DNA from: Methanoculleus receptaculi
Lineage (GTDB): Archaea; Halobacteriota; Methanomicrobia; Methanomicrobiales; Methanoculleaceae
Length of the DNA: 64,000 nt
Direction: 5' to 3'
Assembly: GCF_033472595.1 (NCBI RefSeq)
Contig: NZ_CP137642.1
Location: 992,001-1,056,000 of the forward strand
Both the position numbers and the translations under genes were made by a program. The notes below the pieces were generated by a model. The model did not search any database. It had not been told where the DNA came from and worked only from the letters and a program-made list of their open reading frames with translations. Of the stretch, positions 1 through 64,000 are shown piece by piece. How positions within the stretch are numbered: the stretch's first letter is position 1; each line of letters begins with the position of its first letter.

Positions 1-126
1 CGTTACGGTGGCGATCGGGGTCGTGAGTTCCCGGACCGCCGTCTTGTTCACGGTCTTCTGCACGAAGTCTGCAATGGGTTTTTTCTCCTTTTTGCCTGCC
101 AGGCTTCCCGGGAATATGACAGACAA
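1..126 (-). CDS. possible 5' end of a leftward gene, partial
   Basis: A leftward reading frame is open from about 126 to the window edge and carries a lysine-rich stretch followed by ADFVQKTVNKTAVRELTTP. An AAGGAG-like motif on the minus strand at 85-90 could be a ribosome binding site, but there is no ATG at good spacing; TTG at 126 and GTG at 63 are the only standard starts. I do not recognise the family. The rest of the gene would lie outside the window, so this may be a real N-terminus or a chance open frame. The 180 bases between it and the next gene show nothing else clear. Confidence 0.25.
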   Translation of the reverse strand, partial: MSVIFPGSLAGKKEKKPIADFVQKTVNKTAVRELTTPIATVT

Positions 127-306
127 CTATAGGGGTGGACAGGAGGGGATATCAGCCTGACATTATCGGGGAATAGGGAGCGGAGATCGGGCGAAAAAAG
201 GCCACAAAATAAGTGCAGGCCATGGGGTCGGCCCTCATAGCAGGTTGCCAGCAGGGAATGTTTTTGTGTGCGGGGGAGAGAAGTGATTCACAAAGGAAGA
301 AGAGAC

Positions 307-621
307 GTGAATCGCAGCAGAACCAGGATCGTCGGGTTGGTAGATCAAGATTCGGTCATCATCTCCTATCATGCCCGGGTCAGAATGTTTGGGCGTAACA
401 TCTCCACCGACGACCTTTTTTTAGCGATCAGGACCGGTGAAATTATCGAATCATATCCTGATGACGAGCCCTGTCCCTCAGCACTCATGCTCGGCTTTAT
501 AGGTGACCACGCGTATCATGTAGTACTCGGGATCTGCGATGACCATCTCAGGGTCATCACCGCCTACATGCCGGATGACGAACACTGGATCGATGCGCGA
601 ACAAGGAGAGAGAAGAAATGA
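307..621 (+). CDS. DUF4258 domain protein, probable toxin-like partner of a YgiT-type protein
   Basis: Small soluble protein of about 104 residues with the DUF4258 pattern: an N-terminal SYHARVRMFGR segment with a conserved His/Arg pair, a central basic/acidic helix, and a C-terminal strand ending in ITAYMPDDEHW. DUF4258 proteins belong to small toxin-like families often paired with zinc-finger antitoxins; that role here is inferred from the neighbour. GTG 307 is preferred because AAGGAAG lies about eight bases upstream; GTG at 268 or 283 would add 13 or 8 residues outside the domain. The stop overlaps the ATG of the next gene (ATGA), so the two are very likely translationally coupled. Confidence 0.75.
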   Translation: MNRSRTRIVGLVDQDSVIISYHARVRMFGRNISTDDLFLAIRTGEIIESYPDDEPCPSALMLGFIGDHAYHVVLGICDDHLRVITAYMPDDEHWIDARTRREKK

Positions 622-863
622 TTCCAGAGAGATGTACCCTCTGTAAAGGAACCCTGCAGGAAGGAAAGACCGAGTTCATGGCACGGGTGGGGGATGAGAT
701 CATTGTCATCAGGGACGTCCCGGCATACGTCTGCGATCGGTGCGGCGAGGCATACTACAGCGCGGAAGTTTCCCGGAAGATCGATGCCGTGATGAGAGAG
801 TTCCATAGCGGCAGGCTTTGCTGCCGGCCTCTCGCGGCGGGCGAGGTTGAACTCATGGGATGA
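618..863 (+). CDS. YgiT-type zinc-finger protein, probable antitoxin
   Basis: 81-residue protein with two CxxC pairs, CTLCKG near residue 6 and CDRCGEAYY near residue 39, the hallmark of the YgiT/MqsA N-terminal zinc finger. The helix-turn-helix domain of full-length MqsA is absent, as in many archaeal and bacterial short members. It is translated from an ATGA overlap with the upstream DUF4258 gene; this order (toxin-like then zinc finger) is common for such pairs. Expected role: neutralise the partner by binding it and perhaps repress the operon, although no DNA-binding domain is visible. The extreme C-terminus (residues 66-81) is low in family resemblance. Confidence 0.8.
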   Translation: MIPERCTLCKGTLQEGKTEFMARVGDEIIVIRDVPAYVCDRCGEAYYSAEVSRKIDAVMREFHSGRLCCRPLAAGEVELMG

Positions 864-988
864 GGCCCGGGAGGCCCGGTGGCTTTCTGACCAGACGCGC
901 AACGCTCCGCCCATTTTTCCTGCACATAATCCTTACGGTCAGGCTTTTTCTCTCGGACGTCCCACTGTCCTCCAGGAGGGCTACCTTG

Positions 989-1241
989 ATGACCGAGGAG
1001 AAGACCACCCGGGAGCTCGGTTTTACGAGACGAACCGGGACGTGAAGTGGATCTGTAAGACGCTCGCGCGAATGGAGGTGCGCTTGAGGATTTTGAGACC
1101 CGGCTCCGGGCGCTGGAGCGGCGGGTCTCGACGATCAGCGCCGGGGTGGTGGCGGTGAGGAGGGAAGTAAGCATGGATCTCTTCACCACCCTGGGGAGTA
1201 ATTGTACAGATACTCAGTACAATGGGAAGTTCATACGTTAG
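989..1241 (+). pseudogene. decayed small coiled-coil protein, XhlA-like
   Basis: An AGGAGGG ribosome site (974-980) precedes ATG 989. Reading needs two frame changes: MTEEKTTRELG in the first frame, FYETNRDVKWICKTLARME in a second (about 1022-1075), then ALEDFETRLRALERRVSTIS in a third, ending at TAG 1241. The assembled product resembles small XhlA-type proteins (N-terminal acidic helix, DVKWICK motif, heptad coiled coil, then a hydrophobic stretch), but the expected C-terminal membrane helix is replaced by unrelated sequence. This is either a frameshifted relic or a region with sequencing indels. The good ribosome site says it was once expressed. Confidence 0.55.
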
Positions 1242-1328
1242 GGGTTGAGCACCACCAAGTCACAGTGTAGGTAGGCACGACCAGTTCTCTTCGCATTAAG
1301 ATAGGTATATAATTATACTCCCGCCATC

Positions 1329-1874
1329 TCATAGCGCAGCCCCTGTAACAAGAATGTGGTTTTGCAGGACGCTCGTGACAAACGGGTCGCCCTCCTCTTT
1401 CATCCGCTCCCACCGGTAGTAGGGGACGACCGTCAACTGCACCTCTCGATCGGTCTCCGCCTCCAGTACCGCCACCCGGTTGTGATCGACCTGGCTCTCG
1501 TCGCCGATGACCAGGATGTCGATGTCACTCTGCTCATCAAAGGTTCCCGCCGCGGTGCTTCCGTAGACTGCGACCGCGATGCTTTCGGGCGCGAGCTCCT
1601 CGATGCCAGCCCGGGCAAGGAGGAGGGTCATGCAGGCCCGCTTCAACTCCCGGGCGGCAAAGGAGTCGTTGTCGAGGGAGAGGATCCGGGCCGTGCCGAG
1701 GCGCGTGGCGGTGAGCAACCCGTCGCGCTCGAAGGCATCGGCATACGCTTTGACGCTTCCCGGACTGACCCCGATCTCCCGGGCGAGTTTATTGATGTGG
1801 ATCTCGCCTGTCGGGTGGGTGAGGAACCAGGCGAGGACCCGGAACCCGACGAACTTCTCGAACTCCCCGAACAT
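1329..1874 (-). CDS. winged-helix plus nucleotidyltransferase (MNT-like) protein
   Basis: About 181 residues. The N-terminal part (to about residue 70) is a winged helix-turn-helix with INKLAREIGVSPGSVKAY as the recognition region. The C-terminal part is a minimal nucleotidyltransferase with the motif GSTAAGTFDEQSDIDILVIG (Gly-Ser plus the DxD metal pair). ATG 1874 (MFGEFEKFVG) is chosen over TTG 1898 because it starts at the HTH domain and leaves the palindrome at 1891-1910 outside the coding region. Proteins of this kind occur in MNT/HEPN toxin-antitoxin systems, but no HEPN partner is adjacent, so this is a single-gene or orphan version. Autoregulation by its own HTH on the nearby inverted repeats is plausible. 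Confidence 0.75.
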   Translation of the reverse strand: MFGEFEKFVGFRVLAWFLTHPTGEIHINKLAREIGVSPGSVKAYADAFERDGLLTATRLGTARILSLDNDSFAARELKRACMTLLLARAGIEELAPESIAVAVYGSTAAGTFDEQSDIDILVIGDESQVDHNRVAVLEAETDREVQLTVVPYYRWERMKEEGDPFVTSVLQNHILVTGAAL

Positions 1875-1880
1875 ACAATA

Positions 1881-1910
1881 TATTGAATGATAGTTCAATA
1901 TAGTGAACTA
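1881..1910. promoter_or_regulatory. overlapping inverted repeats at the start of the HTH-nucleotidyltransferase gene
   Basis: Two nested dyads share one arm: TATTGAA (1881-1887) with TTCAATA (1894-1900), and the 20-base near-palindrome TAGTTCAATATAGTGAACTA (1891-1910, one mismatched pair). They lie just upstream of ATG 1874 and upstream of the rightward zinc-ribbon gene at 1928, so one bound protein could act on both divergent genes. They also contain TATA-like sequence. The winged-helix protein next door is the obvious candidate ligand. Confidence 0.5.
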
Positions 1911-1927
1911 CCCCGCCCGAGAGGCGC

Positions 1928-2095
1928 GTGGTAGTTCACAAGGGAGGAAACAGGAACTTCGGCGGCCCCCGCGAAATGACTAAGGCCATCTGTTCGGACT
2001 GCGGAAAGGAGTGCGAGGTTCCCTTCAAGCCGACCGAAGGCAGACCTGTCTACTGCCAGGACTGCCTCCCGAAACACAGAAAACCCCGGTTCTGA
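1928..2095 (+). CDS. small CxxC-x17-CxxC zinc-ribbon protein
   Basis: 55-residue protein in the archaeal family of short zinc-binding proteins with the pattern CSDCGKECEVPFKPTEGRP then VYCQDC: two CxxC pairs about 17 residues apart. GTG 1928 gives the family's usual Gly/Arg-rich leader ending in GGPREM; ATG 1976 would give a 39-residue form that begins right at the zinc ribbon. The function of the family is not established; a nucleic-acid- or protein-binding adaptor role is often assumed. It runs rightward, convergent with the MinD-type gene whose stop is at 2137. Confidence 0.8.
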   Translation: MVVHKGGNRNFGGPREMTKAICSDCGKECEVPFKPTEGRPVYCQDCLPKHRKPRF

Positions 2096-2136
2096 AACCG
2101 GGGATAAACCCTCTTTTCCCCCCACGCGCCGCTGGC

Positions 2137-3006
2137 TCAGGAGAGACCGAGTTCGGCAAAAAGGGTGTTCCGGAGCGCCCGAATGGCGGCCGCTGCCGGG
2201 GAGGCGCCCCGGGTCACGGGGCGGCCGTTCCGGACGGCATCGATCACCAGGGGATCGAACGGTATCTCTCCCGCCACAACGATCTCCTCTCTCCTGCAGT
2301 AGTCCTCGATCCTGGCGCATATATCCTCCGCAAGGTCGAACCGGTTGATCGCGGCGAATATCCTGACGTCGAACCGACGGCAGACCGTCACCAGTCGCTC
2401 GAGGTCGTGGAGCGCCGAGACACCCGGCTCCGTGACGATGAGAACCGCATCCACGCCGCCGATCGTCGCGATCAGCGGGCAGCCTATCCCCGGCGGGCCG
2501 TCGGCGAGCAGCAGGTCGGCGCCGTCCGCGAGGCTCGTCGCCCGCTTCCTCACCTCGGTGACGAGCAGCCCCGAGTTCCCGGAGCCCGGGAAGAGCCTGG
2601 CGTGGGCGAGGCTGCCGCGGTCTGTCACCGATGTGTAGATCTCGCCGGTGGGGCGGGGCTCCATCCGGGCCGCACCCGTGGGGCAGACGTAGGCGCAGAC
2701 AGCGCAGCCCTCGCAGTGCAGAGGGTCAACCTCCCAGGCATCGTTTCGGCGCACGATTGCCCCGAACCGGCAGTGGTCGGCGCAGATGCCGCAGTCGCGG
2801 CAGACGGCCGGGTCGATCCGGGCCGCTTCGAGCCCCAGGAACTCTTCCGTCGTGATCTGCCGGGGTTCGAAGAGGAGTTCCAGGTTCGCGGCGTCGACGT
2901 CGCAGTCGGCGAGGACCTGCGGCACCCCGCTGATATCTGCAAGCGCGGCCGCCACCATCGTCTTTCCGGTGCCGCCCTTGCCGCTGACGACGGCGAGCCG
3001 GATCAC
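2137..3006 (-). CDS. MinD/Mrp-type P-loop ATPase with 4Fe-4S ferredoxin insert (second copy)
   Basis: 289 residues. The deviant Walker A motif SGKGGTGKTMV is at residues 8-18. A ferredoxin insert (about residues 60-105) has two clusters, CRDCGICADHC and CEGCAVCAYVC. The switch region LLLADGPPGIGCP follows near residue 165. These proteins pair an ATP-dependent carrier fold with 4Fe-4S clusters and are placed in iron-sulfur or metal-cofactor trafficking. The GTG start overlaps the stop of the upstream paralogue (GTGA), so the pair is translationally coupled and probably forms a heterodimer. It is the last gene of the leftward cofactor cluster. Confidence 0.9.
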   Translation of the reverse strand: MIRLAVVSGKGGTGKTMVAAALADISGVPQVLADCDVDAANLELLFEPRQITTEEFLGLEAARIDPAVCRDCGICADHCRFGAIVRRNDAWEVDPLHCEGCAVCAYVCPTGAARMEPRPTGEIYTSVTDRGSLAHARLFPGSGNSGLLVTEVRKRATSLADGADLLLADGPPGIGCPLIATIGGVDAVLIVTEPGVSALHDLERLVTVCRRFDVRIFAAINRFDLAEDICARIEDYCRREEIVVAGEIPFDPLVIDAVRNGRPVTRGASPAAAAIRALRNTLFAELGLS

Positions 3007-3845
3007 GCGACCACCCCCCCGATCCCATCAAAGAGTGCCAGGAACCGTTCCTCCCACCCCGGAAGGTCGCGGCATATGAGCCCGCCCCGGTTCTGGACGG
3101 CGGCGATCTCGCGGGAGAACGGGATGGTCATGAGGACGGGGAGGCCGCGGTCCCGACAGAAGTCGAGGGTCTCCTTGTCCTGGCCGTCGCTGCGGTTGAT
3201 CACGACGCCGGCGCCGATGCCGATCCGCTCCACCACCTCGGCCGCGAGGCGGAGGTCGTGCAGTCCAAACGGTGTCGATTCCGTCACCAGGATGCAGGCA
3301 TCGCTCCCCTCAATGGTCTCGATCACAGGGCAGGCCGTCCCGGGTGAGGCGTCATACAGGGTGAGCGGGTGCGCCTTTGAGAGCGCCTTTGCCGCCCTGA
3401 TGACCGCCGGGGCCTGCACCTCGCCCTCGTTCAAGACGCCGCTCACCAGGGTGAGGCGGGGGATCGGGCTGGAGCACGCGACACGGCCGATTGTGCGCGG
3501 GATCTCCTCGATCGCTCCCTGCGGGCAGACAAGGGTGCAGCCCCCGCAGGAGTGGCAGAGTTCCGGGAAGACGAGGACGCGGTCTTTTAAGACGGAGAGC
3601 GCCCCGAACCGGCAGAACTTCCCGCACTCACCGCAGAGGGTGCAGCGGTCGGGATCGATCTTTGGGATCGGGGTCGTCACCGGCACGTCTGTCGCCGGCG
3701 CCGGGAAGAAGAGGTGGAGGTTCGGCTCCTCGACATCGCAGTCGACGAGCGCGACCTCGCGGGAGAGGGCAAGCGTGAAGCCGAGGTTTGCCGCCACGGT
3801 GCTCTTCCCGGTGCCACCCTTGCCGCTTGCAATCGCGATCTTCAT
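3003..3845 (-). CDS. MinD/Mrp-type P-loop ATPase with 4Fe-4S ferredoxin insert (first copy)
   Basis: 280 residues from ATG 3845, where the protein begins MKIAIASGKGGTGKST, the deviant Walker A motif. A longer open frame upstream is not family-like. The ferredoxin insert has CTLCGECGKFC and CHSCGGCTLVC. The downstream motif YDASPGTACPV matches the switch II region of MinD-like ATPases. It is paralogous to the next gene, and tandem pairs of this type are characteristic of methanogens and sulfate reducers, usually beside NifX-like proteins as here. Role inferred: ATP-driven assembly or transfer of an iron-sulfur or iron-molybdenum type cofactor in the cytoplasm. Confidence 0.9.
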   Translation of the reverse strand: MKIAIASGKGGTGKSTVAANLGFTLALSREVALVDCDVEEPNLHLFFPAPATDVPVTTPIPKIDPDRCTLCGECGKFCRFGALSVLKDRVLVFPELCHSCGGCTLVCPQGAIEEIPRTIGRVACSSPIPRLTLVSGVLNEGEVQAPAVIRAAKALSKAHPLTLYDASPGTACPVIETIEGSDACILVTESTPFGLHDLRLAAEVVERIGIGAGVVINRSDGQDKETLDFCRDRGLPVLMTIPFSREIAAVQNRGGLICRDLPGWEERFLALFDGIGGVVA

Positions 3846-3858
3846 GCTGGGTTCCACT

Positions 3859-4197
3859 TCAAAGGGGGATCGGCTGGAGGTTTCCGGCGGTATACTCCGC
3901 AAGTGCATCGGCCACGCTGCCGGTTCCGCGGTAGGCGTAGGCCTTGATCCCCCCCATTCCAAGCGCCCGGGCGGCGTTCCCGCCGACCTGGCCGGTTATG
4001 ACCACCGTTGCGCCGTGCTCCGAAAACATCTGGACGGCCCGGGGGCCGACCCCGCCGGCAGCGTCGACGAGGGGATTCTCAACCGATTCGGCCTTTCCCG
4101 TCTCCGTGTCGACGAAGACGAAGTAAGGCGCCCGGCCGAACCGCTGTTCGACCGGGGCGGACGTGCTTGGTGCACGCGCTGTTATGCCAACTATCAT
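3859..4197 (-). CDS. NifX/NifB-like dinitrogenase iron-molybdenum cofactor family protein
   Basis: 112-residue single-domain protein of the dinitrogenase iron-molybdenum cofactor biosynthesis fold (PF02579 type). It starts MIVGITA, has RFGRAPYFVFVDTETG for the first half, then the GxGPRAVQMF and TGQVGGNAARAL segments that surround the metal-cluster site. Such proteins bind or carry metal-sulfur clusters. No nitrogenase genes are in the window, so the target is another metalloprotein or simple cluster storage. It lies 13 bases upstream of the MinD-type pair and two bases after the second NifX-like gene. Confidence 0.85.
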   Translation of the reverse strand: MIVGITARAPSTSAPVEQRFGRAPYFVFVDTETGKAESVENPLVDAAGGVGPRAVQMFSEHGATVVITGQVGGNAARALGMGGIKAYAYRGTGSVADALAEYTAGNLQPIPL

Positions 4198-4199
4198 GG

Positions 4200-4586
4200 T
4201 TATACGCTCATCTGGTGTTCTTTGCTCATATGGCCGTCGTCCTCGTGGTGGCAGGAACTCTTGCCCGGTGAGAGACGGCCTGCGATGTAGTCCTGTGCGA
4301 CGTAGTCAACGTTTCCGCCGATGCCGATGAGAACGTCGATGCCGTTCTCCGAAAAGATCTCGATGGCCCGGGGGCCCATGCCGCCGGCGATGACCAGGCT
4401 GACGCCGTGCTCTGCGAGGAATACCGGGAGCCGCCCGGGTTCGTGGCCGGGGTTCGGGAGATCGTCTCTGCGATATATGATCGAGTCCTCGACGTCAAAT
4501 ATTGCGTAGCTCTGGCAGTGCCCGAAGTGTTCGGAGACACTGTTTCCGTCCTGTGCAATCGCTATCCTCGTGATATCTCTTTTCAT
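4200..4586 (-). CDS. NifX/NifB-like cofactor family protein with His-rich tail
   Basis: 128 residues from ATG 4586 (MKRDITRIAIAQDG); the upstream extension to 4625 looks non-native. It has the family core SEHFGHCQSYAIFDVEDS and IAGGMGPRAIEIFSENGIDV, then a C-terminal tail SCHHEDDGHMSKEH rich in His, Cys and acidic residues that could bind metal. The SEHFGH segment is typical of the members that accompany MinD-type ATPases. It is co-transcribed with the downstream paralogue. A 176-base gap separates it from the DUF134 gene upstream, room for a separate promoter. Confidence 0.85.
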   Translation of the reverse strand: MKRDITRIAIAQDGNSVSEHFGHCQSYAIFDVEDSIIYRRDDLPNPGHEPGRLPVFLAEHGVSLVIAGGMGPRAIEIFSENGIDVLIGIGGNVDYVAQDYIAGRLSPGKSSCHHEDDGHMSKEHQMSV

Positions 4587-4762
4587 ATAATACACATATG
4601 CGCGGAAGAAAGTAAAACCACCCATCGTGACACCCGGAACCGGTGCCGGCCGCGCTCTGCGCTATGGGGAACGCCGCAGTGGGGGGCGGCCGGTGGGCTT
4701 TGGGTAGTTCACGATTGATCCGGCGGGGCTTCATGCTCTCGATGAGCGTTTGCCCTTACCGG

Positions 4763-5140
4763 TCACCGCGGCGGCTGATCGGAGAAGTCCCCGTCCTCCG
4801 GGCATCCTCCCTCCCGCGGACGGTTGCACCCGGCGATCCGGATTGTCTTGCCGTGCACAAGGGCGTCGGCGACCTTTTCCCGCGCCTGATGGAGGTCGCG
4901 CCAGAGGGTCTTTCGGGAGACGCCGAGGACAGCGGCGGCCTCCTCCTGCTCAAGCCCCTGGAGGTCGACGAGACGCAGCGCCTCTACCTCTTCGGGGAGG
5001 ATGACGACAAACTCGCTGCCGCTGCCGCAGAGAGGGCCGAAACACCGGAACGCCCCCTGGTTTCTGATCCTCCGGGGGGCACGGGGCCGGCCGCGCTGGC
5101 GGCGCCGGCCGCAACCCCCACCGGGTTCTCTCTCGTTCAT
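4763..5140 (-). CDS. DUF134 family helix-turn-helix protein
   Basis: 125 residues from ATG 5140. The DUF134 hallmark is visible: GRPRAPRRI near the N-terminus, then LPEEVEALRLVDLQGLEQEE followed by the sigma-like HTH AAAVLGVSRKTLWRDLHQAR. DUF134 proteins are predicted DNA-binding regulators that travel with NifX-like proteins, DUF5320 proteins and MinD-type ATPases, the arrangement seen here. It probably regulates this cluster. An N-terminal Arg/Gly-rich segment (about residues 1-20) is specific to this copy. The nucleotide sequence downstream of the stop shows no gene until the NifX-like ATG at 4586. Confidence 0.85.
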   Translation of the reverse strand: MNEREPGGGCGRRRQRGRPRAPRRIRNQGAFRCFGPLCGSGSEFVVILPEEVEALRLVDLQGLEQEEAAAVLGVSRKTLWRDLHQAREKVADALVHGKTIRIAGCNRPREGGCPEDGDFSDQPPR

Positions 5141-5205
5141 GCTGCCGATCCTGGAATAGAAGTCGGTCTTTCGTGCAGATAGTGCCTTCGCTCCGGCAGG
5201 GGTCG

Positions 5206-5394
5206 TTACCACCGGCGGCCGCCGCGGCGGAAACCGCGGCCGCAGCCCCACGGGATGCCGCCCCGGCCGACGCCGCGAAGCACCGGCGCGGAACCTTCTT
5301 TCTCCTCCGGTTCAAGCGGCAGAACACACCGCCCCCGGCGGCCGCCGGTCATAGGGCCGCGGCCGAGAGGGCCTGTTCGATCCAATCCTGGCAT
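5206..5394 (-). CDS. DUF5320 family small protein
   Basis: 62-residue Gly/Arg-rich protein starting MPGLDRTGPLGRGPMTGGRR, which matches the DUF5320 signature (MPGxDxTGPxGxGPMTG followed by RGxC). The function is unknown; these proteins nearly always sit beside NifX-like and DUF134 genes and are thought to belong to the same metal-cofactor system. It is the first gene of the leftward cluster. A GAGGTGAT segment lies just upstream of ATG 5394 as a ribosome site. The short C-terminal half consists of Gly/Arg repeats of low complexity. Confidence 0.8.
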   Translation of the reverse strand: MPGLDRTGPLGRGPMTGGRRGRCVLPLEPEEKEGSAPVLRGVGRGGIPWGCGRGFRRGGRRW

Positions 5395-5431
5395 GGTTGT
5401 ATCACCTCACTTTGTACTCATATGTGTAAAA

Positions 5432-5441
5432 ATACATAAAT
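5432..5441 (-). promoter_or_regulatory. candidate archaeal TATA box for the cofactor cluster
   Basis: On the minus strand ATTTATGTAT lies about 40 bases upstream of ATG 5394 in a locally AT-rich patch inside otherwise GC-rich DNA. With the usual 25-30 base spacing, transcription would begin near 5410, leaving a short leader that includes the GAGGTGAT ribosome site. Assigned by sequence and position only. Confidence 0.35.
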
Positions 5442-5542
5442 GTATCGAATGGTGCTGCTCTGCTCTGCAGCCGGAGGTCATAAGACCGGTAGCCGTCCCC
5501 CCCCCCGGTTTGATAACGTCTCTCTGGAGGGATGGACGCTGG

Positions 5543-6470
5543 AAGGACGTTCCCGGTGACACGATGAGACAGGGGCGGAAGGAGGCGCGGAACGCGCCGG
5601 GAGGCGGGGGTTGATCGACTGCTCGCATGGAAAGACGTCTTCAGTGACAACGTCGAGACAGGGGCGGGGGATGTTCCATCCCCCTCCCCTGCGAGCCCCT
5701 CCCCCACGGGGGCGATTGTCCGTCGATAGGGTGCCGGGGGGATGAGCATCAACCACCGTCTCGGTGGATCAATCATCAAGATCCTGTTTCCCACTGTAGC
5801 ACGGCTATCCGGGGCTATCGCCAGACACTCGCCCGCCCCCCTCGAGGGGGCGGGAGGAGGCGCGGAACGCGCCGGGAGGTGGGGGTTGATCTACGTAAAC
5901 CGTTCAACGGGTGACACGCCGCGACAGGGGCGGGGGATGTTCCATCCCCCTCCCCGTCAGCCCCTCCCCGGGGGGGTGATTCCCTGTAGATACAGCGCCA
6001 CGGGAGAGATCTCCTTTAGCTGGTTTCAGGCGAGAAACTCACCAAAGTTCCTGCTCCCCCGGACACGGCCACCGAGCCAATCGCCATTTACTGCCCGCCC
6101 CCTGGAGGGGGCGGGAGGAGGCCGCGGTAGCGGCCGGGCGGTGGGGGTTGATCGACGTAAACCGTTCCCGCTGACACGTCGAGACAGGGGAGGGGGATGT
6201 TCCACCCCCCCTCCCCGTCAGCCCCTCCCCCACGGGGGCGATTCCCCATGGATACAGTGTCGGGGGATTTGGCAGTATCTTCGCGGTCTCACCTGACACT
6301 CCTGAAAGATCTTCTCTCCGCCCATGGCACGGCTATCCGGTGCTATCGCCCCATACTGCCCGCCCCCTCTGGAGGGGGGCGGGAGGAGGCCGCGGAGCGG
6401 CGGGCGGTGGGGGTTGATCGACTGCTCGCATGGAAAGACGTTTTCAGTGACACGCCGAGACAGGGCGATA
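5543..6470. repeat. array of GC-rich palindromic repeat, about four copies
   Basis: This gene-free stretch consists of a repeated two-part unit. Part Y holds a long hairpin of the form CCCGCCCCCT-GG-AGGGGGCGGG followed by GGAGG, a GCGCGGAACGCGCC-type dyad and GGTGGGGGTTGATC. Part X holds CGTAAACCGTTC or CTCGCATGGAAAGACG variants, TGACACGCCGAGACAGGGG, a second hairpin GGGGGATGTTCCATCCCCC, TCCCCGTCAGCCCCTCCCC and ATAGATACAG. Copies lie at about 5543-5740 (Y incomplete), 5819-6003, 6090-6266 and 6336-6470 (X incomplete). Further copies are at 47.94-48.31 kb. Open frames across it are by-products of the repeat. It reads as a dispersed non-coding element. Confidence 0.8.
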
Positions 6471-6483
6471 CTCCCCCGATACA

Positions 6484-6604
6484 GCCCCCGGATCTCCGCC
6501 TTACCAGGGCGGCGTCACAACCACCTGGACCACAGTCTTTCTCCCGATCCCCCGGTCTACCCCCGGATCTCCGCCCATCCATGGCGGCGTCGCAACCCAC
6601 TGGT
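6484..6604. repeat. two imperfect ~45-bp direct repeats upstream of the nuclease-helicase gene
   Basis: CCCCCGGATCTCCGCC begins both copies (about 6484-6530 and 6560-6604). Each continues with an ACCAGGGCGGCGTC or ATCCATGGCGGCGTC segment and ends with CACAACCACCTGG or CGCAACCCACTGG. Each copy contains a short TCCGCC / GGCGG dyad. They differ from the GC-rich array to the left and end about 80 bases before ATG 6686. Confidence 0.55.
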
Positions 6605-6685
6605 TCGCCACCACCGGGCAGAGACATTTTTTTCCCGCTCCCGGCCAAACGGTAGGAGAGATCCTTTCCCCGGAAAAGAGAGCCC

Positions 6686-9600
6686 ATGCCGCACTACAAC
6701 CTCAGCCCCTCGCTCATCGGCCGGTTCTTCTACCACGACTGCGAACGATACCTCCGATACCACGCAACCCCTGAACAGGAACGGGATGCCGCAGGTATCC
6801 CCCCGGCCGCGGTCGAGACCGGCCCCGTGACCCGGGCGCTCCTCGAGGCCGGGATCCGCTGGGAGGAGGAGGTCGTCCGCCAGAGGCTTGCGGGGCGGGT
6901 GCTCGTCCCCGACGGCGCCGGCCGCATCACCGACCGCTCCTTCTCCATCGAGGAGACCTTCAACCTCCTCCCCCGCCTCAACCCCGGGGAGGCGATATAC
7001 CAGACGACCATCCCGGTCTCCGTCCACTTCCTGCGCGGCTACGGGCTTGACCCCCGGGTGCACCGGTTCGCCCCCTGCCGTCCCGACCTGATCCTCATGG
7101 ACGACCGTGGCCGGCTGCAGGTCATCGATATCAAGGCAAGCGAGGAACTCAGCATCAGCCACCGGATCCAGGCGACGCTTTACGCCCTGATCCTGGATCA
7201 CGCCCTCGACCTCCTCGACCTCGATCTTTTGGTCGACCGCGATCACGCGGCCATCTGGCTCCACGGCCAGACCGCCCCCGAACCCTTCGACCTCCACCTC
7301 AACATCCGGGTTGCCGAGGAGTTCCTCCGCCACCGTCTCCCGGAGATCCTCAGCGGCCCGGCATCCGACCTCGCCTGGCACATCACCCCCCGCTGCGAGT
7401 CCTGCGGGTTCTACCCCCACTGCCGTGCCGAGGCCGGGAGAACCGCCTCCGTCTCGCTGATCCCCGGTCTATCCACCGCCGCACGCCGCTACCTCCGGGA
7501 GGCGGCGCCGCCCATCGAGACGCTGCCCGACCTTGCGGAGTTCCTCAACAACCCGAAAGCCGAACCTTACCTGGATGGCTGCGGCTCGCTTGCCGGAGAG
7601 CGCGAACACCTCCAGGCGGTCGTCCGGGCGCTCCTTTCGGGCGAGGTCGTCCCCCTCCCCGCGAGATCGCACGCCCTCCCCGTCCACGAGGATATCGCCA
7701 TCATCCTGACGCTCCAGAGCGACCCGGTCTCCGGGCTGATATACGCCCTCGGGTTCCGGCGGGTAGGGGGAAGAGAGGTCTACGGCACCCCGGCCAGCGA
7801 GGAGATCCATATCGCGGCCGAGCCCGCCGATACCACCCGCGTCCGCCGGGAGTTCGTCCGCGGACTTCTTCGTGACCTTGAGGCCGTCGAGACCTACAAC
7901 CGCGGCCAGGACTGGAAGGCTCAGAGATCCCTCCAGACATACGTCTACGACACCTACGAAGAGGCTCTCTTCACCCGGCTCCTCGACGACGCCATGGATG
8001 ACCCCGGCATATCAGAAGAGGCGCTCAGGCTCCGGTTCTACTACCAGGACGCCGGGATCGCGGCCGCCTCCAGTCACCCGCAGACCCCTGTCTCCTATCC
8101 TCTCGTCGTCCTCACCCGCGAGATCCGGCGGCTGCTCGCGCTCCCAGTCGCCTTCTTGCTCCGTCTCCCCGAGGTGCTTGATGCGATCCCCTCGTCCCGG
8201 TTTCCCTACCGCCTCTCGCCCAGCCCCCTCTTCTGGAGCGAGCAGAAGAACGCCATGAAGGCCGACGCCATCCTGCTTGCCTGGCACGGCAGCCGGCCGG
8301 AGGCGCTCGACTGGATCCGCCATGAAGTATCGCGCCGGCTGCTCGCCGCCGGCAGCGTGCTTGAAGGGCTGCGCGAACGTGTGAGCGGCCGGCTGCAACG
8401 CTGGCCGGAGAGGTTCCGGTTCCCCCGCCCCTTCGAGGCCGCGACCCCGGAGATATCCCGGCTTCTCTTCATAACGGAGTACGAGTCGTTCATGGGCGCA
8501 CGATACGTCCAGGACCTCCGGAGCAGGCCGCGGGAGGTGCGTATCCGCGAGGGGATCAGCATACCGGTCGAGAGGGCGGAGGGGAACTTCTGGCGGCTCA
8601 TCCACCCCCTCGACCTCGCGGTCTTTGAACGCTCGCGCTCGTTCAGCTACATCCTGGCTCCGGAGGGCGAGGAGCCGGAGTTCGACGACCTGCGCTACCG
8701 GAGCAGCGCCAGCCCCGCGGCGGCCGGGGTCGCGTTTGCCCGCGTCCACGACACCATCGTCGACCGCGACGCCGGGCTGGTTAAGGGGGTTGTGCTGGAG
8801 GTCCGGTATCCCCCAAACCAGCCGCCGATCGAGCGCGGGGTTCTCCACCCCCGGTTCACCGACTTCAACGCCCCCAGGATGATCGGGAGGCTGCTCTCCC
8901 TGGACGCCGACCCGGAGAACGGGTTCATCCGGCTCCTCCGCGACCCCCGCGGGTTTGCTGCGCCCCTCCCGGCGCTCCCGGCGGCCGGCGGAACCGGGTT
9001 TACGAGCAGCCAGGAGAGGGCTTTTGAGCAGATGACGGAGAACCGGCTGACTCTGGTCTGGGGGCCGCCCGGGACGGGGAAGACCCATTTCCTTGCGGCG
9101 GCCATACTCTCGCTCATGCGGGCGCGGCCGCTCCGGGTCGGGGTGGCGGGGTTCACCCACGCCGCCGTCGAGAACCTGCTCATGAAGGTCCAGGGGATGG
9201 CCGCCGCCTTCCCGGTCTACAAACTCCGGGACGTCCGGACACCCGGGGCGGAACGGAGCCTCGCGGTTCTCGGGGCTGACCGCGCCGGCGACCTTGCCGG
9301 CTGCCCCGGGTTCCTGATCGGCGGAACGGTGCACGCGTTTGAGAGGCTCGAGAGGTTCCTTCCCAGACTCGACCTCCTCGTCGTCGACGAGGCCTCGCAG
9401 ATGCGGCCGGCAGACCTTGCGATGCCGCTCCCGATGCTCTCGCCGGAGGGGCGGCTCGTGCTCGCCGGCGACGACCTCCAGCTCCCGCCGGTGATCCAGG
9501 GGCGTTACGGAGCCGCGGAGGACGGGCTGCCGGGGCTTGAGGACTCGATCTTTGCCTACCTCCGGCACCGCGACGACCCCGATGACCCTGTCTACACCTG

Positions 9601-10375
9601 CCAGCTCCTGGAGAACTGGCGGATGAACCGGACTCTATCCCTCTTCCCGGCGGAGACGCTCTACGGCAGGGGTTATGCCCCGGCAACGGAGGAGGTTGCC
9701 CGGCGCCGGATCGACCTCGTCCCGGGGGAGGGGGAGGAACCCTGGCTCGATCGTATCATCGACCCTGACCACCCGCTCGTCCTCTGCGTTCTCGAGGGTG
9801 TCAGGACGACGATCGAGAACCGGGTCGAGGCCGACCTGGTCGCGAGGGTTGCGGCGAGGCTTCGCGAACGCCTGATCGACCCCGGCACCGGGAGACCATA
9901 CGTGGCGCCGGAGTTCTGGCGCCGGGGGCTCTTCATCGTCAGCCCTCACCACGCCCAGATAGGGGCGATCAAAGAGAGGCTTGCCGCACTCATCCCCGCC
10001 GACCGGTCGGTCTTTGTGGATACCGTCGATAGGATGCAGGGCCAGGAGGCGGACGCCGTGATCGTCAGTTACGGCGTGAGTGACGTCGAGACGGCTCTTG
10101 CCGAGGCGGAGTTCATATACAGCAGGAACCGATTGAACGTCTCGCTCACGCGGGGCCGGGCAAAGTGCGTCGTCTTCCTGCCGCGGCCGCTGCTGGAGCC
10201 GCCGCTCGACGTCGTCTCAATCGACCGTGCGGCGGAGGGGCTCGCGCATATGCTCGACCTCCAGGAGTTCTGCCGGGGAGACGTTGAGCGGTTCGGCCTG
10301 GGGGAGGGTGTCACGCTCACGGTGATGCGGGCGGAGAGCCCGCGATCTCCGAGCGGTAGCGGACGAGCGATGTGA
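6686..10375 (+). CDS. RecB-family nuclease fused to SF1 helicase, Dna2-like
   Basis: 1229 residues. N-terminal part: a PD-(D/E)xK nuclease core with CRPDLILMDDRGRLQVIDIK near residues 130-150, a downstream QATLYAL helix, and a Cys cluster CESCGFYPHC near residue 240 that, with Cys upstream, may hold a 4Fe-4S cluster as in Dna2/AddB/Cas4. Middle: a long linker with a second RNase H-like or RecB-associated region (not resolved). C-terminal part: SF1 helicase motifs VWGPPGTGKTH (about residue 790), VVDEASQMRP (about 899), LLENWRMN and DTVDRMQGQEADAVIVSYG (about 1111). Expected activity: ATP-dependent unwinding coupled to single-strand cleavage in replication or repair. Its 3' end overlaps the convergent MFS gene by 59 bases. 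Confidence 0.85.
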   Translation: MPHYNLSPSLIGRFFYHDCERYLRYHATPEQERDAAGIPPAAVETGPVTRALLEAGIRWEEEVVRQRLAGRVLVPDGAGRITDRSFSIEETFNLLPRLNPGEAIYQTTIPVSVHFLRGYGLDPRVHRFAPCRPDLILMDDRGRLQVIDIKASEELSISHRIQATLYALILDHALDLLDLDLLVDRDHAAIWLHGQTAPEPFDLHLNIRVAEEFLRHRLPEILSGPASDLAWHITPRCESCGFYPHCRAEAGRTASVSLIPGLSTAARRYLREAAPPIETLPDLAEFLNNPKAEPYLDGCGSLAGEREHLQAVVRALLSGEVVPLPARSHALPVHEDIAIILTLQSDPVSGLIYALGFRRVGGREVYGTPASEEIHIAAEPADTTRVRREFVRGLLRDLEAVETYNRGQDWKAQRSLQTYVYDTYEEALFTRLLDDAMDDPGISEEALRLRFYYQDAGIAAASSHPQTPVSYPLVVLTREIRRLLALPVAFLLRLPEVLDAIPSSRFPYRLSPSPLFWSEQKNAMKADAILLAWHGSRPEALDWIRHEVSRRLLAAGSVLEGLRERVSGRLQRWPERFRFPRPFEAATPEISRLLFITEYESFMGARYVQDLRSRPREVRIREGISIPVERAEGNFWRLIHPLDLAVFERSRSFSYILAPEGEEPEFDDLRYRSSASPAAAGVAFARVHDTIVDRDAGLVKGVVLEVRYPPNQPPIERGVLHPRFTDFNAPRMIGRLLSLDADPENGFIRLLRDPRGFAAPLPALPAAGGTGFTSSQERAFEQMTENRLTLVWGPPGTGKTHFLAAAILSLMRARPLRVGVAGFTHAAVENLLMKVQGMAAAFPVYKLRDVRTPGAERSLAVLGADRAGDLAGCPGFLIGGTVHAFERLERFLPRLDLLVVDEASQMRPADLAMPLPMLSPEGRLVLAGDDLQLPPVIQGRYGAAEDGLPGLEDSIFAYLRHRDDPDDPVYTCQLLENWRMNRTLSLFPAETLYGRGYAPATEEVARRRIDLVPGEGEEPWLDRIIDPDHPLVLCVLEGVRTTIENRVEADLVARVAARLRERLIDPGTGRPYVAPEFWRRGLFIVSPHHAQIGAIKERLAALIPADRSVFVDTVDRMQGQEADAVIVSYGVSDVETALAEAEFIYSRNRLNVSLTRGRAKCVVFLPRPLLEPPLDVVSIDRAAEGLAHMLDLQEFCRGDVERFGLGEGVTLTVMRAESPRSPSGSGRAM

Positions 10376-11672
10376 CGGCCGCGATCCCGGTCAGGACGGC
10401 GCCGACTATGTAGGCGTCGTGGAACGCCGCCTCCGTAAGACCGCCGTAGACCGGCATCCTCCAGGCCAACACGGCGCCGCCGACGGCGATCCCGAGCACC
10501 ATGCCGACGTTTCGGACGGTTGCGAGCACGGCCGAGCCGATGCCAAGATACTTTTTGGGGGTGCTCCCCATGACCGCGCTGTTGTTTGGCGACTGGAATA
10601 GCCCGGTGCCAACCCCAAAGAGCGCCAGGCAGCCGAGCAGCCCCTCACCCCGCGCCATGAGAAGGAGAGCGAGAGCGCAGAGCCCGGCGCCCAGGGCGGC
10701 TGGCGCCCGCGTCCCGATCCTGTCCGAGAGGGCGCCGCTCACCGGCGCGACAAAGAGGACGGCCAGCGGGAAGGCGACCATAACCATACCGATCCTGTCC
10801 GGGGTGAAGCCCATGACCTGCTGGAGGTAGAACGGGGTGAGAAAGACGAGTACGTACTGGGACATGAAGTTGAGCATGGCGCTCAGGTTTGCAAACGTGA
10901 ACGTCCGGATGGAGAAGATCCTGAGGTCGAGCATCGGCTGCGGGATGGTCAGTTCTGTCCGGATAAAGACCAGAACGGCCGCAGCCATGACGGCCACGAG
11001 CCCGAGCCTCTGGGGCTGGCCCATCGCCTGCCAGCGGTTGACGAGGAGGAGGAACGAGAAGAGGCCGACGAACGCGCTTCCCGCGCCGACTATGTCGAGG
11101 CTCTGGCCCGGCCGGGTCTCACCCTCCGGCAGGATCCTGGAGGCGATGAGGAGCGCTGCAACCCCTATGGGGATGTTGATGAAGAATATGAACCGCCAGC
11201 CCAGGTATGCCGCGATGAACCCGCCCAGAGTGGGGCCGACCGCAAGCCCGATCGCTATGCTGGTTGCGTTGATCCCGAGCGCCCTGCCGCGTTCGGAGGC
11301 CGGGAATGCGTCGACGATGATCGCCGAGCCGACGGCCATCATCATCCCGGCGGTGACACCCTGGACGGCGCGGGCGGCGATCAGCATCCCGATGCTGCCT
11401 GAGAGCCCGCAGACCGCGGATGACGCGGTAAACCCGGCCAGGCCGGAGAGGTAGACGGCGCGGTAGCCGTGCATGTCCCCGAGGCGGCCGTATGTGAGCA
11501 GCAGGCTGCTGATCATCAGGAGATAGACCATCGGGACCCACTGCGCCGTGGAGATCCCCGTCCCAAAGACCTCGGCGATCGTAGGGAGCACGACGTTCAC
11601 GACGCTTGCATCGATGGGGCCCATGACGCTCCCGAGCATCACCGCGGCAAGGACGAGCCACTTCCTCTCCAT
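10317..11672 (-). CDS. MFS multidrug exporter, EmrB/QacA (DHA2) type
   Basis: 451 residues with repeated membrane helices. DHA2 family features: MGPIDASVVNVVLPTIAEVF in the first helix, GRLGDMHGYR in loop 2-3, and the ARAVQGVTAGMMMAVGSAII antiporter-like motif region. Function: proton-driven export of drugs or other amphipathic compounds across the cytoplasmic membrane; the substrate cannot be read. The ATG follows the ruvB stop directly (TGA then ATG), so it is the last gene of the ruv transcription unit, an unusual partner. Its last 59 bases run antisense to the end of the nuclease-helicase gene. Confidence 0.9.
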   Translation of the reverse strand: MERKWLVLAAVMLGSVMGPIDASVVNVVLPTIAEVFGTGISTAQWVPMVYLLMISSLLLTYGRLGDMHGYRAVYLSGLAGFTASSAVCGLSGSIGMLIAARAVQGVTAGMMMAVGSAIIVDAFPASERGRALGINATSIAIGLAVGPTLGGFIAAYLGWRFIFFINIPIGVAALLIASRILPEGETRPGQSLDIVGAGSAFVGLFSFLLLVNRWQAMGQPQRLGLVAVMAAAVLVFIRTELTIPQPMLDLRIFSIRTFTFANLSAMLNFMSQYVLVFLTPFYLQQVMGFTPDRIGMVMVAFPLAVLFVAPVSGALSDRIGTRAPAALGAGLCALALLLMARGEGLLGCLALFGVGTGLFQSPNNSAVMGSTPKKYLGIGSAVLATVRNVGMVLGIAVGGAVLAWRMPVYGGLTEAAFHDAYIVGAVLTGIAAVTSLVRYRSEIAGSPPASP

Positions 11673-12659
11673 TCAGCCGCCCTCTATGTGCCTTCTTGCC
11701 GCCTCTGTTATCTCCCGGCCCTGCGGCGTCCGCTTTATGAACCCGATCTGTATAAGGTAGGGCTCGTAGACCTCCTCGACCGTTCTTACCTCCTCGCCGA
11801 CGGAGATCGCTATCGTCCGGACGCCCACGGGGCCGCCGCCGAAGTCCTCGCCTATGACGCGGAGGATCCGGCGGTCGAGTTCGTCGAGCCCGAGGCGGTC
11901 CACACCGAGCATCGTGAGCGCTGCATCCGCGATTGAGCCATCTATCCTGCCGTCCGCCCGGACGAGGGCGTAGTCCCTCACACGCCGGAGGAGCCGGTTT
12001 GCAATCCTCGGCGTTCCGCGGCTCCGTCTCGCTATCTCGGCCGCGCCGTCGTCGGTTATGGGCGTCTTCATAACGCGCGCGCTCCGCTGGACGATCCGGA
12101 GAAGGTCGTCTGTATCGTAGAGGTTCAGCCGGAAGACGAACCCGAACCGGTCGCGGAGGGGGGATCCGAGCAGCCCGACCTTTGTGGTTGCGCCTATGAG
12201 GGTGAACTCCTCGAGCGGCAGCTGGACGGCGCGGGCGCCGGGGCCCTCGCCGATCATGACGTCTATGGAGCAGTCCTCCATCGCGGGGTAGAGGATCTCC
12301 TCGACCACGGGGTTCAGCCGGTGGATCTCGTCTATGAAGAGGATGTCGCCGCGGTTGAGGGCGGTCAGCTGGGCGGCAAGGTCGCCGGGCCTCTCGAGCA
12401 CGGGGCCGCTTGTGCTCCGGATGGAGACGCCCATCTCCCTTGCGACGATATGGGCAAGCGTTGTCTTGCCAAGCCCCGGCGGCCCTGAGAAGAGGATGTG
12501 GTCGAGGGCGTCGCCGCGCTTCTTTGCGGCGGCTATGGCTATGGCAAGCGTCTCCCTTGCCCGCGGCTGGCCTATGAACTCGTCGAACGTTCTTGGCCGG
12601 ATCTTGGGGTCGTCCTCCTCGTTATGGAGGAGGTCTGATGATGTGAGTCTCTCTCTCAT
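11673..12659 (-). CDS. ruvB: RuvB, Holliday junction branch-migration ATPase
   Basis: 328 residues, the normal RuvB length. Order of parts: N-terminal [11 protein letters not shown] box, Walker [14 protein letters not shown] (about residue 55), Walker [11 protein letters not shown] (about 105), sensor 1 [11 protein letters not shown], and the C-terminal winged helix ending [21 protein letters not shown]. It drives branch migration with RuvA and hands junctions to RuvC. RuvABC is a bacterial system; most archaea use Hjc/Hje and Hel308, so its presence as a tight ruvC-ruvA-ruvB operon points to ancient acquisition from bacteria. Start and length match bacterial RuvB with no sign of decay. Confidence 0.95.
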
Positions 12660-12668
12660 GCGCTGGTC

Positions 12669-13244
12669 TCACTCCTCCCGCAGCCTTGCAAGCGCTGCGC
12701 GGATCAGGCTCTGGACGTCGGGCTCTGGCAGTCCGGGGAGGACGGCGGCGACGGCGTCCTCCGCCTCCGCCGGCGGGAACCCGAGGGAGATGAGGGCGCT
12801 CACGGCGTCGGCGGCCTTTGGCGGCCTGCCGGCGGCGGCGTATCCCTTCATCTTCTCTTTCAGCTCCAGGATCAGCCGTTTCGCGCTCTTCTGGCCGATC
12901 CCGGGGATCCGGGTGAGCGCTCTCTCGTCCTCGTTCACGACCGCGGCCGCGAACTCCTCGAGGCTCGTCCGGGAGAGGATGTTCATGGCGGTCTGGGGGC
13001 CGATCCCGGCGACGGTGATGAGGATCCCGAAGAGGTCGAGTTCGCCGGGGTGGAGGAACCCGTAGAGCAGGATGTCGTCGTCCCGGACGATCATCCGGGT
13101 GTGGAGGCGGACGGCGCCCTCCGTCCCGCGGAGCGCCTCGGCGGCCGCCCTGGTGACGGTGACCCGGTAGCCGACGCCGCCGACATCGATCACCACCCAG
13201 GTCTCGCCGGCGGCTATCAGTTCTCCTGCAAGGTGTGCTATCAT
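12669..13244 (-). CDS. ruvA: RuvA, Holliday junction DNA-binding subunit
   Basis: 191 residues. The N-terminal OB fold starts MIAHLAGELIAAGETWVV and continues with GVGYRVTV. Two helix-hairpin-helix motifs follow (LITVAGIGPQTAMNIL and LTRIPGIGQKSAKRLI). A linker leads to the C-terminal RuvB-binding three-helix domain (DAVSALISLGFPPAEAEDAV). It binds four-way junctions as a tetramer and loads RuvB. Its ATG overlaps the stop of ruvC by four bases and its stop lies 9 bases before the ruvB ATG, so the three are co-expressed. Confidence 0.95.
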   Translation of the reverse strand: MIAHLAGELIAAGETWVVIDVGGVGYRVTVTRAAAEALRGTEGAVRLHTRMIVRDDDILLYGFLHPGELDLFGILITVAGIGPQTAMNILSRTSLEEFAAAVVNEDERALTRIPGIGQKSAKRLILELKEKMKGYAAAGRPPKAADAVSALISLGFPPAEAEDAVAAVLPGLPEPDVQSLIRAALARLREE

Positions 13245-13759
13245 GGGAACCGCTGCATGTTCATGTGGCAGAGGGCGACGGCGAGGCCGTCTGCGGCATC
13301 GTCCGGCCTCGGGATCTCGTCCAGCCGGAGGAGCCGGCGCATCATCTCCTGGACCTGGCGTTTCCCGGCGCGGCCCGACCCTGTGACCGCCTGTTTGATC
13401 TGGTTCGGTGTGTACTCGGCGACGGGGATCCCGCGCTGCCCGGCGGCGAGGAGGATGACCCCCCGGACCTCGCTGACGGCAAGCGCGGAGGTTATGTTCC
13501 GGGTGAAGAAGACCTGCTCGACGGCGACGCAGTCGGGGCGGTGTTCGTCCAGGACGGCGGAGACGGCATCATAGACCTCGCGGATGCGTTCGGCCGCAGG
13601 GAGACCGCGTGCGGTCTCTATGCAGCCGTAGGCGGGGGCGCTGGGGGCGGCGGCGGCGCCGGGGTTGGGGGCGCCGGGGTTGGGGGCATCCCTCACCAGG
13701 ACGCCGTATCCGACCCGCTCCAGCCCGGGGTCGATCCCGACGACGGTTATTGCCTTCAT
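13241..13759 (-). CDS. ruvC: RuvC, Holliday junction resolvase
   Basis: 172 residues from ATG 13759 (MKAITVVGIDPGLERVGYG); the longer open frame upstream is not RuvC-like. Acidic catalytic residues are in place: Asp in GIDPG, Glu in VAVEQVFFTRN, and the C-terminal pair in RPDDAADGLAVALCH. Between the first and second strands it carries an extra Pro/Gly/Ala segment encoded partly by two tandem copies of a 15-base unit (13655-13684), lengthening a surface loop. Function: endonuclease that resolves junctions delivered by RuvAB. First gene of the ruv-MFS unit; its stop overlaps ruvA. Confidence 0.95.
   Translation of the reverse strand: MKAITVVGIDPGLERVGYGVLVRDAPNPGAPNPGAAAAPSAPAYGCIETARGLPAAERIREVYDAVSAVLDEHRPDCVAVEQVFFTRNITSALAVSEVRGVILLAAGQRGIPVAEYTPNQIKQAVTGSGRAGKRQVQEMMRRLLRLDEIPRPDDAADGLAVALCHMNMQRFP
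13655..13684. repeat. 15-bp tandem duplication inside ruvC
   Basis: GGCGCCGGGGTTGGG occurs twice in a row, adding two in-frame PNPGA-type repeats to a RuvC loop between residues about 25 and 45. The unit is a multiple of three, so copy changes would not shift the frame. Confidence 0.8.
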
Positions 13760-14054
13760 CGCTACTGATAACTTCCGCTCTACAGGTAGATACTGATTGT
13801 GCCGGGGGGAGGGGGACGGCACGTCCCCTTCCCCTGTCGACGGTTTCGAGATCAAGTTTTGATCGCTCTTACTTTTTGACGAGATGCTCGGGTCTTAGGA
13901 GGTTTCGAAGGATTCAAATACACTAAAACATACATTTCCTGTCAGAACTGCACTCTACTATCGTAACTGTAATCGGCTCTAATATGGCCAATTAAGCGTG
14001 CAGGTTGGAATCACCTGATGATGAAGAAAAATAATAGATCTGGCGGCTTGAGAG

Positions 14055-15020
14055 ATGGAGCAACAAGAAGCAAGGGTATCACCTCAACCTCAACTACAAC
14101 CCTCTGATGGGTTAGAAGGGGATGACCGGGTAAATTGCCCTTCCAGCCGATGCCCCGTCGCGGACAGGCCAAAGGGCGTGTTGCGATCGATCATAATCTC
14201 CATGCGCCCGCACCAGTGGTACAAAAACCTCATCCTGTTCATCGGGATAATCTTCTCAGACAACCTCCTCAACCTGGGGCTATGGGTTCCACTCCTGCTT
14301 GCATTTCTGGTTTTCTGTATTCTCTCCGGCTCCCTTTACATCATAAACGACGTAAAAGATATCGACCTCGATAAACTTCACCCAAAGAAGCGATATCGCC
14401 CCATTGCCGCAGGTGACCTCTCCCCCGCAATTGCAGTACCCACCGCCACGATCCTCATCATTGGGGCAATTGTGCTGGGTTTTGTTATTAACACGGCGTT
14501 TGGATTGCTCTGTTTGGCCTATCTCCTCACAAATTCTACCTACACCGCCTATCTCAAGAACTATGCCATCATCGATGCTATCATTATCGGTGTCGGATTT
14601 ATCATCCGTGCCGCGGCAGGTTGTGTGGTAATCGGTGTGAGGATTTCACCATGGCTGATCCTCTGTGTCTTCCTGTTTGCTCTCGTTCTCACATTCGGAA
14701 AGAGAAGACAGGAACTGATCATTGCCGATAACTCCCGGGCGTGTCTCACCGACTACTCGGTGCCAATGACCGAGAACTTCCTGAACCTCTCTGTATCGCT
14801 GCTGCTGATGTCCTATTCTTTGTACAGCGTCTCCGTAAACGAGTCGCTGCTGTTTACGTTGCCGTTTGCGATCTTCGGAGTGTTCCGTTACGTGCAGCTG
14901 GTGCACCTCGACAACTTTGGCGGGAGTTGCGAAAAACTCCTGTTGGACAGACCCTCGGTAATCAACCTCATCCTCTGGGCCGGTCTGCTTATCTTCATCC
15001 TTTACGGAGGGTTCCTGTGA
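14055..15020 (+). CDS. UbiA-family polyprenyl-phosphate phosphoribosyltransferase-like membrane enzyme
   Basis: 321 residues, several membrane helices after a polar N-terminal 45 residues. UbiA motif 1 is seen as NDVKDIDLD (residues 98-106) followed by HPKKRYRPIAAG, the pattern typical of the decaprenyl-phosphate 5-phosphoribosyltransferase branch (substrate PRPP) rather than of quinone or lipid UbiA enzymes. Predicted reaction: transfer of ribose-5-phosphate from PRPP to a polyprenyl or dolichyl phosphate at the cytoplasmic membrane. The start could also be Met 50 (MRPHQWYKN). The stop overlaps the GTG of the PHP gene, giving a tightly coupled pair. It opens the surface-glycan island. Confidence 0.75.
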   Translation: MEQQEARVSPQPQLQPSDGLEGDDRVNCPSSRCPVADRPKGVLRSIIISMRPHQWYKNLILFIGIIFSDNLLNLGLWVPLLLAFLVFCILSGSLYIINDVKDIDLDKLHPKKRYRPIAAGDLSPAIAVPTATILIIGAIVLGFVINTAFGLLCLAYLLTNSTYTAYLKNYAIIDAIIIGVGFIIRAAAGCVVIGVRISPWLILCVFLFALVLTFGKRRQELIIADNSRACLTDYSVPMTENFLNLSVSLLLMSYSLYSVSVNESLLFTLPFAIFGVFRYVQLVHLDNFGGSCEKLLLDRPSVINLILWAGLLIFILYGGFL

Positions 15021-15661
15021 TATTCGATCTCCATGTCCATTCGCTCTACTCTCGTCGATGTGGATGCATGCAACCAGCTGATATAGTGAAGACCGCAACC
15101 AAGAAGGGACTTGACGGCGTAGCCATAACAGATCACAATACAATTGCCGGAGGGGTCAGAGCAAAAGAGTTTGAGACCGAAGACTTTAGGGTCATCATCG
15201 GATCCGAGGTCTCGACCGATCGGGGCGAGGTCATCGGGCTCTTCCTCTCAGAAGAGGTCGCTCCCGGAAGATTCGAGGATGTTGTTTCAGCAATCAAGGC
15301 TCAGAACGGCTTCGTCCTCCTCCCACATCCCTTTGATCGGCTGCGCTCTACAGCTCTCCACCCGCGGCCTGAAGATGTTGCCCGAATCGATGGTATTGAG
15401 GGGTTCAACGCTCGCTGTGTGTTTCAGGCCGACAATCAGGCTGCCACCGAGTTTGGCCTGGAACACGACCTCGCGGTTGTCGCTGGCAGCGACGCTCATT
15501 TCCACGGTGAGATTGGAAACGCAGGCATCCTGATCGGCGGCGATGACCCGGAAGATTGCCTCCGGTTACGGGACTTCCAGACATTCGGGAGACGCTCTTC
15601 TCTCCTGAACCACTGCCGATCGAAGGGACTGATCCTATGTCGAATAAGAAACTCGCTCTGA
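15017..15661 (+). CDS. PHP-domain phosphoesterase
   Basis: 214 residues from GTG 15017, which overlaps the stop of the UbiA gene (GTGA) and has GGAGG at 15006-15010. PHP metal-site residues are visible: FDLHVHSLYS at the start, GVAITDHNT near residue 40, an EVST motif, LLPHPFD near residue 95, and AGSDAHFHG near residue 155. The family cleaves phosphomonoesters or cyclic nucleotide bonds. Because of the coupling to a phosphoribosyltransferase-like gene, I infer it could remove the 5-phosphate from a lipid-linked ribose phosphate; this is inference only. The last 20 or so residues overlap the next gene and may not be family-conserved. Confidence 0.8.
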   Translation: MIFDLHVHSLYSRRCGCMQPADIVKTATKKGLDGVAITDHNTIAGGVRAKEFETEDFRVIIGSEVSTDRGEVIGLFLSEEVAPGRFEDVVSAIKAQNGFVLLPHPFDRLRSTALHPRPEDVARIDGIEGFNARCVFQADNQAATEFGLEHDLAVVAGSDAHFHGEIGNAGILIGGDDPEDCLRLRDFQTFGRRSSLLNHCRSKGLILCRIRNSL

Positions 15662-16605
15662 TCATCGCTCTCGCAATCGGCGTCTACATCCTCATGGGTA
15701 TCTACGCTGACTTTAATCAGCTTGTTCAGGTGGTCAGGGGGTTTGAGTGGAGATGCCTTGTCGTTCTGCTCGCCCTAACAACAACAGGCTATCTCCTGCG
15801 TTACCTGAAATGGGACATCTTCTTGAAGAAAGCAGGGGTCTCGCTCCCGGCAAAACAGAATATCTTTGTCTTCTTCAGCGGACTCTCGATGACCGTGACT
15901 CCAGGTAAGATCGGAGAGATCTGGAAGGGGTGGTTGATCCGGGATATCTCAGGGGATAGCCTGAACACGACCGTTCCGGTGGTGATCCTTGACCGCATCA
16001 CTGATATCCTGAGCCTGATACTGCTCTCGGCCGTAGGCATTCTCTCATACAGGGAAGGTGTGCCGCTGTTGATACTGCTCCTGATGCTTATCGTGGGGTT
16101 CTATGTGGCGATTCAGTCCAGTTCTATCTCAGAGAGATTGCTTGGTGTGCTTGAGCGCCATGCGGGGAAGTATGCAACTGATGCCAGGGCAATGCACACG
16201 ACGTTTGAGCAGATAATGAAGCCAGGTCTCCTTCTTGGTCTTTCAGCCCTGAACGCACTTGCGTGGTTCTGTGAGTGCCTCGGCCTCTATGTCGTTACCA
16301 TTGGTTTCCACGAGTACCTCAGCATCACCTTTTCAACCTTCATCTTCAGTTTCGCATTGCTTGCCGGTGGTGTGAGCATGATCCCCGGTGGCATCGGTCT
16401 TGCGGAGGCCACCATCACAGGGTTTCTACAGGTATACGGGCTTGATGCGGCATCCGCCATCGGAATTGCCCTTGTTGTCCGGTTTGGGACGCTATGGTAC
16501 GGTGTCATCCTGGGCTCGGCCGTTTACCTGGCGTTCCGACGGCGGATGATTCCTTCCCATAACCTGAAGAAGGAATCGCCTGGAATCACAAACGGAGGAA
16601 TCTAG
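15637..16605 (+). CDS. flippase-like / LPG-synthase transmembrane-domain protein
   Basis: 322 residues from ATG 15637 (MSNKKLALIIALAIG). It has about eight membrane helices and the family motifs YLLRYLKW, SMTVTPGKIGEIWKGWLI and SMIPGGIGLAEATITGF characteristic of the UPF0104 / lysylphosphatidylglycerol-synthase transmembrane domain (AglD-like). Members are implicated in moving or modifying lipid-linked sugars. It starts inside the end of the PHP gene and its stop is followed directly by the ATG of the DUF362 gene, so four genes from 14055 form one unit. Confidence 0.8.
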   Translation: MSNKKLALIIALAIGVYILMGIYADFNQLVQVVRGFEWRCLVVLLALTTTGYLLRYLKWDIFLKKAGVSLPAKQNIFVFFSGLSMTVTPGKIGEIWKGWLIRDISGDSLNTTVPVVILDRITDILSLILLSAVGILSYREGVPLLILLLMLIVGFYVAIQSSSISERLLGVLERHAGKYATDARAMHTTFEQIMKPGLLLGLSALNALAWFCECLGLYVVTIGFHEYLSITFSTFIFSFALLAGGVSMIPGGIGLAEATITGFLQVYGLDAASAIGIALVVRFGTLWYGVILGSAVYLAFRRRMIPSHNLKKESPGITNGGI

Positions 16606-17733
16606 ATGTCATCCGTCAGTGTCATACGAACGTCCCCGAAGACGGTGCTGGAAGATTGCGGCACCCTGATGCACAGTGCTGGTTACGAGCGCAGTGTTCA
16701 CCGGGATAAGGAAACCATACTGAAGATCAACCTCTCCTGGAGCCTGTTTTATCCTGCGTGCTCCACGCCGCCCTGGCAGCTTGATGGAGTGCTCTCGACG
16801 CTCCGAAATGATGGCTACCAGGATGTTGTCTGCGTCGAGAACCAGACCGTGGTCACCCATCCCTGGAAGGGTGCATACAACAACAAGTGGCTCCCGGTTC
16901 TCAAGCGGCACGGCGTCGAGTATCAGCCCCTGACCGACGTTGAATGGGTGCCTTTTTCGTCGAAAGCCGAGATGCTCGCGATGAATGATCTCGTTGGAGA
17001 GATCCTCATCCCAAAAACCTTCCTTGGCAGTAACGTCATCCATCTTCCAACCGTCAAGACCCACGGCCACACGACCACCACAGGGGCGATAAAGAACGCC
17101 TTTTGGGGCCTGATCCCGAAGTACCGGCACCATGCTCACAAGATGATCCATGAGGTGCTGATGGATCTCCTCGCGATCCAGCAGGAGATCCACACCGGGA
17201 TCTTTGCGGCCATGGATGGTGCGGTCTGCGGCAACGGCGCCGGTCCACGGACGATGGAGCCCTATATCGGCAATATTTTGCTCGCAAGCGAGGACCAGGT
17301 GGCCATCGACGCGGTGGCAGCGAAGATAATGGGTTTCGACCCGATGTCGATCGATTACATCAGGATTGCTCACGACCGCGGCCTTGGCACCGGCGACCCG
17401 GACCAGATCGAGATCGTAGGTATGGATCGAAGCGAGTTCGACCACCTCAACTTCGGTTTCACCACAACAAAGAGCCTGGTCATCAAGTGGGATCAGCGAC
17501 TGCGAAAGGGAACAGTCAGCATACCCTGGCTGCACAACCTCCTCTTCCACTCGCCGATATTTCGGAGTTTCATATTTGCGTCCGGGTTCTACCATGATCG
17601 GTTCTGGTATCCACGGACAGGGATGAAGAACATCAGGGCATTTAGCAACACTGGGTGGGGAAAACTGTTTGAAAAGTATGAGTACGGGGAATACCCAGAA
17701 TATACTGAGGTGAAGGAGTGGAATCCATATTGA
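16606..17733 (+). CDS. DUF362 domain protein
   Basis: 375 residues. DUF362 features: N-terminal VSVIRTSPKTVLED, central LPTVKTHGHTTTTGAIKNAFWG (the conserved Lys-Thr-His / Gly-Lys-Asn area) and AIDAVAAKIMGFDP. No ferredoxin domain is fused, unlike many methanogen members. The function is not established; the fold is linked to iron-sulfur or metal chemistry, and surface-polysaccharide loci in several archaea carry it. ATG follows TAG of the previous gene with no gap. The reverse-strand reading frame across the same region is a shadow. Confidence 0.75.
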   Translation: MSSVSVIRTSPKTVLEDCGTLMHSAGYERSVHRDKETILKINLSWSLFYPACSTPPWQLDGVLSTLRNDGYQDVVCVENQTVVTHPWKGAYNNKWLPVLKRHGVEYQPLTDVEWVPFSSKAEMLAMNDLVGEILIPKTFLGSNVIHLPTVKTHGHTTTTGAIKNAFWGLIPKYRHHAHKMIHEVLMDLLAIQQEIHTGIFAAMDGAVCGNGAGPRTMEPYIGNILLASEDQVAIDAVAAKIMGFDPMSIDYIRIAHDRGLGTGDPDQIEIVGMDRSEFDHLNFGFTTTKSLVIKWDQRLRKGTVSIPWLHNLLFHSPIFRSFIFASGFYHDRFWYPRTGMKNIRAFSNTGWGKLFEKYEYGEYPEYTEVKEWNPY

Positions 17734-17819
17734 GTATTTTCGTTCAAAAATTTAAAGTGTGAGTGATTCGGTTCGAGATAAGGAATAAAGATCAGTGAGT
17801 GGTTAGGTTGTCTTCGGAA

Positions 17820-19562
17820 ATGAATTGTATGATATATTTGACCGATTTTTTAAAGGAGCATAGGTATGTTATTGTATCCATCATAGTCATCGCTCTCTAT
17901 TTAACACCGTTCTATCTCTTTGGAGAGAACGCTCCTACACTGGTTCATGATAACCTTGATTCTGGTTCCCATGTAACTGGATATATAATTCTGGCAGAAA
18001 GCGGCCAGTTGTTTGGCCCTATGGATGCAACCATCCCCCAGGTGATGAACGGTATCCCCCGCAACTCATTTGGATCGGAGTTCAATGTAATCCAATGGCT
18101 CTATCTATTTTTTGAGCCATATACTGCGTATATCATCAACCTCACCCTGATGCATTTTATTGCATTTTTTGGGATGTACCTCCTTCTTACGCGGCGTATT
18201 CTGCCGGATGAAGGTTCTAAGCCTTTTACCGTAGGAGTCTCTCTTGCGTTTGCATTGCTCCCATTCTGGCCCACCGGTGGACTGAGTATTGCAGGCATGC
18301 CATTGCTCTTCTATGCCTTCCTGAACATCAGGGACGGTCACTGGAGTCTTGTTGATTGGGCAATCATTGGACTCATGCCATTCTACTCATCATTTGCTAT
18401 GACTGGGTTTTTTGTTCTGGTTGCGTTGTCAATCTTCTGGTTATATGATCTTGCTGTGACCAAAAAACCGAATTTTGTATTTTTCCTGGCTATCGGCCTG
18501 CTATGCCTGGTGTATTGTCTCGTAGAATACCGCTTGATATTTGGTATGTTCATTGACCCGGGTTACATCTCGCACCGGGTGGAGTTTGCGCAAACACCGT
18601 TGGACTTCTGGAGCGCGTTGAAAACAAGTGTGGTAAACTTCTTCTACGGCCAGTATCATGCTGTGAGTCTGCACACATACTTTGTAGGTCTCTCTGTTGC
18701 CATTGCCGCCCTCATACTCCTCCTCAAGAAGAAAAGGTGCGATCTTTTTGTGGTATTGCTGGGACTATGCGCCGCGATCTCGCTCTTTTACGGTTTTATT
18801 GATTCAGAGTATCTGCTCTTTATCAAGAATTTCCCCCTATTCCAGGGCTTCCAGCTTGGAAGGTTTCATTGGCTGCATCCGCTCCTATGGTATGTCATTT
18901 TTGCCCTGGCGCTCAAGATTATCTACACGAACCTTCGATATGGAAAGCAGGTTGCTGGTATCTTCCTTGGTCTCCAGATCGCATTCCTCTTCACCTGCGG
19001 AGGTGGAGTAATTGGCGAAAGTACCCTCCAATACGGTGGCGCCGGCCTCTTTTTGACGGACCAGTTAACCTGGAACGAATTTTATTCTCCGGAACTGTTT
19101 GATGATATCGATGAGGCCATAGCCCTCCCAAAAGAGTCGTATCGAGTCGTCAGTATAGGGATGCACCCGGCGGTATCTCAATATAATGGGTTCTATACCC
19201 TGGATAGTTATCAGGTGAATTACCCGCTGGATTACAAACATTCATTCCGCAAAATCATGGAGAAAGAGCTTGCAAAGAGCGAGAAGAATCGGGTATACTT
19301 TGACACATGGGGAAGCCGCTGTTATCTATTCGTCAGCGAACTCGAAGACAATATAGGCATGAACACCCGGGAAAACTCTAAACCAATCCAGAATCTTGAG
19401 ATAGACTCAGAAGCCCTCTATGATATGGGCGGGCGGTATATCTTCTCGGCCGTGGAGATTCTGAACCATGAAGACAACAACCTGGAATTGTTTGGTGTTT
19501 TTGAGAATGATAGTTCTCCCTGGAAGATCTGGGTATATTCGGTCAAAAATTCGACGATATAA
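17820..19562 (+). CDS. multi-pass membrane protein, DUF6044 (YkoS)-like
   Basis: 580 residues with about 12 membrane helices and a soluble C-terminal domain of about 180 residues. The early loop contains VHDNLDSGSH and IPQVMNGIPRNSFGSEFN, which resemble the DUF6044/YkoS family. These proteins look like GT-C-fold glycosyltransferases with an acidic first external loop (HDN...D), so a lipid-linked sugar transfer role is possible. Start is uncertain: ATG 17820 is chosen, GTG 17799 and ATG 17829 are alternatives. It ends 30 bases from the convergent pseI gene. DNA here is less GC-rich than the ruv region. Confidence 0.65.
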   Translation: MNCMIYLTDFLKEHRYVIVSIIVIALYLTPFYLFGENAPTLVHDNLDSGSHVTGYIILAESGQLFGPMDATIPQVMNGIPRNSFGSEFNVIQWLYLFFEPYTAYIINLTLMHFIAFFGMYLLLTRRILPDEGSKPFTVGVSLAFALLPFWPTGGLSIAGMPLLFYAFLNIRDGHWSLVDWAIIGLMPFYSSFAMTGFFVLVALSIFWLYDLAVTKKPNFVFFLAIGLLCLVYCLVEYRLIFGMFIDPGYISHRVEFAQTPLDFWSALKTSVVNFFYGQYHAVSLHTYFVGLSVAIAALILLLKKKRCDLFVVLLGLCAAISLFYGFIDSEYLLFIKNFPLFQGFQLGRFHWLHPLLWYVIFALALKIIYTNLRYGKQVAGIFLGLQIAFLFTCGGGVIGESTLQYGGAGLFLTDQLTWNEFYSPELFDDIDEAIALPKESYRVVSIGMHPAVSQYNGFYTLDSYQVNYPLDYKHSFRKIMEKELAKSEKNRVYFDTWGSRCYLFVSELEDNIGMNTRENSKPIQNLEIDSEALYDMGGRYIFSAVEILNHEDNNLELFGVFENDSSPWKIWVYSVKNSTI

Positions 19563-19592
19563 CTGAAAAATTTCGATCAAGGGGATCTGGAA

Positions 19593-20636
19593 CTACAAAA
19601 TCAGATCCCACGACAACGGCGTCCCTCTCGTTATCTTCCCTGCTGCCCTTCTACCGAGCACCACGGGCAGATACTTCGGCGGCAGTCCATACCCCGGCCT
19701 GATCGAGCGCACATTCTCCTCCGTAAACACCTCCCCGGCCTCGATATCTCTCACGGCGAAGAGTGATCGCCGAAAGACCCTGCTTGCCTTTTCGTGCTCG
19801 GAGACCTCATAGCAGACCGTGCCCAGCGCTTTTTCCGTCTCCCTCACCGCATCCACCATCGCCTTAAACTCGTGCGGCTCAAGCGAGAATGCGCTGTCCG
19901 GCCCCGGGTCCGCGCGGGAAAGCGTGAAGTGCTTCTCAATGATGCATGCACCGAGGGCGACCGCCGCCACCGAGGTGGCTATACCGAGGGTGTGGTCCGA
20001 CAACCCGACCGGAGCCCCGAATGCCGCGGCAAGGTGGGGGATGGTCCTCAGGTTCATCTCTTCCGGCGGCGCGGGGTATGCACTTGTGCACTTCAACAGC
20101 GCGATCTGGTCATTGCCGGCCTCCCGGATGGTATGGACGGCCTCGTCGATCTCCGCGAGGGTTGCCATGCCTGTGGAGAGGATGATCGGTTTCCCCTGCC
20201 CGGCGATGTAGCGGATGAGGGGGAGGTCAACGATCTCGAAGGAGGCGATCTTGTAGGCGGGAACACCCAGATTCTCGAGGAAGTCGACCGCGCTCCTGTC
20301 AAATGGTGTCGAGAAGCAGATCATACCGAGTTCCCGCGCCCTCTCCATGATCGGTGCGTGCCACTCCCATGGAGTGTGGGCGAGGGTGTAGAGGTCGTGG
20401 AGACTCTTCCCTTTCCATGGACTCTGTTCATCTTCGATGAAGAACTCACCTTCGTTGATGTCGAGGGTCATGGTGTCGGCCGTGTATGTCTGAAGTTTAA
20501 GTGCCTGAGCACCCGCTTTCGCGGCCGCCTCAACGATCTCCAGTGCCTTGTCAAGTGACTGATTATGGTTCCCGGACATCTCTGCAATGATAAGGGGGGG
20601 AGCACCCGGGTCAATCGTGTGATGTGCGATTTTCAT
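19593..20636 (-). CDS. pseI: pseudaminic acid synthase PseI
   Basis: 347 residues from ATG 20636, preceded by GAGG at a good distance. NeuB-family barrel: AEMSGNHNQSLDKALEIVEA at the N-terminus, KLQTYTADTMT, CFSTPFDRSAVDFLE, KIASFEIVDLPLI, and LSDHTLGIATSVAAVALGA followed by EKHFTLSR. The C-terminal SAF/antifreeze-like domain starts near residue 285 (RSLFAVRDIEAGE). The AEMSGNHN and TLSR..GPDSAFSLEP signatures favour PseI over sialic or legionaminic acid synthases. It condenses the 2,4-diacetamido altrose with phosphoenolpyruvate to give pseudaminic acid. Last gene of the leftward pse operon, 27 bases after the fusion gene. Confidence 0.9.
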   Translation of the reverse strand: MKIAHHTIDPGAPPLIIAEMSGNHNQSLDKALEIVEAAAKAGAQALKLQTYTADTMTLDINEGEFFIEDEQSPWKGKSLHDLYTLAHTPWEWHAPIMERARELGMICFSTPFDRSAVDFLENLGVPAYKIASFEIVDLPLIRYIAGQGKPIILSTGMATLAEIDEAVHTIREAGNDQIALLKCTSAYPAPPEEMNLRTIPHLAAAFGAPVGLSDHTLGIATSVAAVALGACIIEKHFTLSRADPGPDSAFSLEPHEFKAMVDAVRETEKALGTVCYEVSEHEKASRVFRRSLFAVRDIEAGEVFTEENVRSIRPGYGLPPKYLPVVLGRRAAGKITRGTPLSWDLIL

Positions 20637-20668
20637 ATACATCCTCAGCTCTTCATGGTCTCTGGTAT

Positions 20669-22879
20669 TCAGTCATCTTCTTGTTTCTCAATCCGAAGAA
20701 TGAAACGCTTTCCCTTGAATTCAAACCACGCCGGGTATCTAATATTATCAACTGTGCGGAGAAGATTGAATTGTTCCTGGACCGACTTTTTGAGGTCGAT
20801 GGCGCTATCTTCAGGGCGGCGCCGGGCGTAGAACGTCGGCTCGCCTTCTTGCGCGATTCCCGTTGTAATAACCTCTGGATATTCCCTCACAAAGGATCTG
20901 CACAAATCCATTGTCACCTGCATCACTGCATGCCTGAGCTCATCGATCAGTTCCACACCCGAGAACTGAATTACCACCTGTTTGTAAATCGGCCCGCTGT
21001 CGACCGCCTCCGCAGCTTCAAACAACGTGACCGGGATCTGATTCTTGCCCTCAAGAATCTGCCAAGTCATGGGAGACCATCCCCTGCCCCGTGGCAAATC
21101 ACTTGCGTGAACGACGAGGTTATTCTTATGCCGCTCCAATAGATCGGGACCAACAATTTTCCCATAACTCAGGTAGAAGCATAGGTCTCCACGTGACAAT
21201 TCATCAGCCTCATGGGCCCATCTCACCTCATGCCCATCTGCCAACCAGTCCAGGAGTAGTTCTGGGATGTACATATGGTTCCAGCTATCTGCATCAGAGC
21301 ACACGCTGATACGCAATCCCCCCCCGTCCATCGGGTATGTCCATCGGGTATGTCCATCGGGTATGGTATCGAAGTCAAGCGACTCGAAAATTTTGCGCGA
21401 AGGCAGATTCTCAGGTTTCACCCGTCCAAGAACGAGCGCACCAGGATATTCAGAACGCATCTTTAGAAGAGCGGCTTTAAGCAGCGGTCGAGCCAGACCT
21501 CTTTTACGGAACTGAGATGCAAGCGAATAACTGATCTCCCAGGCCGTATCCCGCCTCTCAAACCGCACCTGCCCTATGGGAATTCCATCCTCGGTCTCAA
21601 CAACATAGAGACGACATCCCTCCAGATCGCGGAGCCGGCTATAGAACCACCGGCGATGATCCTCTGCAGAGATGGGGTCAGACGAGAACGAGTTTCGCCG
21701 TGTCTCCGGGTCGTTTGCCCAGGTGAGGAGGAGTGCTTCATCGGAGAGGCGGGCATGGCGCACCTGAAGCGGCGTTTCTGCAGTTATGGTTAAAACCGCA
21801 CCGACACGATCCACACCTTTCCCGTCTACAGTGGCCCGGCAGCGCAGTGACCATCCTCTGTCAATGCCCCCTTCGATCACCTCGGCCAGAACCTGCCTGA
21901 CACTCAGTTCAGAGACTTCATCTTTATGCCCCAGCCAGCGCACTAATCCCAGTCCGTGTAGTTCAGCCGCAATCAGCCGCTGGTTCTCCGCCAGCGTCAC
22001 AACAAGTGTAGGAAGGCCGAGGCACAGGCGCTCCCAACTGGTCGTCCCGGCCGCACCGATGGCAAGATCCGCTCTCGCCATCAGCGGTGCCAGGGTCGGG
22101 AGGTTGCCATGCAGGTGAATGTTGGCATGTCTCACTGCTTGAGCTCGGATCCCCGGAGCATAAGGACTACTGTCAGAGATCACGACATCAACATCGATAT
22201 CGGGGCGATTCAGGCTCAGGAAAGCCGCGAGAGCGCGACCAGTCAGGTTGTCGCGGTCAGCCCCGCCAAATGAGATGAGGATACGATGGACCGGGCCTTC
22301 CCGCGGTGGGATGCGGTCGTGCAGTTCGGCATAAATCGGCTGCAAGAGGGCGTATTCCGGTCCCAACAGCAGGCGACAATCTTCCGGCACCTTACCGGCA
22401 TAGCGGGTCTGCATGTCTGCAAAAAGGTTCTGGTCAAGCAACAGATCGCAATCATGTGCCCGGTCGGCGAGGTCGTCGATCACAAAGATGCGGTCTACCA
22501 ATGGCCGGAGAGCCTCTTCCCAGCGGTAATCAAGCCCGTAATGGTCCACCACCAGCCATGTGGGTTTGATGCCCAGAGTCCTGATGACAACGCCGGTTTG
22601 CCCGGCGTCTTCCTGCCATGCTGCTCCGAGCCAGGCAGCATGGGCCGGGGTTGCATCGGCCTCAAAATCACTCTCTGTCGCAGGGAGGCGGTGAACTGTA
22701 AAACCCTGTTCCTCGATCAGGTCACAAAGGTTGCCCTCATGCTCGCGGCAGATAAACGATACGCCGACACCTTTTCCGGCCAGAGCGTTTGCCAGGGTGA
22801 GGCAACGCATGACGTGACCGGTGCCGATGGCCGGCGAGGCATCGGTGCGGATGACCACCAGATCGTGCATTTGGCTCAT
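20669..22879 (-). CDS. three-domain fusion: PseG hydrolase, GNAT N-acetyltransferase (PseH-like), sugar N-formyltransferase-like
   Basis: 736 residues. Domain 1 (about 5-345): PseG, which releases UDP from the 2,4-diacetamido altrose sugar, with RTDASPAIGTGHVMRCL holding the catalytic His 22, and a later SFGGADRDNL donor motif. Domain 2 (about 368-505): GNAT fold with QVRHARLSDEALLLTWANDP and SQFRKRGLARPLLKAALL, as in PseH, which acetylates the 4-amino group. Domain 3 (about 515-736): formyltransferase fold with VVHASDLPRGRGWSPMTWQI, EAAEAVDSGPIY and a C-terminal RTVDNIRYPAWFEFKGKRF, usually a stand-alone protein. Domains 2 and 3 meet at a 13-bp triplicate and a G8 run. ATG 22879 overlaps the pseF stop (ATGA). 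Confidence 0.85.
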   Translation of the reverse strand: MSQMHDLVVIRTDASPAIGTGHVMRCLTLANALAGKGVGVSFICREHEGNLCDLIEEQGFTVHRLPATESDFEADATPAHAAWLGAAWQEDAGQTGVVIRTLGIKPTWLVVDHYGLDYRWEEALRPLVDRIFVIDDLADRAHDCDLLLDQNLFADMQTRYAGKVPEDCRLLLGPEYALLQPIYAELHDRIPPREGPVHRILISFGGADRDNLTGRALAAFLSLNRPDIDVDVVISDSSPYAPGIRAQAVRHANIHLHGNLPTLAPLMARADLAIGAAGTTSWERLCLGLPTLVVTLAENQRLIAAELHGLGLVRWLGHKDEVSELSVRQVLAEVIEGGIDRGWSLRCRATVDGKGVDRVGAVLTITAETPLQVRHARLSDEALLLTWANDPETRRNSFSSDPISAEDHRRWFYSRLRDLEGCRLYVVETEDGIPIGQVRFERRDTAWEISYSLASQFRKRGLARPLLKAALLKMRSEYPGALVLGRVKPENLPSRKIFESLDFDTIPDGHTRWTYPMDGGGLRISVCSDADSWNHMYIPELLLDWLADGHEVRWAHEADELSRGDLCFYLSYGKIVGPDLLERHKNNLVVHASDLPRGRGWSPMTWQILEGKNQIPVTLFEAAEAVDSGPIYKQVVIQFSGVELIDELRHAVMQVTMDLCRSFVREYPEVITTGIAQEGEPTFYARRRPEDSAIDLKKSVQEQFNLLRTVDNIRYPAWFEFKGKRFILRIEKQEDD
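21318..21364. repeat. 13-bp x3 perfect tandem repeat plus C8/G8 run inside the fusion gene
   Basis: GTCCATCGGGTAT is repeated three times without error at 21326-21364, directly next to eight C at 21318-21325 (G8 on the coding strand). Each 13-base unit shifts the frame when gained or lost; three copies keep the acetyltransferase and formyltransferase domains in one frame. The coding strand also places an ATG (MDGGGLRISV) just before domain 3, so a separate formyltransferase could be started here. Confidence 0.9.
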
Positions 22880-23607
22880 TCGATCGCTTTTTGCTTGATA
22901 TCACTGTTGATCTTTACAATTTCTGGATGCTGTTCCAGATACCGGAGAGCATCCATCCAGGTAAAGTGGTCGTTCCCGAAATGCTCATACACCGTCTGAA
23001 TAAACTCAAGGTCTTCAGGCGTGTCGAGCGTCCATCGATGGTGCGAGAGATCTACATCATTGGCAACACGATGAAGCCGGAACTTTCCAGGATTCCGGTA
23101 TATGTAGGGGGTCACATGTTCTCGCAGTGCAGGGTTGTTGTCCTCTCTCCAAGCACGTTCAAGGGCTGCAAAGGTCATCACCTCGACATCAAGGCCACGC
23201 GGGAATGTCCTTGGCGGAAGAGTGTTTGAGACGTAGTCAACCTTCTCCCTGAGATCCAGAAACACTTCTATCACTTTATCTATAATTTCTGGATCGATCA
23301 TAGGACAATCAGAGGTGATGCGAACGACCACATTTGCCTCAAACGCCCGTGCAGCCTGGTAATACCGATCAAGAAGGTCGTTCTCGCTCCCCCGGAAACA
23401 GTGCCATCCTTCCTCCTCACAGAGTGAGGCGATCAGGTCGTCCTCCTGTCTGGTGGTGGTTGCGATCACAACCTCATCGATACATTTTGCGCGCCGGATC
23501 CGGTTAACGTCCCGGGTCAGCACCGGTTTCCCGAGAAGGTCTTTCATAACCTTGCCAGGCAATCGCGTACTTCCCATCCTTGCCTGAACTACCGCCACCA
23601 CACGCAT
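22876..23607 (-). CDS. pseF: pseudaminic acid cytidylyltransferase PseF-like (SpsF family)
   Basis: 243 residues from ATG 23607 (MRVVAVVQARMGSTRLPGKV, the nucleotide-binding signature). Downstream: VVIATTTRQEDDLI, RGSENDLLDRYY, RITSDCPMIDPEII and the C-terminal HHRWTLDTPEDLEFI, all typical of SpsF-type cytidylyltransferases that serve as PseF in many Pse clusters. Reaction: CTP plus pseudaminic acid to CMP-pseudaminic acid, the glycosyl donor. GTG 23619 directly follows the pseC stop and is an alternative start. Its stop overlaps the start of the fusion gene by ATGA, indicating coupled translation. Confidence 0.85.
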   Translation of the reverse strand: MRVVAVVQARMGSTRLPGKVMKDLLGKPVLTRDVNRIRRAKCIDEVVIATTTRQEDDLIASLCEEEGWHCFRGSENDLLDRYYQAARAFEANVVVRITSDCPMIDPEIIDKVIEVFLDLREKVDYVSNTLPPRTFPRGLDVEVMTFAALERAWREDNNPALREHVTPYIYRNPGKFRLHRVANDVDLSHHRWTLDTPEDLEFIQTVYEHFGNDHFTWMDALRYLEQHPEIVKINSDIKQKAIE

Positions 23608-23619
23608 ATAAAATACCAC

Positions 23620-24768
23620 TCACGCGGAGATTCCAAGGTCAGACTCTGCCTTATGCAACTGTTCAGAGACATACTCCACATCCTCATCTTTCATACCGGG
23701 GTAGAGCGGCAGCGTCAGTGTTCTGTTGAATACATCCTCGGTGCTCGGAAAAGCATTGGCGTCCTGGGGGTAATGCTTCTGATAATAACTGAATTTATAG
23801 ATCGGGATATAATGAACGTTGACACCGACTCCCCGTTCCTTCAGGTAAGAAAACAGGATGTTTCGCTCAACCCCGTTAACCAGAACCGTGTAGAGGTGCC
23901 AGCCGTGATTAACCCCATCCATTGTCTCAGGCAGATCAAGCCATGCCAGGTCTGAGAGAGACCTCCCGTATAATGCTGCAATCTCGTTTCTTCGCTTGAT
24001 GAAAGAGTCGATCTTCTTCAACTGAGACACACCCAGTGCTGCCTGGATATCGGTCATCCGGTAGTTACGGCCAAGAAGTTTCATGTCGTATCCCCATGAT
24101 GCTCCTTCACCGAACAGATCACCTACATCCCGGGTGATCCCATGACTCCGGAGCATCCTGAGTTTAGCATCGAGATCCGGATCGTCGGTCACCACCGCCC
24201 CTCCCTCCCCGGTGGTTATGGGTTTGACAGGGTGGAAACTGAAGACGGTCATATCAGCGAAGGTGCCGATCTTGCGGCCTTTGTAGGAGGCGCCAAACGC
24301 ATGGCATGCATCCTCAATCAGCCGAAGATCATACTCCCCGGCAATCTCCCGGATCTCGTCGATCGCACACGGCTGCCCCGCGTAATCAACGTAGATTATC
24401 GCGCGGGTTTTCGGGCCGATCCTCCTCCTTATCTCATCCGGGTGGATATTCCTCGTTATAGGGTCGATATCAGCAAAGATCGGAATATGACCGTTGTAGA
24501 GGACAGCATTACTCGTGGCGGCAAAGGTGAAGGGGGTTGTAATGATCTCACTCCCTTTCGGGAGGCCAAGGGCCTGGACCGCGATATCCAGAGCGCTCGT
24601 GCCGCTGTTCACCGCGACCGCGTGCCGTGCGCCGACGTATCCGGCAAGATCCGCCTCAAACAGATCGACGGTCGGCCCCGTCGTGAGCCAGTCGCCCTTC
24701 AGAATCTCTACGACAGATCGGACATCATCATCATCGATGGATTGATGCCCATACGGAATGAACTTCAT
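23620..24768 (-). CDS. pseC: PseC, UDP-4-amino-4,6-dideoxy-N-acetyl-altrosamine transaminase
   Basis: 382 residues from ATG 24768 (MKFIPYGHQSIDDDDVRSVV), chosen because TAAGG lies just upstream; ATG 24780 is possible. DegT/DnrJ/EryC1 aminotransferase: AVNSGTSALDIAVQALGL near residue 55, EDACHAFGASYKGRKIG near 155, and the PLP lysine region TVFSFHPVKPITTGEGGAVV near 180. The N-terminal IPYGHQSI is typical of PseC. It uses glutamate and PLP to aminate the 4-keto sugar made by PseB. Second gene of the operon, 24 bases after pseB. Confidence 0.9.
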   Translation of the reverse strand: MKFIPYGHQSIDDDDVRSVVEILKGDWLTTGPTVDLFEADLAGYVGARHAVAVNSGTSALDIAVQALGLPKGSEIITTPFTFAATSNAVLYNGHIPIFADIDPITRNIHPDEIRRRIGPKTRAIIYVDYAGQPCAIDEIREIAGEYDLRLIEDACHAFGASYKGRKIGTFADMTVFSFHPVKPITTGEGGAVVTDDPDLDAKLRMLRSHGITRDVGDLFGEGASWGYDMKLLGRNYRMTDIQAALGVSQLKKIDSFIKRRNEIAALYGRSLSDLAWLDLPETMDGVNHGWHLYTVLVNGVERNILFSYLKERGVGVNVHYIPIYKFSYYQKHYPQDANAFPSTEDVFNRTLTLPLYPGMKDEDVEYVSEQLHKAESDLGISA

Positions 24769-24792
24769 CGGCCTTACCATATTGCGGGTATT

Positions 24793-25767
24793 CTACTGGA
24801 GACCTATCATCGAGATCAGTTCATCAGCGTCAAGCCATGCCGTATTGTTCTCGCTCGAGTAGCGGAACCCCTCAGGCAGGGGTTTTCCCTCATGCCCATC
24901 GTTCTTCTGCCAGAACCGTAACTCCGGCTCTATGATAAAATAGTCCCCCATATCCTTCGAGTGCCGGGCCTCATCTTCGGTGAGGAGGACCTCATGGAGT
25001 TTCTCGCCCGGCCGGATACCGATGATCTCGACCTCACAATCGGGGGCGATGACTCTTGCAAGATCGGTTATTCTCATGCTGGGGATCTTGGGAACGAATA
25101 TCTCTCCGCCTTTCATCGTCTCGATGCACCGGGCGACGAAACGCGCGCCCTGTTCCAGCGTCAGCCAGAACCTCGTCATGCGCTCGTCGGTTATTGTAAC
25201 CCGGCCCTGTTTCCTCTGCTCCAGGAAGAGCGGGACGATACTCCCACGACTTCCAACCACATTACCGTAGCGGGTACAGGCAAACCGCGTCTTCCTCCCA
25301 CCGGCATAAGCATTCCCCTGTACAAAGAGTTTCTCCGCGACCATCTTGGTCGCACCGTAGAGGTTGACCGGGTGCACCGCCTTGTCTGTGCTCAACGCCA
25401 TGACCCTCTCAACGCCGTTATCGATGGACGCATTGATGACGTTGGCTGCACCGTCGATGTTCGTCTTTACGGCTTCTATAGGGTTGTATTCTGCTGTGGG
25501 AACCTGTTTCAGCGCGGCAGCGTGGACAACGATATCGACATCGTTCATTGCGCGGTAAAGACGGTCTTTATCCCTCACATCGCCGATTAAAAAACGGAGA
25601 CGCTCATCCTGATTTTTTTGTTGCATCTCCCACTGGAGCAACTCACCCCGCGAATAGATGCGGACGCTGTCGGGGTTCCACTCCTCGAGCAGCAATGATG
25701 TAAACATTTTCCCAAACGAACCTGTGCCGCCCGTGACAAGAATGGTTTTTCCGTCAAAATATGACAT
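24793..25767 (-). CDS. pseB: PseB, UDP-N-acetylglucosamine 4,6-dehydratase (inverting)
   Basis: 324 residues. Extended SDR: ILVTGGTGSFGKMFTSLLL at the N-terminus, RDKDRLYRAM, VVHAAALKQVPTAEYNP, and the active site LSTDKAVHPVNLYGATK where the Thr-Asp-Lys and Tyr-x3-Lys are the inverting-dehydratase hallmarks. The C-terminal PGEKLHEVLLTEDEA is also family-typical. It starts the Pse pathway from UDP-GlcNAc and inverts C5. ATG 25767 has GAAGGTG as ribosome site. First gene of the leftward pse operon; a 7+7 inverted repeat lies 20 bases upstream. Confidence 0.93.
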   Translation of the reverse strand: MSYFDGKTILVTGGTGSFGKMFTSLLLEEWNPDSVRIYSRGELLQWEMQQKNQDERLRFLIGDVRDKDRLYRAMNDVDIVVHAAALKQVPTAEYNPIEAVKTNIDGAANVINASIDNGVERVMALSTDKAVHPVNLYGATKMVAEKLFVQGNAYAGGRKTRFACTRYGNVVGSRGSIVPLFLEQRKQGRVTITDERMTRFWLTLEQGARFVARCIETMKGGEIFVPKIPSMRITDLARVIAPDCEVEIIGIRPGEKLHEVLLTEDEARHSKDMGDYFIIEPELRFWQKNDGHEGKPLPEGFRYSSENNTAWLDADELISMIGLQ

Positions 25768-25785
25768 AATGCACCTTCGGTAGAT

Positions 25786-25807
25786 TGTATCCGCTCAAAT
25801 GGATACA
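25786..25807. promoter_or_regulatory. inverted repeat in the pse operon promoter region
   Basis: TGTATCC (25786-25792) and GGATACA (25801-25807) form a perfect dyad with an 8-base spacer, overlapping or just downstream of a minus-strand TTATACTG TATA-like box at about 25806-25813. It sits 19 bases upstream of the pseB ATG and is the only dyad in the 85-base gap between pseB and the flippase gene. Candidate operator or leader hairpin. Confidence 0.45.
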
Positions 25808-25852
25808 GTATAATCATAAGAGAACACGTAATAACCTTTTGATTTTGCCAGG

Positions 25853-27310
25853 TCAGATCCGGAGCAGACCCTTAAAAAACAGGATCTCTTCCTTCTTGAA
25901 CCCCCGCAATATGAACAATCCTGCAGTGTAGACAAGCGCAGAGATGATCACCAGTAAAAGGATGCTCACCAGCCCACCAGATATCCGAGATCCTCCGATA
26001 ACAACAACCCCCCCCATGATCGCTGCTGCGATAATGCACTTCAATATAAAAGCAGCGTTTAGATCGAATACAAGATACTTAAACGAATAATACGTCGATA
26101 AGAGAAACGCCAGAGAGTACGCAAGCAGGGTCGTAACCGCTGCTCCAATAATCCCGAATATGGGGACGAATATGATATTCAACCCCAGGTTAAGGATCGC
26201 CGCCACAATCCATATCGTCCCGCTGATGCCGGTCTTCTTTTCAAGCACCAGAATTTGCATTATAACTGCATAAGATCCAAATAACAATCCAGACAATGCA
26301 GTGAATGGCGTTATCAGGTAGCCCTGCTCTGCAATCTCCGGCGTTGAGAGGATCGTCAATAAGGGTCTGGAGAGCAGCGACAGCCCCACGACTGAGGGTA
26401 TCGCCAGCGCAAGGAAATACTTCATGGAGTATGACAGGATGGTTTTGACGTCGTTGAGGTTGCCGTCATCATAATGTTTCGAGAGCACCGCCGGCAGCAT
26501 GAACGAGAGCGGCGCGATGAACATATTGACAATATTTCCCAGGGTGTAGCCCGGCGAGTAGTAGCCGACGTATGCCGTCCCGAGAAACAGGGCAATCACA
26601 TACCGGTCGCTTGAGTTCACCACCCAGCTGGAGAGGTTCCCCGGCACCGTGGGAAGACCAAAAGAGAGGTACTCCCGCAGGTGCCTGAACTTCGGGACGG
26701 CGACCCCGATCTCGGAGACGATGAGGATGCTCATGATGATGAGCAGGACCACATCGGTGACCAACAGCCCGATCGTGGCACCGAGGATACCGTAGCCGGC
26801 AAGGACGAGCGTACAGACCAGGGTCAACTGCAGGCAGGTCTTGAAGAAGGTGAGAGAGGAGTACCGTTTTATCTGCTGAAACGTCCTGAAATAGTTATAC
26901 TGGATCTCGTTCATGCACTCCAGAAAAACTATCGCCGCAAGGACCTGAATTATGGCAACCCGGTTATCGAAGAGCGCGGCGGCTATGGGTTCTGCCAGGA
27001 TGAAGAGGGCAAGCGAGGCGAGCCCGGCGGTCACGACGGTGATGCCCACGATCGAGTAGTAGCCCTCCTGGATCTCCTCCCGCGATCTTGCTCCCGCGAG
27101 GAACCTGACCATCGTGTAGGGGAGGCCAAGCATCACCACCGCGGGGACGAGGCCGATGGTCACGGTGACCTGGACATACGTCCCATATTCTTCGATGGGC
27201 AGGGTCTTGGTGAGGATCGGGAGGAGGATGAGGCCGCTCAGGCTGATGAGGAGGTTGGTTGCGCCGATGAGGCCTATGCGCCGGGCGAATTGGTGATATT
27301 CCTGCAACAA
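25853..27310 (-). CDS. Wzx-type oligosaccharide flippase
   Basis: 485 residues, about 12-14 membrane helices, MATE/polysaccharide-export superfamily. N-terminal GLIGATNLLISLSGLILLPI is typical, followed by a first cytoplasmic YGTYVQV and a central SFGLPTVPGNLSSWVVNSSD loop with charged residues. It is expected to translocate a lipid-linked oligosaccharide across the cytoplasmic membrane. It lies upstream of pseB in the same direction; the 85-base gap holds the pse promoter, so it may be a separate unit or read through. Its minus-strand start is ATG or TTG near 27310, after which a 211-base AT-rich divergent promoter region begins. Confidence 0.9.
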   Translation of the reverse strand: MLQEYHQFARRIGLIGATNLLISLSGLILLPILTKTLPIEEYGTYVQVTVTIGLVPAVVMLGLPYTMVRFLAGARSREEIQEGYYSIVGITVVTAGLASLALFILAEPIAAALFDNRVAIIQVLAAIVFLECMNEIQYNYFRTFQQIKRYSSLTFFKTCLQLTLVCTLVLAGYGILGATIGLLVTDVVLLIIMSILIVSEIGVAVPKFRHLREYLSFGLPTVPGNLSSWVVNSSDRYVIALFLGTAYVGYYSPGYTLGNIVNMFIAPLSFMLPAVLSKHYDDGNLNDVKTILSYSMKYFLALAIPSVVGLSLLSRPLLTILSTPEIAEQGYLITPFTALSGLLFGSYAVIMQILVLEKKTGISGTIWIVAAILNLGLNIIFVPIFGIIGAAVTTLLAYSLAFLLSTYYSFKYLVFDLNAAFILKCIIAAAIMGGVVVIGGSRISGGLVSILLLVIISALVYTAGLFILRGFKKEEILFFKGLLRI

Positions 27311-27521
27311 TAATTAGTGGAGGTATGCCTATTTAACGATAGCCGGGGATGGGGTTCGTGGGGGTCGTCAAATTAAGGAGGTTATTTGTTTTGATTGTCA
27401 CTAGGACTCATGTGACCAAAATATTTATTCTGCCGTCAAAGAAACATCATAACCTAATGTTGCATACCTAATATTCAGTTTAATCAGTAACATATAGAAT
27501 AAACAAGTCTGGAGATGTTCT
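27311..27521. promoter_or_regulatory. divergent AT-rich promoter region
   Basis: This gap lies between the leftward flippase and the rightward sialyltransferase-like gene. It is much more AT-rich than the flippase gene and contains CAAAATATTTATTCTG (about 27418-27433), a plausible archaeal TATA area for the rightward gene. No gene is seen. Confidence 0.4.
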
Positions 27522-28652
27522 ATGAAAGATGTTTTTCTTGCGTTCACACCTTATCATATACTGTTAGCATGTGCCCTAATATTTGATATGGAACAATCGA
27601 GCGAGATTGATCTAATAATATTTCGGGATTTTTTTGAAGCTGACAAGTTTGCAAATTCCATAGCGAAAACGGAAATTGCTGATAGAGCGGATATTTACAT
27701 AAGAAAAGGGACTTATGAGAGTAGAACATACAATTCGTATATCCAAAGGTTTATTAGAAAAGATTCAGAACTAAACATACAGCAGGAAAATATACGCTTT
27801 ATTAAAAACTACTTTAAAGAGAACCCTGATATACATATAGTTTATTCGTTTAATGATGCTCGCGGAGAATGTCAATTAGCTTACTATCTAAACAAGAAAC
27901 GTGGTGGCACTAATATCTATGTAGAGGACGGATTTGCGGTGTATAGCACACAGACTTCACCTTCTCCATCGATTGCTGGAAGAGTGTACAATAGGGTGTA
28001 TAATAGTCCCTGGCACCAGTTCATCAAGTATCATGGAGGTTATAAGTATACCTCTAAGATTATGTGCTTAAAGCCTTCCCTTATTAGGGATGAATTGAAG
28101 TGTAAACCTATACAAGAAATCTCCAGAAAAACCCTTTGCAATCTAAAAAAGAACTCTATTACAGATATACTACTCCATGATTACCGATTTTCCCGCCCTA
28201 AAAATATTGATACACTAATAATTCTACCACACTCGGAATTTTTGCAACAACATAGTTATTTTGAACCATATGTGGACCTCATAGAAAAAATTCTTGCAAT
28301 TACCGAAGATCTAGGGATGGGTGTTTATGTTAAATATCATCCAAGAGAGAAAAACTACTTCCTTCAATCTATTGACAGATCAGTTGAACTAATCCCTCAA
28401 GGATTACCAGCAGAGGCCTTGTTTTTACACCTGGTGAATTACAACCCAAAATTATTACTAGGGGATATATCAACATCCTTGCTTACGGGAAAAATTATAT
28501 GTGAGAGTACAAGTGTAGTATCACTTTTAAATTTATATGGAAAAGATTATTTTAACACCTCTGATTTCATGATTAAAGCGGGAATTTTTGTTCCGAGCAA
28601 CATACATGAATTAAAGTTGCATATTATTGATATATTGAATGAAGGATTATAA
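27522..28652 (+). CDS. sialyltransferase/polysialyltransferase-like glycosyltransferase
   Basis: 376 residues. N-terminal FLAFTPYHILLACALIFD resembles the first Rossmann strand and helix of GT52/polysialyltransferase-type enzymes. The two motifs shared by bacterial sialyltransferase families are visible: Glu-Asp-Gly in IYVEDGFAVYS (about residue 137) and His-Pro in GVYVKYHPREKN (about 270), followed by a Ser/Thr motif LLGDISTSLLTG (about 315). Such enzymes use CMP-nonulosonate donors. Sitting beside a full pathway to CMP-pseudaminic acid, it is a good candidate pseudaminyl transferase (inference). Strongly AT-rich, unlike the pse genes, so it likely has a separate transfer history. Confidence 0.6.
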   Translation: MKDVFLAFTPYHILLACALIFDMEQSSEIDLIIFRDFFEADKFANSIAKTEIADRADIYIRKGTYESRTYNSYIQRFIRKDSELNIQQENIRFIKNYFKENPDIHIVYSFNDARGECQLAYYLNKKRGGTNIYVEDGFAVYSTQTSPSPSIAGRVYNRVYNSPWHQFIKYHGGYKYTSKIMCLKPSLIRDELKCKPIQEISRKTLCNLKKNSITDILLHDYRFSRPKNIDTLIILPHSEFLQQHSYFEPYVDLIEKILAITEDLGMGVYVKYHPREKNYFLQSIDRSVELIPQGLPAEALFLHLVNYNPKLLLGDISTSLLTGKIICESTSVVSLLNLYGKDYFNTSDFMIKAGIFVPSNIHELKLHIIDILNEGL

Positions 28653-29009
28653 ATGGCAAACAATAATCTGAGTAAAACACCTGTAATCTGCTTAATTATT
28701 ACATATTTCTGCATTACATTAGCTGCTTCTATTATTGAAAATAATCCAATTAAAGGGTATGAGATTTCGGTTTACACCAGCACACCCGAGGTCTGGTTAC
28801 TTCTTGGGGCTGTAGCCGTAGGCGGGATCATATTTACTATATATAGCATTTCTTCGAGGAATCCAGAGAATAATTTATGGACCTTAAGTTTGTGTGCAAT
28901 TTTGTTATCCAACCTTCTTATTGTGCTGATCCCATATCTCCGGGATTATGCATTTTCTGATGGGGGGGATCACCTATCCCACTTTGGTTGGGTTATAGTT
29001 AAGAACTAA
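28653..29009 (+). pseudogene. membrane protein truncated by IS630 insertion
   Basis: Begins directly after the stop of the previous gene with ATG 28653. The remaining 114 or so native residues hold three membrane helices (ICLIITYFCITLAASII, VWLLLGAVAVGGIIFTIYSI, LCAILLSNLLIVLIPYLRDY) and a loop YAFSDGGDHLSHFGW with His/Asp residues like the first external loop of GT-C membrane glycosyltransferases. The IS630 left end enters at about 28994 and the frame stops a few codons later. The rest of the gene is not found across the element. It was probably a polymer- or glycan-assembly membrane enzyme. Confidence 0.7.
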
Positions 29010-29619
29010 TTATTTTATACTTAATATCCTCATAAAGGAACATTTCGATCCATTTTCTCGCGTATCCGATATGAACGGCGCATTTTCTGAAGGATGATTC
29101 GATGATCTCCTTCAAGCAATCCAGATCTTTGACAAACGTTGCCGACACGATACGTTTGATGCTCTTCCAGATGTATTCGATGGGATTGAGATCCGGCGAG
29201 TATGGAGGGAGGTAGACCAGCTCGATCTGTTCTTTACGGGCAAATTCTCTGGTCTCGGTGGTGTGATGTGACCGAAAATTATCCAGGATGATCAGGAGAT
29301 CCTTTCCCGGATTTTTCTCACGGATTTGGGCGAGGAATGCACAAACATCCTCCTTCCGGGAGTGCTCCCGAAAGTCCACCACTGAGGTTCCGTTTAGCGC
29401 ATAAAAGCCGAAAGTGTTTGCCCGCATCTTGGTGGTGTTCTTTGTTATAGTAGGTCTTGTGAATGACCAGAGTCTCTGGCTGTTCGCCGTAGTCTGAGGA
29501 GAGGCCTCGTCCAGGAATCCAATCACAGTATCACCGGTCACTAGCGGGAGTTTTTTTAGGAGGTCCTCTGCATCCTGAGGTCGGCGATAATCCCGAGGAA
29601 AGGGTTTCGCGTATTGCAT
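28999..29619 (-). CDS. IS630 transposase, C-terminal DDE frame
   Basis: 206 residues in this frame, from just after the A7 run. DDE residues: Asp in VIGFLDEAS, Asp in DLLIILDNFRSHH, and Glu in LPPYSPDLNPIEYIWK. All are present, so the catalytic domain is intact and the element could be active if the two frames are joined by slippage at the A7 run. The native start inside this frame (MQYAKP) has no ribosome site. Confidence 0.75.
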   Translation of the reverse strand: MQYAKPFPRDYRRPQDAEDLLKKLPLVTGDTVIGFLDEASPQTTANSQRLWSFTRPTITKNTTKMRANTFGFYALNGTSVVDFREHSRKEDVCAFLAQIREKNPGKDLLIILDNFRSHHTTETREFARKEQIELVYLPPYSPDLNPIEYIWKSIKRIVSATFVKDLDCLKEIIESSFRKCAVHIGYARKWIEMFLYEDIKYKIISS

Positions 29620-30037
29620 CCCGAATTTTTTTAAGATAATCCGGATCTGTTTTCAGGGTGTAATCGATACCGAACTCTTTCTGGATGAGGTTTCGCACCT
29701 CCTCCGTGGTCCAATGCTCCCGCTCCCGGAGAAGATCCTGGAGATGTTCAGTCTGTTCCGGACTGATCTTGGAGGGTCTCCCCCCGGCAAACCGAGGAAT
29801 AAGTCCCTCATATCCCTGTTCATTCCATCGTTGTTGCCATAAATACCCTACCATCCGAGTAACGCCCACTCGCTCGCTTGCTATCTTGACGCTGTCTCCC
29901 TGATATCGGAATTTGATAAAGTACAGCCGCTTGAGCACCCTCGTATCCCTCTCCAGAGACTTGATCCTCTGATTCAAATCTTCGATTGAGAGATGCCTCT
30001 GAATGAAGATTTGTTCGGGTTTTGCCATGAGAAACAA
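29531..30037 (-). CDS. IS630 transposase, N-terminal frame
   Basis: 168 residues in this frame. It has the IS630 helix-turn-helix half: IKFRYQGDSVKIASERVGVT, then GYEGLIPRFAGGRPSKISPE and the linker EEVRNLIQKEFGIDYTLK. Just after TDPDYLKK the gene enters an A7 run on the coding strand; continuing in the same frame gives unrelated sequence. The DDE half is in another frame (28999-29619), reached by skipping one base at the run. Met 5 (MAKPEQIF) is a possible start. Confidence 0.75.
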   Translation of the reverse strand: MFLMAKPEQIFIQRHLSIEDLNQRIKSLERDTRVLKRLYFIKFRYQGDSVKIASERVGVTRMVGYLWQQRWNEQGYEGLIPRFAGGRPSKISPEQTEHLQDLLREREHWTTEEVRNLIQKEFGIDYTLKTDPDYLKKIRDAIRETLSSGLSPTSGCRGPPKKTPASDR

Positions 30038-30072
30038 TTAGTAAATTAATGTATAATAAGTTTTGTTCTTAA

Positions 30073-30558
30073 CTATAGTCTCTTAAGGCAACTGTCCAGA
30101 TGCCCGGTATGATAGGCTTCCTTGAGTTGTTCGATCAAGACCGACGCATTGATGAACAACACAGAGACACCCTGCTCGATAGCAGCAACTCCAAGACCAA
30201 TAGCAAGGTGAGTCTTTCCAACACCAGGGGGTCCAAGAAAGACCACGTTCTCACCGTTCTCGACAAACCTCAGAGTTGCAAGGTCACGGATCACAGTCTG
30301 GTCAATTGAAGGTTGAAACCCGAAATCAAACTCTTCAATACGTTTTTTAACGGGAAAACCTGCAGATCTCATGCGGGTCTGGATCGTTGCAGAGTTCTTG
30401 CTGGCCCATTCCTGCTCAACCAGATATCCTATCGTCTCGAGAGGGCTCAGGCTCTCCCTCATCACCCGTTCGAGCGTTGGTTCGAGAAGTGCATCCATCG
30501 TCATCAGTTTCAGTCTCTCCAGATGCTGGTGAACCTGTTCGAGAAGGAGCATGGTCAT
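30073..30558 (-). pseudogene. istB: istB fragment, truncated at the C-terminus
   Basis: 161 residues of an IS21 helper ATPase. It has [20 protein letters not shown] at the N-terminus, [18 protein letters not shown], and Walker [18 protein letters not shown] near residue 110. The protein ends SCLKRL where IS630 sequence starts. An intact relative at 35797 is 257 residues long, so about 95 residues including Walker B are lost. The start overlaps the istA stop (ATGA-type overlap at 30555-30558), the normal IS21 arrangement. Confidence 0.85.
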
Positions 30559-31882
30559 AACCTCTTCTCCCAGAGAGTGTCATACAACTCAAGGTTCCGT
30601 TCTTCAACAGGATACTCCTGGTAATGGGGTTGTTGTGCGGCCAGTTTCTTCTTCGGGCTCAAACATGGCTCATCGAGGATCTGGTTGAGGAGACCTTCGA
30701 AATGTTCATTCTGCCGGGAACGCTGATTTTTGCCTTCAAGTAAAGGATGCGTGCAGATCACGGTATCGTCAGCATATACCTGGAGAGTGCCATCCCTGAC
30801 AACAATATCGACATATCTACCGGCATACCGCCAGGGAACGGAATAGAGATTACCATACAACGAGAAGTAACAGTCCCTGGAAACTTTGCGTTCGTAGGTC
30901 TTCTGAAAGATGTAAGGGGGATAGGATGAGATAGGGCGGAGGTTTTCCCGGGGAAGCCGGTCAAACGGGATCTCGTGGGTTGTCCCGTGTACCTTGTTGT
31001 TGACATCGTCCAGCCATTCACGAGCACAATTGTTCAGGTCAGTGAGGGAGGTAAATTCCCGGCCATACAGGAAGTTGTCTTTGACATAGCCGATCGAACG
31101 TTCAACCTTGCCCTTGGTCTTGGGTCGGTAGATCCGGCAGAGCCTGGCAGTGAATCCAAAGTGGTCTCTTAAGTCGACAAACGCAGGATGAAACTCTGAG
31201 GCCGTAGATGGGTATTTCCGTTTCAGAACGACACTTTTGATATTGTCGTAGAGTATAACCTCGGTGACGCCGTCAAAATATTCGAAGGCATGCAGGTGGC
31301 AGGTGAGGAACGTCTGGATGTCCTGGGCCGGGGTGAACTCGATATACTGCACCCTGGAGTAGCCAAGAACCATCGAGAAACAGTTGACTTTCTGCTCCAA
31401 ACCTTGAGAAGAGGAGTAATGGCACGCTGACCAATCGCACTGTGACATCTCACCAGGTTTGGTTTCATACCGGAGTTCAGGAAGAACTGAAACCCTGGGC
31501 CGGATCTGGCGGAGATAGTCACCGAGGATGGTCGATTTGCCGGTGTAGCCCAGTGCCTGGATCTCCTCGATAAGACGAACACGGCTCAATCGTGGGTATT
31601 TCTCCAGTCTTTCCTGGATATACGGTTTGTAGGGGTCGAGTTTGCTGGGTTTATTTCGGGTGTGCGGGGTTTCCGGAGGGTGATCGCTCCTGAGGTAACG
31701 TCTCACGGTCTTGCGATCAAGACCGGTCTCACGGGAGAGTTCGCTGATATTGACCCGTCCGGTGTTCTGTTCCTGTTCACGCGCGAGATCTTTGAGCATA
31801 AACCAATCCTCCGTGTCGAACATCTGGCCTCAACAAGTTACTAACTTGAACCGGCCTGGGGAACCTTATTCCGACGTTGACA
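30078..31882 (-). mobile_element. IS21-family element, type 1, right part (3' end lost)
   Basis: Contains istA and the first two thirds of istB, read leftward. The istA-proximal terminus is at 31882, reading TGTCAACGTCGGAATAAGG on the minus strand. The istB end is missing because the IS630 element begins at 30077. A matching terminus (TGTCAACGTCGGTC) and the missing istB C-terminus of the same type are found at 36647-36980 in the opposite orientation. Confidence 0.8.
30555..31799 (-). CDS. istA: IS21-family transposase IstA, type 1
   Basis: 414 residues from ATG 31799 ([10 protein letters not shown]), preceded by GGAGG; ATG 31823 adds eight residues. The N-terminal HTH is [19 protein letters not shown]. 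The integrase core has Asp in MSQCDWSAC, Asp in [14 protein letters not shown] and Glu in [14 protein letters not shown], so the DDE set is complete. The C-terminal [14 protein letters not shown] beta domain is family-typical. It needs IstB for transposition, which is truncated here, so this copy is probably immobile on its own. Confidence 0.88.
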
Positions 31883-32407
31883 AAAGGTATATCGGAGAAT
31901 ACCGGCCAGCGTTGGTCTGATGAGATGCATGATCTCCTTCTTGAGATCTACGCCGCTGTTGATGGGGCCCCGGAATCAGCGGGTTCTCTCACACCGGTTG
32001 AGATCGAGGAGTTTCAAAGACGATTTGATCTGATCCTCGAGAACGGGAAGGCAGAGAACCCCTCCTCTCCTCTGCCGGTTCAAGGAGGGAGACGCAGTCG
32101 GAAGAGACGAACTCCTGCTGAGAACCTCATTGACCGGTGTCAGAGATATCGTGTAGAGATCCTCCGGTTCATGACCGATTTCAGGGTGCCCTTTACGAAC
32201 AACCTTGCAGAGCGCGACATCAGGATGGTGAAGGTTCAGCAGAAGATCTCAGGGACGTTTAGAAGTGTGGAGGGAGCATCTAACTTCTGCAGGGTTCGGG
32301 GGTATATCTCAACGGTGATGAAGAATGGAGGCTCGGTAATCACAGCCATCCGGAGAGCATTCGAGGGAGAACCCTTCATACCAACTGCGGCTTACAGGTA
32401 TACCTGA
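31883..32407 (+). pseudogene. IS66-family transposase, C-terminal fragment
   Basis: The last 170 or so residues of an IS66 transposase: MHDLLLEIYAAVDGAP, a variable linker, then FTNNLAERDIRMVKVQQKIS and FCRVRGYISTVMKNG, the highly conserved end of the family. The N-terminal half is absent; the fragment begins right at the terminus of the type 1 IS21 element, which apparently inserted into or deleted up to it. The segment ends at TGA 32407. Confidence 0.8.
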
Positions 32408-32429
32408 CCTGTTACGATTATCTTTCCGA

Positions 32430-32790
32430 TTCAGAGAGCGGCATGAAGACCTGCATCACCGGTTTCCTCAACCAGGCGATGCTCCAGGAGGCTCTCCAGC
32501 ATCTCGCCGATGACCTGAATGCCCAGGGGATACCGGAAAGCAGGCAACACCTTCGAGAGGCTCCGCCGGGGGATCATGAGTTGCATGGCATTCTCAAAAC
32601 AGCACGGGAAACGGATCCGAACCACGAAGATGATGAAGCGGGTCAATAGGGAATTGAAACGGAGAACCGGGGTTGTAGGCGTGTTCCCGAACTAGGAATC
32701 CCTTCTCCGCCAGGTCGGATCCATCCTGATGGAGATCAACGAGGAGTGGGTTACCGGCAGAAGGTATTTGACCATAGAGAAGGAATGATC
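32430..32790 (+). pseudogene. decayed IS256-family transposase, C-terminal fragment
   Basis: Reading needs frame changes and crosses a stop. Recognisable pieces are ALQHLADDLNAQGIPES, then RIRTTKMMKRVNRELKRRT, VVGVFPN, a TAG stop, and ESLLRQVGSILMEINEEW with VTGRRYL. These match the conserved C-terminus of IS256 (MULE-type) transposases. No element ends were identified. The 90 bases between it and the next fragment (32791-32884) show nothing else. Confidence 0.6.
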
Positions 32791-32884
32791 AGGCAAGGAG
32801 ATAGGGCTCAGACAAATTACAGAAGATCTGAGACGTTACCATACCTGACGTGGGAGAGCGTTGTGAAACAGGTGGAAGAGATGT

Positions 32885-33151
32885 ATGCAGGTTGCGTTCG
32901 TCACGTTTGAGTACCCGCCGTTCATTATCGGCGGTGCTGGTGTCTATGCAGCGCATATTACAGAAGAACTTGCGAACCTGGGGCATCTGGTTGTGATCAT
33001 CACTCGTTCCCTGACAAAGAGAGAAAGGATCGAAAGGGACAAAAATTTGGACACCTCCCACAATTGGTATTTCTATTCGAGTTCTTTAGTTTCAGTTCAG
33101 TTCACCTCTATTGTTAAACGATTGAAAGAGGGATTTTTCGTTGTTGACTAA
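32885..33151 (+). pseudogene. glycosyltransferase family 4, N-terminal fragment
   Basis: About 45 residues of clear GT4 N-terminus: MQVAFVTFEYPPFIIGGAGV followed by YAAHITEELANLGH and VVIITR, i.e. the first Rossmann strand and the Gly-rich loop. After about residue 60 the sequence becomes unrelated and stops at 33151; the catalytic C-terminal domain is missing. A relic of a surface-glycan glycosyltransferase lost in the IS-rich segment. The next 116 bases are AT-rich and include the promoter of the following gene. Confidence 0.7.
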
Positions 33152-33267
33152 TTAAAGGGTGTTATTATACTAGTTTCCAATATTATAGGTTTAAACCTTG
33201 TAAAATGTGACTTATGTCAGTTTAATAGCCTTTATTTTCCCAATTTTGATACACGTAGGAGATTACA

Positions 33268-34245
33268 ATGTTAAGCGACCATAATGAATCATGCATCTCA
33301 GTAATTGTGACCGTGAGGAATGAAGAAACCACGATTAGACGTTGCATTGACTCTCTAGTTGACCAGTCATTAAGTAAAAACTTATACGAAATAATTGTGG
33401 TTGACGGTAGATCTACGGATAACACATATAAAATCGTAAATGATATGGTATCTAATTCTCCTGTTTGTATATCGTTAATCGAACAGGAAGGCACGGGCAT
33501 TTCGTGCGCAAGAAACACAGGGATAAAACATTCAAAAGGAAGTATAATAGTATTCATTGATGGTGATGCATTTGCGGATCGTGGATGTTTAGAAAGTTAT
33601 ACTAAATGTTTCAATGATCCCAAAATTGGATACGCATGGGGTCCTGTTATCATTGGGAATCCTCAAAATCTAGTGGCAAAACTATTATATGGAACATATT
33701 ATTCTCTTTTGGGTGCGCATGGAGCAAATATTGCGTATACACGTGTGGCGCTAGAAAAAGCAGATTTTTTTGATGAGGTATTTACAGGTAGGGGGGATGA
33801 AAATGTCTTAAATCTCAAAATAGCCCATTTAGGATATCTTTCAAAAAAATGTAGTGCTGCAGTAGTATATCATGAACTTCCAACGTCTGTCTTGTCTTTT
33901 TTAAGAATCAGATATGCTGATGGTGTTAGCGCTAGGAAGATATATAATAAGTACTTAATGGATGATGAAAAAAAATCTTTTGACACGAGATTTTCTATCA
34001 AAGTCATGGTGACATTTGTTTCGGTTCTATTTCTGGCATATTCGTTTTGTGTGGATATCATTTTGTTTGGTTCGATCTTCTTTTTGACTTCAACTGCACT
34101 AGTCCTGATCTATCGACATTTAGGAGCGAGTATCGATGACTTAAATCCAATTTACCTGTTATTAAGCGTTTATCTTGTTACTTTAGGACATGTAGCTTAT
34201 TTATTGGGAGAATTCAGTTTCTTAATAAAGAGGGGAATAAACTAA
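33268..34245 (+). CDS. glycosyltransferase family 2 with C-terminal membrane helices
   Basis: 325 residues. GT-A fold: SVIVTVRNEETTIRRCIDSL at the N-terminus, EIIVVDGRSTDNTY, GTGISCARNTGIKHSKGSII, then the metal-binding FIDGDA and the acceptor-site RGDENVLNLKIAHLGY. Two or three C-terminal helices (about 245-315) anchor it to the membrane. A TAGGAGAT ribosome site precedes ATG 33268. Strongly AT-rich, like 27.5-29.0 and 37.4-41.7 kb, and flanked on both sides by IS debris. The only apparently intact glycan gene inside the graveyard. Confidence 0.85.
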   Translation: MLSDHNESCISVIVTVRNEETTIRRCIDSLVDQSLSKNLYEIIVVDGRSTDNTYKIVNDMVSNSPVCISLIEQEGTGISCARNTGIKHSKGSIIVFIDGDAFADRGCLESYTKCFNDPKIGYAWGPVIIGNPQNLVAKLLYGTYYSLLGAHGANIAYTRVALEKADFFDEVFTGRGDENVLNLKIAHLGYLSKKCSAAVVYHELPTSVLSFLRIRYADGVSARKIYNKYLMDDEKKSFDTRFSIKVMVTFVSVLFLAYSFCVDIILFGSIFFLTSTALVLIYRHLGASIDDLNPIYLLLSVYLVTLGHVAYLLGEFSFLIKRGIN

Positions 34246-34486
34246 CGAGAATCGCGGCTGAGCGCTGGTTCAGGTGCATCTCGCCGGATCATGAGAAGAA
34301 TCTGGGAATCTGGTTGAAACTGCTGGAGTTTGATGTAGGGGTGTAGTATCTGCGTTATTGGGGGATCTCTTACCGGGGGTGGAGAGCGGAAGCTCTTGAG
34401 ATGGTTGGACGCCAGAGTGGTTTTGGGGAGGATAATGAGGCTGCGGGGTTCTGGGTGTTACCCCGGTGTCACTGGCGGCGTAACTT
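34246..34486. other. non-coding remnant between a glycosyltransferase and IS21 type 2
   Basis: GC-rich DNA directly after the AT-rich glycosyltransferase gene. One plus-strand frame reads RIAAERWFRCISPDHEKNLG, LEFDVGV, stop, YLRYWGISYRGWRAEALEMV and FWVLPRCHWRRN, which looks like a broken protein tail, but I do not recognise the family. It ends at the left terminus of the IS21 element. Confidence 0.4.
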
Positions 34487-34579
34487 TGTGCACTTTCGGC
34501 GGTCTAAAAGTGTACACCTGCTAACCCTCAAGGACGTACTTGAGGGGCGTAGCTATGTGTCACTGTGGAGGAATTTCTC

Positions 34580-35800
34580 ATGATCCGCGACTTGCATCAT
34601 CAGGGGCTGAACATCAGCCAGATCTCCCGGGAGACGGGATATCATCGAAATACAGTGCGAAAATACCTTGCTGCCCAAACCATGCCAATACCGGCTTCCC
34701 GCAGGACACGACCGAGCAAACTCGATCCATACAAGGCGTACATTCAGCAGCGCATCCGCGACTACCCCCTGAGCGCCGCCCGGATCTACCGCGAGATCCA
34801 GGAGATGGGATTTAGCGGGAAGTACACCGTCGTCAAGGACTACATCCGGGAGATCCGGCCACCCACGCGTGTACCGGCGGTCCTCCGGTATGAGACCGAA
34901 CCCGGTGTCCAGGCGCAGGTGGACTGGGGTGAGTGCGGACATCTGGATGTCGATGGACGGCGGAGGAAACTGTACTGCTTCAGCATGATCCTCGGCTATT
35001 CGCGAATGCGATATGCGGTCTTCACCCTCTCCACAGATACCTCCACCCTCATCCAGTGCCACCTCAATGCCTTCGAGTACTTCGGCGGGTATACCGAGGA
35101 GATCCTGTATGACAACATCAAAACGGTGATCCTCAAACGGGCGCTCCGCGCCAGCGACCACCAATGGAACCCGAAGTTCGAGGACTTCTTCTCGCATCAT
35201 GGGTTCATTCCCAGGCTCTGCAAACCCTACTGTCCCCAGACCAAAGGGAAGATTGAAAATACCATTGGCTACGTTAAACGCGACTTCCTCCTCGGAGGAA
35301 CCTTCTCATCCCTCGACGACATGAACCGGCAGCTCCTGCAGTGGTGCAACCGGGTCAACGCCGAACCCCACGGCACCACCCACGAGATCCCGGTTGAACG
35401 GCTGCAACAGGAGAACCTCAAGCCCCTGATCGGGATCCCGCCCTACCGGCTGCGCCAGGAAGAGCACCGGAAGATCTCGCGTGAAGCGTACATCTCCTAT
35501 CTCGGCAACCGGTATTCGGTGCCCTACCGCTACGCCGGGAGAGAGGCGATTCTGGAGATCCAGCGCGATCAGATGACCGTCAGGGTCGGCACCGAGACCG
35601 TCTGCTCGCATACCATCGTTCCCGGGCATGCCCGGAACATCCGTGAGAAGGAACACTTCTCCGGCCTTCTTGCCGAGGTCATGCGCTGTAACGCTCAATC
35701 GGAAACGGACTCACGGCCGCTCTTCCGGATGGTCGGTCCTGAGGTTGAACACCGACCGCTCTCGGTCTATGAGGGGTTCTCCGGGGAGGTGCAGTTATGA
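34580..35800 (+). CDS. istA: IS21-family transposase IstA, type 2
   Basis: 406 residues from ATG 34580 (MIRDLHHQGLNISQISRETG), preceded by GGAGGAA; GTG 34565 would add five residues. HTH at the N-terminus, then DDE core: Asp in QAQVDWGECG, Asp in EEILYDNIKTVILKR, Glu in QTKGKIENTIGYVKR. The C-terminal YSVPYRYAGREAIL domain is intact. The stop overlaps the istB ATG by four bases (ATGA). The protein is clearly diverged from the type 1 IstA at 30555, so the two elements are separate arrivals. Confidence 0.92.
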   Translation: MIRDLHHQGLNISQISRETGYHRNTVRKYLAAQTMPIPASRRTRPSKLDPYKAYIQQRIRDYPLSAARIYREIQEMGFSGKYTVVKDYIREIRPPTRVPAVLRYETEPGVQAQVDWGECGHLDVDGRRRKLYCFSMILGYSRMRYAVFTLSTDTSTLIQCHLNAFEYFGGYTEEILYDNIKTVILKRALRASDHQWNPKFEDFFSHHGFIPRLCKPYCPQTKGKIENTIGYVKRDFLLGGTFSSLDDMNRQLLQWCNRVNAEPHGTTHEIPVERLQQENLKPLIGIPPYRLRQEEHRKISREAYISYLGNRYSVPYRYAGREAILEIQRDQMTVRVGTETVCSHTIVPGHARNIREKEHFSGLLAEVMRCNAQSETDSRPLFRMVGPEVEHRPLSVYEGFSGEVQL

Positions 35801-36570
35801 GTGCCCTGATCTACGAACGGGTGCATGATAATCTGAATCGTCTGAAGTTGACGACGATCGAGGCGCTCCTGGATAACTACCTCGAAATCGCCGCAAAGGA
35901 GGATTGGTCAACCCTGGAACTCCTCGACTGTCTCCTGGATCAGGAGGTGAAGAGTAAAGAGGAGCGTGCTCTTGAGTTCCGGATGCGGCTGGCCGCGTTT
36001 CCCATGGAAAAGAGACTCGAGGATTTCGATGTCAGTTTTCAACCATCACTCGATCCCGCGGTGATCCGGGATCTGGCATCTCTGCGGTTCATCCACAATG
36101 CCGAGAACGTTGTCTTCCTGGGGCCTCCGGGAGTGGGGAAGACCCATCTGGCTCTGGCTCTCGGTCACGAGGCGGTGAAACAGGGATTCCGGGTCTCCTA
36201 TGTGAATGCATCCAGTCTCATTGAGCGGTTGATGAAAGCGAACCGGGAGAACAAACTTGAAGAGCGGATTAAGGCGCTCACGAAGTTTCATCTCCTGATC
36301 ATCGATGAGATGGGATATTTGCCCTTCAACAGCGAAGGCGCCCACTGTTTCTTCAGTCTGATCTCAAGGCGGTATGAGAAGTCATCGACGATCTTCACCT
36401 CGAACAAGTCCTACGGGGAGTGGGGGGAGATCTTCGGTGACCATGTGATCGCTGCAGCGGTGCTGGATAGGATCCTCCATCATTGTACGACAATTAACAT
36501 CAAAGGCGACAGTTACCGCCTGAAAGAACGGCGGAAACAGGGGCTCTTCTCCAATACGCTTCCGGGATGA
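35797..36570 (+). CDS. istB: IS21-family helper ATPase IstB, type 2
   Basis: 257 residues, full family length. IstB N-terminal domain (LIYERVHDNLNRLKLTTIEA), FDVSFQPSLDPAVIRDLASL, Walker [18 protein letters not shown], Walker B LLIIDEMGYLPF, sensor region STIFTSNKSYGEWGEIFGDH and C-terminal ILHHCTTINIKGDSYRLK. It assembles on target DNA and delivers it to IstA. With intact IstA and both ends, this element could be active. Confidence 0.92.
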   Translation: MSALIYERVHDNLNRLKLTTIEALLDNYLEIAAKEDWSTLELLDCLLDQEVKSKEERALEFRMRLAAFPMEKRLEDFDVSFQPSLDPAVIRDLASLRFIHNAENVVFLGPPGVGKTHLALALGHEAVKQGFRVSYVNASSLIERLMKANRENKLEERIKALTKFHLLIIDEMGYLPFNSEGAHCFFSLISRRYEKSSTIFTSNKSYGEWGEIFGDHVIAAAVLDRILHHCTTINIKGDSYRLKERRKQGLFSNTLPG

Positions 36571-36646
36571 AAAAAGATAGGTTTATGGACTCAAGTGTAC
36601 ACTTTTATTCCGCCCAAATCTGTACACTTTTACACCGCCGTTGACA

Positions 36647-36980
36647 GCATACTGCTTCTTCCAGTTGGTTTCGCGCCGATATGAGGGTAGATCGACCATC
36701 TTTACCTCGAATAAGACGTTCGCTGACTGGGGAGAGATCTTCCAGGATCAGGTCATCGCGGCAGCTCTCCTCGATCGGATCCTCCACCATTGTACGGTGG
36801 TGAACATCCGGGGAGCAAGTTATCGGATGAAAGACCGAAAGAACCATAAATTATGGACGAATCAAGAAAAATCAACTGAAACGAGGTGTCCAAATGATTG
36901 ACAAATGTCTGACGATAGATTTAAGTGCGGTGGGGAGTGATATTCCGACGCAACTGGGGATTGGTAGACCGACGTTGACA
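36647..36980 (+). mobile_element. IS21 type 1 remnant: istB C-terminus and right end
   Basis: Starts immediately after the type 2 IS21 with AYCFFQLVSRRYEGRSTIFT, then SNKTFADWGEIFQDQVIAAA and LHHCTVVNIRGASYRMK, the last 75 or so residues of an IstB, ending at 36901. The terminus GACCGACGTTGACA at 36967-36980 matches the type 1 end at 31871-31882. It supplies nearly all that the truncated istB at 30073 lacks, except about 20 residues, but lies in the opposite orientation. Confidence 0.75.
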
Positions 36981-37365
36981 ACAATTTGCTCTCAAGGTTC
37001 GAGGTATCGTCTCTATGAGAGGGTGGGAGATGAGGTAGAGGATTCTAATTATGCTGAGTGAGGGGGATAAGGGAGGGTGTGGTCGCTGAAAGTTGCCCTC
37101 AAACCAGTGAGGCATTGGTTTGATGGCCTCTACCCACCCAAAGACTTTATTAGAAAATTATGATATACCTTAGCGACTATAAAAGATAATGGCACTTAGC
37201 CTTTGGATTTACCTCTGCTATATTAAAATTATTATTAATAAACAAATGCAACTGGAAAAAGTAGAATAGTGCAGATTTGAGTATCACTATGAGTTAGATC
37301 TTGAGGTTTGCGGAAGATCAAAGACGAGATAAGACCCAAGGATAACCCCATTTAAATGATAATAT
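36981..37365. other. gene-free stretch with a short protein-tail remnant and promoter
   Basis: The first 80 bases read in one frame as QGSRYRLYERVGDEVEDSNY and stop at about 37062, possibly the C-terminus of the gene hit by the IS21 insertion; not recognised. From about 37140 the DNA becomes strongly AT-rich (for example ATTAAAATTATTATTAATAA near 37222) and probably holds the promoter of the membrane-protein gene at 37366. Nothing else is seen. Confidence 0.4.
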
Positions 37366-39114
37366 ATGAACGCGCACAGAAGATTCTCAACCAGTCTCGG
37401 AGGGGATGAGATATTACGGAAGAGATTCCTTCTCTGCCTATCAATTATCTCATGGGTGCTTATCGCAGTTAGTGTGTTATACTTTAGGTTTTTTCCGACC
37501 TTGATTAATCCCGTATTCAGCGATATTTTCATTGCATCGTTAATGTTTATATTATTGCTTTCATTGGTCATCAGTTCTTTTATGGTGCAACGTTCTGAAG
37601 AATTGATCCTTATTATGCCCCAATATCTTGTGATTTGTTTTTTTGCGAGATGCATCCGCTATCTACGAGTATCATACCCAGTGCTGTGGGACCCTTACGC
37701 TTTCTTGGTCACGTTTTTAAACATACACGACTTCGGAACACTAGAACCGATTTACGGTTATTGGTACCCCGGAACAGAGGGCCTAATTAACTGGCCATTA
37801 ATGGGAATCATCACCGAATATCTATCGCGAATTGGTGGAATTGACTACATGTGGCTTTTTAATTACCAGCAACCAATTTTAGGAGTAATTTTCTTTTTAG
37901 GAGTTTATTTATTGGCATATACAGTCTCCAGAAATTATGGGGTCTCTCTCTTATCCGGACTGATTACATCCCTTAGTTCACACGTTATATTTTATCAATC
38001 TGAATATCACTATCAGGGATATGCTTTTATAATTCTTGTATTTTTACTCATAGCGCTACTAAAAACATGCGGATCAAAAGGTAAATCGGCATACAGGGTA
38101 CTGGCCGTAATATTTACAGTGGCTTGCGCCTTTTCCCATTATTTTTCTTCACTTTTAATTTCACTTATCTTAGGATCATCCTTCTGTGTCATGCTTTTAT
38201 TGTCTACACTTAGCAAAGCATATCCAAACAGCCAATTAAGCAAATTCAAAATTGATCCGCCGGATAAACTTTTTTTTGTCTTCTTGTTCGTGTTGGTTAT
38301 AGGTTATCATTTTTTTGTGTTCCCAAAACACATCGAAGATTATATAAATTTGATGTTGCTTGCAGATCCATATAGCGCTCCAGTGATATCATTTTCGAGC
38401 GGTTCAAATGTTGTCCCATTCCCAACAAATATAATCCATAATATCCGCTTTATTATACTACTACTTGGATCTATGTCAATTTTTTATACCTTTAAGACCA
38501 AAAAGAATGAAGAAATCCTACTTTCAACGATATGTGTTCTCTTGATTGCACTGGGTTTCTTTGGAAATGTAATCATCTTTCTAGAAGTTGGCCGTATTGT
38601 TGCATTTTATGAGGTGCTAATAGGAGTTTTTGCGGCCTTGACCCTATTCAGATTACGGGACATCTGGCTCAAGCCGCTGAATAAACAGGCGGCAATAACT
38701 GCATTAACATGTATAATTACAGCAGGGATTGTAACGTTGACGTTCTTTGGAGGACATTATATCCCAGCATACTACTTTAAAAGTTTGGGCCAAAATGATT
38801 ACTACTGGTGCGAAAACAACTTACCTGACATGCAAAAATACGAGAACGGAGGGCTGTGGGTACATACGCACGTTCCTGAAAACGCCCTCATTTTGACAGA
38901 TGGTACACCCTATTTCATCACTTCGGCAATTTTTTTCTGGGGAGAGGTGCCTTTAGATAGAATTAAGGGGCTTGACCTATATCAATCCAGTCTGGATAGG
39001 TATGTCTACATCGCCTCCAATATAAAGGGGGATCCTGGACCAGATAAACAACAGTTAATAGAACAAACAAGTAGGGTATATTTTAATGGTGAAGTTGAAA
39101 TAACTTCAGTTTAA
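37366..39114 (+). CDS. large multi-pass membrane protein, GT-C glycosyltransferase-like
   Basis: 582 residues with about 13 membrane helices and a C-terminal soluble part of about 90 residues. The first external loop contains VSYPVLWDPYAFLVTFLNIH and PIYGYWYPGTEGLINWPLMG; a Trp-Asp-Pro at this place resembles the acidic donor-lipid motif of GT-C enzymes. The C-terminal segment WVHTHVPENALILTDGTPYF is also seen in dolichyl-sugar-type transferases. Probable role: adding or polymerising lipid-linked sugars on the outer membrane face. I do not recognise an exact family. AT-rich; first gene after the IS cluster and convergent with the GT4 at 39134. Confidence 0.7.
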   Translation: MNAHRRFSTSLGGDEILRKRFLLCLSIISWVLIAVSVLYFRFFPTLINPVFSDIFIASLMFILLLSLVISSFMVQRSEELILIMPQYLVICFFARCIRYLRVSYPVLWDPYAFLVTFLNIHDFGTLEPIYGYWYPGTEGLINWPLMGIITEYLSRIGGIDYMWLFNYQQPILGVIFFLGVYLLAYTVSRNYGVSLLSGLITSLSSHVIFYQSEYHYQGYAFIILVFLLIALLKTCGSKGKSAYRVLAVIFTVACAFSHYFSSLLISLILGSSFCVMLLLSTLSKAYPNSQLSKFKIDPPDKLFFVFLFVLVIGYHFFVFPKHIEDYINLMLLADPYSAPVISFSSGSNVVPFPTNIIHNIRFIILLLGSMSIFYTFKTKKNEEILLSTICVLLIALGFFGNVIIFLEVGRIVAFYEVLIGVFAALTLFRLRDIWLKPLNKQAAITALTCIITAGIVTLTFFGGHYIPAYYFKSLGQNDYYWCENNLPDMQKYENGGLWVHTHVPENALILTDGTPYFITSAIFFWGEVPLDRIKGLDLYQSSLDRYVYIASNIKGDPGPDKQQLIEQTSRVYFNGEVEITSV

Positions 39115-39133
39115 GAGCGCAAATATGAAGGTC

Positions 39134-40321
39134 TTAAACAGCGTCATTTTGATCATCAGCTGCCATATACCATAATTTTGGGGTTTGTGGGGTTTTATCA
39201 AGATTATCGAGTATATTTATTAGTGTCTCTCCAAATTCGTTAAGATGCTCTTCAGTAACTAAAAAACCATTTTTTACAACCTCTTTATGAGGTCCAATAT
39301 CAAACGCAACAACCGGCTTACCATATGCTTGAGCCTCAACTAAAGGCAGGTTAAAACCTTCCACTAAAGAGCATGTTGCATAGACATCGCATGCAGCATA
39401 GTAGTCTGGTAAATCATCATCAGGTACAAATCCGGCAAAAATAACGCCTGGATCACAATCTCGCATTAAATATTCTGCGTATCGCTTGTCGTAACTCCCG
39501 CCGACGATAATAAGTTTTGCCCTGGGGATCCTTGCTTTTACAATTTTAAAGGCTGATATCAATGAATGTATGTTCTTTGTGGGAGTTAGCCGGCCAACAA
39601 AGAGTATAACAGGATCATCTGCTGCAATGTTGTATTTTGTTCGGATTGTTGTCCCGTTTAAGTTACCCTCGTTAAATCGGTCGGAATCAATTTCATCATA
39701 AATAACCAGGCTATCAATACCCTTTTCACTCCTGAGGACGTTCTTGGAGTGCTCGCTTATAGAAACAACGAAATCAAATTTTTTTATTTTCCTCCAATTA
39801 AATGGAGAGACCACTAGATTGTAGACCCTTTCTTCCAAAGTCATAAAACGAGATTCAGCAATGTGGTGGTGCCAGAAAATCAACTTAGCACCATAATACT
39901 TTTTTGCCAAATACGCTGCAGATACCAAAGTTTCTTGATGAAGTATGATTAAGCTGGCTTCCTTTAGATCAGAACTGATTTTCAAAGATTTCCAGCGATT
40001 AAGTGGAAATAACGCTCGGTACGGTTTAACCAAACGCGGGACATGTGTCTGGACCCAAGAGTCAATAATCTCAACCCTATAGCCCCTCGGAGAAATGTCC
40101 GATTCAAAAGTATATACAACTACGGAGTAGCCCATTTTTGACAATTTTTTGGCCTGCACCTCAGCTACTCTGCTGGCCCCTTCTGATTTTAAGAAGACAG
40201 ATATTAGGACTGCAATTGTGTACTGAGATGGCTCTCCAGGAAGAATCGATGTAATTAATTCAGAAAATTGATAATCCCCCTGAATAAAACCTTCAAACTT
40301 AGATTCGGGAAGAGACATCAC
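39134..40321 (-). CDS. glycosyltransferase family 4
   Basis: 395 residues. Two Rossmann domains: N-terminal SEGASRVAEVQAKKLSKMGY with LIFWHHHIAESRF, and C-terminal ILFVGRLTPTKNIHSLISAF, AKLIIVGGSYDKRY, and the donor-site CSLVEGFNLPLVEAQAYGKP with the Glu-x7-Glu motif. It uses a nucleotide sugar to extend a glycan. The N-terminal 35 residues are unusual for the family and the true start may be internal. AT-rich. Transcribed leftward with the genes to its right, the last of that series. Confidence 0.85.
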   Translation of the reverse strand: MMSLPESKFEGFIQGDYQFSELITSILPGEPSQYTIAVLISVFLKSEGASRVAEVQAKKLSKMGYSVVVYTFESDISPRGYRVEIIDSWVQTHVPRLVKPYRALFPLNRWKSLKISSDLKEASLIILHQETLVSAAYLAKKYYGAKLIFWHHHIAESRFMTLEERVYNLVVSPFNWRKIKKFDFVVSISEHSKNVLRSEKGIDSLVIYDEIDSDRFNEGNLNGTTIRTKYNIAADDPVILFVGRLTPTKNIHSLISAFKIVKARIPRAKLIIVGGSYDKRYAEYLMRDCDPGVIFAGFVPDDDLPDYYAACDVYATCSLVEGFNLPLVEAQAYGKPVVAFDIGPHKEVVKNGFLVTEEHLNEFGETLINILDNLDKTPQTPKLWYMAADDQNDAV

Positions 40322-40394
40322 GTGCTCACCTTAATAATAATGAACCATAATAATGAACTGGAATCGAACCTCATGAAAAATCTAATTTTCCTCT

Positions 40395-40570
40395 CTAAAT
40401 TTCTCCTGGATTACCAGAGGTTGGATTTGCAGTGCTCTTTCGAGAGGCTTCTCGATAAACCTCCATTGTTTTCTTCGCAACACTATCCCAAGATAATTCT
40501 TCTGCCTTGGCCTTCACGTTCTCCTCCATCGTCGCTCTCACATCCAAATTGCAACTTCGCTGATCACATT
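40395..40570 (-). pseudogene. glycosyltransferase family 4, C-terminal remnant
   Basis: On the minus strand one frame reads NLDVRATMEENVKAKAEELS then WDSVAKKTMEVYREASRK and stops at 40395. The WDSVAKKTMEVYRE pattern is the typical C-terminal helix of GT4 enzymes. There is no start or catalytic part; the upstream neighbour (40575-41660) already has its own C-terminus. So this is the tail of a third, deleted glycosyltransferase. Confidence 0.6.
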
Positions 40571-40574
40571 TACC

Positions 40575-41660
40575 TCACATTATCTGAGAAAGGTATTGCT
40601 GCCAATTTATCTCGGAGTAATTTGTCACAAATTCCGTTCGACAGTTTTTGGATAAAACTTCATTATTATCACATATATATTCAATTCCACCAACCCATGA
40701 TTCCACCGGAGCGTGAAGATCAACTAGGTAACCGGTCTTTAAATGATGAATCGATTCCCTCAATCCATCAATATCTGAAGATAGGACCGGAGTACCACAC
40801 ATATATGATGTCAGCACTACAGAACTCTGTCTTGCTGTTTTGTAGGGGGTAATTGTCATCAGGCTTTGATGCAATAACTTCGCCATTTCCGGATCAGATA
40901 TCTGGTCTTTATGATATAGTGTTAAATTAGGGATATCACAAAAATGGTCTTCAAGTGGATATCGAGAGATCAAGAGGTACTGTAATGGGAGAGCGTGATT
41001 ATTTGAGTACTCCACAATTTTTAAAAATATTTCTGGACCCTTTGCGGGTATTGGAGGGCCGATAAATGTTATATATCGCCGACTTTCGGGCGGAACATTA
41101 TCTTTACCGAGATCTTCATACATCAGGGGAACTTTTATCAATTTTCCAGAGTAGTTTGGGTACCGCCTTTTAAAGAGATTGGCTGCGATGTTAGAAGATA
41201 CCACAGCGACATCTGTTAAATTTAATAATTTCCCCTGGAGGTACTCGAATATATTTAAGAAATACTTATAAATACCCCCGTAAACAGATTTATTCTCCAC
41301 AAATGGTTCGTGAATATGCTGAATAAATGTTATATCGTGCGCTTTCGCGAACTTAGCGATACGATAATTTAATGGATGGATGTTATGCATGTATATCGCG
41401 TCAGGCCTCTCGTGATTGATAAATTCATCAATCGCCTGTAAAAGCCGATAGTCGATCCCCTCAATTAGAGATGTAAATACGCTTTCACTATTACCGAAAA
41501 AGACAGATTTTTCCTTAATATCCTCATCTAACATCCAGAGATACTTGCGGCTGAATAAATATTTCACAGAATGACCAGACATCTCAGCTTGTTTGCCGAA
41601 CGCGCAGCAATGAGATTTAAAAATGGGGCTATACTGCAAACTCCCAACCAGTATTTTCAC
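40575..41660 (-). CDS. glycosyltransferase family 4
   Basis: 361 residues from GTG 41660 with a strong AAGGAGGAG ribosome site upstream; this start gives VKILVGSLQYSPIFKSHC. C-terminal domain: ITFIGPPIPAKGPEIFLKIV, LLISRYPLEDHF and the donor-site YKTARQSSVVLTSYMCGTPV. The usual Glu-x7-Glu motif is not clear, so catalytic details may differ. A YMHNIHPLNYRIAKFA acceptor region is seen at about residue 95. AT-rich. It directly follows the carbamoyltransferase relic in the same direction. Confidence 0.8.
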   Translation of the reverse strand: MKILVGSLQYSPIFKSHCCAFGKQAEMSGHSVKYLFSRKYLWMLDEDIKEKSVFFGNSESVFTSLIEGIDYRLLQAIDEFINHERPDAIYMHNIHPLNYRIAKFAKAHDITFIQHIHEPFVENKSVYGGIYKYFLNIFEYLQGKLLNLTDVAVVSSNIAANLFKRRYPNYSGKLIKVPLMYEDLGKDNVPPESRRYITFIGPPIPAKGPEIFLKIVEYSNNHALPLQYLLISRYPLEDHFCDIPNLTLYHKDQISDPEMAKLLHQSLMTITPYKTARQSSVVLTSYMCGTPVLSSDIDGLRESIHHLKTGYLVDLHAPVESWVGGIEYICDNNEVLSKNCRTEFVTNYSEINWQQYLSQIM

Positions 41661-41684
41661 TAGATACTCCTCCTTGACCAAGAA

Positions 41685-42168
41685 GCGTCGAAGGCGTAGT
41701 AGGCACGTTGGTGGTCGATCTCTTGCATAACGATGGAACCAGCCCTGCCAGAGAAGAACGTTAAGAGAAGGTTATTCTTCTCATCGAAACCTATTATCAG
41801 ATCTTGAAATTTCGTTGACTTTGAGATGACCTCTCCCTCTGTCGCCCGAGGTGTGGGCTCTCTCGTAGGAGCAATTCCACTTACAACCCCCTCACCTTTA
41901 AAATTACCACCCATGGTGCCCGACCCCCGGCGCATCCTCGCTCCTCGAGGGAATCGGCCTCCTCGCGAGGCCCTCACCCCCGGCAAGGGTGCAGAAGATC
42001 TCTTCATACAGGGCGACGTTCTTCTCCAGGTACCGCCTGCCGTTGTTGCTCGCCGTCGCATCAGGGTTGGAGCGTCCTCTTGTATCGCCGCGGCGACAGA
42101 ACCATTTTTAATTAAGGCAGCCCCTGCATTGTGTCCATCATGGATACCGAGAATAATAACGTCTTTCT

Positions 42169-42172
<4 letters not shown>
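41685..42172 (-). pseudogene. carbamoyltransferase N-terminus joined to unrelated fragments
   Basis: ATG 42172 overlaps the stop of the CgeB-like gene (ATGA). The first 32 residues, MKKDVIILGIHDGHNAGAAL followed by IKNGSVAAAIQE, are a clear NodU/HypF-type carbamoyltransferase start. From about 42085 the native sequence stops. The next 100 bases make better sense in another frame (NNGRRYLEKNVALYEEIFCT), and the last 150 bases encode an unrecognised tail. A GC-rich middle flanked by AT-rich ends suggests a mosaic of at least three fragments. Confidence 0.65.
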
Positions 42173-44375
<2,203 letters not shown>

Positions 44376-45419
44376 TCATACCATCTCCCGGAGTATATCA
44401 ATACACTCTTTTGTGCCGTCTCTCTTGAAGAGATCATCGATCCTATCAAAATTCTCCCGAAGGCCGGTCAGGCTGTCGAGGTCGCCCACCCACGAACCGT
44501 CAAGAACGGCTGCCGCCGGAATCTCTCTCCCGATCCCCATCCTTTCAATCCCGCTGATGAGGTGGTCGTCCTCGGCAAACCCCTCCCTGCGGAAGAGGGC
44601 CATGGGGACGCCGGCCCGGATCGCTTCCGAGATGCTGCTGTAGCCGGGCTTGGAGACCACAAGATCGCAGGCAGCGATCCAATCCTGGGTCTCGGTCTCA
44701 TCCGGCGGGATACTTATCGTACCCGGGATCTCTGTCCACGAGGGGACGAGGCAGGTGCACCCCCTGATGGCCGCAGGCTCTGGCGGTCTAAGGTAGACGA
44801 GCGGCCGAGCCCGGGGAAGCCCCCGGAGATCCTCGCGGCCCCGGGTCACCCGCCGTGCCACAAGCCCCACCTCCCGCCGGTTGGAAAAGACCTCCATCGG
44901 CTCGTGGAGCGGGAGGATGAGAGCACCATCGGCCGCCCGGTAGGCCTCGGCAATCCGGTCGGTCTCTTCGGTCTTCCCGAAGAGATGAGTGTAGATCAGG
45001 TGCCAGGTGAAGTTTGAGATGCCAAACGAGGGTATCCCGAGTTCTTCTGCGGCGAGAAACGGTTGCGGGGCGATGTCGGAGAGGACAAGGTCGATCTGAT
45101 GGTCATGGAGGAAAGATCTCTCGGTGGCGATGTAGTCATCCCAGGACGCAACCCAGCGCTCGACCGCTGCACGTGTTTTCTCCCCCTCGACGGCAGCCCC
45201 CTCCATCACCACACCGGGGTCATTTTGACCCCATCTGACCTCGACCCCTGGGAGCGACCGGGCCATGAACTCTGCAGGCGAACCTGTCCTGATGGTGACC
45301 TCGGCAGAGAGGGCTTCCTGCAGTTCCCGGGTGAGAGCGATCGCCCTGGCCGCGTGGCCGTAACCAAAGTCGCTGACGTAGAAACAGATCCGCGGATGTC
45401 TCAATCTATCGTCCACCAC
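44376..45419 (-). CDS. MurG/GT28-like glycosyltransferase
   Basis: 347 residues. N-terminal [20 protein letters not shown] is the glycosyltransferase GT28-type acceptor loop, and the C-terminal [20 protein letters not shown] with [16 protein letters not shown] is the donor-binding motif. Members called MJ1255-like occur widely in archaeal glycan loci. GTG 45419 overlaps the gmd stop by 19 bases; other GTG or TTG starts lie a few codons downstream. Cytoplasmic or membrane-associated, with nucleotide-sugar donor. Confidence 0.82.
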
Positions 45420-46447
45420 CGTTCCGGGTAAAGCCGGGCAAGGATCTCGTCCCCATCGCCGATGGGTTCAAGCCCTGCATCCCTCAGGTCCGCGTCAACC
45501 ATGATCCTGGTCAGGTCAGAAAACGTCACCCGTGGTTTCCAGCCAAGTTTCTCTCTGGCCTTTCTGGCATCCGCGATGAGGTTTTCAACCTCGGTCGGCC
45601 GGAAGTAGCGTGGGTCGATCCTTACATGGTCTTCCCAGTCCAGGCCTGCGTATGAGAAGGCGGTCTCGAGGAATTCCCGGACCGAATGGCTCTCCCCCGT
45701 CCCGATGACGAAGTCTTCAGGCTCCTCCTGCTGAAGGATCCTCCACATGCACTCGACATACTCGGGTGCAAACCCCCAGTCTCGCCGGGCGTCCAGGTTC
45801 CCCATGTAGAGGTGCTTCTCCTTGCCGGCAAGGATCCTGGTGATCCCCCTTGTGATCTTACGCGTCACAAACGTCTCCCCCCGCCGTGGAGACTCGTGGT
45901 TGAAGAGGATGCCGTTGGCAGCAAAGATCCCGTATCCGTCACGGTAGTTTCGCGTCATCCAGTATGCGTAGACTTTTGCGCAGGCATAGGGGCTTCTCGG
46001 ATAGAACGGGGTTGTCTCGTTCTGCGGAGGTGGTGTCGCCCCGAACATCTCGCTGCTTGAGGCCTGGTAAAACTTCGTCCCGTTCTCGCTTCTGCGGATC
46101 AGCTCAAGGAGACGTGTTGTTCCGAGGCCGGTAACATTGCCGGTGTATTCCGGGGTATCGAAACTGACCCGCACATGGCTCTGGGCACCGAGGTGATAGA
46201 CCTCGTCGGGTTTGATGTTGTATATTATGTGCGAGATCTGTTCATCGTCAGAGAGATCACCGTAGTGGAGGAACAGCCGGGCGTCTGGATCGTGAGGGTC
46301 GGTATAGATATGGTCGATCCTGGAGGTATTGAAGGTGGATGCCCGCCTTATGACACCGTGCACCTCATAACCCTTGTGGAGGAGAAACTCGGCGAGATAG
46401 GAGCCGTCCTGACCGGTGATACCTGTAATAAGCGCTTTTTTCATCAT
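45401..46447 (-). CDS. gmd: GDP-mannose 4,6-dehydratase
   Basis: 348 residues from ATG 46447 ([20 protein letters not shown]). The SDR coenzyme site is [15 protein letters not shown]; then [74 protein letters not shown] with the catalytic Tyr and Lys, and [15 protein letters not shown]. These are diagnostic of Gmd. It converts GDP-D-mannose to GDP-4-keto-6-deoxymannose, the branch point to GDP-fucose, rhamnose or related sugars, feeding the Fcl-like enzyme next door. Confidence 0.95.
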
Positions 46448-46507
46448 TATTAATACCTGAAAGTTTTTTGAATCACTGTTTGTCGCCAAGCACAATCGCG
46501 ATCATTC

Positions 46508-47530
46508 TCACACCCTCCCCGCAGGCTGGCTGGAGCCTCCCCGCTCACCCGCGCCTTCCCCTCCAGGGTTCGCAGCCCCTTTCTTCCCCTGCTCGATTAT
46601 CTGCACAAGCGAGTAGAGGATCAGCCCTGACGTCACGAGCATCAACCCCAGGATCAGCGCGGCAAACCCCCCGGTGAATATGATGTAGTGGAACTGCCCG
46701 GTGCGGTAGTAGAGGGAGAAGGTGTAGATCTCGGCGCCGATGCCGAGCAGGGCAAACAGACCGCCCGGTATCCCGAAGAAGAGGAGGGGGCGGCGAAGGC
46801 TGATGACCCTGACAATGCTCATCAGGACTGAGACGCCGTGGGAGACCGGGTTCTCACTCGATGTCCCCTCGATGTCGTAGCGAACCCGGATCGGCACCTC
46901 GGCAATCTTCAGGCGGTTGTCACTTGCCTGGACCAGGATCTCAGAGCCAGCGCTCATTCCCTCGCCGTTAGGATGGATCACCTCGATCGCCCGGGGGCCG
47001 TAGGCCCGAAACCCGCTCTGGGAGTCGGTGATCGAGAGGCCTTTGCCGGCAAGGGTGGTGGCGACGTCGAGCACCTTCATCCCGACCTTCCGGTAGGCAG
47101 GCACCGCTTTGCCGTTGCCGTCCAGGAACCGTGAGCCGATCACCACATCCCTCCCCTCCCGCAGCGCGGCAAGCAGCCCCGGGATCTCGGCCGGGTCGTG
47201 CTGGCCGTCGGCATCGATGATGACCAGTTCCTCGACGCCGAGCCTCCTCGCGGTCGAAAAGATCGTCTGGAGCGCGCCCCCATAGCCGCGGTTGGTCTCG
47301 TGGCGGACGACGATAGCCCCGAGGGCCTCCGCGATCGCGGCCGTCTCGTCGGTCGAACCGTCGTCGACGACAAGGACGGCGTCGGCGTGCCGCCGGGCGC
47401 CAAGAACCGTCTTTGCGATTGCAGCCTCCTCGTTGTGGGCCGGCATCGCGACAAGCGTCCGGATGGAGCCGGGGTCGGGCAGGGGGGCGGCGGCAAATGA
47501 GGCGGGGGTGGGTGGAAGATGTGCGCTCAT
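46508..47530 (-). CDS. glycosyltransferase family 2, dolichyl-phosphate-sugar synthase-like
   Basis: 340 residues from ATG 47530, preceded by GGAGGAG. DPM1/GtrB-type GT2: VAMPAHNEEAAIAKTVLGAR, AVLVVDDGSTDETAAIA, RGYGGALQTIF, the metal motif VIIDADGQHDPAEIP, VIGSRFLDGNGKAVP and TDSQSGFRAYGPRAI. Two C-terminal membrane helices (about residues 240-310) follow. It probably loads a sugar onto dolichyl phosphate or starts glycan assembly. First gene of the leftward gmd-fcl-glycosyltransferase series; the N-terminal 25 residues are Pro/Ala-rich. Confidence 0.88.
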   Translation of the reverse strand: MSAHLPPTPASFAAAPLPDPGSIRTLVAMPAHNEEAAIAKTVLGARRHADAVLVVDDGSTDETAAIAEALGAIVVRHETNRGYGGALQTIFSTARRLGVEELVIIDADGQHDPAEIPGLLAALREGRDVVIGSRFLDGNGKAVPAYRKVGMKVLDVATTLAGKGLSITDSQSGFRAYGPRAIEVIHPNGEGMSAGSEILVQASDNRLKIAEVPIRVRYDIEGTSSENPVSHGVSVLMSIVRVISLRRPLLFFGIPGGLFALLGIGAEIYTFSLYYRTGQFHYIIFTGGFAALILGLMLVTSGLILYSLVQIIEQGKKGAANPGGEGAGERGGSSQPAGRV

Positions 47531-47940
47531 GGGGGCTCCTCCTCCGCGGCAGGGCCGCCCGCGGGATTGGAAATTGTCTGGAGTTCCGGGGACTGAGCAG
47601 GGAATCGGGTCATGGGGCACCTGGAGTTAAATCGCAAGCCGGAGGAGGCTCGCTGGTCAGGATATCTATTGGAGAAAATGTAGAAATATCTATCGATCTT
47701 AAGGCAGCGGAGGGCCGGGAGGATAGCGCGCGAATCGTCCGCGAGAGCGGCCAGCGGCTGGAGGAGGTCGGCGGAGGGTGCTGGAGGGATGGGGAGGGGT
47801 TTTTGGGAAGAGTGTATGGCGCGGTAGAAAAACGTTTTGATTGATATCGGGCTTAAAATGCCGGGATGGTAGAGATTCGGGGAGATGTCGGCGCGGTTTT
47901 GGGGGGGGTGCTGCAGGGAGGGGGAGGGGGTGATGGGGGG
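47531..47940. other. gene-free stretch upstream of the leftward glycan genes
   Basis: Contains the presumed promoter of the GT2 gene. A TTTTAAGCCCGATATCAATC segment on the minus strand near 47850 is locally AT-rich. One plus-strand frame (about 47655-47844) is open but lacks a good start and family resemblance. From 47940 the dispersed repeat begins. Confidence 0.35.
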
Positions 47941-47944
47941 TGAC

Positions 47945-48310
47945 TCGACGTAAACCGTTCCCGGTGACACGCCGGGACAGGGGAGACGGGGGTTGTCAAC
48001 GAATACCGCTCAACCAGAGACGCCGGCGACAGGGGAGGGGGATGTTCCACCCCCCTCCCCGTCAGCCCCACCCTCAGGGGGTGATTCCCCATAGATACGG
48101 TGCCAGGGAGCAGACAACCTCTCTGCCGTCAACGTGATCGCCCTCATCGAAATCCCGTTCCCGTTCCCCGTGCACTGTATCCGGGCTATCGCCAATCACT
48201 GCCCGCCCCCTCTGGAGGGGGCGGGAGGAGGTGCGGAACGCGCCGGGAGGCGGGGGTGTCGATGGCGAGAGGTTTTCAGTGACACGCGAGTTACAGGGGC
48301 GGGGGTGCTC
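47945..48310. repeat. second locus of the GC-rich palindromic repeat
   Basis: Part X at about 47945-48100: CGTAAACCGTTCCCGGTGAC, an internal partial duplication, then ACAGGGGAGGGGGATGTTCC, CCCCCTCCCCGTCAGCCCC and ATTCCCCATAGATACGGTGC. Part Y and a short X at about 48186-48305: ATCGCCAATCACTGCCCGCC with the hairpin CCCCTCTGGAGGGG, GCGGAACGCGCCGGGAGG and TTTTCAGTGACACG. Same order and orientation as at 5.5-6.5 kb, more than 41 kb away. Confidence 0.8.
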
Positions 48311-48356
48311 CGTAATATGACGAAATCGTCCTTGAGCCTTGAGATCACACCCCCCC

Positions 48357-51296
48357 TCACCTCACCCCCGCCTCCCTGTTCCAGTCCCTCACCAGCCGCG
48401 CATAACAACCCTCGCAGAGATTCGTCCGGGCCTCCGGAGAGCGGTAGACCGCCTTTGCCGCGCCGCAGAGATCGCAGCGGCCTATCTCAGCCTTCACACG
48501 CTCAAACCCCCGGTGGTCAAGGACGCCCGGGAGAGGCTGCACCACCCGCGGCTTCGCGGGTGCTCTCGCACGCCGGGCGCGAGAGAAGCAGGCGTAGCAG
48601 AGATACTCGTCGCTGTCGCGCCTCACCGAGGATGTCGGCCGGCCGCCGCAGACGTGGCAGGGCTCGTCCTTTGAGACCGGCAGAGCGATGTAGTCGGCGG
48701 GGTCGATCCCCCCTGCTGCTCTCCCATAACCCTCATGAGACGCGTAGAACCCTCCCCCCATACCGTCGGCGGCTTCAGCAAACCCGGCCAAATTAGAGCA
48801 GTCTTCAGCAGGTTTACAGCAACTGCTGTCAGTGAACAAACCCGGATCCTTATCCCCTTTCTCATTATCCTCATGAGACGCGTCTCTCTCTTCTTGAGTG
48901 ACAGCATTCCCGGGCGCACACACCCCCTTCTCCCCGCTGCCCCCGCCCCCCTCGGGAGGTGCTGTGCGGATCTCGATCTGCTGAAAAGATGCCCCGTCCG
49001 GTGATGAGATCCCGTCACTCCGTGCGCCGTCGGCGAAACCGGAATCGCTCCCGCGGATCTCTCGTTGACAGCCGGTGCTGTCAGGCTGCTCAAAACTGCT
49101 GTCATTGCTGTCATCCAGCCAGACCGCCGCCCCGTGTGACCAGGCGCGGTAGACCTCCGGGTCAAACGTGAAGTGCTGCTCCCGGCGCCGGACGGTCTCG
49201 CCGTCCGGCATCGTCTCGCTCACGCTCGCATCATACAGGCTCACCGCCGGACACTTCGCGAGCAGCCCCGCGTAGACCGTCCCCCGGCTTGTATACCCGT
49301 GAAGGATCCGCCGCGTCTTCTGGTAGGGTAGCCCCATCGCCTCCTGGAGGCTGCGGACGGTGAAGACAGAGACGCCCATCCTGTCAACCGTCTCAAGCGC
49401 CGCGGCCTCGTTCCTGGTGAGTTTTGTCTCCTGGCCGCCGGCCGCGCCGCCGAGCGCCTCATACAGCCGCGCCGCCGCGGTGAAATCAGCCTCCGTCGCC
49501 ACGACAGCGCCGTCCTCGTCGCGGCCGCGCTGCATGAAGAAGAGCCGGGCGTAGCACTTGATAAGGTCAAACAGCATCCCCGGGTTCCTCCGGTTCGCCG
49601 CCGACGAGAAAGACACCCGCTGCGCAAACGGGATCCGGACACCCAGAACCTCCTCGCCCAGCACCTCCCATACCGCCCTGCAGGTGAGGACGGCCGGGTC
49701 ATCCTCCGCCGGCGGGCACCGCCCGGCCTCAACCGTCTTCATGTGCTCAAGCACCCGGCGGTCCTGGGCCGCCGAGTCGTCGATCCAGACGGTGAGCATC
49801 CGGTTCATAACCTGGTCATCCCCCGGGTCCTCCACCTTTGCAAGCCACCAGACGCACCTCTGCGGTATGGTGCAGACCTTAAACCGCCGTTCGGCCGTGA
49901 GCGTCCGGTGCTCGATAGGCTCGCGGAAGTTCGCTGTCGCCGACCTCAGTATCTCCTGGAGGTCGTCGGAGAGGGCGACGTCGTCAAAGAGGAGGACCGT
50001 CCCCGGGAGGAGGCCTTCGTCGTAGTAGAGCGCCCGGTCAGAGACGGTGCCCCTCATCTTTGAGCCCTCCGGGACGAGGTTCAGCATCGTTCGGCATGCG
50101 TGGCTCTTCCCCTTCCCGGAGTTCCCGGATATGGCGACGTGGAGGCCGTTTGTGTTTGCAACCGATCGCGAGACGACCGAGACCGCGAGAGCCTCGGCAA
50201 CCGTCCGGTCGCCGACGTGGCCGCGGTTGAACGTGTCGAGTATGAACCCCATGGGGTCGCCGTGCCGGAGGATCTCGAGGGCCCGCGCCCGGTATCCGGC
50301 CTCCGGAGGGGGTGCGGCCTTCTCGTAGAGCCTCCGGAGGTCCGGCCAGCGCTGCGCCCCGCCGCCGCAGCTCTGGTGGTGGCAGCCGGCAAAGACGGCG
50401 CCGCTTGAAAACTGGATTGCAAACGCGCCGTCCCTGTGCGCGCTTGAGAACGGGCACTCCTCAAGGACAAACAGCCTCCCGCCCTGCCAGGGCTTCTCGG
50501 CGCGGACGGCGATCCCGTGGCCGGAGAGCCAGGCGCCGAGGTCGAACCCGGCGGTCTTCTGCCGCCGGGGCATAGCCTCCTCCCGCGGTATGACCCCGGC
50601 GACCGCTCCGAGCCGGAGAGGAGGGACGACCGCCATCTCCTCCGGCGCCGAGATCAGCCTGGAGCGCCGGTGGGGCCGCTCGGGCGTCGAGTCGCCCTTC
50701 CGCGAGACCGTGCCGTAGAGTTTCCATATACGGGCGGCGTTGTGGTTCGCCGTATCGACGCTCACGGCGTCGTTTGAGAAGAGGGCGTCAAGCGTCGATA
50801 GAACCGCCTTCACCAGCGTGGCCGAGGGCTCGTCGTTTGGGAGGTCTATCCTGTAGAGAAGGTGCGCCCCGTTCCCCGAGTCCGCCCGCAGCGGCTCAGG
50901 GAACCCCTGCTCCGAGAGGTACGCCGCGACCCTCTCCGCGGCATCGAGCGCGGAGAGGTGCTCCCCGTCCGTCGAGGAGACCCCCGCCGGTCTCTTTGGG
51001 TCTATGTCGATCGGGAGCCAGCGCCGCCGGAGGATGTCGGCATCCGAGGTGGTCGCGTCTTTCCGGGAGAGCCGCATCTTGATCCTGTTTGCCCGCCGGG
51101 CAAGCAGCGCCGGATTGACGGTGTTCAAGGTGACGTAGATCCCGTAGACCGAGGGGTCGGCGTCCAGCGCCTCGACCGACCGGACAAGCGCCGTATGGTC
51201 ATCGAAGTAGCCGGAGTGGATCGCGCCGTCGGCGATCGCCCGGACCTCGACAACCGCGCCCACTTCAGCAAGGATGGATATGGCACGGTCGATCAT
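48357..51296 (-). CDS. primase-like/P-loop replication protein with C-terminal zinc fingers
   Basis: 979 residues from ATG 51296 (MIDRAISILAEVGAVVEVRA). N-terminal primase-polymerase-like part: RRWLPIDIDPKRPAGVSSTD near residue 95, SGNGAHLLYRIDLPNDEPSA near 150, and DTANHNAARIWKLYG near 185, as in AEP/PrimPol proteins of mobile replicons. A CHHQSCGGG finger lies near 330. A P-loop ATPase follows: AISGNSGKGKSHACRTMLNL (about 393) and Walker B VLLFDDVAL. After a long acidic Ser/Gly-rich linker come two C-terminal zinc fingers (CHVCGG...CYAC and CDLCGA...CEGC). Probably a primase-helicase of an integrated element or accessory replicon. Overlaps the next small gene by four bases. Confidence 0.75.
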   Translation of the reverse strand: MIDRAISILAEVGAVVEVRAIADGAIHSGYFDDHTALVRSVEALDADPSVYGIYVTLNTVNPALLARRANRIKMRLSRKDATTSDADILRRRWLPIDIDPKRPAGVSSTDGEHLSALDAAERVAAYLSEQGFPEPLRADSGNGAHLLYRIDLPNDEPSATLVKAVLSTLDALFSNDAVSVDTANHNAARIWKLYGTVSRKGDSTPERPHRRSRLISAPEEMAVVPPLRLGAVAGVIPREEAMPRRQKTAGFDLGAWLSGHGIAVRAEKPWQGGRLFVLEECPFSSAHRDGAFAIQFSSGAVFAGCHHQSCGGGAQRWPDLRRLYEKAAPPPEAGYRARALEILRHGDPMGFILDTFNRGHVGDRTVAEALAVSVVSRSVANTNGLHVAISGNSGKGKSHACRTMLNLVPEGSKMRGTVSDRALYYDEGLLPGTVLLFDDVALSDDLQEILRSATANFREPIEHRTLTAERRFKVCTIPQRCVWWLAKVEDPGDDQVMNRMLTVWIDDSAAQDRRVLEHMKTVEAGRCPPAEDDPAVLTCRAVWEVLGEEVLGVRIPFAQRVSFSSAANRRNPGMLFDLIKCYARLFFMQRGRDEDGAVVATEADFTAAARLYEALGGAAGGQETKLTRNEAAALETVDRMGVSVFTVRSLQEAMGLPYQKTRRILHGYTSRGTVYAGLLAKCPAVSLYDASVSETMPDGETVRRREQHFTFDPEVYRAWSHGAAVWLDDSNDSSFEQPDSTGCQREIRGSDSGFADGARSDGISSPDGASFQQIEIRTAPPEGGGGSGEKGVCAPGNAVTQEERDASHEDNEKGDKDPGLFTDSSCCKPAEDCSNLAGFAEAADGMGGGFYASHEGYGRAAGGIDPADYIALPVSKDEPCHVCGGRPTSSVRRDSDEYLCYACFSRARRARAPAKPRVVQPLPGVLDHRGFERVKAEIGRCDLCGAAKAVYRSPEARTNLCEGCYARLVRDWNREAGVR

Positions 51297-51628
51297 ACCC
51301 CGTCCCCGCCGATCGGAAAGAGCGGCGCGCCGGCCGCCTCCCCGCGGGCAACCCTCCGGAGGGATACAAGCGGTATCAGCCACGACCCTTCCGCTGTCCG
51401 GACAACCGCCGCCCTGCCGGCGGGGTGGACCTCGATATGCCCCTCGATAGAGACGGTGGATGTTATCGTCCCGCCGTTACGGCGGAGCCGCTCGCGGACG
51501 AGCGGCGCCGGGCTGCCGTAGAAGATCAGCGCCCGGAGGTCCTCCGGCAGGACGCGGTAGCGTTCGGCCTCGATCTCGAGGCTGAGCCCGCCGGCCGCGG
51601 TCACGCTGACCGATCCCGCAAGAGGCAT
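51293..51628 (-). CDS. uncharacterised small protein coupled to the primase-like gene
   Basis: 111 residues, mostly beta-strand prediction, with LPEDLRALIFYGSPAPLVRE and EGHIEVHPAGRAAVVRTAEG. Family not recognised. It is coupled at both ends: its ATG overlaps the stop of the upstream 49-residue gene (TGATG) and its stop overlaps the ATG of the primase-like gene. Such tight coupling suggests a subunit or regulator of the replication protein. Confidence 0.6.
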   Translation of the reverse strand: MPLAGSVSVTAAGGLSLEIEAERYRVLPEDLRALIFYGSPAPLVRERLRRNGGTITSTVSIEGHIEVHPAGRAAVVRTAEGSWLIPLVSLRRVARGEAAGAPLFPIGGDGV

Positions 51629-51777
51629 CAGGGCTCCCCCCGCCTGGTCTCGATGACGTACTGGTGGTTCCTCGTCCGGCGGACATGGATCTCGCGGACG
51701 GCGTAGCCGTAGCGCCGGATCTCCTCGGCCACCGCCCGCGGCACAAGGAAGAGCGGCACCCCGTCATCAGGTCTCAT
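51628..51777 (-). CDS. 49-residue protein, first gene of the primase operon
   Basis: ATG 51777 to TGA 51628: begins MRPDDGVPLFLVPRAVAEEI and ends near TRNHQYVIETRRGEP. Basic, with a helix-then-strand pattern; family not recognised. Evidence that it is real: its stop overlaps the next ATG, its third codon positions are GC-rich like its neighbours, and a TATA-like GATATAAG lies about 30 bases upstream. It is short enough to be missed by length cut-offs. Confidence 0.6.
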   Translation of the reverse strand: MRPDDGVPLFLVPRAVAEEIRRYGYAVREIHVRRTRNHQYVIETRRGEP

Positions 51778-51804
51778 CGCACCCACCCCGCCGAAGCGAA
51801 GAAT

Positions 51805-51812
51805 CTTATATC
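51805..51812 (-). promoter_or_regulatory. candidate TATA box of the primase operon
   Basis: GATATAAG on the minus strand, about 31 bases upstream of ATG 51777, in GC-rich surroundings. With normal archaeal spacing transcription would start at or just before the ATG, giving a leaderless or near-leaderless message. Confidence 0.4.
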
Positions 51813-52125
51813 GCTGCAGTCGTAACTATCACTGGTGGCCCGGTGCATCAAGGTCTGTGGAACGCCTGGTTGTGCCTGGCTGCCATCGCAGTTGCCTCCT
51901 CTTACCGGAAAGCCGGCGCCGCGGCGGGCGATGCACCCCGCGGCAGAGGCCCCCGTCCCGGATTTTCCTTTTTTTCTCATGGACTCCTTTCCTTCGCGGC
52001 GCATCCGGGTCTCCCCGGGTGCCGCCGCTTGATCCAGGCGTAAGACGTGCTTTATAAAGAGCCTTCGGTAGATTGGGTGATGATGAACGGAAGTTGTATT
52101 TATATGTTGTGCACCGGGAAAACGG

Positions 52126-52152
52126 TGATCCGCCCGGAACAGTGGCGGATCA
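52126..52152. promoter_or_regulatory. 27-bp perfect dyad between primase operon and cdc6-like gene
   Basis: TGATCCGCC (52126-52134) and GGCGGATCA (52144-52152) are perfect complements around a 9-base spacer CGGAACAGT. The dyad lies in the 400-base gene-free gap, 30 bases after the stop of the leftward cdc6-like gene, beside an AT-rich patch (TTGTATTTATATG, 52094-52106). It could be a terminator-like hairpin, a regulator site or an initiator-binding site; no classic ORB sequence is present. Nothing else is seen between 51815 and 52125. Confidence 0.45.
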
Positions 52153-52182
52153 GGGATCCGGGGCTGAATGCAGCGTTCTGTC

Positions 52183-53328
52183 TCAACGCGGTTTCTGGGG
52201 TCTCTCGCAGCATTCTATAACGTCCCGGGGCGGGTAGCGGAGGAGGACGTCCCTTGCCCGCCCGCGGCCGGGGCTGAGCGGGAGGTCGATCAGCCGCTCC
52301 TCCTCCAGGTGTTTCAGCCTTGCCCGGTAGACGGTCGGGCAGGCGGCGATGTAGCCGCGCAACTCCTCGTAGACCGAGCCCGATGTCATATCCGCGTCCT
52401 CAAGCGCCATCTCTGCGATCCGGAGGAGGAGGCCGCGTTCGGCCTCCGGGAGGGCTTCGACCCTCTTCTGGAGCGCCGGTGCGATGATCGAGCGGGAGAC
52501 CTCCATAACGTCCTTCCGGGTGACCCTCCTGCGGCCCGTCCTCTCAACGGTCTCGACCGCCCGCCGGATGAGGTCGATCCCGACCCTTATGTCCTGCTCA
52601 TCGGCTGTTATCCCGGCGGCGAGGTCGAGGCTTGAGGGCGGCATGACGCCGGGGAAGAGCCCCTGGCGGACGCGGTCGCCGAGGATCTCCAGGATCTCCG
52701 GCTTCGTGTAGGCCGGGAAGTTGACCTCGATCGGGTGGAAGACCGAGCGGACGCGTTCGTCTACGGCGGCGTTGATATCCAGGCAGCGGTCGCTTGTGAC
52801 CACAAAGACGCCGGGCCTCCTGACGTCCCGGGTCTCGTAGAGCCGGAGGATCCGGTAGAGGAGGTCGTTTAACTGGCGGGCGTCGTGGAGGTAGTTGGCA
52901 TCGTCCAGGCAGACGAGCAGCGCGGCGTCCCGCTCCTCGAGGCGTCCTGCCATCTGGCGCACGATCTCGTCGACGTGTTTCCCGGCGGAGGGCGGGGCGT
53001 GGCCGACGACCGCCTCGAATATCCGGGCAAAGACGGAGAACTGCGTCCGGTGCTGCTGGCAGTTGATGAAGACGGGTATGATCCGGTTTGTGGCATCCTC
53101 GATCTCGGCAAAGAGACGGCGGACGGTGGTGGTCTTCCCAGTGCCGGGGGGGCCGCGGAGGATGGCGTTCCCCGCGGCCGCGCCCTCCAGCGCCGGCCTG
53201 ACGAGCCAGGCAAGTTCTGTGGTCTGGGCGTCGCGGTGGTGGAGCCTCTCGGGGGTGTATCCAAACTCGAAGATCTCCCGGTCCCGAAAGAGTGTCTGGT
53301 CGTAGTGGAGGAGTGCGTGATCTCTCAT
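52183..53328 (-). CDS. Orc1/Cdc6-family replication initiator ATPase
   Basis: 381 residues. AAA+ module: Walker A ILRGPPGTGKTTTVRRLFAE (about residue 55), Walker B LLVCLDDANYL (about 140) with Asp-Asp rather than the usual Asp-Glu, sensor VFVVTSDRCLDI, and lid helices GIDLIRRAVETVERTGRRRV. The C-terminal winged helix (about 300-380) includes GSVYEELRGYIAACPTVYRA. It resembles accessory archaeal Orc/Cdc6 paralogues more than the main origin protein. Next to a primase-like gene it forms a replication module. Start ATG 53328; the upstream 85 bases show no clear origin repeats. Confidence 0.85.
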   Translation of the reverse strand: MRDHALLHYDQTLFRDREIFEFGYTPERLHHRDAQTTELAWLVRPALEGAAAGNAILRGPPGTGKTTTVRRLFAEIEDATNRIIPVFINCQQHRTQFSVFARIFEAVVGHAPPSAGKHVDEIVRQMAGRLEERDAALLVCLDDANYLHDARQLNDLLYRILRLYETRDVRRPGVFVVTSDRCLDINAAVDERVRSVFHPIEVNFPAYTKPEILEILGDRVRQGLFPGVMPPSSLDLAAGITADEQDIRVGIDLIRRAVETVERTGRRRVTRKDVMEVSRSIIAPALQKRVEALPEAERGLLLRIAEMALEDADMTSGSVYEELRGYIAACPTVYRARLKHLEEERLIDLPLSPGRGRARDVLLRYPPRDVIECCERPQKPR

Positions 53329-53413
53329 GGATAATCTTTATTGCTGGATTCTGTTATTAATGGCAAACCGTGCGGTGTGAAAGTGAAAGGTGGTGGTGCG
53401 GGTTTGTAGCGCT

Positions 53414-53710
53414 CTACCGGCGCGGTTCTTTGCGGGGATGGGTTTGCAGGACGCGGATCTGGATGCTGGGCATGCGGTCATCGATTGCGTTATACCGCTC
53501 CTGCAACTCCTCGTTCGTGTCCATGAGGATCGAGCCAACCGGACGAAGAAGGGATTCGCGACCGGGAAACGCACCGACGACTTTAGTTCTCCGTTTGATC
53601 TCAGCATTCACCCGTTCAACCATATTCGTGGTCCTGACTCGCCTCCAGTGGTGAACAGGGGAATCCCGATAGTTCCCGAGATCGAACATGAACCGTTCGA
53701 TACTTGAGGG
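53414..53710 (-). pseudogene. IS256-family transposase, C-terminal remnant
   Basis: On the minus strand: SSIERFMFDLGNYRDSPVHH, then WRRVRTTNMVERVNAEIKRR and VVGAFPGRESLLRPVGSIL, the conserved end of an IS256/MULE transposase. It has no N-terminal half and no visible element ends. It begins at the last codons of the brxA-like gene, so insertion or a later deletion may have changed the C-terminus of that protein. A similar but more decayed fragment is at 32430-32790. Confidence 0.75.
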
Positions 53711-54445
53711 CTACCTGACGCCAGACGTGGGTATTACTGAGATTTTTGCTCTATTATTTCCCATCTGAGACATCTCAAACTTATTCGATGCAACGATCTC
53801 GGGTATAGAGAGAGAGAACTTGAACGGAAAGACCTCGGGGATGGAAAATGCCTGATCGAGCGGGATGCATTGTTTTTGTGAGGCAAGCAGAGCCGCTTCG
53901 AGCAGCCAGATCTCTATCTGCTTGTTCTCAGTGGTCAGGTGCAAAGGAAGGTTATATTTTCCAGTCTCCTTATCCTTTACAATCACACCCCACTCGAATA
54001 TCGAAGATACGATCCGTTCGGTAGCCCTTTTAAGAGTTGTACGCTCGCCCCAGTCCTCCTTTATCCTCTTAACGATCTCCGCTTTTGTAAAACAGTCATA
54101 ATAGAGAAGAGAACGGTTGATTGCGGTTGCGGTATCCCTGAAAAAAGGGTATGCGAGAAGGGCCATCCCCCAGTGGAGCCAGATCCTGTCCTGCGTATTC
54201 GATACCTGGAAGAGATCCAATGCTCTGTCCCTGATCTCCACATGCTCTTCTGGAACACGTGACCATATTTTTGTCAGCACCACAACAGTCTTACTCCGTG
54301 CGGCGTATGTCGGGATCTCGGGTTCGAGAAAACCATGCAGGAACTGCCTAATCTCGGTGATCTCGCCGATCTCTCTCTCTGCACTGGCAGCGGCATCAAG
54401 CCACTCGAGACGGACCCTCCTATCAAACCCGATCATCCTCGACAT
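53711..54445 (-). CDS. brxA: BrxA-like protein of a BREX type 3-like system
   Basis: 244 residues, mostly helical. Features: RIWLHWGMALLAYPFFRDTA, then IVKRIKEDWGERTTLKRATE and IVSSIFEWGVIVKDKETG, consistent with the NusB-like DUF1819/BrxA fold, and its position at the end of the operon after pglZ is where type 3 BREX carries brxA. The last 15 or so residues (NNRAKISVIPTSGVR) run into the IS256 remnant and may be replaced sequence. Its ATG overlaps the pglZ stop by one base. Role in BREX: small DNA-binding partner of the defence complex. Confidence 0.65.
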   Translation of the reverse strand: MSRMIGFDRRVRLEWLDAAASAEREIGEITEIRQFLHGFLEPEIPTYAARSKTVVVLTKIWSRVPEEHVEIRDRALDLFQVSNTQDRIWLHWGMALLAYPFFRDTATAINRSLLYYDCFTKAEIVKRIKEDWGERTTLKRATERIVSSIFEWGVIVKDKETGKYNLPLHLTTENKQIEIWLLEAALLASQKQCIPLDQAFSIPEVFPFKFSLSIPEIVASNKFEMSQMGNNRAKISVIPTSGVR

Positions 54446-56376
54446 TATTGCACCCTCATAACTCTGATGAATGGGACAATCACTTCTTCGATCGATACCC
54501 CACCATGTGAGACAACTTCTTTACCGGGATCAGAGAACGCCTTCAGAGCGTCGGCGATCAGCACGGAGTGGCCGGTCCCGAGATAATCCCCTTCCCATGC
54601 AAACGAGTCTTCTGGGTACTTTGAATGTGCCTGCTCCATGAACACGGCACGGTCATAGAGCCTTGCCCGTGCACTGGTCTCTTCGACAAGCAACCCCTGG
54701 CTGAGGCGGCCTACACCTTCTGCGCTCACGTTGCCGTGGTCGGCGGTGATGTAGACAGCGTAACCTCGTTCGAGCAAACCTGCAAGCAGGTCCGGAAAGA
54801 CGCTCTTCTCTAACCAGAGTCTGATGTCGCTGTGCAGTTCAGGCGTCCCCATGGTTGTTCTGTGCATGAGGTTGTCGATGGTGTTTACAACAAGCCCGAG
54901 TATCGATGGCATGGCATCATGCAGTAGTTCATCGACCTCCGACTCATTGATGAGGTGATGCCCCTTCGAGAAACCGACGGAGAGTCTTTCAAACCCACTA
55001 CTACCTGACCAGAACCTCCGCCAGAGACGCTCCTCATCCGTCTCTCCGCCAAGGGTGTGCTCGATGAACGCCGGGGTCTCGCCGGCAAAGAGAGACCGCC
55101 TGGATATGGATGTGATGGTCGGCACCCATGCATACACAGAGTCTTCGCGGTAAGAGAACTCGTTGCCCAGCGCCTCTTTGATGATCAACCACTGATCGAT
55201 GGCCATACCGTCCATAACTATCAGCGCTATCCTTCCACCATTCCTGGCAAGTTCGTGGGCGATGAAATGAGGGATATGGTGGACCATCACGGGTGCGGGG
55301 AGGTACGGCTGGTTTGGAAGCGATTTGAAATGAGCAAGAAGCCAGTCCCTGAACGCAGACTCGATAGAGAGGTGCAGCCGGTCGAACTCTTCTGACTCCC
55401 CCCGGTGAAGCGAGGTATGGAGTTTTCCGCGGATCATTATAGCCCCGGCCCATAACCTGGCGATCTGCTTCCAGTCTGCGTATCGTGCGTTCTCCCCCGG
55501 GATGCTCTCTGATATCTTCGAGAGCAGGTTCCGGAGATGACGGCGCGCATCGGCCAGAGGGTCGCGTATAATGCCACAGGTTGCCCACTCCGGGAGTGTG
55601 GCCGTGTCGTCAACCTCGATGGGCTTTAATGAGCCTTCAAGGAAGAAGGTTTCAACGTATAGCCTGATCTCCTGGTGATCGAAATGTATCTCAGAGGTAT
55701 CACTGGCGTTGATATATCGAACCCACTGGCTCTGCAGGTAATTCATGAAACGGTCGCGGTTGAAGAGGGGACGGATCTCCTCCTTTCCGATACCGAGCCT
55801 CGTCCAGATTTCGAGACAGTGGTTCACAAGTTCTTCAGGAACCACTTTTCTCTCGTAATGAATCCTGCACAGGAGGGAGACAAGGTCGGTTGGATCCCTG
55901 ATCTCGTCCGGAGCGATCCGAAAGACCGTTTTGAGGATGTACTCCCGGGTCTTTGCGTCGCCCATCCTTTCGCCACGATAGTTTTTTGCGGATTCATAAA
56001 GCGCGTCGTAGTAAACCGGTTCAAGCAAGCGGACGACGGGGTAACTGAAGAGCGGGAATATGTCGTTGATTCTTACGGTCACACAGGAACCGTCCCTGAG
56101 CAGGTCGAAGGGAACCGATCCCCTCCGGTCGTGAGGGAACCTGACAATCAGTTTCACTGGATCGTCTCTCCAGCGTTCCAGGCGTTCGCGGTATTCTGAC
56201 TCATACACTATCCGAAACGAGAAAGGATCGTTATACGAGACGATATCATACCCCCGGTTCAGGATTGCCTGCTGGATCCCCTCCTCCAGGACAAGTGCGT
56301 CGGGGTCCAGAGCAATAATCAGAGGTCTGTCATCCTGCAGCAGGTTCTCCAGTATTTCTTCACGCCAGTCAGACAT
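54445..56376 (-). CDS. pglZ: PglZ-domain protein, BREX phosphatase-like component
   Basis: 643 residues. The PglZ (alkaline-phosphatase fold) domain covers about 380-620: metal-site region GRIALIVMDGMAIDQWLIIK near 385, SISRRSLFAGETPAFIEHTL, and VYITADHGNVSAEGVGRL near 545; the C-terminal GVSIEEVIVPFI is also typical. The N-terminal 370 residues match BREX PglZ architecture. PglZ is the one component shared by all BREX types and works with the methyltransferase. The start overlaps the helicase stop by eight bases, so the operon is tightly packed. Confidence 0.9.
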   Translation of the reverse strand: MSDWREEILENLLQDDRPLIIALDPDALVLEEGIQQAILNRGYDIVSYNDPFSFRIVYESEYRERLERWRDDPVKLIVRFPHDRRGSVPFDLLRDGSCVTVRINDIFPLFSYPVVRLLEPVYYDALYESAKNYRGERMGDAKTREYILKTVFRIAPDEIRDPTDLVSLLCRIHYERKVVPEELVNHCLEIWTRLGIGKEEIRPLFNRDRFMNYLQSQWVRYINASDTSEIHFDHQEIRLYVETFFLEGSLKPIEVDDTATLPEWATCGIIRDPLADARRHLRNLLSKISESIPGENARYADWKQIARLWAGAIMIRGKLHTSLHRGESEEFDRLHLSIESAFRDWLLAHFKSLPNQPYLPAPVMVHHIPHFIAHELARNGGRIALIVMDGMAIDQWLIIKEALGNEFSYREDSVYAWVPTITSISRRSLFAGETPAFIEHTLGGETDEERLWRRFWSGSSGFERLSVGFSKGHHLINESEVDELLHDAMPSILGLVVNTIDNLMHRTTMGTPELHSDIRLWLEKSVFPDLLAGLLERGYAVYITADHGNVSAEGVGRLSQGLLVEETSARARLYDRAVFMEQAHSKYPEDSFAWEGDYLGTGHSVLIADALKAFSDPGKEVVSHGGVSIEEVIVPFIRVMRVQ

Positions 56377-58978
56377 TGCCGCCTTCCACCCTCAGGATGA
56401 TCACGGGATAGATCTCAGGTATACCGGTTCTCTCGAGGATCTGTTCTCTCCCGGCATTCTCCGCGCCCTCTCTGCTGCGGTCCAGGGTCGAACGGTCAGT
56501 GCAGGTCACTCCCGTCTCTATAAACTCGCCACGGATGAGGGTATCCCAGATCTGGCGTGCACTTACACGGAGTGTACGGCCGTCATCGTTGATGAAGTAA
56601 GGGATGGCGTGCACCCGGACGCCAGAGGGGCCAGAGACCACCAGCCGCCAGAGCGACCATATGCCAGAGACCTCTTCAGGGAGACCGGGTATCTTTATAC
56701 GCTTCATGGGCATCTCTGGATGAACTATGGAAGACTGTGTGAGCAGTTCTGCAACCCGGGGGTCGGATACGGTGAGAAGTGTTCCCAAAGAGGGTTCTGA
56801 TGCACTTTTATCAAAGAATACATCGCTCTGTGTTGAGCCGTCCGGCCATACGAGGTCATAGCCGGAGATGGTCTTTCCAACCTTTCCTCCACGGGAGAGG
56901 ATATAGTTTGCAACCATCTGTTCCGTCAGGGCGGGGAGGGGGTTCCTGAGGTGCTCCTGTACCTCGATGGTGTCGAGCACCGGATCATCCTGGAAAAATG
57001 AGAGAGATTCGCGTTCCTGTTTTGCCCGCTCGGATAATGAGGCGATGAAGTCTTCGAGGTAGGTGTCTGCTTTCTCCGGGTTGATGATCGAGTGTATGAA
57101 GAGGTTCTCGAACGTCCGCTCGGCCTCGCTGGAGTCGAGGACGTCGCTGATTTTGTCGAAACCGAGGTCGCTCAGGATGACCAGCAGTTTTTCGAGCAAG
57201 ACCTCGTGGACACGCTCCTCGACGGTTCCGGAGAAGACCAGGTTGTAGACCTGAACGTCGTGGGTCTGGCCGATACGGTCAACCCGACCGATACGCTGTT
57301 CGAGCCGCATCGGGTTCCATGGCATGTCGTAATTGATGACAATGTGACAGAACTGAAGGTTGAGTCCTTCTCCCCCCGCTTCTGTAGATATCATCACCTG
57401 TGCATCCCTGGAGAAGGAGGTCTGGGCTTTCTGGCGTTCTTCCATGCTCATCGAGCCGTTGAGGAGGACCACACGGAACCCGCGTGCTTCGAGGTATTCG
57501 GCAAGCATCGTCTGTGTGGGGACAAATTCGGTGAAGATGAGGAATTTCAGGTTGGGGTTGTTCTCCCGGGCACGGAGGGTCAACATGAGGTTGACGACCT
57601 CTTCGGTCTTGGCGTCGGGTCTGGTTGCCTCACAGCGGCGAGCGAGATCGAGGAGACGGCGCACCTCTTCACGTTCATCGGGGTCTGCAGGCGGGGAACT
57701 GTTGACCATCTGTTCTACCCGCTCTTCGGTCTCAAGGTCCCACCAGTCTTCGTCGAGAGGTTCTTCAGGCCTGGGGGGCGGCTGGTCCTGGAGCACTGAT
57801 AGACGTTTTTCAAGTGTGTTTCGTATCGATCGGGTGCTGCTGGATACGAGGCGCTGCATCAGGACCATCAGGAAGCCGATGTAGTTTCTTTTCTCTTTGA
57901 GCGCCCGGTTGTATCCGGTTCTGACGTACTCGGTGACCTGTTCGTAGAGTTCGGCCTGGAGTCTGTGTTCTTCTTTCCACTCGACACGGATTATACGGGT
58001 GTTGCGTGGTCTGAAGAGGGGTTTTCCCTCCGCATCGATGGCGTTTCTCTTCTCGGTGCGGACGATGGACGAAGTTATGGCGTCGCGGTCGATCGGGCTA
58101 TCTTCACGGAACCTTGTTTTGTCAATGAGGCTCATCAACCGGAGGAATGCATCGGTCTTGCCCTGGTGTGGTGTGGCGGAGAGGAGAAGGAGATGATGGG
58201 TGTGGTCTGCGAGGGCGCGGCCGAGTTTGAAGCGTGCGACCTGACTGGTTGTGCCGGCGAGTTTGTGCGCTTCATCGATTATGATGAGGTCCCAGCCGGC
58301 GTTGACGAGGTCATGAAACCGCTGCTGGTTGTGGTCGTGGATCTCTTTTGGCGTCCATCCCCGGCGGCGTTTCATGGGTTTTATGGCATCGAGCGGGACA
58401 ACGATCTGGTCAAACAGCGTCCAGATCTTCCTGCCTCCGGGAACCTGGTTCCCGGTGGTTCCAGGGATTATGGGGACGAACTCTTCCTGGAAGTGTGTCC
58501 ACATCTCTGAGACCCATTGGTTTACGAGGCCGCGTGGGGCGACGACAAGTATCCTGGAGGCCTTTCTGCGAAGTTTGAGTTCTTTTACCACAAGGCCGGC
58601 TTCGATGGTCTTTCCGAGGCCGACTTCGTCGGCGAAAAGGCAGCGCACCGGGTCGCGTGCGCAGGCGCGGGAGAGGGCGTAGATCTGGTGAGGCAGGGGG
58701 ACGACCCGGGAGTTGAGGGGGGCGAGGAGCCTTTCACGGGAGTAGATCTCGATTATCTTTGCTGCGGCGGCGCGGTAGATGATCTCGTTTCTGTTCAGCG
58801 GTTTGGAACGGTTTAACGGGGTGAGTGCATCTTCATCGGCGAGAAGGATGCGGTTTCTGCCCGGCACCCAGACCCTGTAACTCTTCTTTCCCCAGAGGTG
58901 CTGGATGGTGATGATCTGCACAGGTTCTGCTAAATCCGGATGCCAGACCCAGTCGCCGGGTTGCTGCTCCAACTCCAT
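56369..58978 (-). CDS. brxHII: SNF2-like helicase of the BREX operon (BrxHII-like)
   Basis: 869 residues from ATG 58978 (MELEQQPGDWVWHPDLAEPV), two bases from the stop of pglX; an earlier ATG at 59008 is possible. SF2/SNF2 motifs: FADEVGLGKTIEAGLVVKEL (about residue 125), LIIIDEAHKLAGTTS (about 235), LLLSATPHQGKTDAF, then the C-terminal helicase part with FLIFTEFVPTQTMLAEYL, EGLNLQFCHIVINYDMPWNP and RIGRVDRIGQTHDVQVY. ATP-dependent translocase on DNA, the type 3 BREX helicase. Operon position between pglX and pglZ matches that type. Confidence 0.85.
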   Translation of the reverse strand: MELEQQPGDWVWHPDLAEPVQIITIQHLWGKKSYRVWVPGRNRILLADEDALTPLNRSKPLNRNEIIYRAAAAKIIEIYSRERLLAPLNSRVVPLPHQIYALSRACARDPVRCLFADEVGLGKTIEAGLVVKELKLRRKASRILVVAPRGLVNQWVSEMWTHFQEEFVPIIPGTTGNQVPGGRKIWTLFDQIVVPLDAIKPMKRRRGWTPKEIHDHNQQRFHDLVNAGWDLIIIDEAHKLAGTTSQVARFKLGRALADHTHHLLLLSATPHQGKTDAFLRLMSLIDKTRFREDSPIDRDAITSSIVRTEKRNAIDAEGKPLFRPRNTRIIRVEWKEEHRLQAELYEQVTEYVRTGYNRALKEKRNYIGFLMVLMQRLVSSSTRSIRNTLEKRLSVLQDQPPPRPEEPLDEDWWDLETEERVEQMVNSSPPADPDEREEVRRLLDLARRCEATRPDAKTEEVVNLMLTLRARENNPNLKFLIFTEFVPTQTMLAEYLEARGFRVVLLNGSMSMEERQKAQTSFSRDAQVMISTEAGGEGLNLQFCHIVINYDMPWNPMRLEQRIGRVDRIGQTHDVQVYNLVFSGTVEERVHEVLLEKLLVILSDLGFDKISDVLDSSEAERTFENLFIHSIINPEKADTYLEDFIASLSERAKQERESLSFFQDDPVLDTIEVQEHLRNPLPALTEQMVANYILSRGGKVGKTISGYDLVWPDGSTQSDVFFDKSASEPSLGTLLTVSDPRVAELLTQSSIVHPEMPMKRIKIPGLPEEVSGIWSLWRLVVSGPSGVRVHAIPYFINDDGRTLRVSARQIWDTLIRGEFIETGVTCTDRSTLDRSREGAENAGREQILERTGIPEIYPVIILRVEGGNV

Positions 58979-58979
58979 A

Positions 58980-61559
58980 TCAGTTGTTTTCGAGTCTTGT
59001 CTCTGCATTGTCGTAGTACATCAGGAGAACGTCGTCTTCCTGCAGGATTTCAGGCGGCAGTCGGTCGCCGATCTCAATGATCATGTCGTAGTCGCGTTCT
59101 GACCAGCATTTCTTGAAGCCGGCACGGACGGCCTCGGTGCGGAAGACTTTGAGCCTGCCTTTTGTGGTCTTGTAAGTCTCAAACTCTCTGAGCAGTGCTT
59201 TCTCCCGCAGTTTTTCAAGGTCGGCCTCCCTGTTGGGGTCGGGCACGTACCATCGCCCTTCTTCGTCTTTGAGGAAGTTCTGCTCGAGGAGGTCGGCAAG
59301 TTCCGGCATGGCCTCGTGGCGGTCGGTGTTGCGGGACTCGATCATAAACTTCGGTTGGATCTCCTGGTAGGTCTGCGGGTGATCGCTGAGCTGGATACGC
59401 AGCCACCGGATGGCACTCTTCTCATCGTGGACGAAGAGGGAGACCTGCTCGACCCGGCTCGCTGCGAGGCGTTTCTGTTCGTAGAGGGGGACCTGGTCGG
59501 GGAGGAAGTACATGCCGTCGCGTTCGGGGAAGCGCTGGTAGAGCCCGAGGTAGAAGTCCGCGGCGGAGATGGGGACGATGATCCCGCGCTGGACGTGGAA
59601 CGCAACCATGCGGTCGTAGAGGAGGTGTTTCTGCCGCTCAGGGACGTACTGGAGGATGCCGTCCTTCTCCGGGGCGATGGGCAGGTGTCTGAGGTGCTGG
59701 CGGACGAAGTCCCAGACGCCCTCCGCCGTTCCGGCGGTGAGTTTGAACCGTTCTTCCAGCCCGCCGTTGGGTTTGTAGGCGGAGATGATGAGGTCCTGCT
59801 TGACGGCGCTGGTGGTGGTGACCTGTTTGAAGGTGCCCTGCTTCTTGTCCAGGGTGCGGACGTCGGCGATGATAAACCCGGCGCGCGTCAATGCCTGCTG
59901 GATCGCCATCCAGACCCTGTTCTGGGAGTTGTGGAACTCCACGGTCATCCAGCGCCCCGGCTTTAAGATGCGGTAGTTCTCGGCGAAGCACCGCTCCATC
60001 AGCGCCTGGTACTCCGGAAGCCCCTTGCGCTGGACTCTGTTGACGACAGCCTCGGAGTGGTTGTTCGTGAAGACCCGGAGCCAGGCCTCCCAGAGGAAGT
60101 TCATTTCCGAATACATTATGTTCCCACCGAATGGTGGATCGGTAAAAATGTAATCAGTGCTACTGCTCTTAATCTGATGCAATTGCCCAGCAGACTGAGT
60201 GGAAATGGTATTCTGTGAACGACAAAGCGACATTGCTATTAACGCCGTTATTATATTTCTTAATTTCCTTTTGCAGACTTCGTAAACGTTTGGCTCCCAA
60301 TTAAACGAAGGGATATAAAAGTTAGGAATATTACCACTTCCCCCACCCTTCCGATACTCTGCCATCTTAGTCACACGTTGGTAGAGAGATGTAAAAGAGT
60401 ATAATAAACGAGAGGTTATTTTTCTGTCTTGAAACCTGAAACAGTTCCATAATACTGCTAGACAGGCAAGACTTCGCTTCGTATAAAAATGGTGAAAATG
60501 AGTAAAACCATGTGATACTTTAGGCTGTTCGGTATTGTACCCATCAGGCATCCGATCCGTCGGATACCAGTAGGGTATCTCCACCTCTTCGATCCTCTGG
60601 ATCAGGGCAAGGTCGTTCTCGTCCGGCACCTTCTCAAACCGTTTCTTCCCGACCGAGTAGTTGATCAAGACCGGCACCTGCTTTGCCCGCCGCACCGTCT
60701 CGCCGATGGCCTCGTCATGGACGTACTCCCATGCCCGCTCGAGCGAGCGCTTCGTCATCATCGCGCCGCAGTGCGGGCAGGGAAACTCGTCGCGGACCTT
60801 CCCCTCCTTCTGGTCCACCGCCGCCTCCCAGAAGACGATCTCCTCGGAGCACGATGGGCAGACAAAGACATCGCTCCAGACCGTGTAGTTGATCCTTCCC
60901 TTCACCGGGGTTCTGGTGCCGTCCAGGTCGGCTTTAAACTGGACCTTCCCATCCACGAGATGGTTCGTCTCGTACATCCAGCCGCACTCCTTCTCCACCT
61001 CGGCAAGGATCCGTTTCGCCTCCCGCTCGAACTCCACCGGGTCCACCGGGTTGTTGTAGTTGTAGGCGATGAAGGTTGCCGCCGGCGAGAGGTCGCAGAG
61101 GACCGCCCGGCGGGCACCCCACACCACGTCGGGCATCTCCCGCTCAACCTTCTCCCTGAACTCCGGGTCTGGATTGCCGCACATCTGTGCCGCCACCCCT
61201 GTCATCCCCGTCCCGCAGAAACCGTCAAAGACGATATCGCCGGGATCGGTGTAGTGAAGGATGTAGCGCATGATCGCCTTGTGCGGCACCTTCGTGTGGT
61301 AGGAATGAGCGTTGTAGATGGGATCGTTCTTCCCCTCCCTCACGTCAGCCGCAAACGGCTCCCGCTCATACCTCTCCTCCGGGTCATACGGCCGCCCGTA
61401 GCGCTCGATGAACTCCCCGATCCAGGGATTCGGGCACGCAGTGTAGTAGGGCGGGTCGGAAAGCGCAATGATATCTTCGTCCTTTCCAATTGGGAACCCC
61501 TCAACATCACGCAGAGAGTCAAGAATCTCCTTTGTCAACTCGTATTTTTTACCGTTCAT
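58980..61559 (-). CDS. pglX: adenine-specific DNA methyltransferase, PglXI-like (DUF1156 type)
   Basis: 859 residues. Motifs: an N-terminal catalytic IALSDPPYYTACPNPWIGEF near residue 33; SAM-binding IVFDGFCGTGMTGVAAQMCG near 113; two CxxC zinc pairs (CPSCSEE, CPHCG) near 240-272; and a second catalytic-type IFTDPPFGGNIMYSEMNFLW near 475. It marks host DNA so that BREX attacks unmarked phage DNA. Residues about 333-485 (60105-60560) are encoded by clearly AT-rich DNA inside an otherwise GC-rich gene, a sign of segmental exchange. ATG 61559 is two bases from the stop of the upstream gene. Confidence 0.88.
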   Translation of the reverse strand: MNGKKYELTKEILDSLRDVEGFPIGKDEDIIALSDPPYYTACPNPWIGEFIERYGRPYDPEERYEREPFAADVREGKNDPIYNAHSYHTKVPHKAIMRYILHYTDPGDIVFDGFCGTGMTGVAAQMCGNPDPEFREKVEREMPDVVWGARRAVLCDLSPAATFIAYNYNNPVDPVEFEREAKRILAEVEKECGWMYETNHLVDGKVQFKADLDGTRTPVKGRINYTVWSDVFVCPSCSEEIVFWEAAVDQKEGKVRDEFPCPHCGAMMTKRSLERAWEYVHDEAIGETVRRAKQVPVLINYSVGKKRFEKVPDENDLALIQRIEEVEIPYWYPTDRMPDGYNTEQPKVSHGFTHFHHFYTKRSLACLAVLWNCFRFQDRKITSRLLYSFTSLYQRVTKMAEYRKGGGSGNIPNFYIPSFNWEPNVYEVCKRKLRNIITALIAMSLCRSQNTISTQSAGQLHQIKSSSTDYIFTDPPFGGNIMYSEMNFLWEAWLRVFTNNHSEAVVNRVQRKGLPEYQALMERCFAENYRILKPGRWMTVEFHNSQNRVWMAIQQALTRAGFIIADVRTLDKKQGTFKQVTTTSAVKQDLIISAYKPNGGLEERFKLTAGTAEGVWDFVRQHLRHLPIAPEKDGILQYVPERQKHLLYDRMVAFHVQRGIIVPISAADFYLGLYQRFPERDGMYFLPDQVPLYEQKRLAASRVEQVSLFVHDEKSAIRWLRIQLSDHPQTYQEIQPKFMIESRNTDRHEAMPELADLLEQNFLKDEEGRWYVPDPNREADLEKLREKALLREFETYKTTKGRLKVFRTEAVRAGFKKCWSERDYDMIIEIGDRLPPEILQEDDVLLMYYDNAETRLENN

Positions 61560-61561
61560 CC

Positions 61562-64000
61562 CTACTCCACCACAATACGGATCTCCCGCTCCTCCCTGCC
61601 TCTTGTCAAGGATTTGATGTAACCCTCAAACCGGTTCCGGAACTCGTCCACCGTGCAGGGCGACCCATTCCCCTTCAGGCCATCCATCAGAGCATCCCTG
61701 GTGATTGTCACCTTCACAAGCCCCGAAAGAACCTCCTGCATCGCCTTCACAAACTCGACAGATATCTTCTCCGGAAGCTCTTTTGCCGCCATAAAATCCT
61801 CAACCAGTTTCCTCTCATCGGGTTTCAGGGCTTCAAGGCTTGTGCTGACCGCCGGGTCGCTGAGGTTCTCCAGCAGTGTTTGCGTCCACCTATTGTAGAG
61901 ATCATCCAGCCTGTCCTCAAGCGCCGAAAGAATGTTCTCCAGTGGCGCGGATATCTCCTCATCCGCCGGCCTGAACTGACAGTACGGGCAGGTCACTGAG
62001 TTCTCAAGAGCGCTACTATCCAGCGCAAAGCACGGCTTCAGGCGTGTCAGTTCCGCCTCAAAACGGGTCAGATCACCCTTCGGCATGATCTCGATGCTCG
62101 AGAGCTCCCGGATTGCCTTGAGGGCAGGACTCTTCATTAACCTCTTCTTCCGGTTGTCCCCCTCGACACCCAGGCGCGCCGCACCATGGAGACGCAGGTA
62201 CTCGTCGATGTACTCCTTTTTCAACCGGTTCAGTTCCCGTTCGAACTCCCTCTGGAACTCTTTGGTCTTCTGAGTCTCCGGATCTCTGATCTTCTCCAAC
62301 AGGGCTTTTTTCTGCTCAACCAGCGATTGCAGAAAAGGGTTATCGTCAGGCAGGACCCTCTCTGCCTCTGCGAGGTATTGAGTAACCGGCGCGACACGCC
62401 TACAGAACTTATCCAGATCCCCGATCTCCCGCATAACCTCCAGGTTCTTTTGCTGCTTGCGCACATCAGCCCGGCTGCTGCCGAAGTTCCGGAGTTGCCC
62501 CTCCGTCTTGAACCGCTGGAGCGACTCGAGGAAGACCTTAAGGTCATCAAGTTTCCGGGCAGCATCCTCTTTTCTGCTCTCGTCAAGAACGCTCTGCCCC
62601 CATAGCGTCAGAGAACTCTTCAACACCTCCTTAGCCGCAACAACCTCTTCGATCAACCCGGCCACGCGTGCCTGCAACTGCTTCACCGCTTCCCGGTGGG
62701 TTGCGGAGTTCCGGACAAGTGCTGGTGATATCTCGATGAGAGAGAAGAGTTCGGCAAGCACCTCGATCGGCGGTTCTTTTGGCAGTTCAAGGTGTTTAAA
62801 CGCTGTCAGGTCAGCAACACTCATCCTGGTGAGGTCCTCAAAATTTGCGGCTGTAATCTTCTTCCCCGGATACGCCACCACCACATCCCCATGGTATACC
62901 ATGGCGGCAATAACAACGACAACAAACTCAGGCTCAAGCCGGAACCGCAGATCATACTCGACACCCCTCTGGCCGCCGATGATCTCGCTCCGGTTCAGCA
63001 CCTGACCAACCCCCCTGCTCCGGATGAGATCATTGATGTGGCGGGCATATACGGAATTCTCAGTATTGATAGAACCGTCTTCAAGCAGGTTGAGACCGTC
63101 AAGAACTGCAATGCCGCGCTGTACGCGGACACCGCTTATACACTTGATGGCATCCTTCATCGCCTCTTCCCGCTCTTTAGACCGTATAACCTGCAAGAAA
63201 TGGGGGTAATCCGGGGCGATCTCCTCAAAGTGGGGCGCAAGACAGTGGGCTGAGATGTCATTGATGGTATCCGATATATCCCCCGAAGTGTTTATCCCCC
63301 CCTCTTTTGCCAGCTCAACCAGGGGCCGGGTCACCCCCTGGTACGTCACGTCGTATGCGGTGATGATGTTCTCCCGCAGCCACTTTGTGATCGTCTTGAG
63401 GTGCTCGGACGCCTTGGCTCCGTATATGCTGCGGTTCGACCCCGAAGAGTTAGTGAACATCTCCCTCGCGCCGGCATATAACCTTAGAGCAGTCTCGAAA
63501 GTCTCGTTCATCCTGCTTAACCTGAAGAAGACCTCATCCGACCGCAGTTCGTCCGTGAAGAGCGGCGGATCGTATGGCTGGAGGAAGTAGATGTAAAAGT
63601 CGCGTGGCGGCTGGGCGGTCGACCGTTCGTTGGGCGCTCCAAAGAAGAGGTAGCCAGACCTCCCGGCTTGCCGATCCCTCCAGATGACCTCATGCTCCCA
63701 GATCCGGTAGCCTGGCACATAGGTCGATCCCGGTGTCTTCATCACCCCGGCCAGGACCTCGAAATAGTAGCGATCCAGTATCCCTTTATCCAGGGAATCG
63801 GCCCGCTCTTCGATCTTTGCGTCATAATCAATGTCCTTCCGAACATCGATGTAATACATATCGTTCTCATCATTATGCGATATGAACTGCCCGCTGACGG
63901 TCTTTCCGATCTCACGGAGTATCGACTCGATTGTGGTGAGCAGGAACTCCGAATCCTGCTCCGGTATAGGGAGATAGATACAGAGATCATCCCGGATCTC
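61562..64000 (-). CDS. BrxC/DUF6079-like protein of the BREX operon, partial (5' end outside window)
   Basis: The leftward frame stays open to the last base of the window, with no start in between, so the N-terminal part (expected P-loop ATPase domain) lies beyond 64000. The visible 812 residues include YRIWEHEVIWRDRQAGRSGY, PRDFYIYFLQPYDPPLF, a long coiled-coil region (about 62250-62700) with KEFQREFERELNRLKKEYID, and a single zinc-like CPYCQF. Consistent with the large DUF6079/BrxC protein that precedes pglX in type 3 BREX. Met at 63859 is internal, not the start. Confidence 0.8.
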   Translation of the reverse strand, partial: EIRDDLCIYLPIPEQDSEFLLTTIESILREIGKTVSGQFISHNDENDMYYIDVRKDIDYDAKIEERADSLDKGILDRYYFEVLAGVMKTPGSTYVPGYRIWEHEVIWRDRQAGRSGYLFFGAPNERSTAQPPRDFYIYFLQPYDPPLFTDELRSDEVFFRLSRMNETFETALRLYAGAREMFTNSSGSNRSIYGAKASEHLKTITKWLRENIITAYDVTYQGVTRPLVELAKEGGINTSGDISDTINDISAHCLAPHFEEIAPDYPHFLQVIRSKEREEAMKDAIKCISGVRVQRGIAVLDGLNLLEDGSINTENSVYARHINDLIRSRGVGQVLNRSEIIGGQRGVEYDLRFRLEPEFVVVVIAAMVYHGDVVVAYPGKKITAANFEDLTRMSVADLTAFKHLELPKEPPIEVLAELFSLIEISPALVRNSATHREAVKQLQARVAGLIEEVVAAKEVLKSSLTLWGQSVLDESRKEDAARKLDDLKVFLESLQRFKTEGQLRNFGSSRADVRKQQKNLEVMREIGDLDKFCRRVAPVTQYLAEAERVLPDDNPFLQSLVEQKKALLEKIRDPETQKTKEFQREFERELNRLKKEYIDEYLRLHGAARLGVEGDNRKKRLMKSPALKAIRELSSIEIMPKGDLTRFEAELTRLKPCFALDSSALENSVTCPYCQFRPADEEISAPLENILSALEDRLDDLYNRWTQTLLENLSDPAVSTSLEALKPDERKLVEDFMAAKELPEKISVEFVKAMQEVLSGLVKVTITRDALMDGLKGNGSPCTVDEFRNRFEGYIKSLTRGREEREIRIVVE

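Follow-up and report, generated by a model that had tools for sequence, protein, structure and literature searches.

A candidate slipped-strand frame switch where two pseudaminic acid genes overlap in the methanogen Methanoculleus receptaculi

Pseudaminic acid genes and a tandem repeat in the fused reading frame

The window analysed here is a 64-kb stretch (64,000 nucleotides) of the Methanoculleus receptaculi genome. By annotation it encodes a full pseudaminic acid set (pseB, C, F, GH-FT and I, from profile matches), in which a single reading frame joins PseG to a GNAT acetyltransferase and a domain of the formyltransferase fold (FT) (Table 1). The PseG domain scores 301.5 bits against TIGR03590, well above the curated cut-off of 153.6. 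FT scores 36 bits against PF00551 (gathering cut-off 26.1); the match begins at residue 564 and the first conserved FT residues lie at residue 523 of the fused protein. The acetyltransferase is PseH-like by position; its score against the PseH profile TIGR03585 is 22 bits, below the cut-off of 93, and the best structural matches of an unfused homologue are generic GNAT proteins.

Table 1. Features of the pseudaminic acid locus (window coordinates).
Feature	Position	Strand	Basis
Fused ORF, PseG + GNAT acetyltransferase + FT, 736 aa	20669..22879	-	ORF list, profile matches
PseG domain (UDP-2,4-diacetamido-2,4,6-trideoxy-beta-L-altropyranose hydrolase)	21962..22858	-	TIGR03590, residues 8-306
GNAT N-acetyltransferase domain, PseH-like by position	21371..21766	-	PF13302, 62 bits, residues 372-503
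13-bp tandem repeat x3.08, copies 100% identical, ATG in each copy	21326..21365	-	TRF; exact whole-genome scan
G8 homopolymer (C8 on + strand), adjoins 13-bp array	21318..21325	-	sequence; relatives have homologous G8-G12 runs
Dormant alternative frame, ATT GCG TAT CAG CGT GTG CTC TGA = IAYQRVL*	21294..21317	-	native acetyltransferase tail + stop
Overlap in FT frame, RISVCSD	21293..21313	-	synonymous constraint
FT domain	20672..21313	-	PF00551; ArnA, Fmt, PseJ in PDB
pseI, pseudaminic acid synthase	19593..20642	-	TIGR03586, 511 bits, above cut-off
pseF-like cytidylyltransferase	22876..23619	-	PF02348; TIGR03584 35 bits, below cut-off
pseC aminotransferase	23620..24780	-	TIGR03588, 457 bits, above cut-off
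pseB UDP-GlcNAc 4,6-dehydratase (inverting)	24793..25767	-	TIGR03589, 514 bits, above cut-off

A sequence-only reading of this DNA had placed three perfect copies of a 13-base unit beside a G8 tract between the acetyltransferase and formyltransferase domains. This is confirmed at 21318-21365, with the two domains assigned by PF13302 and PF00551 and both repeats lying inside ORF 20669-22879. The unit (GTCCATCGGGTAT on the plus strand, ATACCCGATGGAC in the coding sense) has a length that breaks the frame. When the whole genome (1,980,381 bp) was scanned exactly, this proved to be the sole perfect array within a predicted gene that has about three copies or more of a unit 6 bp or longer and not divisible by three. 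Other arrays that would break a frame comprise 11-16-bp stretches built of 4-5-bp units and, outside genes, a single 74-bp CRISPR duplication (a repeat-spacer unit in 3.5 perfect copies at genome positions 817788-818045). Large CRISPR arrays with two differing repeats, beginning GTTGCAGTCCTTGTTTTGCTGG and GTCGCACCCTTCACGGGTGCG, occupy genome positions 807844-838780, outside the window.

The G8 tract is not remarkable by itself: the genome has 33 G/C runs of eight or more, many of them within ordinary genes. A dinucleotide model predicts more than this, and the order-1 expectation, tried as a test of G/C-run enrichment, returned depletion instead. One of the longest G/C runs of the genome, a C10 at window positions 5497-5506, falls inside or close to a small ORF prediction (genome 997402-997794). 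Another tract, C8 at 26008-26015, falls in the 3' part of a polysaccharide flippase-like ORF (25853-27310, minus strand) and is probably not a switch, because the ORF reads through it (as Gly-Gly) to an ordinary-looking C-terminus.

Reading frames were enumerated for one to five units combined with G6 to G10. Three units with G8, as assembled, give the fused protein. From this state one additional G or unit leads to the native acetyltransferase end IAYQRVL*, and loss of one G or unit leads into the third frame with an unrelated tail; a 13-bp unit counts as +1 modulo 3 and has the same frame effect as one G. One unit with G8 also gives the native end and is presumably the ancestral layout. At G8 the final copy of the repeat contributes an ATG (21329..21331, minus strand) that stays in the FT frame at any copy number. 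That start had been described as just downstream of the repeat; it lies within the last copy (21331-21329) and upstream of the G-run, whereas a TTG (21316-21314) comes after the run. Since G8 always keeps this ATG in the FT frame, this strain might also make FT on its own, and a change in unit number by itself, at G8, might leave FT unsilenced.

Frame of the junction in related genomes

Of 232 genomes of the order that were searched, nine besides this one have a close homologue. Each species is represented by the assembled sequence of one genome, several of them draft; the relatives are few and not independent, and the differences described below are differences between species. Alignment of the junctions reveals an overlap of two genes: the acetyltransferase ends with (V/I)xYQRLL and TGA in one frame, and FT begins with RISVCSD in the other frame of the same DNA. 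The sequence-only reading overlooked this overlap, and with it an unfused state that restores the C-terminal strand and stop codon of the acetyltransferase.

The window and two relatives (G025 and G050) are in the fused state. In the other seven, three Methanospirillum genomes (G197, G208 and G199) together with G046, G006, G160 and G081, the acetyltransferase has its native end, a tail matching IAYQRVL* being the real C-terminus in every one. Both states occur within the genus of the window, where G025 is likewise fused and G006 native, and also in the sister species G050 (fused) and G046 (native; support 100/100), so that the junction frame, judged from these sequences, has changed at least twice.

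Pure G-runs are found at the homologous site in seven genomes from three families, namely G8 in the window, G9 in G025, G12 in G050, G10 in both G197 and G208, and G8 in G199 and G046; six of these have an uninterrupted FT, the seventh being G046. Runs of this kind persist at the junction across 60-79% protein identity. The run is interrupted or absent in G006, G160 and G081. FT is deleted in G006, frameshifted in G160, absent from G081 and interrupted in G046, and all four of these genomes, which lack a working FT, have the native acetyltransferase frame. The 13-bp array is present only in this genome among the relatives compared. Homopolymers are prone to error, and the G-run or the repeat might be a product of faulty assembly or base calling; we regard this as very improbable, since the independent genome G025 is fused with G9, pure runs occupy this site in other genomes, and the repeat with G8 spans 47 bp, which fits within one read.

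Two contig ends of G046 (L012 3300-3409 and L031) each hold part of the FT gene and have matching inverted termini, CAAAAGTGGCGG / CCGCCACTTTTGG, which suggests disruption by an insertion sequence. The FT homologue of G160 (L010 3000-3650) is a pseudogene with several frameshifts, and the upstream pseG-GNAT gene is intact. An exact search for the overlap motif across the order returned G050 alone, the spacing demanded being too strict; a scan of viral contigs for the motif gave no match. Plasmid matches to FT were set aside: they are only distant ArnA-like or polysaccharide formyltransferases (28-32% identity), and the two loci inspected are not pse loci.

The seven-codon overlap is strongly constrained at synonymous codons in both frames. 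Synonymous codons agree in 86 of 92 comparisons, a level that none of 178 windows attains; the figure for the remainder of FT is 58%. Among the three fused genomes alone the count is 17 of 19, as against 54%, a level reached by two of 171 windows. The single variable synonymous site (GTG/GTC) preserves Val or Leu in the other frame, and only 0.15% of synonymous spellings of RISVCSD keep the unused acetyltransferase tail and stop. The fused genomes thus keep a tail and a stop codon that are unused in the assembled frame. This conservation does not depend on the present assembly, a further point against an artefact.

The dual-frame conservation also bears on a simpler account, in which the G-run is a weak spot where insertions and deletions have fused or separated the overlapping genes in one species or another over evolution, each state then being stable. 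The differences in tract length are indeed between species, with one tract per species, and FT has been lost several times (in G006, G160, G046 and possibly G081), as a dispensable gene would be. In a stable old fusion, however, the unused tail and stop should decay, yet none of the three fused genomes has lost them; pure G-runs have outlasted the protein divergence noted above, whereas the decayed loci have interrupted runs; and in this genome a fresh 13-bp array has been added at the same spot. Such drift is a possibility to be taken seriously, and we think it improbable.

In the three Methanospirillum genomes FT is out of frame and its frame contains no ATG or GTG start, so that FT there seems to depend on fusion or on recoding; a distant TTG is found in the FT frame in two of them, and G199 has none. 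Under programmed recoding, slippage of the ribosome or of RNA polymerase along the G-run would let one allele yield both a short acetyltransferase and the fused protein, and the length of the DNA tract would then be no switch. It would explain how a conserved FT is reached in these genomes, and a slippery G-run is conserved at the junction. Conserved -1 frameshifting in archaeal magnesium chelatase genes provides a precedent (PMC3711429), and translationally coupled overlapping genes and programmed frameshift genes likewise have overlapping frames at a slippery run. Here, in contrast, sister species differ at the level of DNA in how the two frames are related, and three genomes have an outright fusion. 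Recoding needs neither of these and has no role for the 13-bp array; we judge it unlikely.

The acetyltransferase and FT domains

In an AlphaFold model of an unfused homologue the tail GIAYQRL forms the last β-strand of the GNAT fold (pLDDT 91, confident), and fusion should therefore remove this strand from the acetyltransferase. The model of the fused GNAT-FT protein (pLDDT 58 at the junction and in FT) is usable for the GNAT core only and is too uncertain to indicate a loss of acetyltransferase function.

The sequence relatives of FT with structures in the PDB include PseJ (6ci2, 6ci4; E about 2e-5) and the formyltransferase domain of ArnA (7e-14). Compared with these, FT is compact, is fused behind PseG and GNAT, and carries Val at the position of the catalytic Asn. 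The catalytic residues of ArnA are N102 and H104 (an Asn-x-His motif) and D140. The His and Asp are conserved in FT, and the Asn is replaced by Val in six of six homologues; because of this replacement, formyl transfer by FT is not assured from its sequence. In pseudaminic acid synthesis PseJ formylates the same amine that PseH acetylates, a relation that suggests acetyl and formyl as alternatives at this locus.

A possible switch and known phase-variable systems

The presence of both states in relatives, with both reading frames kept, suggests a switch in surface sugars such as is described chiefly in bacteria. In our view the best explanation, favoured by a modest margin over its being wrong, is slipped-strand frame switching where the two pseudaminic acid genes overlap. 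Gain or loss of one G, or of one 13-bp unit in this strain, would shift the end of pseG-GNAT among three states. In the fused state the acetyltransferase would continue into FT and lose its own last strand; in the native state it would end in ..YQRVL* with FT no longer joined; in the third frame it would acquire an unrelated tail. Switching would make or withhold FT, the fused state presumably being FT-ON, and the changes in length would have to be frequent and reversible within one lineage. A possible outcome is altered N-acylation (acetyl versus formyl) of pseudaminic acid on surface glycans.

A more specific form of this proposal, which we hold only tentatively and consider rather doubtful, is that each slip exchanges the acetyltransferase for FT on the same amine and that this toggle has been selected across several methanogen genera. 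The native frame would complete the acetyltransferase and give N-acetyl pseudaminic acid, and the fused frame would drop the strand and gain a formyltransferase.

The contingency-locus architecture put forward by the sequence-only reading holds and gains support from the comparison: the G-run, a coding-region tract that, like the three-unit array, shifts the frame when its length changes, recurs in relatives of three families with differing lengths (G8-G12) and frames, both frames being constrained. The 13-bp repeat is confined to this genome. MutS and MutL are encoded in the genome and should damp slippage of single Gs, and G8 is short, which counts against switching. Loops of 13 bases generally escape mismatch repair.

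In the phase-variable poly-G genes of Campylobacter, Neisseria and Helicobacter a coding G-run in a surface-sugar gene shifts frame through insertions and deletions, as the G-run would here in a putative surface-sugar gene, and among the genes listed as phase-variable in Campylobacter is one with a formyltransferase domain and G(9-10) (PMC6321876). The present locus differs from these in belonging to an archaeon, in having its G-run in a dual-coding overlap with a 13-bp array alongside, and in that the end of one enzyme would be exchanged for a whole second domain instead of a gene simply being turned off; its switching is a candidate. Repeat-driven phase variation has been studied almost exclusively in bacteria, and a 2025 review describes its spread into archaea as still to be explored (PMC11868660). 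If correct, a dual-coding switch conserved among methanogen genes for surface sugars would bring phase variation into archaea, where the driver would not be a mammalian immune system; viruses are an obvious candidate. In the available excerpt of a report on Halorubrum sp. PV6 the pathway is that of legionaminic acid and phase variation is not mentioned; the S-layer glycoprotein of this organism is described there as carrying an N-formylated nonulosonic acid, an indication that archaea do place such sugars on surface glycoproteins (PMC6137143).
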